Below are positions 1-42,889 of a stretch of 42,889 nt of DNA, piece by piece (positions within the stretch are counted from its first letter, which is position 1; every line of letters begins with the position of its first letter). This DNA is from a virus. Location: positions 1-42,889 of the IMG/VR virus record IMGVR_UViG_3300008107_008959; one strand, 5' to 3'. The notes beneath the pieces are model-generated. The model did no database searches, was not told the DNA's origin, and was given only the letters and a program-made list of their open reading frames with translations. Made by a program: the position numbers and the translations under genes.

Positions 1-1
1 A

Positions 2-3000
2 TCTGATACCACTAATGGCGCTCTGGCCGGTGCAATGTACACTTATACTGATAGTGGAAAAGCATTTCAACACATTCATTCTGGTACGCCATTATTTACA
101 ATACTAAGTGGTGGTAATGTTGGTATAGGTTCAACTGCTCCGGCTAATAAGTTACAAGTGGTTGGAGATATAGGATTTAGTGGCGGTACAAGCACCAGAA
201 TGTTGGTGTCTTATACAAATTTAACAGATAATGAAGATTGGTCAAATAGTCCAATAAGCATAAGAGAAAGAGACTTGGTAGGAAATGCTCAATCAGCTGA
301 TAAGTATGGTCCTAATATTAATTTCCACTGGGCAAACAGAGTTTCTAACAGTCTCTGGATGAATTTAAATGGTATATTAAATTGGGGTGACTATAGTGCA
401 TCTGGTATACCAGCTGCGGATGGCATATTTAGACTTGCAAGTTTACAAGCATCAGCAAACATAGGTATTGGTACAACTGCACCAGGTGCATTATTAAATA
501 TTCGTGCTTCTGCGCCAACTAGCGCTGGAACAGTTACAACTGGCACAAATTTGCTAATTGATTCTAATACAAGCAATTATATAACTTTCAGAAATACAGC
601 AGATAATGGAACTTATGCTGGTCTAACATTCTTGGATAACAATACTGGAGGTTACATAGTATTCAGAAATTATACAGGTGATGTTGTAGCTGGATCTGAT
701 AGTATGATATATGGTACATATCAAGACCATATATTCCAAAATGGTTCAAGTGAAACCATTAATGGTAAAACAGAAACCATGCGTATAAAAGGCAATGGTA
801 ACGTTGGTATTGGTACAAATAATCCAACTGCTAAATTACACATTGTTCAAGGTAATTCTGGTGGTGTAGCAGCAATTCTTCTTTCAACTGATGAAAGCAC
901 AATTCAAGGTCCAAGTGCTAATACACAAATCAGAATGGGAAGTAATTTGGTATTAAATGCGTCAAATGTAATGCCTTTTAATGTCAATGGTAGTGAAACA
1001 ATGCGTATTATTAATAATGGCAATGTTGGTATAGGCACAACGAGTCCCGGATATAAATTGCAAGTAAGCGGAACAGCATTAGCTACAACAGTTACAGATG
1101 GGTCTATAAGTTTAAATGGAGGCGATTTGCTATTTGCGGCAGATGGCGGAGGGAATGGTTTCCAATTTGATTACTATAATACAAAAATGTATATAGGTAA
1201 CAATGCTGGAAGTACTTGGTACATGGGAATTCAAGATGACGGTAACGTAGGTATAGGTACAACAAGCCCTAGTGTTAAATTAACTGTATCAGGAGACGTT
1301 ACGGATTCAGATGTCGGTCAATTTAGAGCAGTTGGATCTACTTCAGCAGCTAAAATGATAAATGTTGGATATCATACAACCAATAATTATGGTTTTATAT
1401 CTGCATTAATAGCTGGAACAGGATACTCTGCATTATCTTTGCAGCCTAATGGAGGTAATGTTGGTATAGGAACAACAAGCCCAACCGCTAAATTCCAAGT
1501 TGGTACACATTCTATAGGTGATGCTGGTAATGGAGATAATAGTGCGAATGTAAGAATTGGTGCAGCAAGTGCGGGATCAAGAGTATATGGCATGACATTA
1601 GCCAATACTGCTACAGCTACACTTAGTAATGAATCTGCACTATCTTTTATAGTAGCTGGCAATTATTCAGCAACTGGTATAATAAGTGCAGTATTACGAA
1701 ACACCGGTAACGCAGCAACCGATCTTATCTTTACAAATTACAGTGGTGGTTTACAAGAAAGAATGCGTATTTTATACGATGGTAATGTTGGTATAGGTAC
1801 AAGTAGCCCTAAACAAAAATTAGATGTTAGTGGGGCTGGTGGAAAAATAGCTATTACAAATACAGGTACTACTGATTATTCTGAACTTGTATTTTATGAA
1901 GGTAATTCTGTAAAAGCTGATATTTGGGTAAACGGATCTGCACAAGCAACTTATGCAGGTGTAAATTCAATGAATATCTGGCAAGGTTCTAATGCCCCTA
2001 TAGCATTTTATACCAACGGAACAAATGAAAAAATGCGTATTGCTGCTGATGGTAATGTTGGTATAGGTACAACAAGTCCCACTACAAAATTAGCCGTAAG
2101 TAATGGTACAACTATTGCGCAAGTTAATCCATATGATGGTGTAGCTTATTTTGGTACAGTTAATAGCTACCCGATGGCACTATCAGTAAATAGTAGTGAA
2201 AAAGTTAGAATTACAAATGATGGCAATGTTGGCATAGGTACAACAATTCCCCTTTATAAATTGGATGTAAATGGTTCAGTCAATGCTAATAATATTAGAA
2301 CTACTACTCAAATAGGCGGGACTACCGGTACAATCCAGTCTCTTGTCACTCCGGGCATATATTCAAACGGATCTTCTACTGGAAATGCAATTGCTATAAG
2401 TAGTAATACTACATTTGCAAATCAAGGCGCATGGGCCAATTTAGGATTACATCAAACAACAGCTAATGCAAATGATCTAACAGCAAAAGTTTATCTGGCT
2501 ATTGGAGGATGGTATCAAAATAGCGGAACTGGTCTTCCTGTTTATATCGGAGGTGGATATACATCAAACTCTTCTTCAGTTCTATCGGTAGTTCCTTCTG
2601 ATACGGCTGGAAATGGAAACGTTGGTATAGGTACAACAAGCCCAACACAAAGATTACATGTTTTAATGACAGGTGGAAGTACAACCGCTCCTAACATAGT
2701 TGCAACATTTCAAGCTAATACTGCGACAACAATATTAGCCGGTGGTGGTACAGCAATAAAATTTGTTGGTGTTAGTAGTGGTGGTAATTTACAAAATTAT
2801 GATCAAGGTATGATATCTACCTTGGGATATGCTGATAATAATCGACATGGTATGCAATTTTGGGTAAAACCAAATGCTAGTACCGTTTTAACTGTCGGAC
2901 AAACTATAGATAGTAATGGTAATTTAGGTATTGGTACAACTAGTCCCGCCGCTAAATTACATATAGAAGGTAATGATATAAGACTAAATACTGAAGGAAG

Positions 3001-4351
3001 TTATGCTGAAAAATCTTTGTATTTTAGATATTCAGATAATGCAAAAATAATGTCAGATAGTTATTTGACATTTCTTACAAGCGGCACACCTGCTGAAAGA
3101 ATGCGTATTACCAGTGTTGGTAATGTGGGTATAGGTACAACTACAGTAAGAGGATTGTTACATGTAAGTGGTGATATTATAAGAGATACAAATCTACCAT
3201 ATTCATGGGGTACATCTGCTCCGCACAGAACATTTGCGGGTGCGTATAGTTACGCAAATGGTGGAGTAAATGGTGTGGCTAGATATCTGTTGTTATGGCC
3301 ACAAATTACAAATGTTAACGGACAAAATGGTAGATTTGTAAATGCAAGATTGGTTGTATCCAGAGGAGCAACTCATGCTTATAATGATACTACAATAGGA
3401 GATGTAGTTGCATCCGCTGGATATAATTCTTCAGCAAACGTATATGCTTATACACCAATAGTTGGAGAAAAACTTTATTTTTATAATATCGTATATAATA
3501 GTGTAACTTATTTAGCTATATCATTGCCAATTAGTGATTATCGCTGGGAATTAACTGGACACTATGGTATAGAAGAAATCGCATATTATAGTCCAACATT
3601 CGTATATGCAAATACTAGTGGTGTTGGTACCATAACACAATTAACAGATTATACAAATGAATCTTTAGCAATTTATAATAAAGGTGGCAATATTGGTATT
3701 GGTACAACAAGCCCTTTCGGAACAGCTGCTAATAGAACTGTGCTTTCTGTTAATGGAACTACAGATGTTTCATTAAATATAGGTTCCGGTGGTTCACAAA
3801 GAGCGTATTTATATGGCGTATCATCATATGCTGAATTAGGTACCATTGGTAGTTTGCCTTTAACTTTTGCGCCTAATAATAGTGAAAAAATGCGTCTTAC
3901 TAGTGATGGTAATTTAGGTATAGGTACAACAAGTCCTTCGCAAAAATTAGATGTAAATGGCACAATAAAAGCAACTTCTTATATTGGAGATTTCACTGGA
4001 AGATTAGTTAGAACAAGCACTACTCAAACAATCACAGGAAATAGTGCTTTAACAATAGATGTTGCTGCGGCATATATACATGTCATAACCGTGGCAGCAT
4101 CAGGAGGTATATTTGGAATATCAAGCGTAACATATAATAATAGAAAAGCTAACCCAGAAGTAGATGAAATCATATTGATTTTTAAATGGCCAGCAAGCGG
4201 ATCTGGATCGATAAATATTTCTAATACAATTGGCGACATACCTTTTAACTATGGCAAAGCCACAGTGACTCGTCTGACATCTTACAAAGGAACGTCAGGC
4301 TTTTGGATTGCAGAAACAGTTGCCTCAAATATAGACTATACAAATTTATAA
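2..4351 (+). CDS. Tail fibre / receptor-binding repeat protein (5' partial)
   Basis: The frame is open from the first bases of the window, so the N-terminus lies upstream; 1,449 residues are visible. The chain carries 14 copies of a glycine-rich box of the type GNVGIGTTSP followed by a KLxV/I beta strand. Many copies are preceded by a short E-(K/R)-MRI segment, and the boxes are spaced roughly 60-150 residues apart. This repeat is characteristic of trimeric beta-helical phage tail fibres, so a receptor-binding virion role is likely. Such fibres often end in an S74 intramolecular chaperone. No such domain is seen here: the last ~120 residues form a beta-rich, Ser/Thr-rich tip. The spacers between boxes differ strongly, consistent with modular exchange. 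The gene is followed by the plus-strand gene at 4420 with no clear terminator between them. Confidence 0.85.
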   Translation, partial: SDTTNGALAGAMYTYTDSGKAFQHIHSGTPLFTILSGGNVGIGSTAPANKLQVVGDIGFSGGTSTRMLVSYTNLTDNEDWSNSPISIRERDLVGNAQSADKYGPNINFHWANRVSNSLWMNLNGILNWGDYSASGIPAADGIFRLASLQASANIGIGTTAPGALLNIRASAPTSAGTVTTGTNLLIDSNTSNYITFRNTADNGTYAGLTFLDNNTGGYIVFRNYTGDVVAGSDSMIYGTYQDHIFQNGSSETINGKTETMRIKGNGNVGIGTNNPTAKLHIVQGNSGGVAAILLSTDESTIQGPSANTQIRMGSNLVLNASNVMPFNVNGSETMRIINNGNVGIGTTSPGYKLQVSGTALATTVTDGSISLNGGDLLFAADGGGNGFQFDYYNTKMYIGNNAGSTWYMGIQDDGNVGIGTTSPSVKLTVSGDVTDSDVGQFRAVGSTSAAKMINVGYHTTNNYGFISALIAGTGYSALSLQPNGGNVGIGTTSPTAKFQVGTHSIGDAGNGDNSANVRIGAASAGSRVYGMTLANTATATLSNESALSFIVAGNYSATGIISAVLRNTGNAATDLIFTNYSGGLQERMRILYDGNVGIGTSSPKQKLDVSGAGGKIAITNTGTTDYSELVFYEGNSVKADIWVNGSAQATYAGVNSMNIWQGSNAPIAFYTNGTNEKMRIAADGNVGIGTTSPTTKLAVSNGTTIAQVNPYDGVAYFGTVNSYPMALSVNSSEKVRITNDGNVGIGTTIPLYKLDVNGSVNANNIRTTTQIGGTTGTIQSLVTPGIYSNGSSTGNAIAISSNTTFANQGAWANLGLHQTTANANDLTAKVYLAIGGWYQNSGTGLPVYIGGGYTSNSSSVLSVVPSDTAGNGNVGIGTTSPTQRLHVLMTGGSTTAPNIVATFQANTATTILAGGGTAIKFVGVSSGGNLQNYDQGMISTLGYADNNRHGMQFWVKPNASTVLTVGQTIDSNGNLGIGTTSPAAKLHIEGNDIRLNTEGSYAEKSLYFRYSDNAKIMSDSYLTFLTSGTPAERMRITSVGNVGIGTTTVRGLLHVSGDIIRDTNLPYSWGTSAPHRTFAGAYSYANGGVNGVARYLLLWPQITNVNGQNGRFVNARLVVSRGATHAYNDTTIGDVVASAGYNSSANVYAYTPIVGEKLYFYNIVYNSVTYLAISLPISDYRWELTGHYGIEEIAYYSPTFVYANTSGVGTITQLTDYTNESLAIYNKGGNIGIGTTSPFGTAANRTVLSVNGTTDVSLNIGSGGSQRAYLYGVSSYAELGTIGSLPLTFAPNNSEKMRLTSDGNLGIGTTSPSQKLDVNGTIKATSYIGDFTGRLVRTSTTQTITGNSALTIDVAAAYIHVITVAASGGIFGISSVTYNNRKANPEVDEIILIFKWPASGSGSINISNTIGDIPFNYGKATVTRLTSYKGTSGFWIAETVASNIDYTNL

Positions 4352-4419
4352 AATTTTTACAGTTTGTTGTAATTCTAAAATTTAATTCTGATGGAGCTAT
4401 TCTTGTGTAATTAAAGTAT

Positions 4420-4941
4420 ATGAAGGTTGTTGATATAGCCCAAGAGATTTACTTTGACTTAAATAGTCCAAGTGATTTAAGTATTGCTGCCTTATCTTAT
4501 TGGCTAAGATCTAATGTTGGCAAATTGAATAGTTTAGTTTTTGGAAACTTTTCCATTGACGCAAGCTATGAGATAGTTGATGGAGATAATAATAATGAAG
4601 AGATAGATATTAATGCTGCCGCCATCTTGAAAAAGATGTACATGATAAATAGATATGCTGTTATTCTAAGATCAAAATTAACAGACCTTGGCACAGATGA
4701 TGTTATAGAAGTAAAAGATCAAGACACTTCAGTAAGAAGAACAGATAAAAATCAAACAATTCGAAGCATAACAGCAGAAAAGAAACAAGAAGAGGACGAA
4801 TTAAGATATCTAATAAATGCTTATAGAGCTAAAAAATCTGCTCCAAAACAAGTTGTTGGAGACGACATTATACCTGGAAAATATCCAGAGTATAATCCGT
4901 CATTTACTTACAGCAGAACTTACGGCTATACAGCTTTTTAA
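4420..4941 (+). CDS. Possible virion (neck/connector-like) protein
   Basis: This 173-residue protein of unknown family starts about 70 bases after the tail fibre. The N-terminal half is helical and has a conserved-looking segment (IAALSYWLRSNVGKLN, about residues 22-37). A charged middle (about 100-130) follows, then a C-terminus rich in Pro, Tyr and Gly. The soluble, acidic-then-aromatic character and its place next to the fibre suggest a structural or assembly protein such as a connector or tail-completion factor, but no motif proves this. Its stop codon overlaps the stop of the convergent minus-strand gene at 4938. Confidence 0.5.
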   Translation: MKVVDIAQEIYFDLNSPSDLSIAALSYWLRSNVGKLNSLVFGNFSIDASYEIVDGDNNNEEIDINAAAILKKMYMINRYAVILRSKLTDLGTDDVIEVKDQDTSVRRTDKNQTIRSITAEKKQEEDELRYLINAYRAKKSAPKQVVGDDIIPGKYPEYNPSFTYSRTYGYTAF

Positions 4942-5141
4942 AAAAAGTCTTCGCCGCTGTCTTTCTCTAGCTTTTCTATCTGAGAAATTTCGTAAGAGAT
5001 GCGCTTTTTTAAAGCGTCAAGTTCAAGCAAGATTTTTTTGGCTTGCTTTTCAGACTTGCATTTTGTTAGTTTCTCCAGAAGCCTATCTGCTTCAGCAGAG
5101 TAAAAGTCGCAAGATTTTGAAATAAGATCTATGTCTTTCAT
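4938..5141 (-). CDS. Small coiled-coil protein, unknown
   Basis: This 67-residue highly charged protein is almost entirely helical. Regular Leu/Ile/Ala spacing from about residue 16 to 62 predicts a coiled coil. There is no signal peptide, membrane segment or known motif. It converges with the gene at 4420, sharing three bases at the stop codons. A GNRA-loop hairpin at 5151-5170 lies just upstream of its start and may terminate the preceding gene. Function is not recognisable. Confidence 0.55.
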   Translation of the reverse strand: MKDIDLISKSCDFYSAEADRLLEKLTKCKSEKQAKKILLELDALKKRISYEISQIEKLEKDSGEDFF

Positions 5142-5150
5142 AAAAGAAAC

Positions 5151-5170
5151 GGGGGAGCTTTCGCTCCCCC
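5151..5170 (-). terminator. Hairpin terminator after the 65-residue gene
   Basis: Read on the minus strand, a perfect 8-bp GC-rich stem (GGGGGAGC / GCTCCCCC) closes a GAAA tetraloop. It is followed by a loose T-rich run (GTTTCTTTTAT). It sits 8 bases past the stop of the gene at 5178-5375. The stem is strong but the T tract is interrupted, so partial read-through into the next small gene is likely. Confidence 0.7.
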
Positions 5171-5177
5171 TTGCAAT

Positions 5178-5375
5178 TCATCGAGTCTTGCGAGATGCTC
5201 GCTTGGCCATTGTCATGGTCTGCGGATCTGCTTGATTTGCGAAACCAAAAGCGCTCTTAGCGATTCGCTTAGAATCAGAGCGGTATTGATTAATACGCAC
5301 CAAACGCTCCACGTTGGTAACCGTTAGGCGACCATTACCAGACTCTTGAATTGTTACTGTATATGTCTTGCTCAT
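5178..5375 (-). CDS. Small basic protein, unknown
   Basis: A 65-residue, strongly basic protein. The N-terminal ~30 residues alternate as beta strands (KTYTVTIQESGNGRLTVTNV), and the C-terminal third is rich in Lys, Arg and Ala (ending MAKRASRKTR). This composition suits nucleic-acid or ribosome contact, but no family is recognised. It has its own promoter of the recurrent TTGCCT-N16-CATATT type, with the -10 box 9 bases before ATG, and a hairpin terminator directly downstream, so it is probably a monocistronic unit. Confidence 0.6.
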   Translation of the reverse strand: MSKTYTVTIQESGNGRLTVTNVERLVRINQYRSDSKRIAKSAFGFANQADPQTMTMAKRASRKTR

Positions 5376-5384
5376 AGCAAGAGT

Positions 5385-5412
5385 AATATGGTCTAGATTT
5401 TCCTATAGGCAA
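5385..5412 (-). promoter_or_regulatory. Promoter for the 65-residue gene
   Basis: On the minus strand: TTGCCT (5412-5407), exactly 16 bases, CATATT (5390-5385), then 9 bases to the ATG at 5375. The -35 box begins just beyond the hsp20 stop codon. It shares box sequences, spacer length and closeness to the start codon with five other sites in the window. Confidence 0.65.
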
Positions 5413-5413
5413 A

Positions 5414-5749
5414 TTATTTTATAGGAATAACGTTTACTTTTTCTTGCTCTTTTTTAGGAACAGTGATTTTTAAAACTCCATCTTCAAGACAAGCAATAGA
5501 CTCTGAAACTACAGCAGAATTTGGCAACTTATACTCTGCTGAAAACGGAGTCCTCTTGTTTCCTTGCTTTGGAGAAACAGTAACGCAAATAATGTTTCCT
5601 TTGGAAGTAACAGTTACTTCGTTCTTTGAAAAGCCCGGAACATCAAGTTCTAGAATGAATGACGTTTCCGTTTCTTTCCACATGTCTAATGTTAGATAGC
5701 TGTTTAGTTCTTTTTTCAATTGAGCTGGTGTCTTAAGTGTGTAGTACAT
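5414..5749 (-). CDS. Small heat shock protein, Hsp20/alpha-crystallin family
   Basis: A 111-residue protein containing one alpha-crystallin domain (about residues 24-105). An ELDVPGFSKNEVTV segment matches the first strands of the domain, and LEDGVLKITVPKK matches the family hallmark A/G-x-L-x-I/V-x-V-P near the C-terminus. It ends with an I-x-I motif (VIPIK) of the kind that docks into neighbouring subunits. Hsp20 proteins are ATP-independent holdases that oligomerise; T4-like cyanophages carry them, probably to protect proteins during virion assembly. The N-terminal arm is short. It is transcribed toward the gene at 5178, and GTGAG before the start could serve as a weak ribosome-binding site. 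Confidence 0.9.
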   Translation of the reverse strand: MYYTLKTPAQLKKELNSYLTLDMWKETETSFILELDVPGFSKNEVTVTSKGNIICVTVSPKQGNKRTPFSAEYKLPNSAVVSESIACLEDGVLKITVPKKEQEKVNVIPIK

Positions 5750-5779
5750 AGGCGTCTCACTAAAGCAATGACCGTGCCG

Positions 5780-6466
5780 CTATATTTTCTTTAGATTTTC
5801 TAAGCTTTTTCGAAGCTTTTGAGACTTGCTGGGATTTTTTGTCTCACTGATTGTGTCGATGATGAGACGAAATAACTCTTCAACTGAAGCCTTGGAAAAA
5901 TGGCTATTCTCAGGAGCAATAGGGGAGGTGTCTTGCCATTCAATAATAAAGTCCGCAAGCTCTTCTAGCTTAGGGGTGTGGTAAGCTTCTTCGCTATTAA
6001 CTGGAATAGAATAAAACTTTGCATGATTAAAGAGTTCGTGTATTTGATATTTCTTGACATGGATTAAAATTCCTTTATTCTTTTTAATCCAAGCTACCTC
6101 GTCATTTTCGTATTCGGCATGTCGGATATCTGGAATGCAAATTATTCTATCAGTTTTAGCTTTGGGCAAAGCCTTTATTTTTTTATCTAGCTTATTTACC
6201 CAATGGGTGCCTTTAGACTCTTCGCGCTTCACCTTAGCATAAAAAACCAAGAAGTCTCTAATTACAGCCTTCTCTGTTCTTGAGCATGCAACTGGATTTA
6301 TGTTATACATAGACAACAAAGTTTCTCGGCACTCTTCCTTTAGCTCGTCTGCCAAAGCCATGCGCTCAAATTCAAAGCCTTTGCTTTCGAATAACTCTCT
6401 AAGCATATTACATAAAGAGTCTTTGCCGTCTCCTGCTAGTCCTGATATTCCTATGATTTTTTTCAT
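5780..6466 (-). CDS. Deoxynucleoside monophosphate kinase-like P-loop protein
   Basis: A 228-residue protein with an N-terminal Walker A loop (GLAGDGKDS, about residues 9-17) after a beta strand (KKIIGISG). This arrangement is typical of T4 gp1-type dNMP kinases, which phosphorylate dTMP, dGMP and hydroxymethyl-dCMP. A central strand and Arg-rich segment (RIICIPDIRHAEYE) fits the NMP-kinase fold, where IPDvRfxnE is common. The C-terminal ~60 residues are helical and Lys-rich and look like an extension. Its start overlaps the HNH gene stop by 4 bases, so the two are translationally coupled. Placement near dUTPase supports nucleotide metabolism; exact substrate is unknown. Confidence 0.7.
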   Translation of the reverse strand: MKKIIGISGLAGDGKDSLCNMLRELFESKGFEFERMALADELKEECRETLLSMYNINPVACSRTEKAVIRDFLVFYAKVKREESKGTHWVNKLDKKIKALPKAKTDRIICIPDIRHAEYENDEVAWIKKNKGILIHVKKYQIHELFNHAKFYSIPVNSEEAYHTPKLEELADFIIEWQDTSPIAPENSHFSKASVEELFRLIIDTISETKNPSKSQKLRKSLENLKKI

Positions 6467-7074
6467 TTGATAAATAAATTCCAGTCTATATGATTGTTAA
6501 AATTGATATAATTATAAGCTAAAATTGGCTTCATTTCTTTTGGCTCTTTTATTAGTTTAAGGCCAGCCTCTTCTGGGGTTTTGTTTCCTTTTTTGGAGTT
6601 TATTTCTTTATGGCAAAGTACCATATTCTCCCAAGTGTTTGGGCCTCCTCTAGATTTTGGAAAAGGGTGGTCTATGTTTGCCTCTTCTGGCTTTAATTTT
6701 TTGCCGCTATATTGGCAAATTCCTTTGTCTCTTAGCCAGATGTTATTTTTTGTTGGGCGAAATCTCTTTATAGGAACATCAGAATATCTAGAAGAAACAA
6801 TAATAGTTGGGACTCTAATTGCTAATTTACTAGTCCTGATTTCTAGATCACATTGACGAATAGGAAGCTGAATCCAGTCTTCCCATTTTAAGGTTTGGAT
6901 TTCTTGCACCTCATTGAAATCAAATGATTCATCTGCTTTTTGTTTATAGATAATATTTAAAGCAGAGCAGTGAGGGCTAACAAGTTCATTGAACGCTTCT
7001 CTAACAGATTTAACCCCAATGGGTTGCCAGAGCTTGTTCAAGCAAAGGCATATGATTTTATCCTCTATCCCCAT
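6463..7074 (-). CDS. HNH endonuclease
   Basis: A 203-residue protein. The C-terminal half carries an HNH core: CQYSGKKL (first zinc-knuckle-like turn, about residue 119 on), NIDHPFPKSRGG (the catalytic H of the DH pair), then TWENMVLCHKEINSKKGNKTPEEAGL (the N and terminal H/K part of the ββα-metal finger). The N-terminal ~100 residues match the extended N-domain seen in free-standing phage and bacterial HNH proteins of this type, which start with a strand and LNKLWQPIG-like segment. It could be a homing-type nuclease or a packaging or recombination nuclease; nothing in the sequence decides. Its start codon is preceded on the minus strand by TTGACT and CATTAT with a 19-base spacer, a weaker version of the recurrent promoter. 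Confidence 0.85.
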   Translation of the reverse strand: MGIEDKIICLCLNKLWQPIGVKSVREAFNELVSPHCSALNIIYKQKADESFDFNEVQEIQTLKWEDWIQLPIRQCDLEIRTSKLAIRVPTIIVSSRYSDVPIKRFRPTKNNIWLRDKGICQYSGKKLKPEEANIDHPFPKSRGGPNTWENMVLCHKEINSKKGNKTPEEAGLKLIKEPKEMKPILAYNYINFNNHIDWNLFIK

Positions 7075-7115
7075 TTAATAATGAAGCATCTTAATGAAAT
7101 AAAGTCAAGATTTTT

Positions 7116-7143
7116 TTGAAATTTTAAAGGCGCTCTTTACAAT
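7116..7143 (+). promoter_or_regulatory. Possible promoter for the 47-residue gene
   Basis: TTGAAA (7116-7121), 16 bases, TACAAT (7138-7143), then 7 bases to the ATG at 7151. It departs from the CATNNT form in the first base but keeps the spacing. The -10 box lies within a perfect inverted repeat, CTCTTTA-CAA-TAAAGAG (7133-7149), which could be an operator or a 5'-end hairpin. Confidence 0.5.
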
Positions 7144-7150
7144 AAAGAGT

Positions 7151-7294
7151 ATGCCAAAGACAAACAAGAATACAAAGAAGAAGCCAGCCCCGAAGGCGGC
7201 AGCTAAGAAGACGCCAACTACCGGATCAGCAGGGTCAGCGGGATCTGCGGGATCTAAGGGTTCGGCTGGATCAGCAGGAAAGACTAAGAAGTGA
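7151..7294 (+). CDS. 47-residue Lys/GSAG-repeat protein
   Basis: A very short gene read directly from the bases: ATG at 7151, TGA at 7292-7294. The first 20 residues are half Lys/Asn with Ala and Pro (like a histone H1 tail). Residues 25-43 are a run of GSAG-type units, and it ends KTKK. It is predicted fully disordered and strongly basic. It has a promoter-like sequence just upstream and a strong intrinsic terminator seven bases downstream, so it is a self-contained transcription unit, which argues that it is real. Possible roles are DNA condensation, a nucleic-acid chaperone or a flexible linker peptide; none is shown. Confidence 0.65.
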   Translation: MPKTNKNTKKKPAPKAAAKKTPTTGSAGSAGSAGSKGSAGSAGKTKK

Positions 7295-7300
7295 AATCAA

Positions 7301-7328
7301 AGGCGCAATAAAATGCGCCTCTTTTTTT
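7301..7328. terminator. Bidirectional intrinsic terminator
   Basis: A perfect 6-bp stem AGGCGC / GCGCCT (7301-7306, 7315-7320) with an 8-base loop is followed by CTTTTTTT on the plus strand. It ends the 47-residue gene. The stop codon of the convergent minus-strand gene at 7327 abuts the T tract. Read the other way, the stem is followed by TTTGATTT, so it can serve both genes. Confidence 0.85.
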
Positions 7329-7527
7329 AATAAATTATAAAAGACTCGTCCATAGAGTCTTCCCAATCAAGAGACTCAGAAGCCTTAGCTTTTCTCTTGA
7401 ATTGGCTATAGCAAACAGCAATGCGCTGTTTTTGGTCAGGAAATTCCTTTAGCATTGATGAATCTCCAGCGCATCTACTCACAAACTCTTTTTGTTTTTC
7501 GGTTTTTTTAGGACTCATTAGTGGCAT
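7327..7527 (-). CDS. Small phage protein with conserved Cys/DQKQR motif
   Basis: A 66-residue protein. Residues ~11-45 form a helical motif, KQKEFVSRC...EFPDQKQRIAVCYSQF. The same pattern (F-x-x-R-C, E-F-P-D-x-x-Q-R-x-A-V-C) recurs in many phage proteins, including short free-standing ones and some capsid or protease-associated ones. The two cysteines are about 25 residues apart. The C-terminus is acidic and ends SFIIY. An alternative ATG lies three codons in. Biochemical role is unknown. The gene converges on the shared terminator at 7301-7328. Confidence 0.65.
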   Translation of the reverse strand: MPLMSPKKTEKQKEFVSRCAGDSSMLKEFPDQKQRIAVCYSQFKRKAKASESLDWEDSMDESFIIY

Positions 7528-7543
7528 ATAGAAAATATTACAC

Positions 7544-7723
7544 TTAATCTACAGACCTTATATTAAAAATATCTACAGTCACCAAAGTCTCGCCGTTAGA
7601 AACAAGAAAAGTGTCCTCGTCTTTAACGTCTACAACTTCACCAACCCATTCGAAATCGCTATCTAAGATCTTAATTGTTTTTCCAATCAGTCTTCTATTA
7701 GCTTGAATTTTTGCGTCGTTCAT
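7544..7723 (-). CDS. Small beta-rich protein, unknown
   Basis: A 59-residue protein found by reading the minus strand between larger genes. After an N-terminal helix (about residues 1-14) come alternating strands: GKTIKILDSDFEWVGEVVDVKDEDTFLVSNGETLVTVDIFNIRSVD. This pattern fits a small SH3-like or KOW-like barrel, but that is inference from strand spacing only. It sits between the 66- and 53-residue genes on the same strand, and TAAAAAAATTAAAC precedes the ATG with no clear ribosome-binding site. Confidence 0.55.
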   Translation of the reverse strand: MNDAKIQANRRLIGKTIKILDSDFEWVGEVVDVKDEDTFLVSNGETLVTVDIFNIRSVD

Positions 7724-7741
7724 TTTAGTTTAATTTTTTTA

Positions 7742-7903
7742 TCACTCTTTGTTATTATCCTTCTTGCAGTCACAATCAACTACTGAAGTGTAGCAAAAAT
7801 TAAGAAACTTTTGAAGTTGCTCGCTCTTTATTATCTCCTCAGGATGAGCGGCCAAAAGCTTACAGAATTGAAATACGTCTTTTATTTCAAGCGCTCTTTC
7901 CAT
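7742..7903 (-). CDS. Small Cys-containing helical protein, unknown
   Basis: A 53-residue protein whose ATG lies inside the last codons of the DUF1360-like gene. The overlap is 17 bases, the same as between that gene and dUTPase, so the three genes form a coupled chain. It is helical throughout (KDVFQFCKLLAAHPEEIIKSEQLQKFLNFCYTS). Four cysteines occur, the last two as CDC before a Lys/Asn tail. No family is recognised. Confidence 0.5.
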   Translation of the reverse strand: MERALEIKDVFQFCKLLAAHPEEIIKSEQLQKFLNFCYTSVVDCDCKKDNNKE

Positions 7904-8231
7904 AAATTAAAATCTTATACATAAGCAAGTAAAACCCATAAACAGCCAAGGGATTCTGTCTCCCTAAACTAACCGCTAAGCAACACCAAAATCCAAAACA
8001 ATATGGACATGACATTAACCTAGTAATAAAATTATTGTTTCTTGTCTTTAAAAAATCAAAATAATTTACACCTGTTCCGTTAGAAAGCTTAAAACAAAAG
8101 TACTCCTCAAGTTTCAATAGCCTATTTAGCTTGAAAAGCTTGCAATACTCAACGAGAGCTTCGGTATGATACAGGACATAAATCACTGCCGTTACCATTG
8201 AAGCCAAGCAAAGACTAGCCTGAATGTCCAT
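7887..8231 (-). CDS. DUF1360-like inner-membrane protein
   Basis: A 114-residue protein. I chose the ATG at 8231 rather than the TTG at 8261 because AGGAG lies about 10 bases before it and the overlap with dUTPase is then 17 bases, mirroring the next junction. An N-terminal hydrophobic segment (about residues 4-20), and another around MSCPYCFGFWCCLAV and LAVYGFYLLMYKIL, suggest two to three membrane passes. The C-x-x-C-x-G-F-W motif is the hallmark of DUF1360 proteins found in phages and bacterial spores. The function of that family is unknown; the CPYC pair may bind metal or form a disulfide. Confidence 0.65.
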   Translation of the reverse strand: MDIQASLCLASMVTAVIYVLYHTEALVEYCKLFKLNRLLKLEEYFCFKLSNGTGVNYFDFLKTRNNNFITRLMSCPYCFGFWCCLAVSLGRQNPLAVYGFYLLMYKILIYGKSA

Positions 8232-8637
8232 ATCCCTTATCTCCTCTCTTGGTTTCGGCAAGGTTTTCAGACTTTATCCAGTTAATATCGTGGCACTTTT
8301 CGATAATAATCTGAGCAATCTTGTCTCCTTTGTTTACCTCAAAGTCAATATTTAAATCTGTATTTAAAAGAATCACTCCAATGTCTCCTCTATAGTCAGC
8401 ATCTATTACACCTGCCATTACATCTATGCCGCTCTTGTATGCCAATCCAGAGCGCGGAGCAATCCTTCCATAGAAGCCAATTGGAATTGCTAACGAGATA
8501 TTGGTTTTAATTAGCTTTCTTGATTGCCTAGAGACCGTTACGGTTTCTGCGGCATACAGATCGTATCCAGCAGAAGAGCCAGTAGCCTTTGTTGGCAAAA
8601 CCGCTGAATCAGACAAAAACTTAATATGGATGTCCAT
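8215..8637 (-). CDS. dut: dUTPase (dUTP diphosphatase)
   Basis: A 140-residue protein with all five motifs of trimeric dUTPases: AGYDLYA (motif 1, about residue 24), PRSGLA (motif 2, ~62), GVIDADYRGDIGVIL (motif 3, ~76, with the catalytic Asp and uracil-recognising Tyr), GDKIAQIII (motif 4, ~104) and a C-terminal GDKGYGHSG. The last corresponds to RGxxGFGSTG, with Tyr in place of the stacking Phe and His-Ser in place of Ser-Thr. It hydrolyses dUTP to dUMP and PPi, keeping uracil out of DNA and feeding dTMP synthesis. It is first in a minus-strand chain of overlapping genes. The promoter's -10 box ends 6 bases before its ATG, so the message is probably leaderless. Confidence 0.95.
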   Translation of the reverse strand: MDIHIKFLSDSAVLPTKATGSSAGYDLYAAETVTVSRQSRKLIKTNISLAIPIGFYGRIAPRSGLAYKSGIDVMAGVIDADYRGDIGVILLNTDLNIDFEVNKGDKIAQIIIEKCHDINWIKSENLAETKRGDKGYGHSG

Positions 8638-8643
8638 AGCAGA

Positions 8644-8671
8644 ATTATGTAAATTTCTATATAAAAGTCAA
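8644..8671 (-). promoter_or_regulatory. Promoter for the dUTPase operon
   Basis: Minus strand: TTGACT (8671-8666), 16 bases, CATAAT (8649-8644), 6 bases, ATG at 8637. Both boxes match the sigma-70 consensus at 5 of 6 positions. A start site about 7 bases past the -10 box falls on or next to the start codon. Confidence 0.75.
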
Positions 8672-8679
8672 CTTAAAGT

Positions 8680-8707
8680 TTGCCTTTTTTTTATTAGCTA
8701 TCATATT
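8680..8707 (+). promoter_or_regulatory. Promoter for the 135-residue gene
   Basis: TTGCCT (8680-8685), 16 bases, CATATT (8702-8707), 7 bases, ATG at 8715. It is divergent from the dUTPase promoter; the two -35 boxes lie only 8 bases apart, so binding of polymerase at one could affect the other. Confidence 0.65.
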
Positions 8708-8714
8708 TGTTAAT

Positions 8715-9122
8715 ATGACTATATTAGATGCATATCAAAATCTAAACGAATTCTTTAATGAGAACCAAGTCCTGAATCTGCGAAGAGACTTTAGAAAAGT
8801 TGTTTTGGTAACCGATAGAGAAAACGACGATAAGGCTTCGGTTCTTTGTGCTTTGGCAGAGATGGAAAAGTCTGGAATCGTAAAGTCAACCACAATTGAA
8901 AATGAAGTTTATTGGGTTTTATTTAAACCTCTTGAAGCCTTTTCTCAAGATGTGGAGGTTAATTATTTGCTTGCAGCAGGTATCGCAAGTGTAATAAATA
9001 AAGTCTGCGAAGCTCTTAAGAATGATTCTGATAAATGTGATCCAAAAAATATCACGGAAAAAGATCTGAAGAATCTGATATTTATTGCATCTAAGGTCTC
9101 AGAGGAGAATCTTAAGAATTAG
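8715..9122 (+). CDS. Hypothetical helical protein
   Basis: A 135-residue protein with no recognised family. Residues ~25-65 (FRKVVLVTDRENDDKASVLCALAEMEKSGIVKS followed by a strand pair ENEVYWVLFKP) resemble a winged-helix layout: helices followed by a beta hairpin. That would suit a DNA-binding regulator, but no specific match is claimed. The second half is helical and ends in a Lys/Glu-rich segment. It is preceded by its own TTGCCT-N16-CATATT promoter and followed by the structured region before the sigma gene. Confidence 0.6.
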   Translation: MTILDAYQNLNEFFNENQVLNLRRDFRKVVLVTDRENDDKASVLCALAEMEKSGIVKSTTIENEVYWVLFKPLEAFSQDVEVNYLLAAGIASVINKVCEALKNDSDKCDPKNITEKDLKNLIFIASKVSEENLKN

Positions 9123-9342
9123 TTTGACTTTAAAGGAAAACGGTCAATCGTTCTTTGAATAGTTGCGCGGGAGGTAGCTTGAGCAAAACCATGCTCACTT
9201 AAAGATAGCATCTTTATTTAAACTCGTAAGAGACAACAAGCCCGTAAAAAGACTACAGTGGTTGAGAGAAATCTCAGCGTTTGTTCGGGAGAAGCGGCGT
9301 CCTAAAAAGGCCACTGTATAAAACTGCTAGAAACTTATTCCT

Positions 9343-9370
9343 CTCAAATGGAAAAGGCGATGGCTGTGTC
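9343..9370 (+). repeat. Leader repeat, copy 1
   Basis: The segment CTCAAATGGAAAA then GGCGATGGCTGT then GTC. It shares CTCAA-TGGAAAA and the 12-base core GGCGATGGCTGT (9356-9367) with copy 2 about 190 bases downstream. It lies inside the loop of the ACTTATT/AATAAGT helix. In reading frame it would encode a 17-residue peptide starting MEKAMAVS. Confidence 0.65.
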
Positions 9371-9531
9371 AAAAAATAAGTCACCCGCAAAACAACTATA
9401 GAAATAGCAAATCTCAGTTACTAGCTAAACGGACTATCTAAAGCCGGAGATGCGATGACTGATGTAGGTGAGATTTGGTTAAATAAACTGAAATATAAAA
9501 GTTTCAGTTGACCTGCTATTTCTTTAGCCAA

Positions 9532-9563
9532 CTCAATGGAAAATTCAAAGGCGATGGCTGTTT
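9532..9563 (+). repeat. Leader repeat, copy 2
   Basis: CTCAATGGAAAA, a 6-base insertion relative to copy 1, then the identical core GGCGATGGCTGT (9550-9561). An AGCCA at 9526-9530 can pair with TGGCT in the core (9555-9559). The core's 3' end also forms the left arm of the hairpin that covers the sigma gene's ribosome-binding site. In frame it would encode a peptide starting MENSKAMAVS that runs past the sigma start codon out of frame. Confidence 0.65.
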
Positions 9564-9587
9564 CCGAAACACAAAGGAAACACCATG
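9559..9587 (+). promoter_or_regulatory. Hairpin covering the sigma gene ribosome-binding site
   Basis: A perfect 7-bp stem TGTTTCC / GGAAACA (9559-9565, 9576-9582) with a 10-base loop places the Shine-Dalgarno bases AGGA inside the right arm, just before the ATG at 9585. An upstream GGAAA (9538-9542) can pair instead with TTTCC (9561-9565), freeing the ribosome-binding site. The two pairings exclude each other, as in translational riboswitches and RNA thermometers. Confidence 0.6.
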
Positions 9588-10190
9588 GAAAAAGTAAAAA
9601 TTCAACACTCGGAGCTTGACCTTATATCAAAGGTTAAACTGGACAACTGCAACGATAGTTTCGGTGAGCTTTCTAAGCTCTACGACAACTTTTATTACTC
9701 CATCGCCCAAAAATATTCTTCGACCTTAGTAAAGGCTGGGATGAACAAGGACGATATCAAATATGAGAAAGACTTCATTCTTTATAAAGCAGTTAAGTCT
9801 TTCGATGCGAAGCAGAAAACGAAGTTTTCAACTTGGTTCTGTAACTGCGTTAAATATCATTTCTTGAACTATATTAACTCCAACAAGAAGTACATGCTTG
9901 CTGAAGAAAACAAAATAGACTTCTTTAATAACAAGGATATTTTAGTTTCTGTAGATAAGAATAATGATACTTACTCTTACCTGTTATCTCTACTCTCTTC
10001 TTTTAAGGACGAAAGAATCAGGCAGGTTTATGAATTGAGATATTTTTCAGGAGGAGAGAAGCTTGCCACTTGGAATTCTATAGCCAAAAAGCTTGGAGTT
10101 AGCACTCAGACAGCTATAAACTTGCACGAAAAGACAAGATCTTTTTTAAAAAATAAAGTCCAGAGCAAAAATTCTTGTGATTTTGTTTGA
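9585..10190 (+). CDS. Sigma-70 family sigma factor (T4 gp55-like role)
   Basis: A 201-residue protein. Residues ~25-105 match sigma region 2: a YDNFYYSIAQKYSS helix, then LYKAVKSFDAKQKTKFSTWFCNCVKYHFLNYI, which fits the region 2.3-2.4 pattern of FD-(x)n-KFSTWxxxxVxxxxxxxI used in -10 melting and recognition. Residues ~140-195 match region 4, with a helix-turn-helix (WNSIAKKLGVSTQTAINLHEKTRSFL) for -35 binding. Regions 1.1 and 3 are missing or minimal, as in alternative and phage sigma factors. It probably redirects host RNA polymerase to a class of phage promoters. AAAGGA 10 bases before ATG is a good ribosome-binding site but is buried in a hairpin. The long structured leader suggests its synthesis is tightly controlled. 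Confidence 0.85.
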   Translation: MEKVKIQHSELDLISKVKLDNCNDSFGELSKLYDNFYYSIAQKYSSTLVKAGMNKDDIKYEKDFILYKAVKSFDAKQKTKFSTWFCNCVKYHFLNYINSNKKYMLAEENKIDFFNNKDILVSVDKNNDTYSYLLSLLSSFKDERIRQVYELRYFSGGEKLATWNSIAKKLGVSTQTAINLHEKTRSFLKNKVQSKNSCDFV

Positions 10191-10214
10191 CAAATTTGTT
10201 TTTACGACCATACT
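10187..10214 (+). promoter_or_regulatory. Promoter for the 101-residue gene
   Basis: TTGACA (10187-10192), 16 bases, CATACT (10209-10214), 9 bases, ATG at 10224. The -35 box contains the TGA stop codon of the sigma gene, so the promoter is embedded in the gene junction. Confidence 0.7.
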
Positions 10215-10223
10215 CAGTGGGTA

Positions 10224-10529
10224 ATGAACGATAATAAAAACGAAAATAACTGGACTCGCCGAGAAGTCGGTGCCTTGTGGACTAAACTCAGCAAGGATAA
10301 GAGTCAGAAGTACATGACTGGACATATCCAAACCTCGTTGGAAGGAAAGATCGACATCGTGATTTTCTCCAATAAGGAAAAGAAGACAGATAAGGCTCCT
10401 GATTTTAGGATCTATTTGTCTGAAAAGAAAAATGATTCTGTCGCCTCAAGCGCGAATGTGAAGAGTGGGGCTTCGCAGAGCCGACCAAAGCCTCAAGAAG
10501 AGTCTTTGGAAGATGAGGGTGTTCTCTAA
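10224..10529 (+). CDS. Small conserved-type phage protein, DUF736-like
   Basis: A 101-residue protein. Residues ~10-70 (TRREVGALWTKLSKDKSQKYMTGHI...IDIVIFSNKEKKTDKAPDFRIYLSEKK) form a beta-rich domain. The pattern of GALW, GxI, I-x-x-F-x-N-K and PDFRIY resembles the short DUF736-type proteins of phages and plasmids, whose function is unknown. The last 30 residues are disordered and turn acidic (EESLEDEGVL). It has its own promoter and a strong terminator, so it is a single-gene unit. Confidence 0.65.
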   Translation: MNDNKNENNWTRREVGALWTKLSKDKSQKYMTGHIQTSLEGKIDIVIFSNKEKKTDKAPDFRIYLSEKKNDSVASSANVKSGASQSRPKPQEESLEDEGVL

Positions 10530-10560
10530 AAAGAACTAAAAAAGATAGAAAATCCTTTTC

Positions 10561-10590
10561 ACCTACCTATAACAATAGGTAGGTTTTTTT
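10561..10590 (+). terminator. Strong intrinsic terminator, also carrying a ribosome-binding site
   Basis: A perfect 10-bp stem ACCTACCTAT / ATAGGTAGGT with an AACA loop is followed directly by a T run to 10590. The ATG of the next gene is the very next base (10591). The TAGGTAGG in the right arm is the only Shine-Dalgarno-like sequence for that gene, so terminator and ribosome-binding site share bases. Confidence 0.9.
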
Positions 10591-11673
10591 ATGAATTTTT
10601 CTGTTCAGCTTCCTCTCAATAATCTTAGCTTTGGGCAAGTTAGTTACAATTTGCTATATGAATTTTTTAAGATGGGCCTAGAGCCTTGCTTATTTAAAGC
10701 TTCTGATCATCAAATAGACTATTCTGCTTATGATTTTGAACCAGAGTTTATTAGCTGGATTAATAATATTCACAACAAGTCTTTTACTAATCATAATAGA
10801 AGCATTCCTATTATTAGACTTTGGCATATAAATGACTCTTGGAGAACTTATTCTGATAAGCAAGTCTTGTTAACTTTCCATGAAACAGATGAGCTAACTG
10901 AAGCTGAAGTAAATATAGCAAAGCACAGCAAACTTTGTGTAAGCTCTAAATTTTCTAAAGAAGTTTTTAAGAAGCACGGACTAGACGCTGAAGTTGTTAA
11001 GCTTGGATTTGACTCAAAGCATTTTAAAAAGTTAGATAAGGTTTATTTTGATGACGATAGAATTACATTTAATCTTTGTGGAAAGTTTGAGAAAAGAAAG
11101 CACCACGCTAAAATAGTAAAAACGTGGATTAAGAAGTTCGGAAGAAATAAAAAGTATTCTCTTCAGTGCGCTCTGCACAATATGTTTTATCAAGATCCTA
11201 ACGAGCTTAAGCTTATTTACAGCGATCTCCTTGATAATAGACAAGTATTTAATGTTTCGTTTTTGAATTTTATGCCAAAGAATTCTGTATATAATGACTA
11301 CTTGAATTCTGGAGATATTATTATTGGAATGTCTGGAGGAGAGGGATGGGGCTTGCCAGAGTTCCAATCAGTAGCAATAGGAAAGCATGCTGTTATTTTA
11401 AATGCTACCTCTTATAAGGAGTGGGCCAATTCTGAAAATTCTATTCTTGTTAATCCTAATAATAAAACTGAAGTTTATGATGGCAAATTCTTTTCTAAAG
11501 GAGCGCCATTCAACCAAGGATCAATTTTTGATTTTAGCGAAGACGAATTTATCCACGGGTGCGAGCAAGCAATATCTAGGGTAGAAAAAGACAGAACAAA
11601 TCACGAAGGGCTAAAGCTTCAAGATGAGTTTAAATATTCAGACCTAGCAAAACAATTACTATCAATGATTTAA
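10591..11673 (+). CDS. GT4-like glycosyltransferase
   Basis: A 360-residue protein of GT-B type. The C-terminal Rossmann domain has the nucleotide-sugar-binding segment SGGEGWGLPEFQSVAIGKHAVILN (about residues 249-272); the usual E-x7-E pair is E-x7-Q here. An N-terminal domain with a short acceptor-side sequence (RLWHINDSWRTY, FHETDELTEAEV) and a VSSKFSKEVFKKHGL hinge segment precede it. GT4 enzymes transfer sugars from NDP-sugars with retention of configuration. It starts straight after a terminator hairpin and lies far from the main sugar cluster. It could act on host surface glycan or on phage virion protein. Confidence 0.8.
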   Translation: MNFSVQLPLNNLSFGQVSYNLLYEFFKMGLEPCLFKASDHQIDYSAYDFEPEFISWINNIHNKSFTNHNRSIPIIRLWHINDSWRTYSDKQVLLTFHETDELTEAEVNIAKHSKLCVSSKFSKEVFKKHGLDAEVVKLGFDSKHFKKLDKVYFDDDRITFNLCGKFEKRKHHAKIVKTWIKKFGRNKKYSLQCALHNMFYQDPNELKLIYSDLLDNRQVFNVSFLNFMPKNSVYNDYLNSGDIIIGMSGGEGWGLPEFQSVAIGKHAVILNATSYKEWANSENSILVNPNNKTEVYDGKFFSKGAPFNQGSIFDFSEDEFIHGCEQAISRVEKDRTNHEGLKLQDEFKYSDLAKQLLSMI

Positions 11674-11674
11674 T

Positions 11675-12046
11675 ATGCCAATTTATCTTTTTAAAAATCC
11701 CAATAGTGGTAAAATTGTTTCTGTGTTTCAACTCATGAATGATGAGCATACTTATTCAGAAGGGAATATTAAGTATGAAAGAGTATTTACTGTACCTAAC
11801 GCAGCAATAGATTCTCAAATAGACCCTAATTCTTCCCAGCAGTTCGTTGAGAAGACTGGAAAAATGAAAGGCACACTTGGAGAAATTTGGGACTACTCTA
11901 AGGAAATGAGCGAAAAGAGATCCAAGGCCACGGGAACAGATCCAATTCGAGACAAGACCGAGGCGGCATACTCTAAGAAAAGAAGAGGCATGAAGTACAA
12001 GGAAAAGATAAGTGTTTCTGAAATGCCAAAGATTCAATTTGACTAA
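11675..12046 (+). CDS. FmdB-like small protein without zinc cysteines
   Basis: A 123-residue protein starting one base after the glycosyltransferase. The first ~45 residues (MPIYLFKNPNSGKIVSVFQLMND...YERVFTVPNAAID) follow the layout of FmdB/zinc-ribbon domains that begin MPxYxYxC, but the metal-binding cysteines are absent, as in related phage versions. The rest is charged and disordered, with GEIWDYSKEMSEKRSKATG and a Lys/Arg-rich RRGMKYKEK segment. Function unknown. Its stop codon overlaps the -35 box of the nrdJ promoter. Confidence 0.65.
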   Translation: MPIYLFKNPNSGKIVSVFQLMNDEHTYSEGNIKYERVFTVPNAAIDSQIDPNSSQQFVEKTGKMKGTLGEIWDYSKEMSEKRSKATGTDPIRDKTEAAYSKKRRGMKYKEKISVSEMPKIQFD

Positions 12047-12066
12047 CTCCAAAAAGCTGGATTATT
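12039..12066 (+). promoter_or_regulatory. Possible promoter for the reductase gene
   Basis: TTGACT (12039-12044) overlapping the preceding stop codon, 16 bases, ATTATT (12061-12066), then 20 bases to ATG. The spacing is the same as at other sites, but the -10 box is poorer and there is a short leader without a clear Shine-Dalgarno. Confidence 0.4.
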
Positions 12067-12086
12067 GTGTAACTCATCTTACCTTT

Positions 12087-14060
12087 ATGACTAAAACTCT
12101 CTCTAAGGACTTCGTAAATAAATATAAAAACAAACAACCAAACTGGGGCTTCAATGGCTTAGGATATATCGTATACAAGAGAACATACGCTCGTCTTAAG
12201 GAAGATGGAAATACCGAAGAGTGGTTCGAAACGGTAGAGCGTTGCGTAAATGGCGCTCAGAAAATTGGAGCCGGTTATACAGAAGAGGAAGCCGAAAGAA
12301 TTTATGATTATGTTTTTAATCTTAAATGCAACTTTGCTGGCAGAATGCTTTGGCAGCTTGGCACTTCTACAGTAGACCGCTTCGGAGCAAATTCTCTTCT
12401 CAATTGCTGGGCTGTTGCAATGAGAGAGCCTAATGCATTTTTGTTCTTGTTTGAGAACTTGATGCTTGGAGGAGGAGTTGGATACAGCATTCGTCGAGAA
12501 GACGTCCATGAGCTTCCAAAAATTAAGAAAGGTGTAACGATTATTCATGAAGGAGTTAAAGACGCTGACTACATTGTTCCTGATAAACGCGAAGGTTGGG
12601 TTAATCTACTTTCGAAGGTGTTGGACGCTTTTTACGTCACAGGTAAATCATTTTCGTATTCGACTATTCTCATCAGAGGATACGGTGAGCCAATCAAGGG
12701 CTTTGGCGGAAAAGCTTCTGGCCCACAAATCCTTATTGACGGAATCGATAAGATCACAAAACTCTTTCAGTCGAGAGAAGGTAAAAAACTTCGTTCAATT
12801 GACGTTCTTGATATCTGTAACATTATTGGTAGTGTTGTTGTTGCTGGCAACGTTAGAAGGTCTGCTGAGATAGCTCTTGGAGATCCTGACGATATCCTTT
12901 ATCTCCGTGCTAAGAACTGGGGGACCGGGAATGTTCCCAACTGGAGAGCAATGAGCAATAACACTATCTATGCTGATAGTTATGATCATGTTCTTGAAGA
13001 GATCTGGAAGAATGGGTACGAAATAAATCCAGATAGCGGCTATGCCAACGGAGAGCCTTATGGCTTCTTCAACTTGCCATTGTCTCAAAAGTTTGGCCGC
13101 ATTAAGGATGGCCCGATCTCAGACAACGCAATGTATCCAACAAGTGCTGATGATTGCGAAATGACAAACCCATGCGCCGAGATCAGCCTTTCAAATTACG
13201 AGTGCTGCAATCTGTGCGAACTTTATCTTAACAACATTGAAAGCAAAGAAGAGCTTATCGACTGCTCTCAATTGCTTTATAAGACTCAAAAGGCTATAGC
13301 CTCTCTTCCGTTCATCCATGAGCAAACTAATAAGATCGTCCACAAGAATATGCGTCTTGGCCTTGGTGTTACTGGCGTTTGTCAGTCTCTACATAAGCTT
13401 GCTTGGCTTGATGATTGTTATGTTGCTTTGCGCGCTTTTGATAGGTCTTGGAGCAAGCTTCGTGGATGGCCTGAAAGTATTAAGCTCACGACTATTAAGC
13501 CTTCTGGCACACTAAGCCTTCTTGGCGGCGCAACCCCCGGAGTTCACCCAGCGTTTAGCGAGTATTACATGCGCACAGTTCGCATGTCTAGTTCTGATGG
13601 TCTAGTTCAAATCTGCAAGGATATGGGCTACCACGTTGAGTTCCTTGTTAATTTTGATGGAACTGAAAACCGAGACACTGTAGTTGTTTATTTCCCATGC
13701 AAGACTCCTGAAGGATCTATTCTTGCTAAGGATATGGATGTATTGAAGCAGCTTGATATGGTTAAGAAGCTTCAAACTGACTGGTCTGATAATGCAGTTT
13801 CTGTTACTGCTTACTATAAGCCTGAAGAGCTTGATTCTTTAAAGACTTGGCTAAAGGACAACTATGAGCATAATGTTAAGAGCGTTAGCTTCTTGTTGTT
13901 TAAGAATCACGGCTTCAAGCAAGCTCCATATCAAGAGATCGACGAAGAGACCTATTCTAGCGCAATAGCTAAAGTTAAGAATCTCTCTGCAATGTCCATT
14001 AACAGTTCAGAAATGCTAGACATGGCGGAGTGCTCTACGGGGGCTTGCCCAATTCGCTAA
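12087..14060 (+). CDS. nrdJ: Class II (adenosylcobalamin-dependent) ribonucleotide reductase
   Basis: A 657-residue protein. I chose the ATG at 12087 because the longer reading to 12012 adds residues lying in the previous gene. It matches the monomeric RTPR type (Lactobacillus leichmannii): LMLGGGVGYSIRRED near residue 130, VVVAGNVRRSAEIALGDPDD near 250, and the active-site set NPCAEIS-x5-CC with N361, C363 (thiyl), E365 and C374, plus C107 in NSLLNC. These have the same spacing as N406/C408/E410/C419/C119 of RTPR. The tail CSTGAC (C649, C654) is the shuttle pair that re-reduces the active site. It makes deoxynucleotides from ribonucleoside triphosphates without oxygen or a second subunit. 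It is about 80 residues shorter than RTPR. Confidence 0.9.
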   Translation: MTKTLSKDFVNKYKNKQPNWGFNGLGYIVYKRTYARLKEDGNTEEWFETVERCVNGAQKIGAGYTEEEAERIYDYVFNLKCNFAGRMLWQLGTSTVDRFGANSLLNCWAVAMREPNAFLFLFENLMLGGGVGYSIRREDVHELPKIKKGVTIIHEGVKDADYIVPDKREGWVNLLSKVLDAFYVTGKSFSYSTILIRGYGEPIKGFGGKASGPQILIDGIDKITKLFQSREGKKLRSIDVLDICNIIGSVVVAGNVRRSAEIALGDPDDILYLRAKNWGTGNVPNWRAMSNNTIYADSYDHVLEEIWKNGYEINPDSGYANGEPYGFFNLPLSQKFGRIKDGPISDNAMYPTSADDCEMTNPCAEISLSNYECCNLCELYLNNIESKEELIDCSQLLYKTQKAIASLPFIHEQTNKIVHKNMRLGLGVTGVCQSLHKLAWLDDCYVALRAFDRSWSKLRGWPESIKLTTIKPSGTLSLLGGATPGVHPAFSEYYMRTVRMSSSDGLVQICKDMGYHVEFLVNFDGTENRDTVVVYFPCKTPEGSILAKDMDVLKQLDMVKKLQTDWSDNAVSVTAYYKPEELDSLKTWLKDNYEHNVKSVSFLLFKNHGFKQAPYQEIDEETYSSAIAKVKNLSAMSINSSEMLDMAECSTGACPIR

Positions 14061-14079
14061 TCACATAAATATTTACAAA

Positions 14080-14123
14080 ATTAGGGTCTAATTTTATGGA
14101 AATTTCCATAGTTAGGCCCTAAT
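14080..14123 (+). other. Long imperfect hairpin with a 14-base palindrome
   Basis: ATTAGGGTCTAA (14080-14091) pairs with TTAGGCCCTAAT (14112-14123) over 12 bp (one G-T). It encloses the perfect palindrome ATGGAAATTTCCAT (14096-14109). It lies 20 bases after the nrdJ stop and 13 before the next ATG. No T tract follows, so it may be a mRNA end-stabiliser, a processing site or a protein-binding site rather than a simple terminator. TTTCCA within it, 16 bases, CATTTT and 6 bases to ATG weakly echo the recurrent promoter. Confidence 0.6.
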
Positions 14124-14136
14124 ACATTTTAAACAT

Positions 14137-14922
14137 ATGAAATTTTACATCCGTGGCGGAATTGGTGATTTTTTGCAGTCTCTTTGGTTCGCTAGAAACT
14201 ACTCTCATAAAGAGTATGTAGTTCACACTCACTTTAAAAAAGCCAAAGAGTTCTATGATCATTTTGGAATTAAGAATACCTTTTTCTATCCATTCGATGA
14301 TTTGAAAAGCCACGATGCTCAAGTAGATAATATTGTTAAAGAGCAAGGCGAAAATTCGACCAAGAATATCCAAGAAACTCCAAGGGCTTTTTATTCTGGA
14401 TTTGAATTTGGAGAAGAGGCAGATAAGGCTTCAGAAGCTTTAGTTAATTCATTTAAGGAAAAGAAGAATATAATTGGAATTCACCCATTCCGAAGCGGCT
14501 TTGCTCTTTCTGTTTACGCAAGCTTTGATCTTCCAGCCAGAATTATTCCGATCTCCATAACAAAAGAGATAATTAATAATGACAACAATTATCTAATTTT
14601 TGGCTCGAAAGAAGAGCTTGCCAATTACGGACTACAAGAGTCTGATAATGTAAAGTTTGTTTCTTTTGATAATATTCTCCACAGCTTGAATACAGTTAAG
14701 CATTGTAGCAAGTTGATTGGCGTAGATAGTTGCTTTAAGACAATGTCATCTATGCAAAAGATTTCTACCATTTGTTTGATTGGAGATTTCCCAGATCAGA
14801 CAAGAGACGCTTTCTTTGTTGATCAATATGTTAACGATGGTTACATGAAGGTTATGAAGGTGAAGGATATTGTGGCTGAACACGATCAAGTCGTGTCTTT
14901 TATTAAAGAAAACTTAGCTTAA
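14137..14922 (+). CDS. GT9-like glycosyltransferase (heptosyltransferase family)
   Basis: A 261-residue GT-B-type protein, first of the sugar cluster. IRGGIGDFLQSLWFARN at the start matches the GxGDxLxxxP-type donor-acceptor loop of GT9 LPS heptosyltransferases. The C-terminal domain has IGIHPFRSG and LIGVDSCFKTMSSMQKISTICLIGDF, corresponding to the family's GxDSGxxHxAAAxxxPxxxxFG segment, with Cys-Phe-Lys replacing Gly-xx-His. GT9 enzymes use ADP-heptose or related donors to extend LPS core. It is shorter than bacterial family members (~330). Its stop overlaps the next start (TAATG). Confidence 0.75.
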   Translation: MKFYIRGGIGDFLQSLWFARNYSHKEYVVHTHFKKAKEFYDHFGIKNTFFYPFDDLKSHDAQVDNIVKEQGENSTKNIQETPRAFYSGFEFGEEADKASEALVNSFKEKKNIIGIHPFRSGFALSVYASFDLPARIIPISITKEIINNDNNYLIFGSKEELANYGLQESDNVKFVSFDNILHSLNTVKHCSKLIGVDSCFKTMSSMQKISTICLIGDFPDQTRDAFFVDQYVNDGYMKVMKVKDIVAEHDQVVSFIKENLA

Positions 14923-15599
14923 TGAAAACATTCTACGCTCATATAGATCTTGGAGATCTTATCTATTCATTATATTTTGCCAAGAGACTTGGCGTAGAAA
15001 ACTACTTAATAGATTCTAAAAGAGGCATTTGCAAATTTAATGAAGCTAGTAAAAACTTCATAACGCCCCTAATAAAAAATCAAAGCTATATAAAGTCTGT
15101 AGAAGATTTTAATTATCAGCCTTATGATTTTGATTACGGATCTCATCCAAAAAACTTAGAAGTAAAAATTGGTGACAATCTGACAGAGTACCACTCTTCA
15201 AAATTTGATATTGACTGGAAAACCGTGCAAGAGCCTTGGCTTCAAGCGAATCCTATTGATTTCGGAAAAAAGATCATCATAAATAGAACTCCTAGATATC
15301 AAAAAAATTATTACTTTTATCATGATTTTTTAAGACATGTTAACTTGAATGATTGTTTATTTGTTGGGCTTGAGGAAGAATGGAAAGAATTTTGTTATCT
15401 ATTTAAGAAACCAATGGATTATTATAGCAGCACATCTTCCGCAGATCTTGCTTCTGTAATTAATGGGTGCGAAACTTTTCTTGGAAATCAATCTTTAGCT
15501 CTATCTATCGCCACGGGACTTGGTAAGCACTGCATTGTTGAAACTGGAGAATATTGTGCTAATTATATTTTTAATAGCAAGAGAATGATTTATTTTTAA
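14922..15599 (+). CDS. GT9-like protein, divergent
   Basis: A 225-residue protein coupled to the preceding GT9-like gene by a one-base overlap (TAATG). HIDLGDLIYSLYFAKRLG at the N-terminus is the same GD-loop layout as its neighbour. The C-terminal half (FVGLEEEWKEFC..., then INGCETFLGNQSLALSIATGLGKHCIVETG) matches the donor domain, where a GNQS stretch stands for GxDS. It is short, and the acceptor domain is reduced. It may be a glycosyltransferase or an inactive partner of the preceding protein. Confidence 0.6.
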   Translation: MKTFYAHIDLGDLIYSLYFAKRLGVENYLIDSKRGICKFNEASKNFITPLIKNQSYIKSVEDFNYQPYDFDYGSHPKNLEVKIGDNLTEYHSSKFDIDWKTVQEPWLQANPIDFGKKIIINRTPRYQKNYYFYHDFLRHVNLNDCLFVGLEEEWKEFCYLFKKPMDYYSSTSSADLASVINGCETFLGNQSLALSIATGLGKHCIVETGEYCANYIFNSKRMIYF

Positions 15600-16331
15600 A
15601 TGAAAATTGCGATCCTGAACATCTACACAAAGAACATAAAAGAGCTTGCTGTAATTACAGTAGAGTACAACAAGAGAAAGTATTGTGAAAAGCATAACTA
15701 TGATTTAATTGTTCAAACTGATAATTTTTCAATTCCACATCTTGGTTTTGAAAAGCTGGCAATGATCAAGCGCACACTTGAGACAGGAAAGTATGACTGG
15801 GTATACTGGTGCGGCTCGGACACAATGATAACAAACTACGATATCAAGATTGAAGATTTAATTGATAATAACTATTGCTTTATTCTTGCTTGTGATGTTT
15901 GGGATTGGAATGTTGATTCTATGCTTTTTAAGAACGATAAAAGAAGCATAGATTTCTTAGAAAAAATAATCTCTAAGCACGATCAATATGTTGACGAAAA
16001 TGGAAATGCCAGAAGCAATAATATAAAGCTAAAAGATGGCTGCACTATAGCTTGGGGAGAGCAGGCTGCAATCATTGAAGAATGCAAAGGCAAATTCTTT
16101 AGTCCAGAAATCAAAGAAGAGTACAAAGACTTTGTCAAAGAAGTCCCTCAGAAAACTATGAACTCTTATCTTTACGACTTGTATCCAACTCCATTCCATG
16201 CTAAAAAAATGGACTATCAAGAAAGAAGAGGAGAGTGGTCTGATGGAGACTTTATAATGCACTGGCCCGGAACTAGAAATGAAATTCGCATTCGATTGGC
16301 TCTAAACTCAATTCAACTCGTCAAAGAATAA
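15600..16331 (+). CDS. GT34-like glycosyltransferase (GT-A fold)
   Basis: A 243-residue protein starting immediately after the previous stop. MKIAILNIYTKN...RKYCEKHNYDLIVQT is the usual first strand and helix of GT34-type (GMA12/MNN10-like) enzymes. GFEKLAMIKRTLETGKYDWVYWCGSDTMITN contains the acidic pair that binds the metal-nucleotide (here SDT, residues ~73-75). GEQAAII and the C-terminal DGDFIMHWPG match the family's DQ and H-x-G segments. It probably adds a hexose in an alpha linkage to a glycan acceptor. Confidence 0.75.
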   Translation: MKIAILNIYTKNIKELAVITVEYNKRKYCEKHNYDLIVQTDNFSIPHLGFEKLAMIKRTLETGKYDWVYWCGSDTMITNYDIKIEDLIDNNYCFILACDVWDWNVDSMLFKNDKRSIDFLEKIISKHDQYVDENGNARSNNIKLKDGCTIAWGEQAAIIEECKGKFFSPEIKEEYKDFVKEVPQKTMNSYLYDLYPTPFHAKKMDYQERRGEWSDGDFIMHWPGTRNEIRIRLALNSIQLVKE

Positions 16332-16332
16332 C

Positions 16333-17643
16333 ATGCAAGAAATTCTAAATCTAATCAAAGAATACGCAGACTCTAATCTTACTAAAAAGAAATGGGAGGC
16401 TGGAAAAGATTGGGTTCAATATGGTGGCCCATACTTTTCATCAGCAGAGTACACCGCAGCAGTTAAGTCTCTTCTTGGCGGCTGGATTGTAATGTCTGAA
16501 GATTCATTATCTTTTGAGAATGTGTTTCCAAAACATCTTGGCAAGGAATACGGCATTCTTACTAATAGCGGCAGTAGCTCTAATTTAATTATGATGTCAG
16601 CAATGACATCTAAGAGGCTCTATAATTTTCCTAAAGGCACAAAAGTCATTACTCCAATCGCAGGATTTCCTACTACAATTAATCCTATATTTCAGGTAGG
16701 CTTTGAACCTGTGTTCGTTGATATTGATTTGGACACTTTAAACTTGAATCTTGATCAAGTTGAAGAACAAGCAAAGAAAGGAGCCAAGATTATAACTTTC
16801 GCTCATGTGCTTGGCAATCCTCCAAATATGGATCGCTTGATGCAGATCATTAAGGACAACAATCTTGTTCTTTTGGAAGACTGCTGCGATGCTCTTGGTT
16901 GCACATATAAAGGACAAGTTCTTGGAAGCTTTGGAGAATTTGCTAGTTGCAGTTTCTATCCCGCTCATCACATGACAATGGGAGAGGGAGGATTTGTAGC
17001 TTGCAATACTAGACTTCAAGAAGTTGTAGCTAGAAGCTTCAGAGAGTGGGGTCGTGGATGTTATTGCGTAGGCAAGAAGGCTAATCTTCTCAAGAACGGA
17101 ACCTGCAATAAGAGATTCCATAATTGGCTCCCATCTATACCAGATGAAATTTTTGATCATAAATATGTCTATGATGAAATTGGTTATAATTTAAAGCCAA
17201 TAGAACTTCAGGCTTCTATCGGTCTTGAACAAATCAAAAAGCTTCCTGAGATCCATAACAGGAGAAAAGAAAACCATGCCTTGCTAACCAATGCATTTAA
17301 GAAGTATGAAGAATTTTTCCATATTCCAGTAGCTACCCCAAATTCTGATCCTAGCTGGTTCGCGTTTGCTGTTACGCTAAAAGACTCATCACCATTCAAG
17401 AGGAGACGAATCGTAGACTTCTTTGAAACCAACAAAGTTCAAACTAGACCATACTTTGCTGGCAACATAATGCTTCAGCCAGCTTACGAAGGTTATATTA
17501 GTCAAGAAGAGGTTATTAAGAACTATCCAGTAGCAAGAAAAGTAACCTCAGATACATTCTTCTTGGGGACAAGCCCAGTTATTTCGATTCAGCAAATCCA
17601 ATACATTGAAGAAAAACTTGATTTATTTATTGGTAGTTTGTAA
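16333..17643 (+). CDS. Iron-sulfur PMP-dependent sugar 3-dehydrase (RfbH / E1 type)
   Basis: A 436-residue member of the DegT/DnrJ/EryC1/StrS fold. In place of the Schiff-base Lys it has His (SFYPAHHMTMGEGG, H212-H213), the mark of dehydrases such as RfbH (E1) and ColD that use PMP to remove the C3 hydroxyl of a 4-keto-6-deoxyhexose. It also carries the E1-type [2Fe-2S] cysteine set C185-x57-C243-x-C245-x12-C258; the first two spacings are exactly those of Yersinia E1, the last is 12 rather than 7. NGTCNKRF and YDEIGYNLKPIELQASIG also follow the RfbH family. E1 needs an electron donor protein (E3); the likely candidate here is the LdpA-like protein at 21162. It is followed after 11 bases by the 4,6-dehydratase that would make its substrate. 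Confidence 0.9.
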   Translation: MQEILNLIKEYADSNLTKKKWEAGKDWVQYGGPYFSSAEYTAAVKSLLGGWIVMSEDSLSFENVFPKHLGKEYGILTNSGSSSNLIMMSAMTSKRLYNFPKGTKVITPIAGFPTTINPIFQVGFEPVFVDIDLDTLNLNLDQVEEQAKKGAKIITFAHVLGNPPNMDRLMQIIKDNNLVLLEDCCDALGCTYKGQVLGSFGEFASCSFYPAHHMTMGEGGFVACNTRLQEVVARSFREWGRGCYCVGKKANLLKNGTCNKRFHNWLPSIPDEIFDHKYVYDEIGYNLKPIELQASIGLEQIKKLPEIHNRRKENHALLTNAFKKYEEFFHIPVATPNSDPSWFAFAVTLKDSSPFKRRRIVDFFETNKVQTRPYFAGNIMLQPAYEGYISQEEVIKNYPVARKVTSDTFFLGTSPVISIQQIQYIEEKLDLFIGSL

Positions 17644-17654
17644 TATATTTTATC

Positions 17655-18614
17655 ATGTCTAAGGTAGTTTATATCACTGGATGCTTGGGCCTTATTGGCT
17701 CCTATCTCACTAGAGCTTGCTTAAAGCAAAATTATTATGTTATAGGAGTAGATAAAATTACCTACGCTGCAAGACCAGATCTTTTAAATGAATTTCTTGC
17801 ATATGAGAAGTTTAAATTTGAAGAGCAAGATATTTGCGATATAAGCAGACTTGTAGATTGTGATTACTTTATTAACGTTGCAGCAGAAACTCATGTAGAT
17901 AACTCTATTAGAAAGAGTGATGACTTTATTAAGTCTAATATTAATGGAGTTCATAATATTCTTGAACTTATTAAAGGATACAAGAAGGAAGGAATAATTA
18001 CCCCTACTCTTTTGCACTTTAGCACCGATGAAGTTTACGGAGATATTTCTAATGGAGAGCATATTGAGACCGATCTATTAAAACCAAGCAATCCATACGC
18101 CGCAACCAAAGCCGCAGCAGATCAACTTATTTTAGCTTGGGCAAGAACTTATAAGATTCCATATGTAATAGTTAGACCAACTAATAATTATGGCATTGGC
18201 CAATATGTTGAGAAGCTAATTCCAAAAACTTGCAAATGCTTAACTCTTAATAGAAAGATTCCTCTTCATAATCAAGGAAGCCCATTCAGAAACTGGCTCC
18301 ACGCAAAAGATACCGCAGAAGGAGTGCTGTCTATAATCAACAGTGGAGTAAAGAATGAAATATTTAATATTGCTGGAGGATTTGAGCAAAGTAATATCGT
18401 AACAGTCGAGAAGATTATAGCTGAATATTTTGGCAAACTTCCTTCTGATTATACCGATAAGTATCTTGATCTATCCGTCTCTAGAGAAGGGCAAGATGTA
18501 AGATATGCTCTAAATGATAATAAATTAAGATCTTTAGGGTGGAAACCAAAGTGCAAATTTGATGATGAGTTAAAAGACATAGTTAAATATTACAAAAATA
18601 ATTTCGTGTGGTAA
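17655..18614 (+). CDS. NDP-glucose 4,6-dehydratase-like SDR (RmlB type)
   Basis: A 319-residue extended SDR. TGCLGLIGSYL (NAD-binding loop, residues ~8-18), FSTDEVYG (~121-128; the DE pair is the 4,6-dehydratase mark), YAATK (the Y-x3-K catalytic pair, ~150), VRPTNNYGIGQYVEKLIP and VSREGQDVRYAL all match dTDP-glucose 4,6-dehydratase. It makes NDP-4-keto-6-deoxyglucose, which is the type of substrate used by the E1-like enzyme before it. Whether the nucleotide is dTDP or CDP cannot be told; RmlB resemblance favours dTDP. Confidence 0.85.
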   Translation: MSKVVYITGCLGLIGSYLTRACLKQNYYVIGVDKITYAARPDLLNEFLAYEKFKFEEQDICDISRLVDCDYFINVAAETHVDNSIRKSDDFIKSNINGVHNILELIKGYKKEGIITPTLLHFSTDEVYGDISNGEHIETDLLKPSNPYAATKAAADQLILAWARTYKIPYVIVRPTNNYGIGQYVEKLIPKTCKCLTLNRKIPLHNQGSPFRNWLHAKDTAEGVLSIINSGVKNEIFNIAGGFEQSNIVTVEKIIAEYFGKLPSDYTDKYLDLSVSREGQDVRYALNDNKLRSLGWKPKCKFDDELKDIVKYYKNNFVW

Positions 18615-18645
18615 ACTAGCTTTTTAACATTTACAATATTAAATT

Positions 18646-20409
18646 ATGACAAAGATTAGAGTCTCTGATTATATTGCCAACTTTTTAGAAAGCAAAGGCA
18701 TAAAATACGCATTTGAAGTTCCCGGTGGTGGAGCAATGTTTTTAAATGACTCTATTGCAAAAAGCAACATTAAACCTATTTTTTGCCATCACGAACAGGC
18801 TTGTGCTATGGCTGCCGTTGGTTATACAAAATTAACCAATGAAACATCTTTAGTAGTTTGTACCTCTGGGTGCGCTGGAACAAATGTTATTACAGGATTA
18901 TTAGACGCATGGCAAGACAGCCATAAATTAATAGTAATATCCGGACAAGTAAATAAAAAAGATACAACTTATTTAAAAAATGTTCCACTAAGAAAACTAG
19001 GTATACAAGAAGTAAATATAGTAAAAATTATCAGCTCTATAACCAAGTATTCTACTATGGTTGAAGACGCTAATAATATTGCTTATGAGCTAGAAAAGGC
19101 ATACCATATATGCACAACTGGCCGTCATGGACCCGTTTGGATAGACGTTCCACTAGATATCCAGTCCGCTTATATAAATTTAGAAGACCTAAATCATTTT
19201 AATATTCCAGAAGTTGTTGTTGGTAGCAAAGAATCTGAGGTATTTAAAAAATACTTGTCGGAATCAAAAAGACCTATAATAATTGCTGGCAATGGAATAT
19301 ATTTGTCCAACTCTAAAAACGAATTTAAAAATTTTATTGAACAATATCAAATTCCAGTAGCATGCACATTTTTAGGTATAGATATACTAGAAGAAGAGCA
19401 TCCTCTTTATGTTGGCAGAATAGGGCTCAAAGGAACTAGAGCTGGTAATTTTGCCGTTGCTAATTCTGATTTAGTAATATCTATCGGAAGCTCTCTTAAT
19501 ATTCCTACTACTGGTTTTCAATATCATTTATTCGCTAGAGAAGCTAAGATAATAGCGATTGACATTGATACTAACGAGCACTCAAAAAACACTGTAAAAA
19601 TAAATGAAATAATAAATGAAGATATTTCTAATTTTATATCTTCTAATATGCGTTTGGAATACAGATGCCCATCAACTTGGGTAGAAAAATGTCAACATTG
19701 GAAAAACAAATGGAATACATTCGATAGAAAAGATATAGATTTATTGAATATGTATTCTTTCTCTAAGAAGTTAGGAGAAATTACAAAAGAAAGCAAGTCA
19801 ATTGTTGTCACGGATGCCGGATCTGCTAATTATGTGCTATGTCAAACTCTTATTAATAGCAGACTAATACTTCCTGCTGCTCAAGGAGAAATGGGGTTTA
19901 TGATTCCAGCCTGCGTTGGAATTAGTCTTGGAGCAAAAAATGAAAATGTAATAGGCGTAACTGGAGAAGGATCTTTTCAATTTAATATCCAAGAGCTTCA
20001 AACTATAGTTCAAAACAAACTTCCTATAAAAATGTTTATTTTGAACAATGGCGGTTATTTGTGCATAAGAAACACTCAAATAAAATTCTTTAATAAAAAT
20101 TTCTCTGGCGTAGACGCAAGCTCAGGGGTTTCTTTTCCAGATCCAGAAAAAATCGCATATGCATATGGAATACCTTTTAAGAGAATATCTAACATAGAAG
20201 AATTGCATCAAAATTTAAAATCAATAATAGAATATAATGGAGCATATTTGTGCGAAATAATGTGCCCATCTGATGAAGAAGTTTATCCTACATCAGCAAC
20301 AATGAAAACAGAAGATGGAAAATTAGTATCTCAACCATTAGAAAACATGTCTCCATTCTTATCTAAAGAAGAGTTTGAGAAAGAAATGATAGTCAAAATT
20401 CACAAATAA
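18646..20409 (+). CDS. ThDP-dependent enzyme, acetolactate synthase / YerE-like
   Basis: A 587-residue three-domain ThDP enzyme. The PYR domain has the catalytic Glu in HHEQACAMAAVGY (E50). A central domain (~190-330) with IIIAGNGIYLS and VISIGSSLNIPTTGF is of the FAD-binding kind found in AHAS and YerE. The PP domain has GEGSFQFNIQELQT-x14-NNGGY (from G440), where the usual metal-binding GDG is GEG. AHAS-like proteins inside deoxysugar clusters include YerE, which attaches a two-carbon unit from pyruvate to C4 of a 3,6-dideoxy-4-keto sugar in yersiniose A synthesis. The E1-type enzyme two genes upstream makes that hypothesis attractive. The alternative is another carboligase. There is no sign of valine-type regulation. 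Confidence 0.8.
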   Translation: MTKIRVSDYIANFLESKGIKYAFEVPGGGAMFLNDSIAKSNIKPIFCHHEQACAMAAVGYTKLTNETSLVVCTSGCAGTNVITGLLDAWQDSHKLIVISGQVNKKDTTYLKNVPLRKLGIQEVNIVKIISSITKYSTMVEDANNIAYELEKAYHICTTGRHGPVWIDVPLDIQSAYINLEDLNHFNIPEVVVGSKESEVFKKYLSESKRPIIIAGNGIYLSNSKNEFKNFIEQYQIPVACTFLGIDILEEEHPLYVGRIGLKGTRAGNFAVANSDLVISIGSSLNIPTTGFQYHLFAREAKIIAIDIDTNEHSKNTVKINEIINEDISNFISSNMRLEYRCPSTWVEKCQHWKNKWNTFDRKDIDLLNMYSFSKKLGEITKESKSIVVTDAGSANYVLCQTLINSRLILPAAQGEMGFMIPACVGISLGAKNENVIGVTGEGSFQFNIQELQTIVQNKLPIKMFILNNGGYLCIRNTQIKFFNKNFSGVDASSGVSFPDPEKIAYAYGIPFKRISNIEELHQNLKSIIEYNGAYLCEIMCPSDEEVYPTSATMKTEDGKLVSQPLENMSPFLSKEEFEKEMIVKIHK

Positions 20410-20410
20410 T

Positions 20411-21160
20411 ATGAAAAATTTAATTGAAAATTTACAAAATTTATCTATCTCACGCAATGTCATTGGAATTAAACAGTCTTTTGAAGATGAAGGCGTTTCT
20501 ACCGAAGATGTAATTCTAGCAAGAAGAATTACAGATAAGTGCGAGCTTCAAAGCTTTGTCAAAATAGGAGGGTGCGAAGCTAAGTCTGATTTAAATAAAT
20601 GTATCAAGATCGGGATTGATAATATCATAGCTCCAATGGTAGAGTCTGAGTTTTCTTTATCTAAATTTATAAATATCACAAATGATCATTCCAGTTTAAT
20701 AAATAGATTTATAGTGGTAGAAACTAAAACAGCATATCAAAATATAGATGAGCTTTTAAGTTTAGCGAAGAACAGTTTAAATGGAATAATTGTTGGCAGA
20801 TCAGATTTTTCTAAATCTTATAACTTAAATAAATCTGAATGCGATAGCGATTTTATTTTTGAAAAAGTAAAAGATATTTTTACAAAATGCAAAAAAGAAA
20901 AACTCCAAACAACTTTGGGAGGAAACATTTCCGCAAAAAGCGTCAAGTTTATAAAAGAAATGTATTTTAATTCTTTACTTGACAAAATCGAAACCAGAAA
21001 CATAGTAGTAAAGTTGAATCAATCTAACGTTTCTGACCTAGATAACACCATTCAAGAAATCCTTAAATTTGAAATTGAATGGACTCAATTCAAAAGAAAC
21101 AAACTGTTTTCCTCCTTAGGGGAGCTAGATAGTAGAATCAAAATATTAAATAATCGATAA
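20411..21160 (+). CDS. HpcH/HpaI-type aldolase / citrate lyase family protein
   Basis: A 249-residue TIM-barrel protein. FVKIGGCEAKSDLNKCIKIGIDNIIAPMVES gives the central strands, VVETKTAYQNIDELL carries the metal-binding Glu, and GIIVGRSDFSKSYNL matches the (I/V)G-x-x-D-L-(S/A) phosphate-binding and metal-binding turn of the family. HpcH/HpaI enzymes make or break C-C bonds between pyruvate (or acetyl-CoA) and an aldehyde. Sitting one base after a pyruvate-using ThDP enzyme, it may act in the same carbon-branching pathway. Substrate unknown; the catalytic Arg and His of HpcH are not evident. Confidence 0.65.
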   Translation: MKNLIENLQNLSISRNVIGIKQSFEDEGVSTEDVILARRITDKCELQSFVKIGGCEAKSDLNKCIKIGIDNIIAPMVESEFSLSKFINITNDHSSLINRFIVVETKTAYQNIDELLSLAKNSLNGIIVGRSDFSKSYNLNKSECDSDFIFEKVKDIFTKCKKEKLQTTLGGNISAKSVKFIKEMYFNSLLDKIETRNIVVKLNQSNVSDLDNTIQEILKFEIEWTQFKRNKLFSSLGELDSRIKILNNR

Positions 21161-21161
21161 A

Positions 21162-22319
21162 ATGAAAACACGATTCGAAACATTGCAAAGTATTGTTCAT
21201 AAAGAACAGTGTTTTAAAATGATATGCGGAGCTGGAAATGAAGATAGAAATCATGTAAAAAAACTAGCTTTTGTTTACACTTTAGCTGGAACAAAAATTT
21301 TAGATGTATCAGCAAATGTTGAGGTTGTAAAGGCCGCAATGGAAGGCATTGATCTAGCTTATGATTACGCTCATAAATTAAATACTACAATAGAGCATAG
21401 ACCATATATTATGGTAAGCGTCGGTATGCCAGGAGACCCTCATGTTAGAAAGTCATTTATAAATCAAGACAAATGTATTGCATGTACTTTATGCATTCCA
21501 ATTTGCCCAACCGACGCTATCCCTAAAGACTTTACTAAGAATTTAGATTTTTTTAAGAAACTTAATGGATCGTTTGACGTAGAGGATCAGTCAAAAGAAA
21601 TTGTAATAAAAGATCTATGTATTGGATGCGGTAAATGCAGCAGCATCTGTCCAAAATCTGATATCATATCATATAGACACAACGCAAGAGAAGTTAATGA
21701 ATTACTGCCAAAATGCATGAATGCAGGAGCAGAACTATTCGAGCTTCATGCTGGCGTTGGTGAAGACGATATCACTCTCCAAGAGTGGAAGCTTATCAAT
21801 GAAATAAATACAAACAATTATAATTCAATGTGTCTAGATAGATTAAATCTTGGCAATTTGCGACTAGAACATCGAATTCAAGAAGCTAAAAAGATTTCAG
21901 GAAATAGGCTAATGATTCAAGCTGACGGCTATCCAATGAGCGGTGGAGAAGACGATTATAATACAACCCTTCAAGCTGTCTCATGCGCCGATGTTGTAAA
22001 TAAAAAATTCAACATGAGAATCGATAAAAAGCGAGGACTAGATAAATTAGGAAAGCCAAAGATATCATCTAAAAAAATCTATAAAGATATAAATGATAAT
22101 GATAATATTCCTATTCTTATATCTGGAGGAACCAACTCATTCAGTAAAGAACTAGCTGAAAAAGCTGGAGTAAGAATAAATGGCGTGTCTATAGGAACAT
22201 TTGCAAGAGACCTTATCGAAGAGTTTATTGTTTCTAATGATTTCTATAATAACGATGAGCTAATAAATTTAGCATATTTAAATGCTAAAGAACTAATCAC
22301 CAAAAGCAACAAAGCATAA
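21162..22319 (+). CDS. LdpA-like double [4Fe-4S] ferredoxin protein
   Basis: A 385-residue protein. Residues 8-100 resemble the N-terminal part of cyanobacterial LdpA (FKMICGAGNEDRNHVKKLAFVY then TLAGTKILDVSAN). Two ferredoxin motifs follow, CIACTLCIPICP (C105, C108, C111, C115) and CIGCGKCSSICP (C153, C156, C159, C163), each the complete C-x2-C-x2-C-x3-CP. The C-terminal half (LFELHAGVG, IQADGYPMSG, ILISGGTNSFSKELAE, GVSIGTFARDL) follows the LdpA C-terminal domain, which looks like a TIM-barrel part. In cyanobacteria LdpA senses redox state and tunes the circadian clock. Here it lies inside a sugar cluster whose E1-type dehydrase needs electrons, so an electron-donor role is equally plausible. 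Confidence 0.75.
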   Translation: MKTRFETLQSIVHKEQCFKMICGAGNEDRNHVKKLAFVYTLAGTKILDVSANVEVVKAAMEGIDLAYDYAHKLNTTIEHRPYIMVSVGMPGDPHVRKSFINQDKCIACTLCIPICPTDAIPKDFTKNLDFFKKLNGSFDVEDQSKEIVIKDLCIGCGKCSSICPKSDIISYRHNAREVNELLPKCMNAGAELFELHAGVGEDDITLQEWKLINEINTNNYNSMCLDRLNLGNLRLEHRIQEAKKISGNRLMIQADGYPMSGGEDDYNTTLQAVSCADVVNKKFNMRIDKKRGLDKLGKPKISSKKIYKDINDNDNIPILISGGTNSFSKELAEKAGVRINGVSIGTFARDLIEEFIVSNDFYNNDELINLAYLNAKELITKSNKA

Positions 22320-22322
22320 AAC

Positions 22323-22703
22323 ATGAAACAACTAACGATAGCTGTAGACTTTGACGGAACATTATGCGAATACGCATTTCCTAATATAGGAAATCAAACC
22401 GATCAGCAAAAGCAACTTTTAAATCTTTTGATCAGCCTGAAGCAAAAAGGTCACTATTTGATACTATGGACAAATCGAGGAGACAATGAAAAATTAAAAT
22501 GCTTAAGCGAAGCAATTGAATGGTGCAAGCAACAAGGCTTAGAATTCGATCAAATTAATAAAAACAATCCAGAAAGAGAAGCTAAAAAGCTTTCTGGATA
22601 TAGCCCTAAAATTTTAGCAGATTACTATATAGACGACAAAGCTCTTGAGTTCGGAAACGAAGCTGCAAGGTTTAGAAGCTTAAGTTTTCTATCTTCTCTA
22701 TGA
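22323..22703 (+). CDS. HAD-superfamily phosphatase
   Basis: A 126-residue protein. IAVDFDGTLCE (D9-x-D11, nucleophile and acid/base), LWTNRG (motif II Thr), a Lys-containing stretch NPEREAKK and DYYIDDKAL (motif IV acidic pair) give the core HAD set with no large cap domain. Such small HAD proteins occur in capsule and LPS clusters and in phages, where they release phosphate from sugar phosphates or nucleotides. Its stop overlaps the next start by 4 bases. Confidence 0.8.
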   Translation: MKQLTIAVDFDGTLCEYAFPNIGNQTDQQKQLLNLLISLKQKGHYLILWTNRGDNEKLKCLSEAIEWCKQQGLEFDQINKNNPEREAKKLSGYSPKILADYYIDDKALEFGNEAARFRSLSFLSSL

Positions 22704-23470
22704 AAATTTTAATTACTGGGTCAAACGGTTATGTAGCGAAAGCGCTTATTGAGTCTTTAAGTAAAAAACATTCAATTACTTGTTTATCTAGGATGGAAGC
22801 AGATTTAACATCTCTAGAAGAGGTTAATTATTTTTTTAATAAACATTCAATTTTTGATGTTGTAATACATACCGCAATAACTGGAGGAAGAAGGACAAAG
22901 CCTGAAGATGGCGAAACTACAGATCAGAACATAAAGATGTATTATAATCTTTTAGAAAATAGAAATAGTTTTCGCAGATTTATTTCATTTGGATCTGGTG
23001 CAGAACTTCTAGCCTTAAACACGCCTTATGGTATAAGCAAAAGACTTATAGCAGACTCAATGAAGTATAAGGACAAATTTACTAACATTAGAATATTCGG
23101 TTGTTTTGATCATAATGAAGCAAACGATAGGTTTATAAAAGGAAATATAATCCGTTATATAAATAAAGAGCCCATTCAAATATACGAAAACAAACAGATG
23201 GACTTCTTCTTCATGGAAGATTTGATTTCTATTGTTGAATATTGCCTAGCTCAAGAAAATCCTCCTAAAGAAGTAAACTGCTCATACAAAGAAAAATACT
23301 CTCTTTATCAAATTGCTGAAATAATAAATTGCCTAGGAAACCATAATGTACCTATATCCTCAAACAATTCTTTTGGAAAAGATTACATTGGAGAATTTAA
23401 TTTACCGATCTCATATCTTGGACTAGAGAAAGGTATCAGGTCGGTTTATAATAAACTATCTAACTCATGA
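22700..23470 (+). CDS. SDR-family nucleotide-sugar reductase/epimerase
   Basis: A 256-residue extended SDR, shorter than usual. ILITGSNGYVAKAL is the NAD(P)-binding loop, SFGSGAELL gives the catalytic Ser region and YGISK is the Y-x3-K pair. A C-terminal substrate domain (KQMDFFFMEDLISIVEYCL) matches 4-ketoreductases and epimerases such as GDP-fucose synthase and RmlD. It could be the final ketoreductase of the cluster, as YerF is in yersiniose A synthesis or WcaG in GDP-fucose synthesis. Overlapping starts and stops tie it to the HAD and GT11-like genes. Confidence 0.75.
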   Translation: MKILITGSNGYVAKALIESLSKKHSITCLSRMEADLTSLEEVNYFFNKHSIFDVVIHTAITGGRRTKPEDGETTDQNIKMYYNLLENRNSFRRFISFGSGAELLALNTPYGISKRLIADSMKYKDKFTNIRIFGCFDHNEANDRFIKGNIIRYINKEPIQIYENKQMDFFFMEDLISIVEYCLAQENPPKEVNCSYKEKYSLYQIAEIINCLGNHNVPISSNNSFGKDYIGEFNLPISYLGLEKGIRSVYNKLSNS

Positions 23471-24360
23471 ATTCCGAAAGCAAGAAAAGATACGCCATAC
23501 GAAGACATCTCTCTGGAGATGGTCTTGGGTCCAAAATGGGCAACTATGCGATTCTTTATGCTATTCATTTAGGAACAGGATTAATACCAGCTTATCTTAG
23601 CGACGAGTCTAATGATGCTTTTGATTTCTTTAATAAAGATAAAAACAATGTTTTAGATATCAAACAAGCTTTTCCAAATGTAAAAAAAGTATTTGAAAAA
23701 ATAAATTTTTCAGAACACAAATGGGAACACGTTAATACTGGTGTAATGCCATTAGAAAATATTATATACAGCATAATAGTAAATAGAAAATTTGGGCAAT
23801 TTCCAAATTTTAGTTTTGAATGGTTTCAAAGGTACGATCAATGGTATGCTTTCAGAAGAGAAGTCACAGAGCTGTTTACTTTTAATTCAGATTTAATAAA
23901 TAAAGCAAAATCCAATCTCCCAAACATAAATAAAAAAATAGTGGGCGTTTCATTCAGAAACGAATATAAGAAATTTAATAGCACTGGAGGTCATAGTAAA
24001 TTAGGAATTGATTATTATCGCAAAGCTTTTAGTTGCTTTCCTAAGGAAGATTATTGCTTTCTTATATTTGCAGATTTTTTTGAACAATGCCCAGAAGTTT
24101 TAGATCAATTATCTGGTGAGTACGATATAATGTATACAAAAGAAAACATGTCTAGCGCAGAAGGCATGGCTACCCTTTCTCTTTGTGATAGCATTATTAA
24201 TTCTAATAGTTCTTTTAGTTTTTGGGCTTCGTTTTTAAATAAAAATATAAACAAAAAAATCATTGCCCCAAATTACTTTTTACATCCTAGCCACGCTGGA
24301 GCAGGTCTTTTAAACCACAGATGGTTTCCTAGTGAATGGACTGGATTAAACGAAGTATAA
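23467..24360 (+). CDS. GT11-like fucosyltransferase
   Basis: A 297-residue protein. SGDGLGSKMGNYAILYAI matches the GGLGNQMFQYA opening of alpha-1,2-fucosyltransferases (GT11). GVSFRNEYKKF stands where H-x-RRGDY normally occurs, followed by KLGIDYYRKAF. MATLSLCDSIINSNSSFSFWASFLN matches the family's M-x-x-C-x-x-x-I-x-x-NSTFSWW-x-A-x-L segment. GDP-fucose is the usual donor. The GDP-mannose dehydratase two genes on could start its supply. The altered HxRRGD motif suggests a different acceptor or donor. Confidence 0.75.
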   Translation: MNSESKKRYAIRRHLSGDGLGSKMGNYAILYAIHLGTGLIPAYLSDESNDAFDFFNKDKNNVLDIKQAFPNVKKVFEKINFSEHKWEHVNTGVMPLENIIYSIIVNRKFGQFPNFSFEWFQRYDQWYAFRREVTELFTFNSDLINKAKSNLPNINKKIVGVSFRNEYKKFNSTGGHSKLGIDYYRKAFSCFPKEDYCFLIFADFFEQCPEVLDQLSGEYDIMYTKENMSSAEGMATLSLCDSIINSNSSFSFWASFLNKNINKKIIAPNYFLHPSHAGAGLLNHRWFPSEWTGLNEV

Positions 24361-24362
24361 TT

Positions 24363-25271
24363 ATGACATACGAAGCTTTCATGTTCTTCCAAGAGAACGA
24401 CCTTCTTGAGGTAAAATTAAATCAACACTGGAATTTCATAGATAAATTTATTATCGTCGAAGCTGGAGAAACTCACACTGGTATAAAAAAGGATCTTATA
24501 TTTGATCACGAAAGATTCAAAAAATACTCAGATAAAATCATATACAGATCATTCAATTCATTTGCAGAACTATATGATATTTATCCCAATATAGTCTCTG
24601 GACATATATACAAAACGGTTAAAGCTCAGCCACATCTTGCCTTAAATGACTGGATGAGAGACGCTATTCAAGCCGAATATCTAACAGTTGTATTATTAGA
24701 GCAGCAACCAAAAGATTCAGACATTATTCTTTTCTCCTGTCTGGACGAAATATTAAATGAAGAAGCCTTTTCAGAGGCTCATAAAATTTTTTCAGAAAGT
24801 AAAACTTACAATCTTTATTCTCATCTTCAACGTAAATATATTACAACCTCTTGCGATTTTGCTCCCACTTTTGGATTTGATGTAGACATGTACGCTTATA
24901 AGCTGAATCTATATAGCAAAAAAAGTGCTATTGGATGCATGACTTTATTTTCTAATTTAAACAAAATTAAACACACAGAACTTAGATATTATGCTTTAAG
25001 TACTCACGATCCGATTAAAAATGCTGGATGGCACTTTACATTCTTAGATGACACAAGAGGAGAAAAAGCCCTGAAAAAATACAAAAGCTGGGCTCACTCA
25101 AGAGATAGCGGTCATAATGTTTCTTATTTTGATATTGAAACTCCATTAGAAGCCGAAAAAAGAGTCATTTCCGAATACAATACTCAGGTAGTAGAAATAT
25201 CTTCAAAGACTCACCCCAAATGGCTCATTGACAACATCTCTAAATATTCTAGTTACATTTATTCTGCTTGA
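24363..25271 (+). CDS. GT17-like N-acetylglucosaminyltransferase family protein
   Basis: A 302-residue protein. I chose the ATG at 24363, two bases after the previous stop, over a start at 24336 inside the upstream gene. FFQENDLLEVKLNQHWNFIDKFIIVEAGETHTG is the conserved opening of GT17 (beta-1,4-GlcNAc transferase III type) proteins, with ALNDWMRDAIQ and DSDIILFSCLDEIL further on; the last contains the acidic cluster that binds the donor. Bacterial and phage GT17 proteins act in surface glycan assembly. It is the last transferase of the cluster. Confidence 0.75.
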   Translation: MTYEAFMFFQENDLLEVKLNQHWNFIDKFIIVEAGETHTGIKKDLIFDHERFKKYSDKIIYRSFNSFAELYDIYPNIVSGHIYKTVKAQPHLALNDWMRDAIQAEYLTVVLLEQQPKDSDIILFSCLDEILNEEAFSEAHKIFSESKTYNLYSHLQRKYITTSCDFAPTFGFDVDMYAYKLNLYSKKSAIGCMTLFSNLNKIKHTELRYYALSTHDPIKNAGWHFTFLDDTRGEKALKKYKSWAHSRDSGHNVSYFDIETPLEAEKRVISEYNTQVVEISSKTHPKWLIDNISKYSSYIYSA

Positions 25272-25282
25272 TTATAATTAGT

Positions 25283-26344
25283 ATGAAAAAGATTCTGATA
25301 ACTGGTATTCTCGGGCAAGATGGCGCTAACATGGCGGAATACTTACTTAAGAATACTGACTGCCTAATCTATGGCATGATGCGTAGAAGCTCGAATCCAA
25401 ATTTTATTAATTGTCAGTCATTCTGCTCAAATGAAAGGTTTAAGCTTGTATATGGAGATCTTTCCGATAGCGTATCTATTGATTCTTTGGTAAAAGAAAT
25501 TCAACCAGATTATTTTATTAATTTTGGAGCGCAAAGCTTTGTTGGATGCAGTTGGGAAATGCCGTTGCAGACGCTAGACGTTAATGCAAACGGAGTTCTT
25601 AGATGCTTAGAGGCCATCAGAAAACTAAAGCCTGCTTGCAGATTCTATTCCGCTGGCTCAAGCGAAGAATTCGGAGACGTTGAATATTTCCCTCAGGATA
25701 TTAAGCATCCAATAAGACCAAGAAGCCCATATGGCGCATCAAAAGCTTCAGCTAGGCACATTGTTAAAGTTTATAGAGAGTCTTATAATCTATATGCTGT
25801 TCACGGTATTTTATTTAACCATGAAGGCACGAAAAGAGGAGAAGAATTTGTAACTCGTAAAATTACCAAAGGAGTAGCTCGAATTAAGAAAGCTATAGAC
25901 AGCAATCAAGTATTTACCCCAATTGAATTAGGTAATCTAGACTCTAAAAGAGACTGGTCAGATTCAGAAGACTTTGTTGATGGGGTATGGAAAATGCTAA
26001 ATCAAGAAAAGCCCAAGGACTATGTTCTTTCTAGCGATGAGACCCATTCGATCAGGGAGTTCGTAGAGAAGGCATTTAAATTTGCTGGAATAAATGGAGC
26101 TTGGCATGGGCAAGGACTAACCGAAGAGTACAGCGTTACAACCGAGTACGCTTTAAAAAATGAGCCTATCTCATCTATCTTAGTTAAAATAAATCCTAAA
26201 TTTTACAGACCAGCAGAGGTTGATCTTCTCTTGGGCAATTCTGAGCCAGCTAGGGAAGAACTCAAGTGGGCTCCAAAAACTTCATTTAATGCCCTTGTCA
26301 AAAAAATGGTTGAAAATGACATTCGCCTCTTGACTGGGGCGTGA
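25283..26344 (+). CDS. gmd: GDP-mannose 4,6-dehydratase
   Basis: A 353-residue protein. I chose the ATG at 25283, because the longer form uses a TTG inside the previous gene. ITGILGQDGANMAEYLL (the G-x-x-GQDG loop of GMD), SAGSSEEFGDV (S-S-E-x-(F/Y)-G, the 4,6-dehydratase acid pair), SPYGASKASARH (Y-x3-K), GILFNHEGTKRGEEFVTRKI (the conserved LFNHE-x-x-RRG-x-x-FVTRKI) and LGNLDSKRDW all match GMD. It converts GDP-mannose to GDP-4-keto-6-deoxymannose, precursor of GDP-fucose, rhamnose, perosamine or colitose. It closes the sugar cluster; replication genes follow. Confidence 0.93.
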   Translation: MKKILITGILGQDGANMAEYLLKNTDCLIYGMMRRSSNPNFINCQSFCSNERFKLVYGDLSDSVSIDSLVKEIQPDYFINFGAQSFVGCSWEMPLQTLDVNANGVLRCLEAIRKLKPACRFYSAGSSEEFGDVEYFPQDIKHPIRPRSPYGASKASARHIVKVYRESYNLYAVHGILFNHEGTKRGEEFVTRKITKGVARIKKAIDSNQVFTPIELGNLDSKRDWSDSEDFVDGVWKMLNQEKPKDYVLSSDETHSIREFVEKAFKFAGINGAWHGQGLTEEYSVTTEYALKNEPISSILVKINPKFYRPAEVDLLLGNSEPAREELKWAPKTSFNALVKKMVENDIRLLTGA

Positions 26345-26362
26345 AGGCGTCCATATTGGACC

Positions 26363-26719
26363 GTGCCTCCGGGTCCAAAAAAACCTAGAAAATTAAGCAA
26401 CCACCAGTTGCTAGTTATGGCTTTTTTAAATGAGCCAAATAAATGTAACTGGCCCAACGAGATGCGGGTTGCTGGCAAACTAATCAAGCAGTACGGGTTT
26501 GATTTTTTAATTAATCTAAAGGGAAGAACTAAGCTTATTTCTCTAACTTGGTTTCTTGGGGAGAATGGCAAAAAGTTTCTTAACGATATCAAAAAATACC
26601 AGTCTCTTTCTTTTGAAAAAGAAAAGATTGAACTAGAAGATAAGCCAGTAGCTCCTCCTACAGAAGTAACCAAAAAACCAAAGTCAGTAAAAGAGTTTTT
26701 AAATTTATTCAATAAATAA
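26363..26719 (+). CDS. Small protein before RecA, unknown
   Basis: A 118-residue protein with a GTG start; an in-frame stop lies 7 codons upstream. An ATG at 26417 would remove 18 residues that look part of the fold (KPRKLSNHQLLVMAFLNEP), so GTG is preferred. The first 80 residues are helical with several aromatic residues (SLTWFLGENGKKFLNDIKKY). The C-terminus has a Pro-rich linker and a short helix (SVKEFLNLFNK) like a protein-docking peptide. A perfect 7-bp hairpin TTGGACC/GGTCCAA (26356-26378) holds the GTG at the start of its loop. It is followed one base later by the recombinase gene, which suggests a recombination role, but none is shown. Confidence 0.55.
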   Translation: MPPGPKKPRKLSNHQLLVMAFLNEPNKCNWPNEMRVAGKLIKQYGFDFLINLKGRTKLISLTWFLGENGKKFLNDIKKYQSLSFEKEKIELEDKPVAPPTEVTKKPKSVKEFLNLFNK

Positions 26720-26720
26720 T

Positions 26721-27833
26721 ATGGCAAGACCAAAGAAAGAAATAATCGAAAGTGAAGAGCCCCAATCAAACGACAAGCTTAGGGTTCTAGATAGCATCTT
26801 AAAGACTAATAAAGACCACCATTATGCTTACGATAATAATATTGATTATGTTGTAAGTAGTGGCAGCCTAACTCTTGATATTGAGATGGGCGGAGGTATT
26901 CATCCCGGCATCGTTCGCTCCTCTGGAATTACCGAGGGCGGAAAGACAAGCAATGCCTTGTCATTTGCTCGCAACTTCCAAACTCTGCATCCTGAAAAGG
27001 GCTGCATTATTTACATCAAGTCAGAAGGCCGTCTTAGCGAGAATATGGTTTCCCGTTCTGGCGTAAACACTGATCCTAGCAAGTGGCGCGTAATTCCTAC
27101 AAATGATTACGAATTTGTGACAGACACCATGCGAGAGCTTATCAAGAACAATGATGATGGAAATATTTATTTCTTCATAATTGACAGTTTGGATGCGTTG
27201 GTTCCAAGAAACGACTTGGCAAAATCAGCAACTGAGGCCAATAAGACCGCTGGAGCAGCATTGCTTACGGCTGATCTTCTTCGCAAGATGGCAGCGGCAT
27301 TCTCTTCCAGAGGTCATATTTGCTTTCTTATCTCTCAGGTAAGGTCTTCCATCAAGATCAATCCTTATGAAAAGGGCGATCCCAAGGTTACCAATGCAAG
27401 CGGCGGAAACGCTGCTTTGCACTATTCAGATTGGATCTTAGAATTCCAACAACGCTGGAATAAAGATTTTATTTACGCTAATGCCAAAGGCGAGGGCAAT
27501 CCTGTAGGCCATTGGTGTAAGATTGTCTTCAAGAAAACTCCTAACGAAAAATCCGGCAGAGAAGTACGCTATCCAATTAAATATGGCAGAACCAATGGTT
27601 CAAGCGTTTGGATTGAGTATGAGATTGTTGACCAGCTTCTAGCTTGGGAGTTCGCTCACGCTAAGGGCGCTTGGATCACCATCACTGACGAGCTAATCAA
27701 GGAACTGGCTGACAATAATCTTGAGCTTCCAAAGCAGCATCAGGGAGAAGCTAATCTAAAGAACTTCTTGGAAGAGCATCCCGATATTACTAAGTATCTA
27801 TTTAATAAGTTTATTAGCGTCCTCAAGAAATGA
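26721..27833 (+). CDS. RecA/UvsX-family recombinase
   Basis: A 370-residue protein. The core has Walker A GITEGGKTS (G69-S77), a strand and Glu in IIYIKSEGRLSE (equivalent to the RecA catalytic Glu region), Walker B FFIIDSLDAL, and ICFLISQVRS (the L1-adjacent strand and Gln switch). NASGGNAALHYSDWILEFQQRW matches the L2 and following region of RecA/UvsX proteins. It forms a filament on single-stranded DNA and promotes strand exchange. The Walker A Glu-Gly-Gly is unusual against PESSGKT in RecA. It overlaps the nuclease gene by 4 bases. Confidence 0.9.
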   Translation: MARPKKEIIESEEPQSNDKLRVLDSILKTNKDHHYAYDNNIDYVVSSGSLTLDIEMGGGIHPGIVRSSGITEGGKTSNALSFARNFQTLHPEKGCIIYIKSEGRLSENMVSRSGVNTDPSKWRVIPTNDYEFVTDTMRELIKNNDDGNIYFFIIDSLDALVPRNDLAKSATEANKTAGAALLTADLLRKMAAAFSSRGHICFLISQVRSSIKINPYEKGDPKVTNASGGNAALHYSDWILEFQQRWNKDFIYANAKGEGNPVGHWCKIVFKKTPNEKSGREVRYPIKYGRTNGSSVWIEYEIVDQLLAWEFAHAKGAWITITDELIKELADNNLELPKQHQGEANLKNFLEEHPDITKYLFNKFISVLKK

Positions 27834-28246
27834 AACTCTTTAATATATATGGTAAAATTGTAAATAAGAATGTCTCTGAATATCTTATTGATTGGGATGC
27901 CAGTTCTCGTTCTAAAATACAATTTAAAACCAAGCAATTCCTTAAGAATTACTGGAAGAACCATATAGTCTACGAAGAATTTCCCGTCTTTGGATCCCTG
28001 TTAAAAGTTGACATTATCAACGCAACGCGCAAGATTGCTGTGGAAGTTCATGGTCCGCAGCACTCTTCTTACAACAAATTCTTTCATGGCGAATCTAGAT
28101 TGAATTATCTTAAATCAATCAAAAGAGATGTCGCAAAAGAAAATTGGCTTACCTTGAACAAATTTGTCCTGATTGAAATATATCATGACGAAGTAGACTC
28201 CCTGAACGCAAGCTTCTTTAAAGAAAAACATAATATCATTCTCTGA
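27830..28246 (+). CDS. PD-(D/E)XK nuclease-like protein
   Basis: A 138-residue protein. YEEFPVFGSLLKVDIINATRKIAVEVHGPQHSSYNKFFHG gives the D...E-x-(V)-x-G pattern of Vsr/DUF559-like nucleases: an Asp on one strand, then E-V-H-G-P-Q-H on the next, the place of the (D/E)-x-K pair. Here H follows instead of K, as in EVHG-type phage members. The rest is helical and ends in NIIL. Its place between recombinase and helicase, with 4- and 1-base overlaps, suggests a repair or recombination nuclease. Confidence 0.65.
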   Translation: MKLFNIYGKIVNKNVSEYLIDWDASSRSKIQFKTKQFLKNYWKNHIVYEEFPVFGSLLKVDIINATRKIAVEVHGPQHSSYNKFFHGESRLNYLKSIKRDVAKENWLTLNKFVLIEIYHDEVDSLNASFFKEKHNIIL

Positions 28247-29709
28247 TGTCGATCTACTCCTTACAGCTAGAAAAATATCTCCTATCTGCCCTAATTAAGC
28301 ATCAAGATGCTTTTGCAGATATAGAGAGCTTTATTACCGAAAACGATTTCGTCAATGATGTCCATTATACCATCTTTTGTGTATATAAGGACACATATAA
28401 CAAGGGCGAGACTATTGATAAAGTTCTAATAGCCCAGAAAGCAAAAAATCTCGGCATCACATTTAAAGATCAATCTGTTGATGTATTTAATTATGTTAAT
28501 AGTATTTGTCTTATTCCTACGACTAAGGGCGGGCTAATTGATGCTGCTAAAGAGCTTCTTAAATTTAGAGTAAGGAGAGAGCTAGAAGAGACTGGCGAGG
28601 AGATTAAGAAGTTCGCACATTCTTGTGCCGAAAAAGAGCTTGAGGAGATTATTACTGAAAGCGATCAGATCTACAATAAAAATATATCCCCATATACTCA
28701 TAACAGTAATAAGCCTGAAGATATTACTGCTAATACAATTGAGATTATTGAGGAGCGCGGTAATAATCCAATCAAAGAAACTGGCCTTGAAACTCCATAT
28801 CCAAACTTCAACAGGTTATATGGTGGCGTAAGACCCGGAAATCTATACGCTTGGGTTAGCCGACCAAAGCATGGTAAATCTACAATCTTGAATGATCTGG
28901 CTATCAAGACTACAACTATTAATCCTGGTTGTAAAGCTCTTGTTCTTGATACCGAAATGTCTACTCAAGATATGAAGTTTCGAGTTGCTTCTTCTATAAC
29001 TCAAATTCCCGTTTGGTATCTAGAAACTGGCAACTGGAAAAAAAGCCCAAATTTATACAAACTTTTCCAAGAAAAGAAAAGTGAAATCTTAAAGATCCAA
29101 AACCAAGTAGATCATGTTCAGGTTTCTGGAAAGCCAATCCACGAAGTAATATCTATTATTAAGAGATGGTATTTTGCAAAGGTGGGCCGTGGCAACCCAT
29201 GTGTTGTTATTTATGACTACATCAAGCTCACTGGAGAGTCTGATAAGAATAAGCAAGAGTATCAGTTGATTGGAGATAAGGTAAACTCTTTGAAAGAGCT
29301 ATGCTCAGAACTTAATATTCCAATTCTAACAGCTTGCCAATTAAACCGCAGCGCAGAGAACGGAGTTGACGATAGTAGCGCTATTTCTCAATCTGACCGC
29401 TTGCAATGGTTCGCTTCATTTGTAGGCATCTTTCGCAGAAAGACTGTAGAGGAGATTGCTGACGATGGAGAAGAGTTTGGTTCCCATAAACTTATTCCTC
29501 TTGCGACAAGATTCCAAGGCAAAGATTCCGCTGGTCATCACGATCTAGTTAGAATCAAAGAAGGCAAGAAAATAAAATATGCCCCAAATTATGTAAGCTT
29601 TAATATTCTGAACTTCAATGTAGAAGAGAAGGGAACTCTAGAAGATATTATTTCTGCTAGAGCTTTGCGACCTGAGTTGGATGATTCTGGAGATGGCGAA
29701 ATTCTATGA
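28246..29709 (+). CDS. Replicative DNA helicase, DnaB family
   Basis: A 487-residue hexameric-type helicase. The N-terminal domain (about 1-110, YSLQLEKYLLSALIKHQDAFADI) resembles the DnaB/gp41 collar. After a linker, the RecA-like motor has Walker A WVSRPKHGKSTILND (~206-220), the strand ALVLDTEMSTQDM, Walker B PCVVIYDYIKL (~324), and ILTACQLNRSAE (motif H3, sensor Gln). A tail of acidic residues follows. It unwinds DNA ahead of the fork and works with the primase next door, whose start overlaps its stop by 4 bases. Confidence 0.9.
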   Translation: MSIYSLQLEKYLLSALIKHQDAFADIESFITENDFVNDVHYTIFCVYKDTYNKGETIDKVLIAQKAKNLGITFKDQSVDVFNYVNSICLIPTTKGGLIDAAKELLKFRVRRELEETGEEIKKFAHSCAEKELEEIITESDQIYNKNISPYTHNSNKPEDITANTIEIIEERGNNPIKETGLETPYPNFNRLYGGVRPGNLYAWVSRPKHGKSTILNDLAIKTTTINPGCKALVLDTEMSTQDMKFRVASSITQIPVWYLETGNWKKSPNLYKLFQEKKSEILKIQNQVDHVQVSGKPIHEVISIIKRWYFAKVGRGNPCVVIYDYIKLTGESDKNKQEYQLIGDKVNSLKELCSELNIPILTACQLNRSAENGVDDSSAISQSDRLQWFASFVGIFRRKTVEEIADDGEEFGSHKLIPLATRFQGKDSAGHHDLVRIKEGKKIKYAPNYVSFNILNFNVEEKGTLEDIISARALRPELDDSGDGEIL

Positions 29710-30638
29710 ACGACTGCGAATCTGTTAGGAGGATTCTTCAAGACATTGGGTATGTATTAACGGATAATGGTAGAGAGTTTAGAGCTAAACCTCTTTATCG
29801 AGATTCCGATAACGATAGCGTACTCAGAATATGGAAGAATTCTGGGCAATGGGTAGACTTTAAAGAAAATAAGAGCGGCTCTTTGGAAGAGCTTATTCGA
29901 CTCACTTTAAAGTTAAAATCCATAGAAGAAGCCAAACAATGGATAGGCGCTAAAGGCATTTCGGTAAGCAATGAGGAAATTGAAAAGCCTAGAGCAATCA
30001 CAAAGCAGATCCAATATTTTGAAAAGTCTCTGCTGCTTAAGCTTACAAAAAATGACGACTACTGGAACAATAGAGGAATCTCGTCTTCCACATTAGCTCC
30101 ATTTAATGGCGGAGTCGCTACCACTGGCAAGATGTATAATAGATACACATTTCCAGTTTTTGATAACAAAGACAATATCATAGGCTTTTCGGGAAGAGAT
30201 GTCGCTCCACTTTCTCTAGAGGGCCGCCCAAAATGGAAACATATTGGAGACAAGAAAGAGTGGGTTTATCCATTAAAAGTTAATCTCGAAGATATCAAAA
30301 AATGCAAAAAGATAATTCTTCTAGAAAGTATTGGAGACATGCTTGCCCTTAGAGAGAATGGCATTAATAACTCTATAGTTACATTTGGGCTTAATGTATC
30401 AGCAAAAATTATCTATAGCTTGATAGCCCTAAATCCAGACAAAATAGTTATTGCTTTCAACAATGACTCTGGCAATAATGGAGCAGGAAATGAAGCTGCT
30501 ATATCTGCAAAGAATAAGCTTCTTAATTATTTTGATCGCAGTCAGATTTCCATTAATCTTCCTGTAGGAGCAAAAGATTTTGGAGATTTAAATTTGTCTG
30601 ATAAGAATAAAATACAAGAGTGGTATAAAACAACATGA
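29706..30638 (+). CDS. DNA primase (DnaG/Toprim type)
   Basis: A 310-residue protein. The N-terminal part (~1-60, with EFRAKPLYRDSDNDSVLRIWKNSGQWVDFKENKSGSL) keeps the layout of a primase zinc-binding domain, but the Cys/His ligands are missing. The Toprim core follows: FPVFDNKDNIIGFSGRDV (~155), KKIILLESIGDMLAL with E207 and D211, TFGLNVS, IVIAFNNDSGNNGAGNEAA (acidic pair) and LPVGAKDFGDLN. It makes RNA primers for lagging-strand synthesis. It is short, and no helicase-binding domain is clear, but the overlap with dnaB fits a working pair. Confidence 0.85.
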   Translation: MNDCESVRRILQDIGYVLTDNGREFRAKPLYRDSDNDSVLRIWKNSGQWVDFKENKSGSLEELIRLTLKLKSIEEAKQWIGAKGISVSNEEIEKPRAITKQIQYFEKSLLLKLTKNDDYWNNRGISSSTLAPFNGGVATTGKMYNRYTFPVFDNKDNIIGFSGRDVAPLSLEGRPKWKHIGDKKEWVYPLKVNLEDIKKCKKIILLESIGDMLALRENGINNSIVTFGLNVSAKIIYSLIALNPDKIVIAFNNDSGNNGAGNEAAISAKNKLLNYFDRSQISINLPVGAKDFGDLNLSDKNKIQEWYKTT

Positions 30639-31585
30639 GCACGACCAAAGAAAAAGTAAAGCTTAGCGCAAGCAAAATTAAGACTATCGAAAGCTGTAGC
30701 TGGCTATACTACTCCAAATATATTCTTAAGTATCCTGATATTTCTAATTCTGGAGCTTCAAGAGGAACTATCTGTCACTTAATTTTTGAGCTTCTTCTCA
30801 CAGATAGACACAAGAAGTATTTTGAAGACTTATGTTCTGGAAAAGCTGGAGTAATAAAAAATCCAGCAATCCATAGACTCATCCTAAAGAATGCCAAAAA
30901 ATTAAAAGTAGATGATGAAGAAAATCTAGATCTAATCTACAACATGATTCAGACCGGCTTGCAAAGTGATTTCTTTTGTCAAGGAGCACTTTTAGTTGAA
31001 GCTGAATCTGAGTTTAAACTAGAGGAAGAGAATTATATCATTAATGGCTTTATTGACAAGCTCGCCAAGTTTGGAGATGACAATTATAAAATTTACGACT
31101 ATAAGTCTAGTAAAGGAAAATTCTCTAAGGAAGAGATAGATTTTAATCTTCAGAACTTGATGTATTCTTTGGCGATCTTCAAAACCAAAAAGCACATTCC
31201 TGACGTTTGCTTTATCTTTCTAAAGTTTAAGAAACAGCCTCTTCAAGAGGCCCCAAAACCCACAGAAGAGCAGCTTAATGGATTCAAAGAGTATCTGTCT
31301 TATGTGGCTGGATATATTTCTGAATTTGACGAGAAGAAATCCATTGAAAATCTAGCCGCTAGTTCTCCGAAAAAGAAATGGATGTGCGGAAGCGATGTTC
31401 AGGGTAAATGGATTTGCCCATCTAGACTTCCAGCCAGCTATTACATGGGCTACGATAAAAATGATAAATTTATCAAGTCTTCTTTAAATAGAGAGTCCTT
31501 ATTCGAAGATAAAAACATAGCTCTAATAAATAAAGTAGATTATAAGGGCTGTCCATTCTGGCGTAAAGATGATCCAACTTTTTGA
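30635..31585 (+). CDS. RecB/Cas4-like PD-(D/E)XK exonuclease
   Basis: A 316-residue protein. LSASKIKTIESCSWLYYSKYILK is the usual first segment of RecB-family nucleases, with an N-terminal Cys (C22 region). GTICHLIFELLL, then INGFIDKLAKFGDDNYKIYDYKSSKGK provides the D-x(n)-D-x-K catalytic set and FNLQNLMYSLAIF the Q-x-x-x-Y helix. Near the C-terminus are three further Cys (MCGSDV, WICPSR, GCPFW), which with the first could bind a [4Fe-4S] cluster as in Cas4 and AddB. It may resect DNA ends for recombination. Confidence 0.8.
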   Translation: MSTTKEKVKLSASKIKTIESCSWLYYSKYILKYPDISNSGASRGTICHLIFELLLTDRHKKYFEDLCSGKAGVIKNPAIHRLILKNAKKLKVDDEENLDLIYNMIQTGLQSDFFCQGALLVEAESEFKLEEENYIINGFIDKLAKFGDDNYKIYDYKSSKGKFSKEEIDFNLQNLMYSLAIFKTKKHIPDVCFIFLKFKKQPLQEAPKPTEEQLNGFKEYLSYVAGYISEFDEKKSIENLAASSPKKKWMCGSDVQGKWICPSRLPASYYMGYDKNDKFIKSSLNRESLFEDKNIALINKVDYKGCPFWRKDDPTF

Positions 31586-31613
31586 TTGACTTCTCTTTCG
31601 GATGAAGCATGAT
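31586..31613 (+). promoter_or_regulatory. Promoter for the polymerase genes
   Basis: TTGACT (31586-31591), 16 bases, CATGAT (31608-31613), 5 bases, ATG at 31619. The -35 box directly follows the stop codon of the RecB-like gene. It would give a separate, leaderless transcript of the PHP-exonuclease-polymerase genes. Confidence 0.65.
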
Positions 31614-31618
31614 AGCGT

Positions 31619-32386
31619 ATGGAGTATTCAGCCATACCGCTTTTTAAATCTCATTATAGCCTTGGCAAGTCCATCTTGACGCTTGCTAAGGCTGGCTCAA
31701 GCGAGGCCGATGAGCCAAGCTCAATAATAGACATAGCAAAAAAGCTGAATCTAGAGAATCTACATCTAGTAGATGATTCCATCTCAGGATTTCTAGAAGC
31801 TTATAAGTCTTGTGAAGATGCCAAATTGAATTTAAGATTTGGCCTTCGTTTAACTGTCTGCGACGACATAGATAACAAGACAGCCGAATCAAGAGAAAAA
31901 GAACACAAGGTTATAATATACATCTTGAATACTGATGGCTATTATGATCTCATTAAGATTTCTACTCTTGCAAGCATTCAGGGCTTTTATTATTATCCAA
32001 GAATAGATTGCAAAAATTTAAAGAAGCTATGGAATGATAAAAATTTGCACCTTTGCGTTCCATTTTATGACTCTTATGTTTTTAAGAATAATTTAAGCTA
32101 TAGTATATGTGTGCCTGATTTTAGCTTTTGCAATCCAACTTATTTCGTAGAAGATAATAATCTGCCCTTTGATGAAATTCTTAAATCGAAAGTCGAAGAA
32201 ATCACCACAGATAAACAGCCAGCAGTCAAAACACAGTCTGTATATTATGAAAATAAAGAAGACTTCTTGGCTTACCTTACCTTCCGATGCATCTCGGAGA
32301 GAACGACGCTAAACAAACCTAACCTAGAACACTGCTCTTCAAACGAATTTTGCGCTGAGTCATTCAAGGAAAAATATGGAAAATGA
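31619..32386 (+). CDS. Detached PHP-domain part of DNA polymerase III alpha
   Basis: A 255-residue protein. PLFKSHYSLGKSILTLAK...IIDIAKKLNLENLHLVDDSISGFLEAYKSC...LNLRFGLRLTV follows the order of the N-terminal PHP domain of DnaE/PolC (first strand with H-x-H, helix, ALTD strand, GxxxFYK helix, KPIxGxE strand). HKVIIYILNTDGYYDLIKISTLA and LCVPFYDSYVFKN match later parts. Of the metal-binding His only one of the first pair remains (H12), and VDDS replaces LTDH, so phosphatase or proofreading activity is unlikely; a structural role is more likely. The polymerase part is a separate gene two genes on. It overlaps the exonuclease gene by 11 bases. Confidence 0.75.
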   Translation: MEYSAIPLFKSHYSLGKSILTLAKAGSSEADEPSSIIDIAKKLNLENLHLVDDSISGFLEAYKSCEDAKLNLRFGLRLTVCDDIDNKTAESREKEHKVIIYILNTDGYYDLIKISTLASIQGFYYYPRIDCKNLKKLWNDKNLHLCVPFYDSYVFKNNLSYSICVPDFSFCNPTYFVEDNNLPFDEILKSKVEEITTDKQPAVKTQSVYYENKEDFLAYLTFRCISERTTLNKPNLEHCSSNEFCAESFKEKYGK

Positions 32387-33014
32387 ACTACTAAGATTCG
32401 ACAAGTCTAAAAAGCTTGTCTTTATCGATTGCGAGACGTTAAATCTCTGCCTTAACTTCTGCCAGAATCTTCCTTGGCAGATTGCAATGTTGAATACTGT
32501 CGGTGGTAAAAAAATTGATGAGCGAGATTTCTTGATTAAATGGGAAACTAATCTTAAGATATCAGAAGATGCCAGACGAATCACAAGATACCCTGAACAA
32601 CTTATCCAAACAACTGGCAAGAAATTTGACGATATCTTTGATACTGTTAGGGATTGGCTTGACTCTGCTGACTACATTGTTGGTCACAATATTCTTGGCT
32701 TCGATCTCTACCTTATAAAAGAGATGTATTTGCTCAAAGGATTGCGAGCAAGTCATTTGGTTAATAAAATACTAGACACTAATTGCTTGGCTAAAGGAAT
32801 CAAATATGGAATCCCCAAGATGCCAAAAGAGTCTTTAATTGAATACCAATATAAGCTTTTACATACCTATAAAAAAGGAATCAAAACTAATTTAACCGCG
32901 CTTGGCAAAGACTACAGCATTGATCATGATTACGACAATCTTCACAATGCTATCGTAGACTTAGAACTTAACCTTAAGGTTTGGAATAAAATTAAATTTC
33001 AAGTGGAAATATGA
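32376..33014 (+). CDS. DnaQ-like 3'-5' exonuclease
   Basis: A 212-residue DEDD exonuclease. Exo I is LVFIDCETLNL (D18, E20), Exo II is VGHNILGFDLYLI (Asp near residue 107), and Exo III is LHNAIVDLEL with H-x4-D, making it a DEDDh enzyme. It would supply proofreading. It sits between the PHP and polymerase parts of a split family C polymerase and overlaps both. This is the same order as the PHP-exonuclease-polymerase arrangement within the single PolC chain, although there the exonuclease is inserted in the PHP domain. Confidence 0.88.
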   Translation: MENELLRFDKSKKLVFIDCETLNLCLNFCQNLPWQIAMLNTVGGKKIDERDFLIKWETNLKISEDARRITRYPEQLIQTTGKKFDDIFDTVRDWLDSADYIVGHNILGFDLYLIKEMYLLKGLRASHLVNKILDTNCLAKGIKYGIPKMPKESLIEYQYKLLHTYKKGIKTNLTALGKDYSIDHDYDNLHNAIVDLELNLKVWNKIKFQVEI

Positions 33015-35578
33015 AAGACTTTAATTCTCTTTTCTCAAATATGAAGCTGCCATTGTATGGCGTAAGACTTCCTGAATTCAATATCGAGAGCCGCTTGAAG
33101 AAGCAGTATGGCCTTAAAGAGGACTCTTCTAACTATGATTTCTTGATGCAGGTGTGCAGAGCAAATTTCAAGAAGCTTAAAATTGCAAAAGAGGATTTCC
33201 CAAAATATTCAGAAAGAGTAAAATATGAACTTGAGACCATTAAAGAACTTGGATTTCTTGACTATATTCTTTTGGTTTGGACTGTTATTAACTACTGTAA
33301 CGAAAATTCCATACCTGTCGGTCTTGGGCGCGGTTCTGCTGCTGGTAGTCTTATTCTTTATTTGTTGGGAGTTACTAAAGTAGACCCAATTAAGTACGAA
33401 CTATTCTTCGAGCGCTTCATCTCCAAGATTCGAGCCAAGAAGCAAGTAGTTGACGGCATCACTTATCTTGATGGGTCTTTGATGTGCGACGTAGATATTG
33501 ATATCTGCTACTACAATCGGCCAAAGGTTATTAAATTTTTGGAGCAGTTGTTCGCAGGAAGAACATCTAAGATTCTTACTTTGACAACTTTGAGCGGCAA
33601 ATTGCTGATCAAAGAGTGCGGAAAGATCATTGATGAAAAGCCTGAAACAGAAATGAATGATGTTAGCTCTTTGATTCCAAAGACTTTCGGTCAGGTCATG
33701 GATCTTAAAGAGGCTTATGGTGAAGTTGAGCAGCTTAAGAATTGGTGTGACGAAAATCCAAGATCCTATAAAACTGCTCTAAAGCTCAGAAATCTAATCA
33801 AGAATAAGAGCGTTCATGCATCTGGAATGATGCTTTCATACTATCCAATAGAACAAAGCTGCCCCACTGAACTTACCACAGACAAAGAACAGGTGTCTAG
33901 TTATGACATGAACTGGGCTTCTATCTCTAATGTTAAGCTTGATCTACTCGGATTGCGCAGCGTGTCTATCGTTGATAGAGTTTGTAAGCTAGTTGGCATT
34001 AAAGTCGATGATCTTAATTTTAATGATCCATTCATTTATCAGCAACTTCAAGATCTGAGAACTCCTCATGGATGCTTCCAGATTGAAGCTGATACTAACT
34101 TCAAAGTTTGCAAAAAGGTAAAACCAAGAAACCTAGAGGAATTAAGTGGCGTTCTAGCTCTTGCTCGACCGGGAGCTTTGGAGTTCGTTGATCAATATGC
34201 TAATTTTACAACTAACAACCACTACGAAGGAATCCATGAGTTCTTTGACTCTGTGCTTAGCGGCAGTGGTGGCGTTGCATTGTATCAGGAGCAGTTGATG
34301 AAAATGTCCAACAAGATTGGCTTTACTCTTGATGAAGCAGAAGTGCTGCGCCGAATCGTTGGTAAAAAGAAAGTCGAAGAGGTTAAAAAGTGGCAAGAAA
34401 AGATTGCTGAAAAGATCAAAGAAAACAAATTAGCTCCAGAAATTGGAGACATTCTTTGGCGCATTCTTGAAAATTCAGCCAACTATTCATTCAACAAGTC
34501 TCACTCAATGAGCTATGCTGCTCTTGCGGCTTGTACTGTTTATCTTAAATTTAGACATCCTAAGGAGTTTTTCTTGGCTTTGCTTGAGATGACCAAGCAC
34601 GAACCAGCGCCGCTAGAAGAAATCTCAAAGATCCAGAAAGAGCTTCGCCACTTTGGGATTACTTTGCTTGGTCCTCATATATTAAAATCAGATACAGATT
34701 TTTCTATTCAAGGAAATAACATTAGATTTGGATTGTCTTCTATTAAGGGCATCTCTGAAAAGACGATGGACAAATTGAAGAACTTTAAATCAGATCAATC
34801 TAATAAATTTGAAGTATTTCAAGCTGCTAAGGAAGTTGGTATTTCTATTGGTGTTTTGTCTGCTCTGATTCAGGCTGGAGCATTGGATGGCTTCTCTACC
34901 TCTAGAAGTCGAGTCGTTCTTGAGGCTCAGCTTTGGAACGTCTTAACAGACAAGGAAAAAGTATTGAGTATGGAGCATGGCCCAGATCAAGACTACGACT
35001 TGCTAAAGACTGTCAAGAAACTATCAGAAACAAAAAATGAAAACGGCAAGTTCCTTATTAAGGAAACTCGCCTAGAAACAATTAAAAAGAAATACGATCC
35101 ATATCTAAAGATCTATCAGCAAAATAATAAATCAGAAAGCTTTGCCAACTGGTTCTATGAAAATAAATTACTTGGCTATAGTTATGATAAGTCTTTGAAC
35201 GCCATCTTCTCCCAAAAGATGCCAAATCTAATATCTACTTCTAGAGCTATGGAATCTTCTGAAAACCAGATGGTTTACATAGTCGGCAAGGTAGAAGAAG
35301 CTTCTGAATGGACATCTAAAAACGAGAAAAAAACCAGAGTATTTAAGATGATCGTTTCTGACGAATTTGGATCTATTCCAGTTCTTACTTTCAACGATAA
35401 GATTGATTTTAATAAATCATCGAATAATGAAAAGCTTCCTGAAAAAGACGACATAGTTATCGTTAAAGGAGTTAAAAAGAAAGACTGCCTTTTTGGCGAT
35501 ACCATTGGAATTCAAACCTTAAAAATTTACACAAAACTGTCCGAATTAAAAGAAAAAAATCTTGACAATCAAGAGTAA
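33011..35578 (+). CDS. dnaE: DNA polymerase III alpha subunit, polymerase part
   Basis: An 855-residue family C polymerase lacking its own PHP domain. Palm: VGLGRGSAAGSLILYLLGVTKVDP (~105) and MCDVDIDICYY with D160, D162 and D164, matching the PDIDxDF catalytic motif. Fingers and thumb: VHASGMMLS, LDLLGLRSV, FQIEADTNFKVCKKVKPRNLEE, VALYQEQLMKMSNKIGFTLDEAEVLRRIVGKKK and ANYSFNKSHSMSYAALAACTVYLKFRHP. A helix-hairpin-helix region (FGLSSIKGIS) and an OB domain (QMVYIVGKVEEASEWTSKNEKKTRVFKMIVSDEFG) end the chain. No clamp-binding peptide is obvious. Phages more often carry family A or B polymerases. Confidence 0.93.
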   Translation: MKDFNSLFSNMKLPLYGVRLPEFNIESRLKKQYGLKEDSSNYDFLMQVCRANFKKLKIAKEDFPKYSERVKYELETIKELGFLDYILLVWTVINYCNENSIPVGLGRGSAAGSLILYLLGVTKVDPIKYELFFERFISKIRAKKQVVDGITYLDGSLMCDVDIDICYYNRPKVIKFLEQLFAGRTSKILTLTTLSGKLLIKECGKIIDEKPETEMNDVSSLIPKTFGQVMDLKEAYGEVEQLKNWCDENPRSYKTALKLRNLIKNKSVHASGMMLSYYPIEQSCPTELTTDKEQVSSYDMNWASISNVKLDLLGLRSVSIVDRVCKLVGIKVDDLNFNDPFIYQQLQDLRTPHGCFQIEADTNFKVCKKVKPRNLEELSGVLALARPGALEFVDQYANFTTNNHYEGIHEFFDSVLSGSGGVALYQEQLMKMSNKIGFTLDEAEVLRRIVGKKKVEEVKKWQEKIAEKIKENKLAPEIGDILWRILENSANYSFNKSHSMSYAALAACTVYLKFRHPKEFFLALLEMTKHEPAPLEEISKIQKELRHFGITLLGPHILKSDTDFSIQGNNIRFGLSSIKGISEKTMDKLKNFKSDQSNKFEVFQAAKEVGISIGVLSALIQAGALDGFSTSRSRVVLEAQLWNVLTDKEKVLSMEHGPDQDYDLLKTVKKLSETKNENGKFLIKETRLETIKKKYDPYLKIYQQNNKSESFANWFYENKLLGYSYDKSLNAIFSQKMPNLISTSRAMESSENQMVYIVGKVEEASEWTSKNEKKTRVFKMIVSDEFGSIPVLTFNDKIDFNKSSNNEKLPEKDDIVIVKGVKKKDCLFGDTIGIQTLKIYTKLSELKEKNLDNQE

Positions 35579-35597
35579 AAAATCAATCATATAACGT

Positions 35598-36173
35598 ATG
35601 CTTCAATTCTACAAACCAAATTCCAAGAACACCGGCTGTGGTTGCTCCTTTAAGTATTCTGCCAAGGACGACTGTATTTTCGTAAACATGATTAAGCAAG
35701 CTAGTTGGGACGAGCAGACAAAGCGAGGCTCGTTCGCTGGCAACGCTCAAAACCCAAAGGCTTCATGCTCTCTGAAGCTTAGCCTGACAGAGGCTGCTGA
35801 TATCATCTCTGCTGTCCGCCGTAACGGAGACATTTCTGCGTTCCACGACTCCGCAAAGCAAGTTACCAGAATTAAGTTCTCTCCTTATGTTCGCCCAACT
35901 AAGGATGACCCAAGTAAGACCGCTCAAGTAGGTTATTCCTTCTCAGTGTCGAAGGAGAGCAAGGAGAACGCGCAAGACAAGACTTCTTTCTTGATTGGTT
36001 TTACTTTTGGCGAAGGAACTCGCCTTGAGTCTTTCCTATGCTTTGCTCTAGCGAAAAGTTTTGAAAAGGCTTCGCTTGAGCAAGATAATAGATCAGCCGC
36101 TACTCCTCAAGCAGCCCCTCCAAAGAAGGAGGAGGCTCCTAAGCAGGAGTCGTCGGATGAAGATCTATGGTGA
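35598..36173 (+). CDS. Probable single-stranded DNA-binding protein
   Basis: A 191-residue protein. Residues ~1-135 are beta-rich with a conserved-looking opening (FYKPNSKNTGCGCSFKYSAKDDCIFVNMIKQASWD) and KLSLTEAADIISAVRRNGDISAFHDSAKQVTRIKFSPY. This is the layout of PC4/Whirly-type DNA-binding proteins seen in phages. A Pro/Ala/Lys linker (~150-180) then leads to an acidic tip ending in aromatic Trp (SSDEDLW), like the DDDIPF tip with which SSBs recruit partners. It directly follows the polymerase. TTGACA and CATATA upstream form only a weak version of the recurrent promoter. Confidence 0.7.
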   Translation: MLQFYKPNSKNTGCGCSFKYSAKDDCIFVNMIKQASWDEQTKRGSFAGNAQNPKASCSLKLSLTEAADIISAVRRNGDISAFHDSAKQVTRIKFSPYVRPTKDDPSKTAQVGYSFSVSKESKENAQDKTSFLIGFTFGEGTRLESFLCFALAKSFEKASLEQDNRSAATPQAAPPKKEEAPKQESSDEDLW

Positions 36174-38032
36174 GAAAAAAGAAATTAGTATTTCACAGCG
36201 ATTTTGCCCTTTCTAAGACTGGCTTTGGTAGAAATACCAAGGCCATTCTTTCTTATTTATTTAATACTGGAAAGTACGAAATCGTCTCTATTGCTGGCGG
36301 AATATCAAAAGCTCACCCAGAGCTAGAGAGAACTCCTTGGAAAAGCGTAGGCGTAGTTCCTATGACTGGCCAAGAACAAATAGATTGCAATAGCTCGCCA
36401 GATAAAACTAGGCTTTATGCTTATGGAGCCTATGAAGTAGACTCTGTAATTAAACAAGAAAAACCCGATGTTTATATTACTGCTCAGGATTTTTGGGGAG
36501 TTGATTTCGCAATCTCTAAACCTTGGTTCAACGGTATAACTTCAGCTATTTGGACCACTCTTGATTCTTTGCCTTTGCTGCCATCAGCAGTTAAAGAAGC
36601 CCCTAATGTTAAAAACTATTGGGTCTGGTCAAATTTTGCTGAGAAAGAAATGCATAAGCTTGGGCATAGCCATGTAAAAACAGTTCATGGATGCATTGAG
36701 GTGGCAGATTTTAAACCTCTACCCCCAGAAGAAAAAGAATCTTTAAGAGAAAAGAATGGCATCTCTAAAGATGAATTTATTATTGGCTTTGTATTTAGAA
36801 ATCAGCTAAGAAAGTCTGTTCCAAATTTACTTCAAGGCTTTAAGATTTTTAAAGATAGTAACCCAAAAATCAACGCCAAATTATTACTGCACACTAATTG
36901 GCAAGAGGGCTGGAATATTTTAAAGCTCTGCAAAGAAGCGGAAGTAGACAACTCAGATATTCTTACTACTTATGTTTGCAAGTCTTGCAGAGGATATGAA
37001 GTAAAAAATTTCTCAGGACCAGAAGTTAATTGCTCTTATTGCAAGACTAATAGTTCTTGCGTCACTACTGGAGTCTCTTATGGCGTAAACGAGAAACAAC
37101 TAAATGAGATATATAATTGCATGGATGTGTATTGCCATCCATTCACAAGCGGAGGACAAGAGATTCCAATTCAAGAAGCCAAATTAGCTGGATTAATTAC
37201 TCTTGTTACTAATTATAGTTGCGGCGCAGAGATGTGTTGCCCAGAAGCTCACTCGTATGCGCTAGACTGGAGCGAGTATAGAGAGTTTGGAACTGAGTTT
37301 ATTAAAGCTTCAACAAGTCCTCAATCTATAGCTGAGAAACTGCAAATAGTTTATAGCATGCCTATTGATCAGAGGATTAAAAAAGGTAGACTAGCAAGAA
37401 AATGGGCTATAGATAATTTTTCCACAGAAAGCATTGGCGGCAAAATAGAGAAGTTTATCGACTCCGCTCCATTCGCTGAGCATAGAGACGAGCCGCCTCC
37501 AGCTCCTGCTGTAAATCCAGAAGCAGAGATTCCAGACATTAAAGATAGAGTTTTGTGGCTAAAAGCTCTTTATGATAAAATTCTAGGCAGAAAAACTAGT
37601 GAAGAGGACGAAGGTTTACTCCACTGGGTTAATAAGCTTGATGGTGGAATGTCTAGGCAAACGGTTGAGTCTTTCTTTAGGTCTACCGCAAAACAAGAAC
37701 TGGCTAAATTTAAACCCACCACTTTTGAAGACATCTTTGGTGACTCTAAGAAAGGTGACAGAATACTAGTAGTAATTAACTCTGCAAAAGAAAATGTATT
37801 CCTAGCTACTAAAATCATAAGAGGAATCAAAAAGAAATATCCAGAAAAACTAGTCTTTATATTTACAAACAAAGACGCCTCTGAAATTTTTATGGGCAAT
37901 AGCGATGTTTCAGATGTTCTAGTTCAAGGTAAAGAGTTTAGAAATCCTGAATTTTTAAAGGATAATTTCTATGAATGCTATTCTTTAGATGAGTTTTCTA
38001 TCAATAATAATCATTCAGTTTTCCTCAAATGA
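36167..38032 (+). CDS. GT4-type glycosyltransferase with zinc-ribbon insert and C-terminal extension
   Basis: A 621-residue multi-domain protein. The GT-B core covers residues ~1-430: HSDFALSKTGFGRNTKAIL at the start, FVFRNQLRKSVPNLLQGFKIF (donor domain) and HPFTSGGQEIPIQEAKLAGLITLVTNYSCGAEM (sugar-nucleotide site). Inside the donor domain is a zinc-ribbon-like insert, C271-x2-C274...C289-x2-C292, not usual in GT4. After a Pro-rich linker (~440-460), LYDKILGRKTSEEDEGLLHWVNKLDGGMSRQTVESFFRS matches DUF4214. The last ~110 residues form another Rossmann-like half (RILVVINSAKENVFLATKIIRGI). It may glycosylate virion or host surface targets. Confidence 0.8.
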   Translation: MVRKKKLVFHSDFALSKTGFGRNTKAILSYLFNTGKYEIVSIAGGISKAHPELERTPWKSVGVVPMTGQEQIDCNSSPDKTRLYAYGAYEVDSVIKQEKPDVYITAQDFWGVDFAISKPWFNGITSAIWTTLDSLPLLPSAVKEAPNVKNYWVWSNFAEKEMHKLGHSHVKTVHGCIEVADFKPLPPEEKESLREKNGISKDEFIIGFVFRNQLRKSVPNLLQGFKIFKDSNPKINAKLLLHTNWQEGWNILKLCKEAEVDNSDILTTYVCKSCRGYEVKNFSGPEVNCSYCKTNSSCVTTGVSYGVNEKQLNEIYNCMDVYCHPFTSGGQEIPIQEAKLAGLITLVTNYSCGAEMCCPEAHSYALDWSEYREFGTEFIKASTSPQSIAEKLQIVYSMPIDQRIKKGRLARKWAIDNFSTESIGGKIEKFIDSAPFAEHRDEPPPAPAVNPEAEIPDIKDRVLWLKALYDKILGRKTSEEDEGLLHWVNKLDGGMSRQTVESFFRSTAKQELAKFKPTTFEDIFGDSKKGDRILVVINSAKENVFLATKIIRGIKKKYPEKLVFIFTNKDASEIFMGNSDVSDVLVQGKEFRNPEFLKDNFYECYSLDEFSINNNHSVFLK

Positions 38033-39189
38033 ATTTATTAAAATCTTTCTCGGCTACAACTTGTATAACTCCTGAAAAAGGATATATTTATGACAGGTTT
38101 TTTCCTCTTCCATTCTCAGATTACATTGTTTTAAACACTCAGAATGAAGACCAAAACTCTAATTATGTTTTTTGGAATAGAACAATTCAGCTTATTACTC
38201 CATTCTTAGAAGAGAAAAATATTAAAATCATTCAATTCATAGAAGATAAGAAGTTCCAATTTGATCACATAGTAGTAGACAAAACTGTATCTATAAGCGA
38301 AAAAGCTTACCTATTAAAGCGAGCAAAATTCTTCTGCGGAAGTTCAAAGCTTTATTCTTTGATATGCTCAGAGTATGGAGTGGATCAGTGTTTCTTAAAG
38401 TATGATTATACTCTAGACAATTGTTTGGTATCTGAAGATCAGATTATTCATTCTAACAGCACCAGAAAGGGCTTCTCCAATCCAGTAGGTAATTTCATTA
38501 ATAATATTAGGCCAGAAGAAGTTGCTTTATTTATATTGAAGAAAATTTTTCCATGCCTTGATTTTAAATTTGATAAGACTATTTGTATTGGCAAAATATT
38601 TGCCGTTCCTTCTATAGACCTTATTCCCGACTGCAACTTTAAAATACCTCAAACTCAAGTTAATAATGAAGTAATAATCAGAATGGACAAGTTCTTTTCT
38701 GAAGAGAATTTATATGCTCAGCTAATTAATACTCCATGTTCTATTGTTACTAATAGAACTATCAATAAAGACATCCTATCAGGAATGAAGAAAAGAATAA
38801 AAAAACTTTTTTTCAAAGTAGAAAAAGGCTCTGACTCTTCTTTTCTGGCGACCTTAGATAGTTTAAATATTAGCTACGATATCATGACAAATCTTGGCGC
38901 AGAAGATTTGAGCCAAGAAAAGATTAAATATCTTCATTATAAAAAAGTCAATAGACTGAACTTGTTGGACATTAGCTTTCTAGATGGACTAGATAAATCT
39001 AAAGTATACTATAAAACAAATAAAATCATAATTAAATCTGGCAAAACTTATGCAAGTAGGTGGCACCTAAAGCACGACATATCATCCAAAGATATAAGAA
39101 ATACTGATTTCAAATTGCCAGACGAGTTAGACGACTCTTTCCGAGAAGAAGCTGATGGCTTTTATTTCTTGACTTCGGAAGAAATCTAA
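38029..39189 (+). CDS. Hypothetical protein, possibly glycan-related
   Basis: A 386-residue protein overlapping the previous gene by 4 bases. The first half has alternating strands and helices (YVFWNRTIQLITPFLEEKNIKIIQFIEDKKF) and a segment AYLLKRAKFFCGSSKLYSLICSEYGVDQCFLKYD. The latter resembles the CxxFIGxxSxxxHxAxxxGxPxxxxYG part of GT9/GT-B donor domains. The second half is charged and beta-rich with no recognised motif. Its partnership with the preceding transferase makes a sugar role likely but unproven. Confidence 0.5.
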   Translation: MNLLKSFSATTCITPEKGYIYDRFFPLPFSDYIVLNTQNEDQNSNYVFWNRTIQLITPFLEEKNIKIIQFIEDKKFQFDHIVVDKTVSISEKAYLLKRAKFFCGSSKLYSLICSEYGVDQCFLKYDYTLDNCLVSEDQIIHSNSTRKGFSNPVGNFINNIRPEEVALFILKKIFPCLDFKFDKTICIGKIFAVPSIDLIPDCNFKIPQTQVNNEVIIRMDKFFSEENLYAQLINTPCSIVTNRTINKDILSGMKKRIKKLFFKVEKGSDSSFLATLDSLNISYDIMTNLGAEDLSQEKIKYLHYKKVNRLNLLDISFLDGLDKSKVYYKTNKIIIKSGKTYASRWHLKHDISSKDIRNTDFKLPDELDDSFREEADGFYFLTSEEI

Positions 39190-39196
39190 GCATAAT
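39169..39196 (+). promoter_or_regulatory. Promoter for the 235-residue gene
   Basis: TTGACT (39169-39174), 16 bases, CATAAT (39191-39196), 7 bases, ATG at 39204. The -35 box lies inside the end of the previous gene. Both boxes are identical to those of the dUTPase promoter on the opposite strand at 8644-8671. Confidence 0.75.
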
Positions 39197-39203
39197 TCAA
39201 TGC

Positions 39204-39911
39204 ATGAGTTCTACTCCTCCAAAATCATTTAAGAGAAATGAATTTGGTCTTCTTGAAGACCCTCCTGTTCCTTACGTTTTTAATGACGATGGAACTGTAA
39301 ATTGGCGAAAGATGATTCGCCCTGAGTTCCTTGTGCCTAACAAGCAGAAGACTCAAGAGACTGATATTACTAAGTTGGAAGATAAGGATCTTCTAATTCT
39401 TCTTGGCGGCATTAAGGAGCTTGCTCAAATCCGAGGATTTACTTGCGTATCTTACGATGTTCCTGAGGCTGGTCCGCACTATGTAATTGCTTCTTGTTAC
39501 ATTAACTGGATTGGCAATTATGAGACTAATAACGAGCAGGTGTCTTTTCAAGCTCTAGCTGATGCATCTATTGAAAACACTCAAAGTTTCGCAAAGATGT
39601 TCCTAGCTGCCACCGCTGAGAACAGGTCTTTCGTTCGATGCGTTCGTAATTTCCTAAAAATCAACATTGTTGGTCAAGAGGAAATCGGATCTAAGGCGTT
39701 GCCAGAAGATCTTGGCGTTGAGAACCCGCTTTCTCCTACGGCAGTTCTATCTAACCTAATGAGAGAAAAGGGCATTTCTTTCGATGATGTAAAGCGCCGC
39801 CTTATTAAGGATAAGCTCGACAAGGCTGATGAAATGACATCTCTTGCTGAGATTCCAAAGCCCAAGATCTTTGAATTGATCGACAGGATCAAAAAGACTC
39901 CCGGTAAGTAA
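39204..39911 (+). CDS. Possible ssDNA-annealing / recombination-associated protein
   Basis: A 235-residue protein. The central part, GGIKELAQIRGFTCVSYDVPEAGPHYVIASCYINWIG then NTQSFAKMFLAATAENRSFVRCVRNFLKINIVGQEEIG, has the shape of a beta sheet over a helix carrying an (E/A)NR-x-FVR-x-VRN-x-L motif. That motif is typical of a phage family resembling Rad52/Redβ-like annealing proteins. The C-terminal ~70 residues are a helical Lys-rich domain (FDDVKRRLIKDKLDKADEMT). Function by similarity is tentative. It has its own strong promoter and is the last plus-strand gene; its stop abuts the convergent stop inside a GGTAA-GTAA-TTACC hairpin (39903-39916). Confidence 0.5.
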   Translation: MSSTPPKSFKRNEFGLLEDPPVPYVFNDDGTVNWRKMIRPEFLVPNKQKTQETDITKLEDKDLLILLGGIKELAQIRGFTCVSYDVPEAGPHYVIASCYINWIGNYETNNEQVSFQALADASIENTQSFAKMFLAATAENRSFVRCVRNFLKINIVGQEEIGSKALPEDLGVENPLSPTAVLSNLMREKGISFDDVKRRLIKDKLDKADEMTSLAEIPKPKIFELIDRIKKTPGK

Positions 39912-40181
39912 TTACCACTTTCCTGCTGGACAGCTTTCAAAATCTAATTTTACTTTAATAGTAACAAAGCATCCACACAGTTCGCATCTGCCGCTTTGCT
40001 TGCAAAGCTTTGGGCATTTGTTGCAAATAGATAACCTCTTTTCCGCGCTATCCGGATTAGAGGTTATTTTTTCATTATTTATTATTGCTGAAGCGGCTTT
40101 CTTTGATGAAGAGACAAGGCTATTTTTAATTTTTAAACCTTCCTTCATTAAACTGGAAAACGAAAGATCGTTTTGACTCAT
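39912..40181 (-). CDS. Small Cys-rich (zinc-knuckle) protein
   Basis: An 89-residue protein. The first ~45 residues are helical and Ser/Lys-rich. The C-terminal part carries ICNKCPKLCKQSGRCELCGCFVTIKVKLDFESCPAGKW: cysteines spaced C-x2-C-x3-C-x5-C-x2-C-x-C, then CP-x-G-KW. This zinc-binding motif is common in short proteins beside structural genes of T4-like and related phages. Its role there is unclear. It overlaps the stop of the upstream structural gene by 4 bases, so it is probably expressed with it. Confidence 0.75.
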   Translation of the reverse strand: MSQNDLSFSSLMKEGLKIKNSLVSSSKKAASAIINNEKITSNPDSAEKRLSICNKCPKLCKQSGRCELCGCFVTIKVKLDFESCPAGKW

Positions 40182-42889
40182 ATCTTAATTGTACTAGGAT
40201 AGAAGTTAGAATATCTAAAATCTAATGTAGTGCTAGAAGAAGTTCCGCAAGTTTCAGAGCAAAAAACCTGATATGTATTTTTTATTCCATTTGGCAAAGC
40301 CAAAGCTGAAGCTGTTCCACTAGCAGACTCAGACAATCTTCCTCCTGTATAAAATCTAAAATTCCTTGTTTGAGTTGGCACATCTATTGGAACATTTGTA
40401 TTTGCTGGTATGGCTCTTGGATAAGCGTCTCCGAAAACTCCATTGCAACTAATAAATCCCACCCCGCCCTCTTGATATGGCTCGTAAGAAGAGCAAGAGT
40501 AAGTCAATTTTGTTTCTATTGCTAAGAATTTTTTCTTTAGACTTCTAACAAAGGATGCTGGCAAAGCTTTTTCCATCCAAGGGTGTACAAAAGGATTGAA
40601 TGACATAGAATCTGAATACTCTGTAGATCTAATATAAACTCCTTGCCCACCGGTTACTTTTTGAGGGATATCCTGATTCTTTAAGTCTACTCTATTTACT
40701 GATCTACCAGCTGATACTCCAATGATAGAATTAACTGGTAAATAATAGCTATATTTGCCAGGAGAAGAAACCTTATCTCCACCTGTGCTAAAATTAATAA
40801 TCTTGTTTTTATCTGGCTCTTCATCTTTTAGGTAGTATTCATTAAATTGCCTTTCAAAATCAATCGCCCAAACCATTGGGAGAATGACTCTTGCTTCATT
40901 TAGATTATTTATTCCATCTACCAATCTGTTGAAAAAGCTATTGGCTCTTGGTAACATGTTCGGAAGAGTTCCGTAAGCTGGCGCTCCATCAGCCCTCGAC
41001 TCAAGAGGCAGCAACGTTAACCAAGGAGGCGCAGCGGCAGTGTCATAGATTGAGATTGCAGCGCTCGCATCTGTATAAACGTCTAGATTGCTCAAAGAGA
41101 AGGTTTGACCGCTCTTGGTAGTAGATATGAAATTTTCATTTAATACCGTTGCGTCAGATCCCTCTATTATTGATGATGAGCTGTTTACCGAGCTAGGAAC
41201 GCTAGAGTCTTCAATCTCTGGCGTGGCAGCGTCAGTATCTTCATTATATATAGAAACGTTTTCTAATGGATTGTTGTATTTATCTGCGTAGAGCTTAGAA
41301 ATTTGATACCAAAATGGATCAAGTTTAAGCATTGATGTCTCATCTTCTGGATTTATATTAGTGTTTATATAAGTTGATGCTGATCCAGAGTTGGCGTTTG
41401 TTTGTTCGGCGGCATTTTGCTGAGCTATATTATTTCTTGATAAGTAATCTTGTAGCACTTTAGCTTCTTGATCGTCTAGCGCGGCATCATTAGATCCAAC
41501 TTGATTTAATGGCTTGCCGCCGTATAGAGAAGCTTTTAGTTTGCTAAATGAGCTATTGATTGGTTTTAAAAACTCAGGAATATCGGTTCTTTTTGTTGAT
41601 ACAATCTTATATGAAGATTTTATAATTGGAGTTAGATCGCTAAATGTTTGAATCCTTTTATCTGATTCGGTTTTAAACATTGAGTACCCATAGCCAGGAT
41701 CAATGATTTTAATTCCTGATATCTTTCCATATTCATTTAATACAACCTCTGCTTTTGCAGGCTTACCATTAGAATCTATATTAGGATCAGGAAGCTGAAC
41801 CTTTGGAGCAATCAAAAACACTTCATCAGGCTTAACTGGCAAATCAATGTAAGTTATTGTGCCTTCTCTAATTGGATCTGTGTAGAAAGCTTTTGATTCA
41901 GAAGTTAATTTATATAATGTTTTAAGTGTTTGAGTTATTGTGGCTGAGCCTTGATTATCTATAGCCAAATAAGTCATTCCTTCTATTTTATCGAACTCTT
42001 TAAACCCCCTATCTGGCAATCTGATTCCTCTCAAAGCGTAATCATCTAAGTTAAAAGAAATTGTATTATCAGCCGCATTTCTTGATGTTGATCCTATAAA
42101 CTCATCATAAACAAGATAATTCCAAGTAGGAGGCAGCAGCATCTTATCGAAAGAATATTCAACTGATCTATACGCAGTAGTGCAAGTTACATTGTGCTTT
42201 TCTATTTGTATTTTAAGATTTGCTGTTTTATTATCTAGGTTAGAGATTTTATCAAATAGATTTAAATAAGCTTGATTTACAGACGATCTCTTGAGCCTCA
42301 AAACAAATTTATCTTCATCTATATTATAGTTTTCATTGTTTCCAAGCTTTAATGATGTAGCACTTAGAATAGTTCTGTAAACTGACCCATCATAGTATTG
42401 TACCGATACTTGTAAATCTGTTGTTAAAACACTAGCAGTAGCATTAAAAAGACTATAGTTATAAAAATCTTCTACTATTTTCCAAAACAAGATAACATCA
42501 GTAGTTAGCCCGCTTTGGTCTTTAATTATATTAATGCATGGCAAGATTTCTGACACGCAAGCTGGATAAACGAATCCTTTATAGTTGTTAGATATAGAAT
42601 TCTTTGGAGTTGCTTCGTACTGGAATCCAGTAAAATATTCTCCACCTACAAATAGATTTACAATGAACTCTTGATCGGATGTCTTACCTTTGAATTTATC
42701 AAAATCTGAAAACAAGTGAGCAAAAGAGTGCTCGATCTTCTCGGTTGTTGAGCCTCTAACTGCCGTTATATTTTCTGCTTGTTTGTAAGTTTCTGAAATT
42801 TTTGCTTTTATTTCGTATCTTAATGCTGCTGGCTGCTTTTGATTTATTGTTAGATCTGGAACTGTGCCGCTTGGGTTCGCTACTCCTTC
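40178..42889 (-). CDS. Large structural-type protein (5' partial)
   Basis: The minus-strand frame is open to the last base of the window, so the N-terminus lies outside; 903 residues are visible. A TTG at 42715 is not the true start. The chain is Ser/Thr/Asn/Tyr-rich, has few charged clusters and no catalytic motif. It contains beta-rich stretches at both ends, and a low-complexity acidic and Ser-rich middle (about residues 480-600 of the visible part, with repeated Asn/Ser/Ala). The final ~120 residues hold several Cys. This is typical of a baseplate, tail or other virion protein. The Cys-rich protein behind it supports a structural operon. Confidence 0.65.
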   Translation of the reverse strand, partial: EGVANPSGTVPDLTINQKQPAALRYEIKAKISETYKQAENITAVRGSTTEKIEHSFAHLFSDFDKFKGKTSDQEFIVNLFVGGEYFTGFQYEATPKNSISNNYKGFVYPACVSEILPCINIIKDQSGLTTDVILFWKIVEDFYNYSLFNATASVLTTDLQVSVQYYDGSVYRTILSATSLKLGNNENYNIDEDKFVLRLKRSSVNQAYLNLFDKISNLDNKTANLKIQIEKHNVTCTTAYRSVEYSFDKMLLPPTWNYLVYDEFIGSTSRNAADNTISFNLDDYALRGIRLPDRGFKEFDKIEGMTYLAIDNQGSATITQTLKTLYKLTSESKAFYTDPIREGTITYIDLPVKPDEVFLIAPKVQLPDPNIDSNGKPAKAEVVLNEYGKISGIKIIDPGYGYSMFKTESDKRIQTFSDLTPIIKSSYKIVSTKRTDIPEFLKPINSSFSKLKASLYGGKPLNQVGSNDAALDDQEAKVLQDYLSRNNIAQQNAAEQTNANSGSASTYINTNINPEDETSMLKLDPFWYQISKLYADKYNNPLENVSIYNEDTDAATPEIEDSSVPSSVNSSSSIIEGSDATVLNENFISTTKSGQTFSLSNLDVYTDASAAISIYDTAAAPPWLTLLPLESRADGAPAYGTLPNMLPRANSFFNRLVDGINNLNEARVILPMVWAIDFERQFNEYYLKDEEPDKNKIINFSTGGDKVSSPGKYSYYLPVNSIIGVSAGRSVNRVDLKNQDIPQKVTGGQGVYIRSTEYSDSMSFNPFVHPWMEKALPASFVRSLKKKFLAIETKLTYSCSSYEPYQEGGVGFISCNGVFGDAYPRAIPANTNVPIDVPTQTRNFRFYTGGRLSESASGTASALALPNGIKNTYQVFCSETCGTSSSTTLDFRYSNFYPSTIKI

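Follow-up and report, generated by a model that had tools for sequence, protein, structure and literature searches.

The window analyzed here is a 42,889-nt stretch of viral DNA (positions 1 to 42,889 of IMG/VR record IMGVR_UViG_3300008107_008959). In it, a 462-nt segment separates a gene for a 135-aa protein (g135) from a sigma-factor gene (Table 1). A sequence-only reading had described this segment as a gene-free, highly structured RNA. Indeed, positions 9123-9584 hold no ORF of at least 60 aa, and the gap is the largest among the main ORFs (a set hand-picked from the ORF list), the runners-up being 359 nt (7528-7886) and 252 nt (7075-7326) long among the listed ORFs. The g135 protein has no Pfam or PHROG family. 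Its predicted element order is HHH-EE-HHH (AlphaFold2 model, pLDDT 92.6), which may by our reading be winged-helix-like. Elsewhere in the window, a 1438-aa protein (35-4351) is without Pfam match and an 845-aa protein (40178-42715, minus strand) without PHROG or Pfam match.

Table 1. Positions of genes, RNA elements and candidate signals in the window.
Feature	Position	Strand	Remarks
g135, 135-aa gene	8715-9122	+	upstream of the RNA
TTGACT, candidate -35 box	9124-9129	+	end of g135
Type A structured RNA	9155-9570 (ends approximate)	+	found at 34 loci (iterated nhmmer)
Module 1 of type A	9217-9338	+	alignment A7
Pseudoknot strand CCCG	9241-9244	+	pairs with CGGG 9286-9289
Helix strand TACAGTGG	9254-9261	+	pairs with CCACTGTA 9311-9318 (+); helix 2 of A7
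GAAA-capped hairpin TGAGA(GAAA)TCTCA	9263-9276	+	helix 3 of A7
Helix GCGTT 9277-9281 / GGCGT 9296-9300	9277-9300	+	helix 4 of A7
Pseudoknot strand CGGG	9286-9289	+	pairs with CCCG 9241-9244
Twin unit copy 1, AAAGGCGATGGCTGT	9353-9367	+	repeat scan
Module 2 of type A	9374-9530	+	alignment A8
Module 2 first helix AGTCA/TGACT	9379-9383/9456-9460	+	5 pairs counted
Module 2 outer nested helix	9400-9408/9515-9523	+	7 pairs counted
Module 2 middle nested helix	9409-9416/9469-9476	+	4 pairs counted
Module 2 innermost hairpin	9486-9493/9502-9509	+	left out of pair counts
Twin unit copy 2, AAAGGCGATGGCTGT	9547-9561	+	repeat scan
Sigma-factor gene	9585-10190	+	Pfam Sigma70_r2 and PHROG 351

Every helix named in the sequence-only reading was located in the window. 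The nested set is made of an outer stem (AGAAATAGCA at 9400 with TGCTATTTCT at 9514), a middle stem (CAAATCTCA at 9408 with TGAGATTTG at 9469) and an innermost hairpin (AACTGAAA at 9486 with TTTCAGTT at 9502). A separate helix (TACAGTGG at 9254 with CCACTGTA at 9311) stands over the GAAA-capped hairpin (TGAGAGAAATCTCA at 9263). Perfect inverted repeats of at least 8 bp within 150 nt number four in the window, against a shuffle mean of 0.78; four were reached in 3 of 200 dinucleotide shuffles. As that reading anticipated, the plus strand of the gap also folds better than 100 of 100 shuffled sequences (-127.7 kcal/mol, z -4.5). The corresponding z value of the minus strand is -2.5, with 1 of 100 shuffles as good.

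Conserved structure of the type A RNA

Searches with the sigma protein and the 135-aa protein returned few relatives, one of which (L011) has the same RNA, here called type A, followed by two genes before sigma. Alignment of the downstream glycosyltransferase led to a large group of uncultivated phages, and the best 80 of 373 relatives were examined. Iterated nhmmer combined with a pattern scan yielded 34 type A loci, the window included, representing 28 distinct RNAs. RNAs were counted as distinct below 97% identity; near-copies of the window and of L017 (L016 and L018), as well as other duplicates, were excluded beforehand.

A covariance model of module 1 (R1) supports five further, divergent members. 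One of them, L032, a weak member outside the 34, was found by R1 itself, with an E-value of 0.001 (5.7e-5 in its record alone). The other four were first picked by pattern scans and then confirmed by R1, at E 4e-10 for L118, which lies on a 161-kb contig, and 6e-10 to 3e-7 for L174, L175 and L179; these values are flattered because the loci had been pre-selected by pattern. Helices outside the search pattern also pair in these four RNAs. In the last pattern scan, R1 supported three of eight new loci. Three pattern matches in bacterial or archaeal genomes were set aside as being without R1 support.

No cultured relatives were detected by blastn with positions 8715-10190 of the window, and blastn of three RNAs against cultured phages gave only 20-37-base matches (E of at least 0.5). 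At blastn sensitivity, no cultured phage carries the type A RNA. In tblastn searches for cultured relatives, the glycosyltransferase and the sigma protein each gave one weak record (26% identity, E 2e-6, and 26%, E 2e-3, respectively); the DNA polymerase gave 1316 distant matches.

The helices of module 1 covary. In alignment A7 (28 sequences, 20 pairs including the pseudoknot), 95.1% of cells are paired and 15 pairs show two-sided change; two-sided cells amount to 97, against 29.5 in shuffles and no more than 26 with a slid structure. Both the GAAA-capped hairpin and its enclosing helix, which the sequence-only reading had singled out, are among the covarying elements. All five pairs of the hairpin have two-sided changes (94.9% of cells paired), as do all six pairs of the enclosing helix, where the 88.7% of cells paired includes a 3' strand misaligned in the window and its closest relatives. 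Helix 4 is 99.3% paired, with two-sided change in three of five pairs. The pseudoknot pairs in 99.1% of cells and its CCCG/CGGG strands are near-invariant in A7, with one pair undergoing two-sided change in one sequence; it reads UCCG/CGGA in L011 and, from the sequences, ACCG/CGGU in L174, L175 and L179.

For module 2, alignment A8 (27 sequences, 16 pairs) has 87.9% of cells paired versus 77.7% in shuffles, and two-sided cells number 38 versus 12.6 in shuffles and at most 18 when slid; eight pairs have two-sided change, with as many in 38 of 500 shuffles. The nested set holds in part across relatives: the outer stem only partly (seven pairs, 80% of cells paired, two with two-sided change), the middle stem better (four inner pairs, 89%, three with two-sided change). 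Altogether, type A has a conserved secondary structure with a pseudoknot, and the covariation in homologues that had been proposed as a check is present beyond shuffled and slid controls.

Folding energy is less telling. The 28 type A RNAs, each compared with 30 shuffles, have a median z of -1.4, with two positive values, and the window is an outlier among type A members. Because of this, it is covariation, and not energy, that we take as strong evidence. Bases of the long terminal stem in the predicted fold look promoter-like in many relatives, so that this stem may be spurious.

A conserved reading frame, which the sequence-only reading had named as evidence against an RNA, was not found: no frame is common to the 28 type A RNAs, whose longest stop-free stretches differ, from 30 to 78 codons on the plus strand and from 36 to 112 on the minus strand. 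A hidden gene in the region was rejected on this ground. A short ORF that, by eye, could start in the first unit copy of the window (ATG GCT GTG ...) was also dropped, its ATG being missing in many relatives.

Gene order and a second RNA at the same place

The type A loci lie on viral contigs with phage genes. In the 32 type A loci with downstream room, the next gene encodes a kinase (21 loci), sigma (six), another product (four) or tRNA-Gly (one; in L060 the tRNA starts at the end of the RNA match). Sigma is also next in L032. The next gene or tRNA lies on the same strand in 32 of 32 loci, mostly less than 50 nt away, and the same downstream block is found in most loci. On the other side, 25 of the 32 loci with upstream room have g135 as the adjoining gene, on the same strand; six have a further gene in between (L047 also has a tmRNA there), and in L115 g135 was not found. 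None of 12 neighbouring gene families is present in the 4-14 kb around L118, L174, L175 and L179. The kinase gene adjoins g135 in 13 loci (several are near-copies), leaving no space for an RNA, which is therefore dispensable there.

Two genes were observed near divergent members. The L118 contig has a translation initiation factor IF-3 gene at 13336-13860 (Pfam IF3_C, IF3_N). In L174, on a contig otherwise different from other type A loci, the RNA is followed by a 224-aa ORF (2155-2829, minus strand) with, by eye, a helix-turn-helix like that of sigma region 4.

These data bear on the role first suggested for the RNA, namely, that of a riboswitch-like leader controlling the sigma gene. In the window, the structured RNA does lie directly ahead of that gene. 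However, sigma comes next in only six of 32 loci, there is no constant downstream gene, and the divergent members sit among other genes. Nor does any Rfam riboswitch match: the only one in the permissive Rfam listing, SAM-II, scores 14.6 bits against a threshold of 44. The sigma leader was rejected on gene order, which also largely refutes a ligand-sensing riboswitch for sigma, a reading to which we give hardly any credence. Since the downstream gene varies and the 12 neighbour families are absent around four divergent members, type A is not tied to the sigma gene.

Where a relative lacks type A, the corresponding place is often a gap of about 430-470 nt, or longer, that holds a different conserved RNA. 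This RNA (type B) is about 400 nt long and was identified at 33 loci, 28 of them distinct, with a profile and a second pattern scan. Neighbours were mapped for 23 of these loci: in 20, g135 immediately precedes the RNA; an opposite-strand gene intervenes in L087, and in L044 and L075 the RNA is elsewhere nearby, ahead of another gene. Alignment A9 (28 sequences, 26 pairs) has 93.5% of cells paired, 19 of 26 pairs with two-sided change and 157 two-sided cells; shuffles give 54.2 such cells and slid structures no more than 24. In both RNA types, therefore, two-sided changes go beyond the shuffled and slid controls, which is what we required of a structured RNA; the exceptions are the two-sided pairs of A8 (above) and the "further pair types" of A9, with 173 of 500 shuffles as high.

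Several observations indicate how the two RNAs are distributed. The nhmmer profiles hit 34 loci for type A and 23 for type B, with no locus in common. The type B model (R2) matched 0 of 33 type A records, a set outside which the window's own record lies; in that record, the type B nhmmer profile found no match. R1 and R2 were also run on 50 of 71 other related records: R2 matched 19, none of which was matched by R1, and 30 had neither type, many being fragments and one (G060) giving a marginal type A match (E 0.007). No record among those searched carries both RNAs. In a quick tree of 82 glycosyltransferases, A and B interleave, with 10 label changes for A and 14 for B, at least four of each being forced by starred branches. 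Labels for L032, L066, L068 and L070 were assigned by hand on this tree; R2 bears out L066 and L068, and L070 was labelled by eye only, against R2. Types A and B are in exchange. Such exchange of unrelated RNAs at one place suggests a common function.

Two further sequences deserve mention. At about 6340-6790 in L070, a stretch resembling a divergent type B RNA was noticed by eye, with TTGACA-N17-TACTAT and two AAGAAATTT...CATAT copies; R2 has no match in this record at E 0.001. In L058, the 135-aa gene is followed by a gap of some 380 nt (5610-6020), which starts with TTGACA and contains, by eye, two TTTTAA(A)GGGAAGT copies. This record matches neither R1 nor R2, and the gap is possibly a third RNA class.

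We considered whether type A could be a long cis-acting leader, exerting antitermination or attenuation on a block of kinase, sigma, DUF736, glycosyltransferase and ribonucleotide reductase genes, whichever comes first. Phage antitermination RNAs, such as put of HK022 and EAR, are structured RNAs found at operon starts, and put sites consist of two similar elements. Type A resembles them in being structured, in its position at an operon start and, as regards put, in having two similar elements (see below). A same-strand next gene mostly within 50 nt is what a leader would show, as is the recurrence of one downstream block. Because every locus with room has a next gene or tRNA on the same strand, a cis role on the following operon keeps some probability. 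In addition, type B has, by eye, a GC-rich hairpin and then a T-rich stretch between its two units. However, type A is much larger than put and EAR, the gene that comes first varies from locus to locus, and four type A members lie among other genes. In type B, moreover, the next ORF (of at least 80 aa) is convergent and abutting in five of 33 loci (L012, L071, L147, L149 and L153), and the RNA precedes another gene in L044 and L075. The convergent neighbours imply that type B, at least, can be free-standing. On these grounds we consider the leader unlikely, and type A quite probably a free-standing RNA. It has the appearance of a genuine RNA device, not of a switch acting on the neighbouring gene.

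Promoter-like sequences and matching units

A free-standing RNA would be expected to have its own start. The TTGACT at the end of g135 is a candidate -35 box; no good -10 box was found in the window itself. TTGAC(A/T/G) recurs at a similar upstream distance in many relatives, and L032 has a perfect TTGACA-N17-TATAAT. A -35-like box is present in 22 of 33 real upstream stretches versus 299 of 660 (45%) shuffled ones, which makes this a weak test of presence. Promoter-like scores of at least 9/12 occur in 12 of 28 type A RNAs (17% of shuffles) and in 15 of 28 type B RNAs (11% of shuffles). These figures amount to a modest indication of putative promoter-like sequences at the type A 5' end.

Close to its 3' end, the type A RNA has a repeated unit, present in the window as two copies of AAAGGCGATGGCTGT. 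An ungapped repeat (score 12-19), with copies 180-242 nt apart, is found near the 3' end in 25 of 28 type A RNAs, the other three being L103, L020 and L105, whose sequence is incomplete. All 25 repeats beat the best of 20 shuffled RNAs, those of L011, L104 and L019 by one point only. Two shorter similar copies are found in type B.

The sequence of the unit varies from phage to phage. Yet within one type A RNA, copies 1 and 2 score 15.1 against each other versus 7.1 between phages (n = 14), and in type B the corresponding values are 12.1 and 6.2 (n = 18); in either case, none of 5000 permutations was as high. Both comparisons are to be read knowing that the copies had been chosen as the best repeat in each RNA, a procedure biased toward own pairs; shuffled RNAs served as control for this bias in type A and none was used in type B. 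Fourteen of the 28 type A RNAs entered the comparison, near-copies, L105, L103 and L020 being excluded, and 24 and then 18 of the 28 type B RNAs, with copies cut out by hand. The two matching units near the 3' end change together between phages.

What the units might pair with was sought in two places. In the own record of the window and of five other phages, complements of the unit were within the range of 30 shuffled units, the best one in G005 equalling the shuffled maximum. No site stood out in these six records, and an antisense target in the phage genome was rejected. Within the RNA, the unit can pair in several members with a CTTATC near 9523, a motif that does not track it in L060 or L110; its permutation fraction is 0.06, with several rows badly cut by the pattern, and it was discarded as internal partner. 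In a scan of 80 alignment windows for an internal partner, the best z, 2.7 at the 5' end, is not significant for 80 tests.

As direct repeats some 180-240 bp apart, the units might instead act at the DNA level, as recombination or replication sites, with the RNA being incidental. Both type A and type B show RNA-type covariation throughout, however, and further copies of the unit core are absent from five of the six scanned records, with one copy in G008. We regard DNA-level repeats as very improbable.

A different role would be that of a decoy for, or inhibitor of, a host defence or regulator, in which the units would mimic a host RNA site and the exchange of A and B would reflect an arms race. 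The units vary between phages and stay matched within one; A, B and neither are patchily spread over the tree; and within the phage genomes themselves (six records) no target was conspicuous, all of which fits such a decoy. But A and B are each fairly conserved, beyond what mimicry alone demands, and we judge it unlikely that the RNA is a decoy.

We favour, as the moderately probable explanation, a free-standing structured phage RNA that probably acts in trans, has an equivalent in type B and carries twin docking sites. According to this explanation, the region would encode a non-coding RNA of about 400-460 nt, probably transcribed from a promoter of its own where the upstream gene ends; that this yields an independent transcript we infer. 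The RNA would probably act during infection, as such or as an RNA-protein particle. Type B, unrelated in sequence and similar in size, would fulfil this role in related phages, for the most part at the same location.

The part played by the twin units is more tentative. Read most simply, they may be two docking sites for one partner (be it a protein of host or phage origin, or an RNA of the host) that changes from one phage lineage to another. A matched pair of units varying by phage should help find this partner once the host is known. More speculatively still, phages could reserve a site in the genome for an RNA machine that can be exchanged. Two structurally unrelated classes, A and B, built on the same plan (a folded body and two matching units), would then substitute for one another at this site, with the units tracking a partner that varies by host; the RNA might, for instance, be a decoy for a regulator or defence system of the host. 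We hold this wider scheme to be rather doubtful.

Comparison with known RNAs

The sequence-only reading could not assign the RNA to a known class, and this stands: no family of Rfam 15, including GOLLD, ROOL and the introns, matches it. At the gathering threshold, no match was obtained for the window, and in nine relatives only tmRNAs and tRNAs were matched. Permissive searches with type A gave chance-like matches or none (three chance-like ones for 9050-9650), and there was no match to the group I and group II intron, RNase P RNA or tmRNA models. For type B, five sequences (L034, L012, L042, L029 and L082) had no match at the gathering threshold, and a permissive search with L028 gave only chance-like matches. 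A search by title and abstract opening, with the subscription literature mostly outside its scope, found no published description of type A among the matches listed.

That reading had also proposed a free-standing phage RNA of the kind represented by GOLLD and ROOL. GOLLD and ROOL are the best-known large structured RNAs in phages, and neither has a known function. According to the consulted passages of PMC12286853, GOLLD is frequently located near tRNAs and in many cases exceeds 800 nt; ROOL has pseudoknots, lacks a known protein partner and was studied as a 659-nt RNA; and both form cages, a homo-oligomeric one in GOLLD. Like GOLLD, type A is encoded by phages, and 10 of its 34 loci have tRNAs no more than 6.5 kb away, one of them abutting (several loci are too short for this to be judged); like ROOL, it is a large phage RNA with a pseudoknot. 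Unlike them, it is only about 450 nt long, hence also shorter than the ROOL RNA studied, and neither it nor type B matches the Rfam model of GOLLD or of ROOL. The proposal is therefore supported as to kind and not as to membership, and the likeness is one of kind, not of sequence. Structured RNAs have also been described in marine phages and cyanophages, the manA and wcaG motifs (PMC2864571); these are in Rfam (RF01745 and RF01761), and type A matches neither.

Types A and B thus add two RNA classes without Rfam 15 match, diverse enough for solid covariation. They also offer two handles that the same passages of PMC12286853 do not mention for GOLLD or ROOL: exchange at one place and, as regards units changing together between phages, a matched unit pair.

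The tmRNAs in L060 and L047 are genes separate from type A. Phage tmRNA genes were seen in four records (L060, 331-731, minus strand; L047, 3690-4106; L048, 13063-13475; and L066, 13918-14325), and all four have long related predicted tags of 21-31 aa that read ...EADEILARFG... or close to it.
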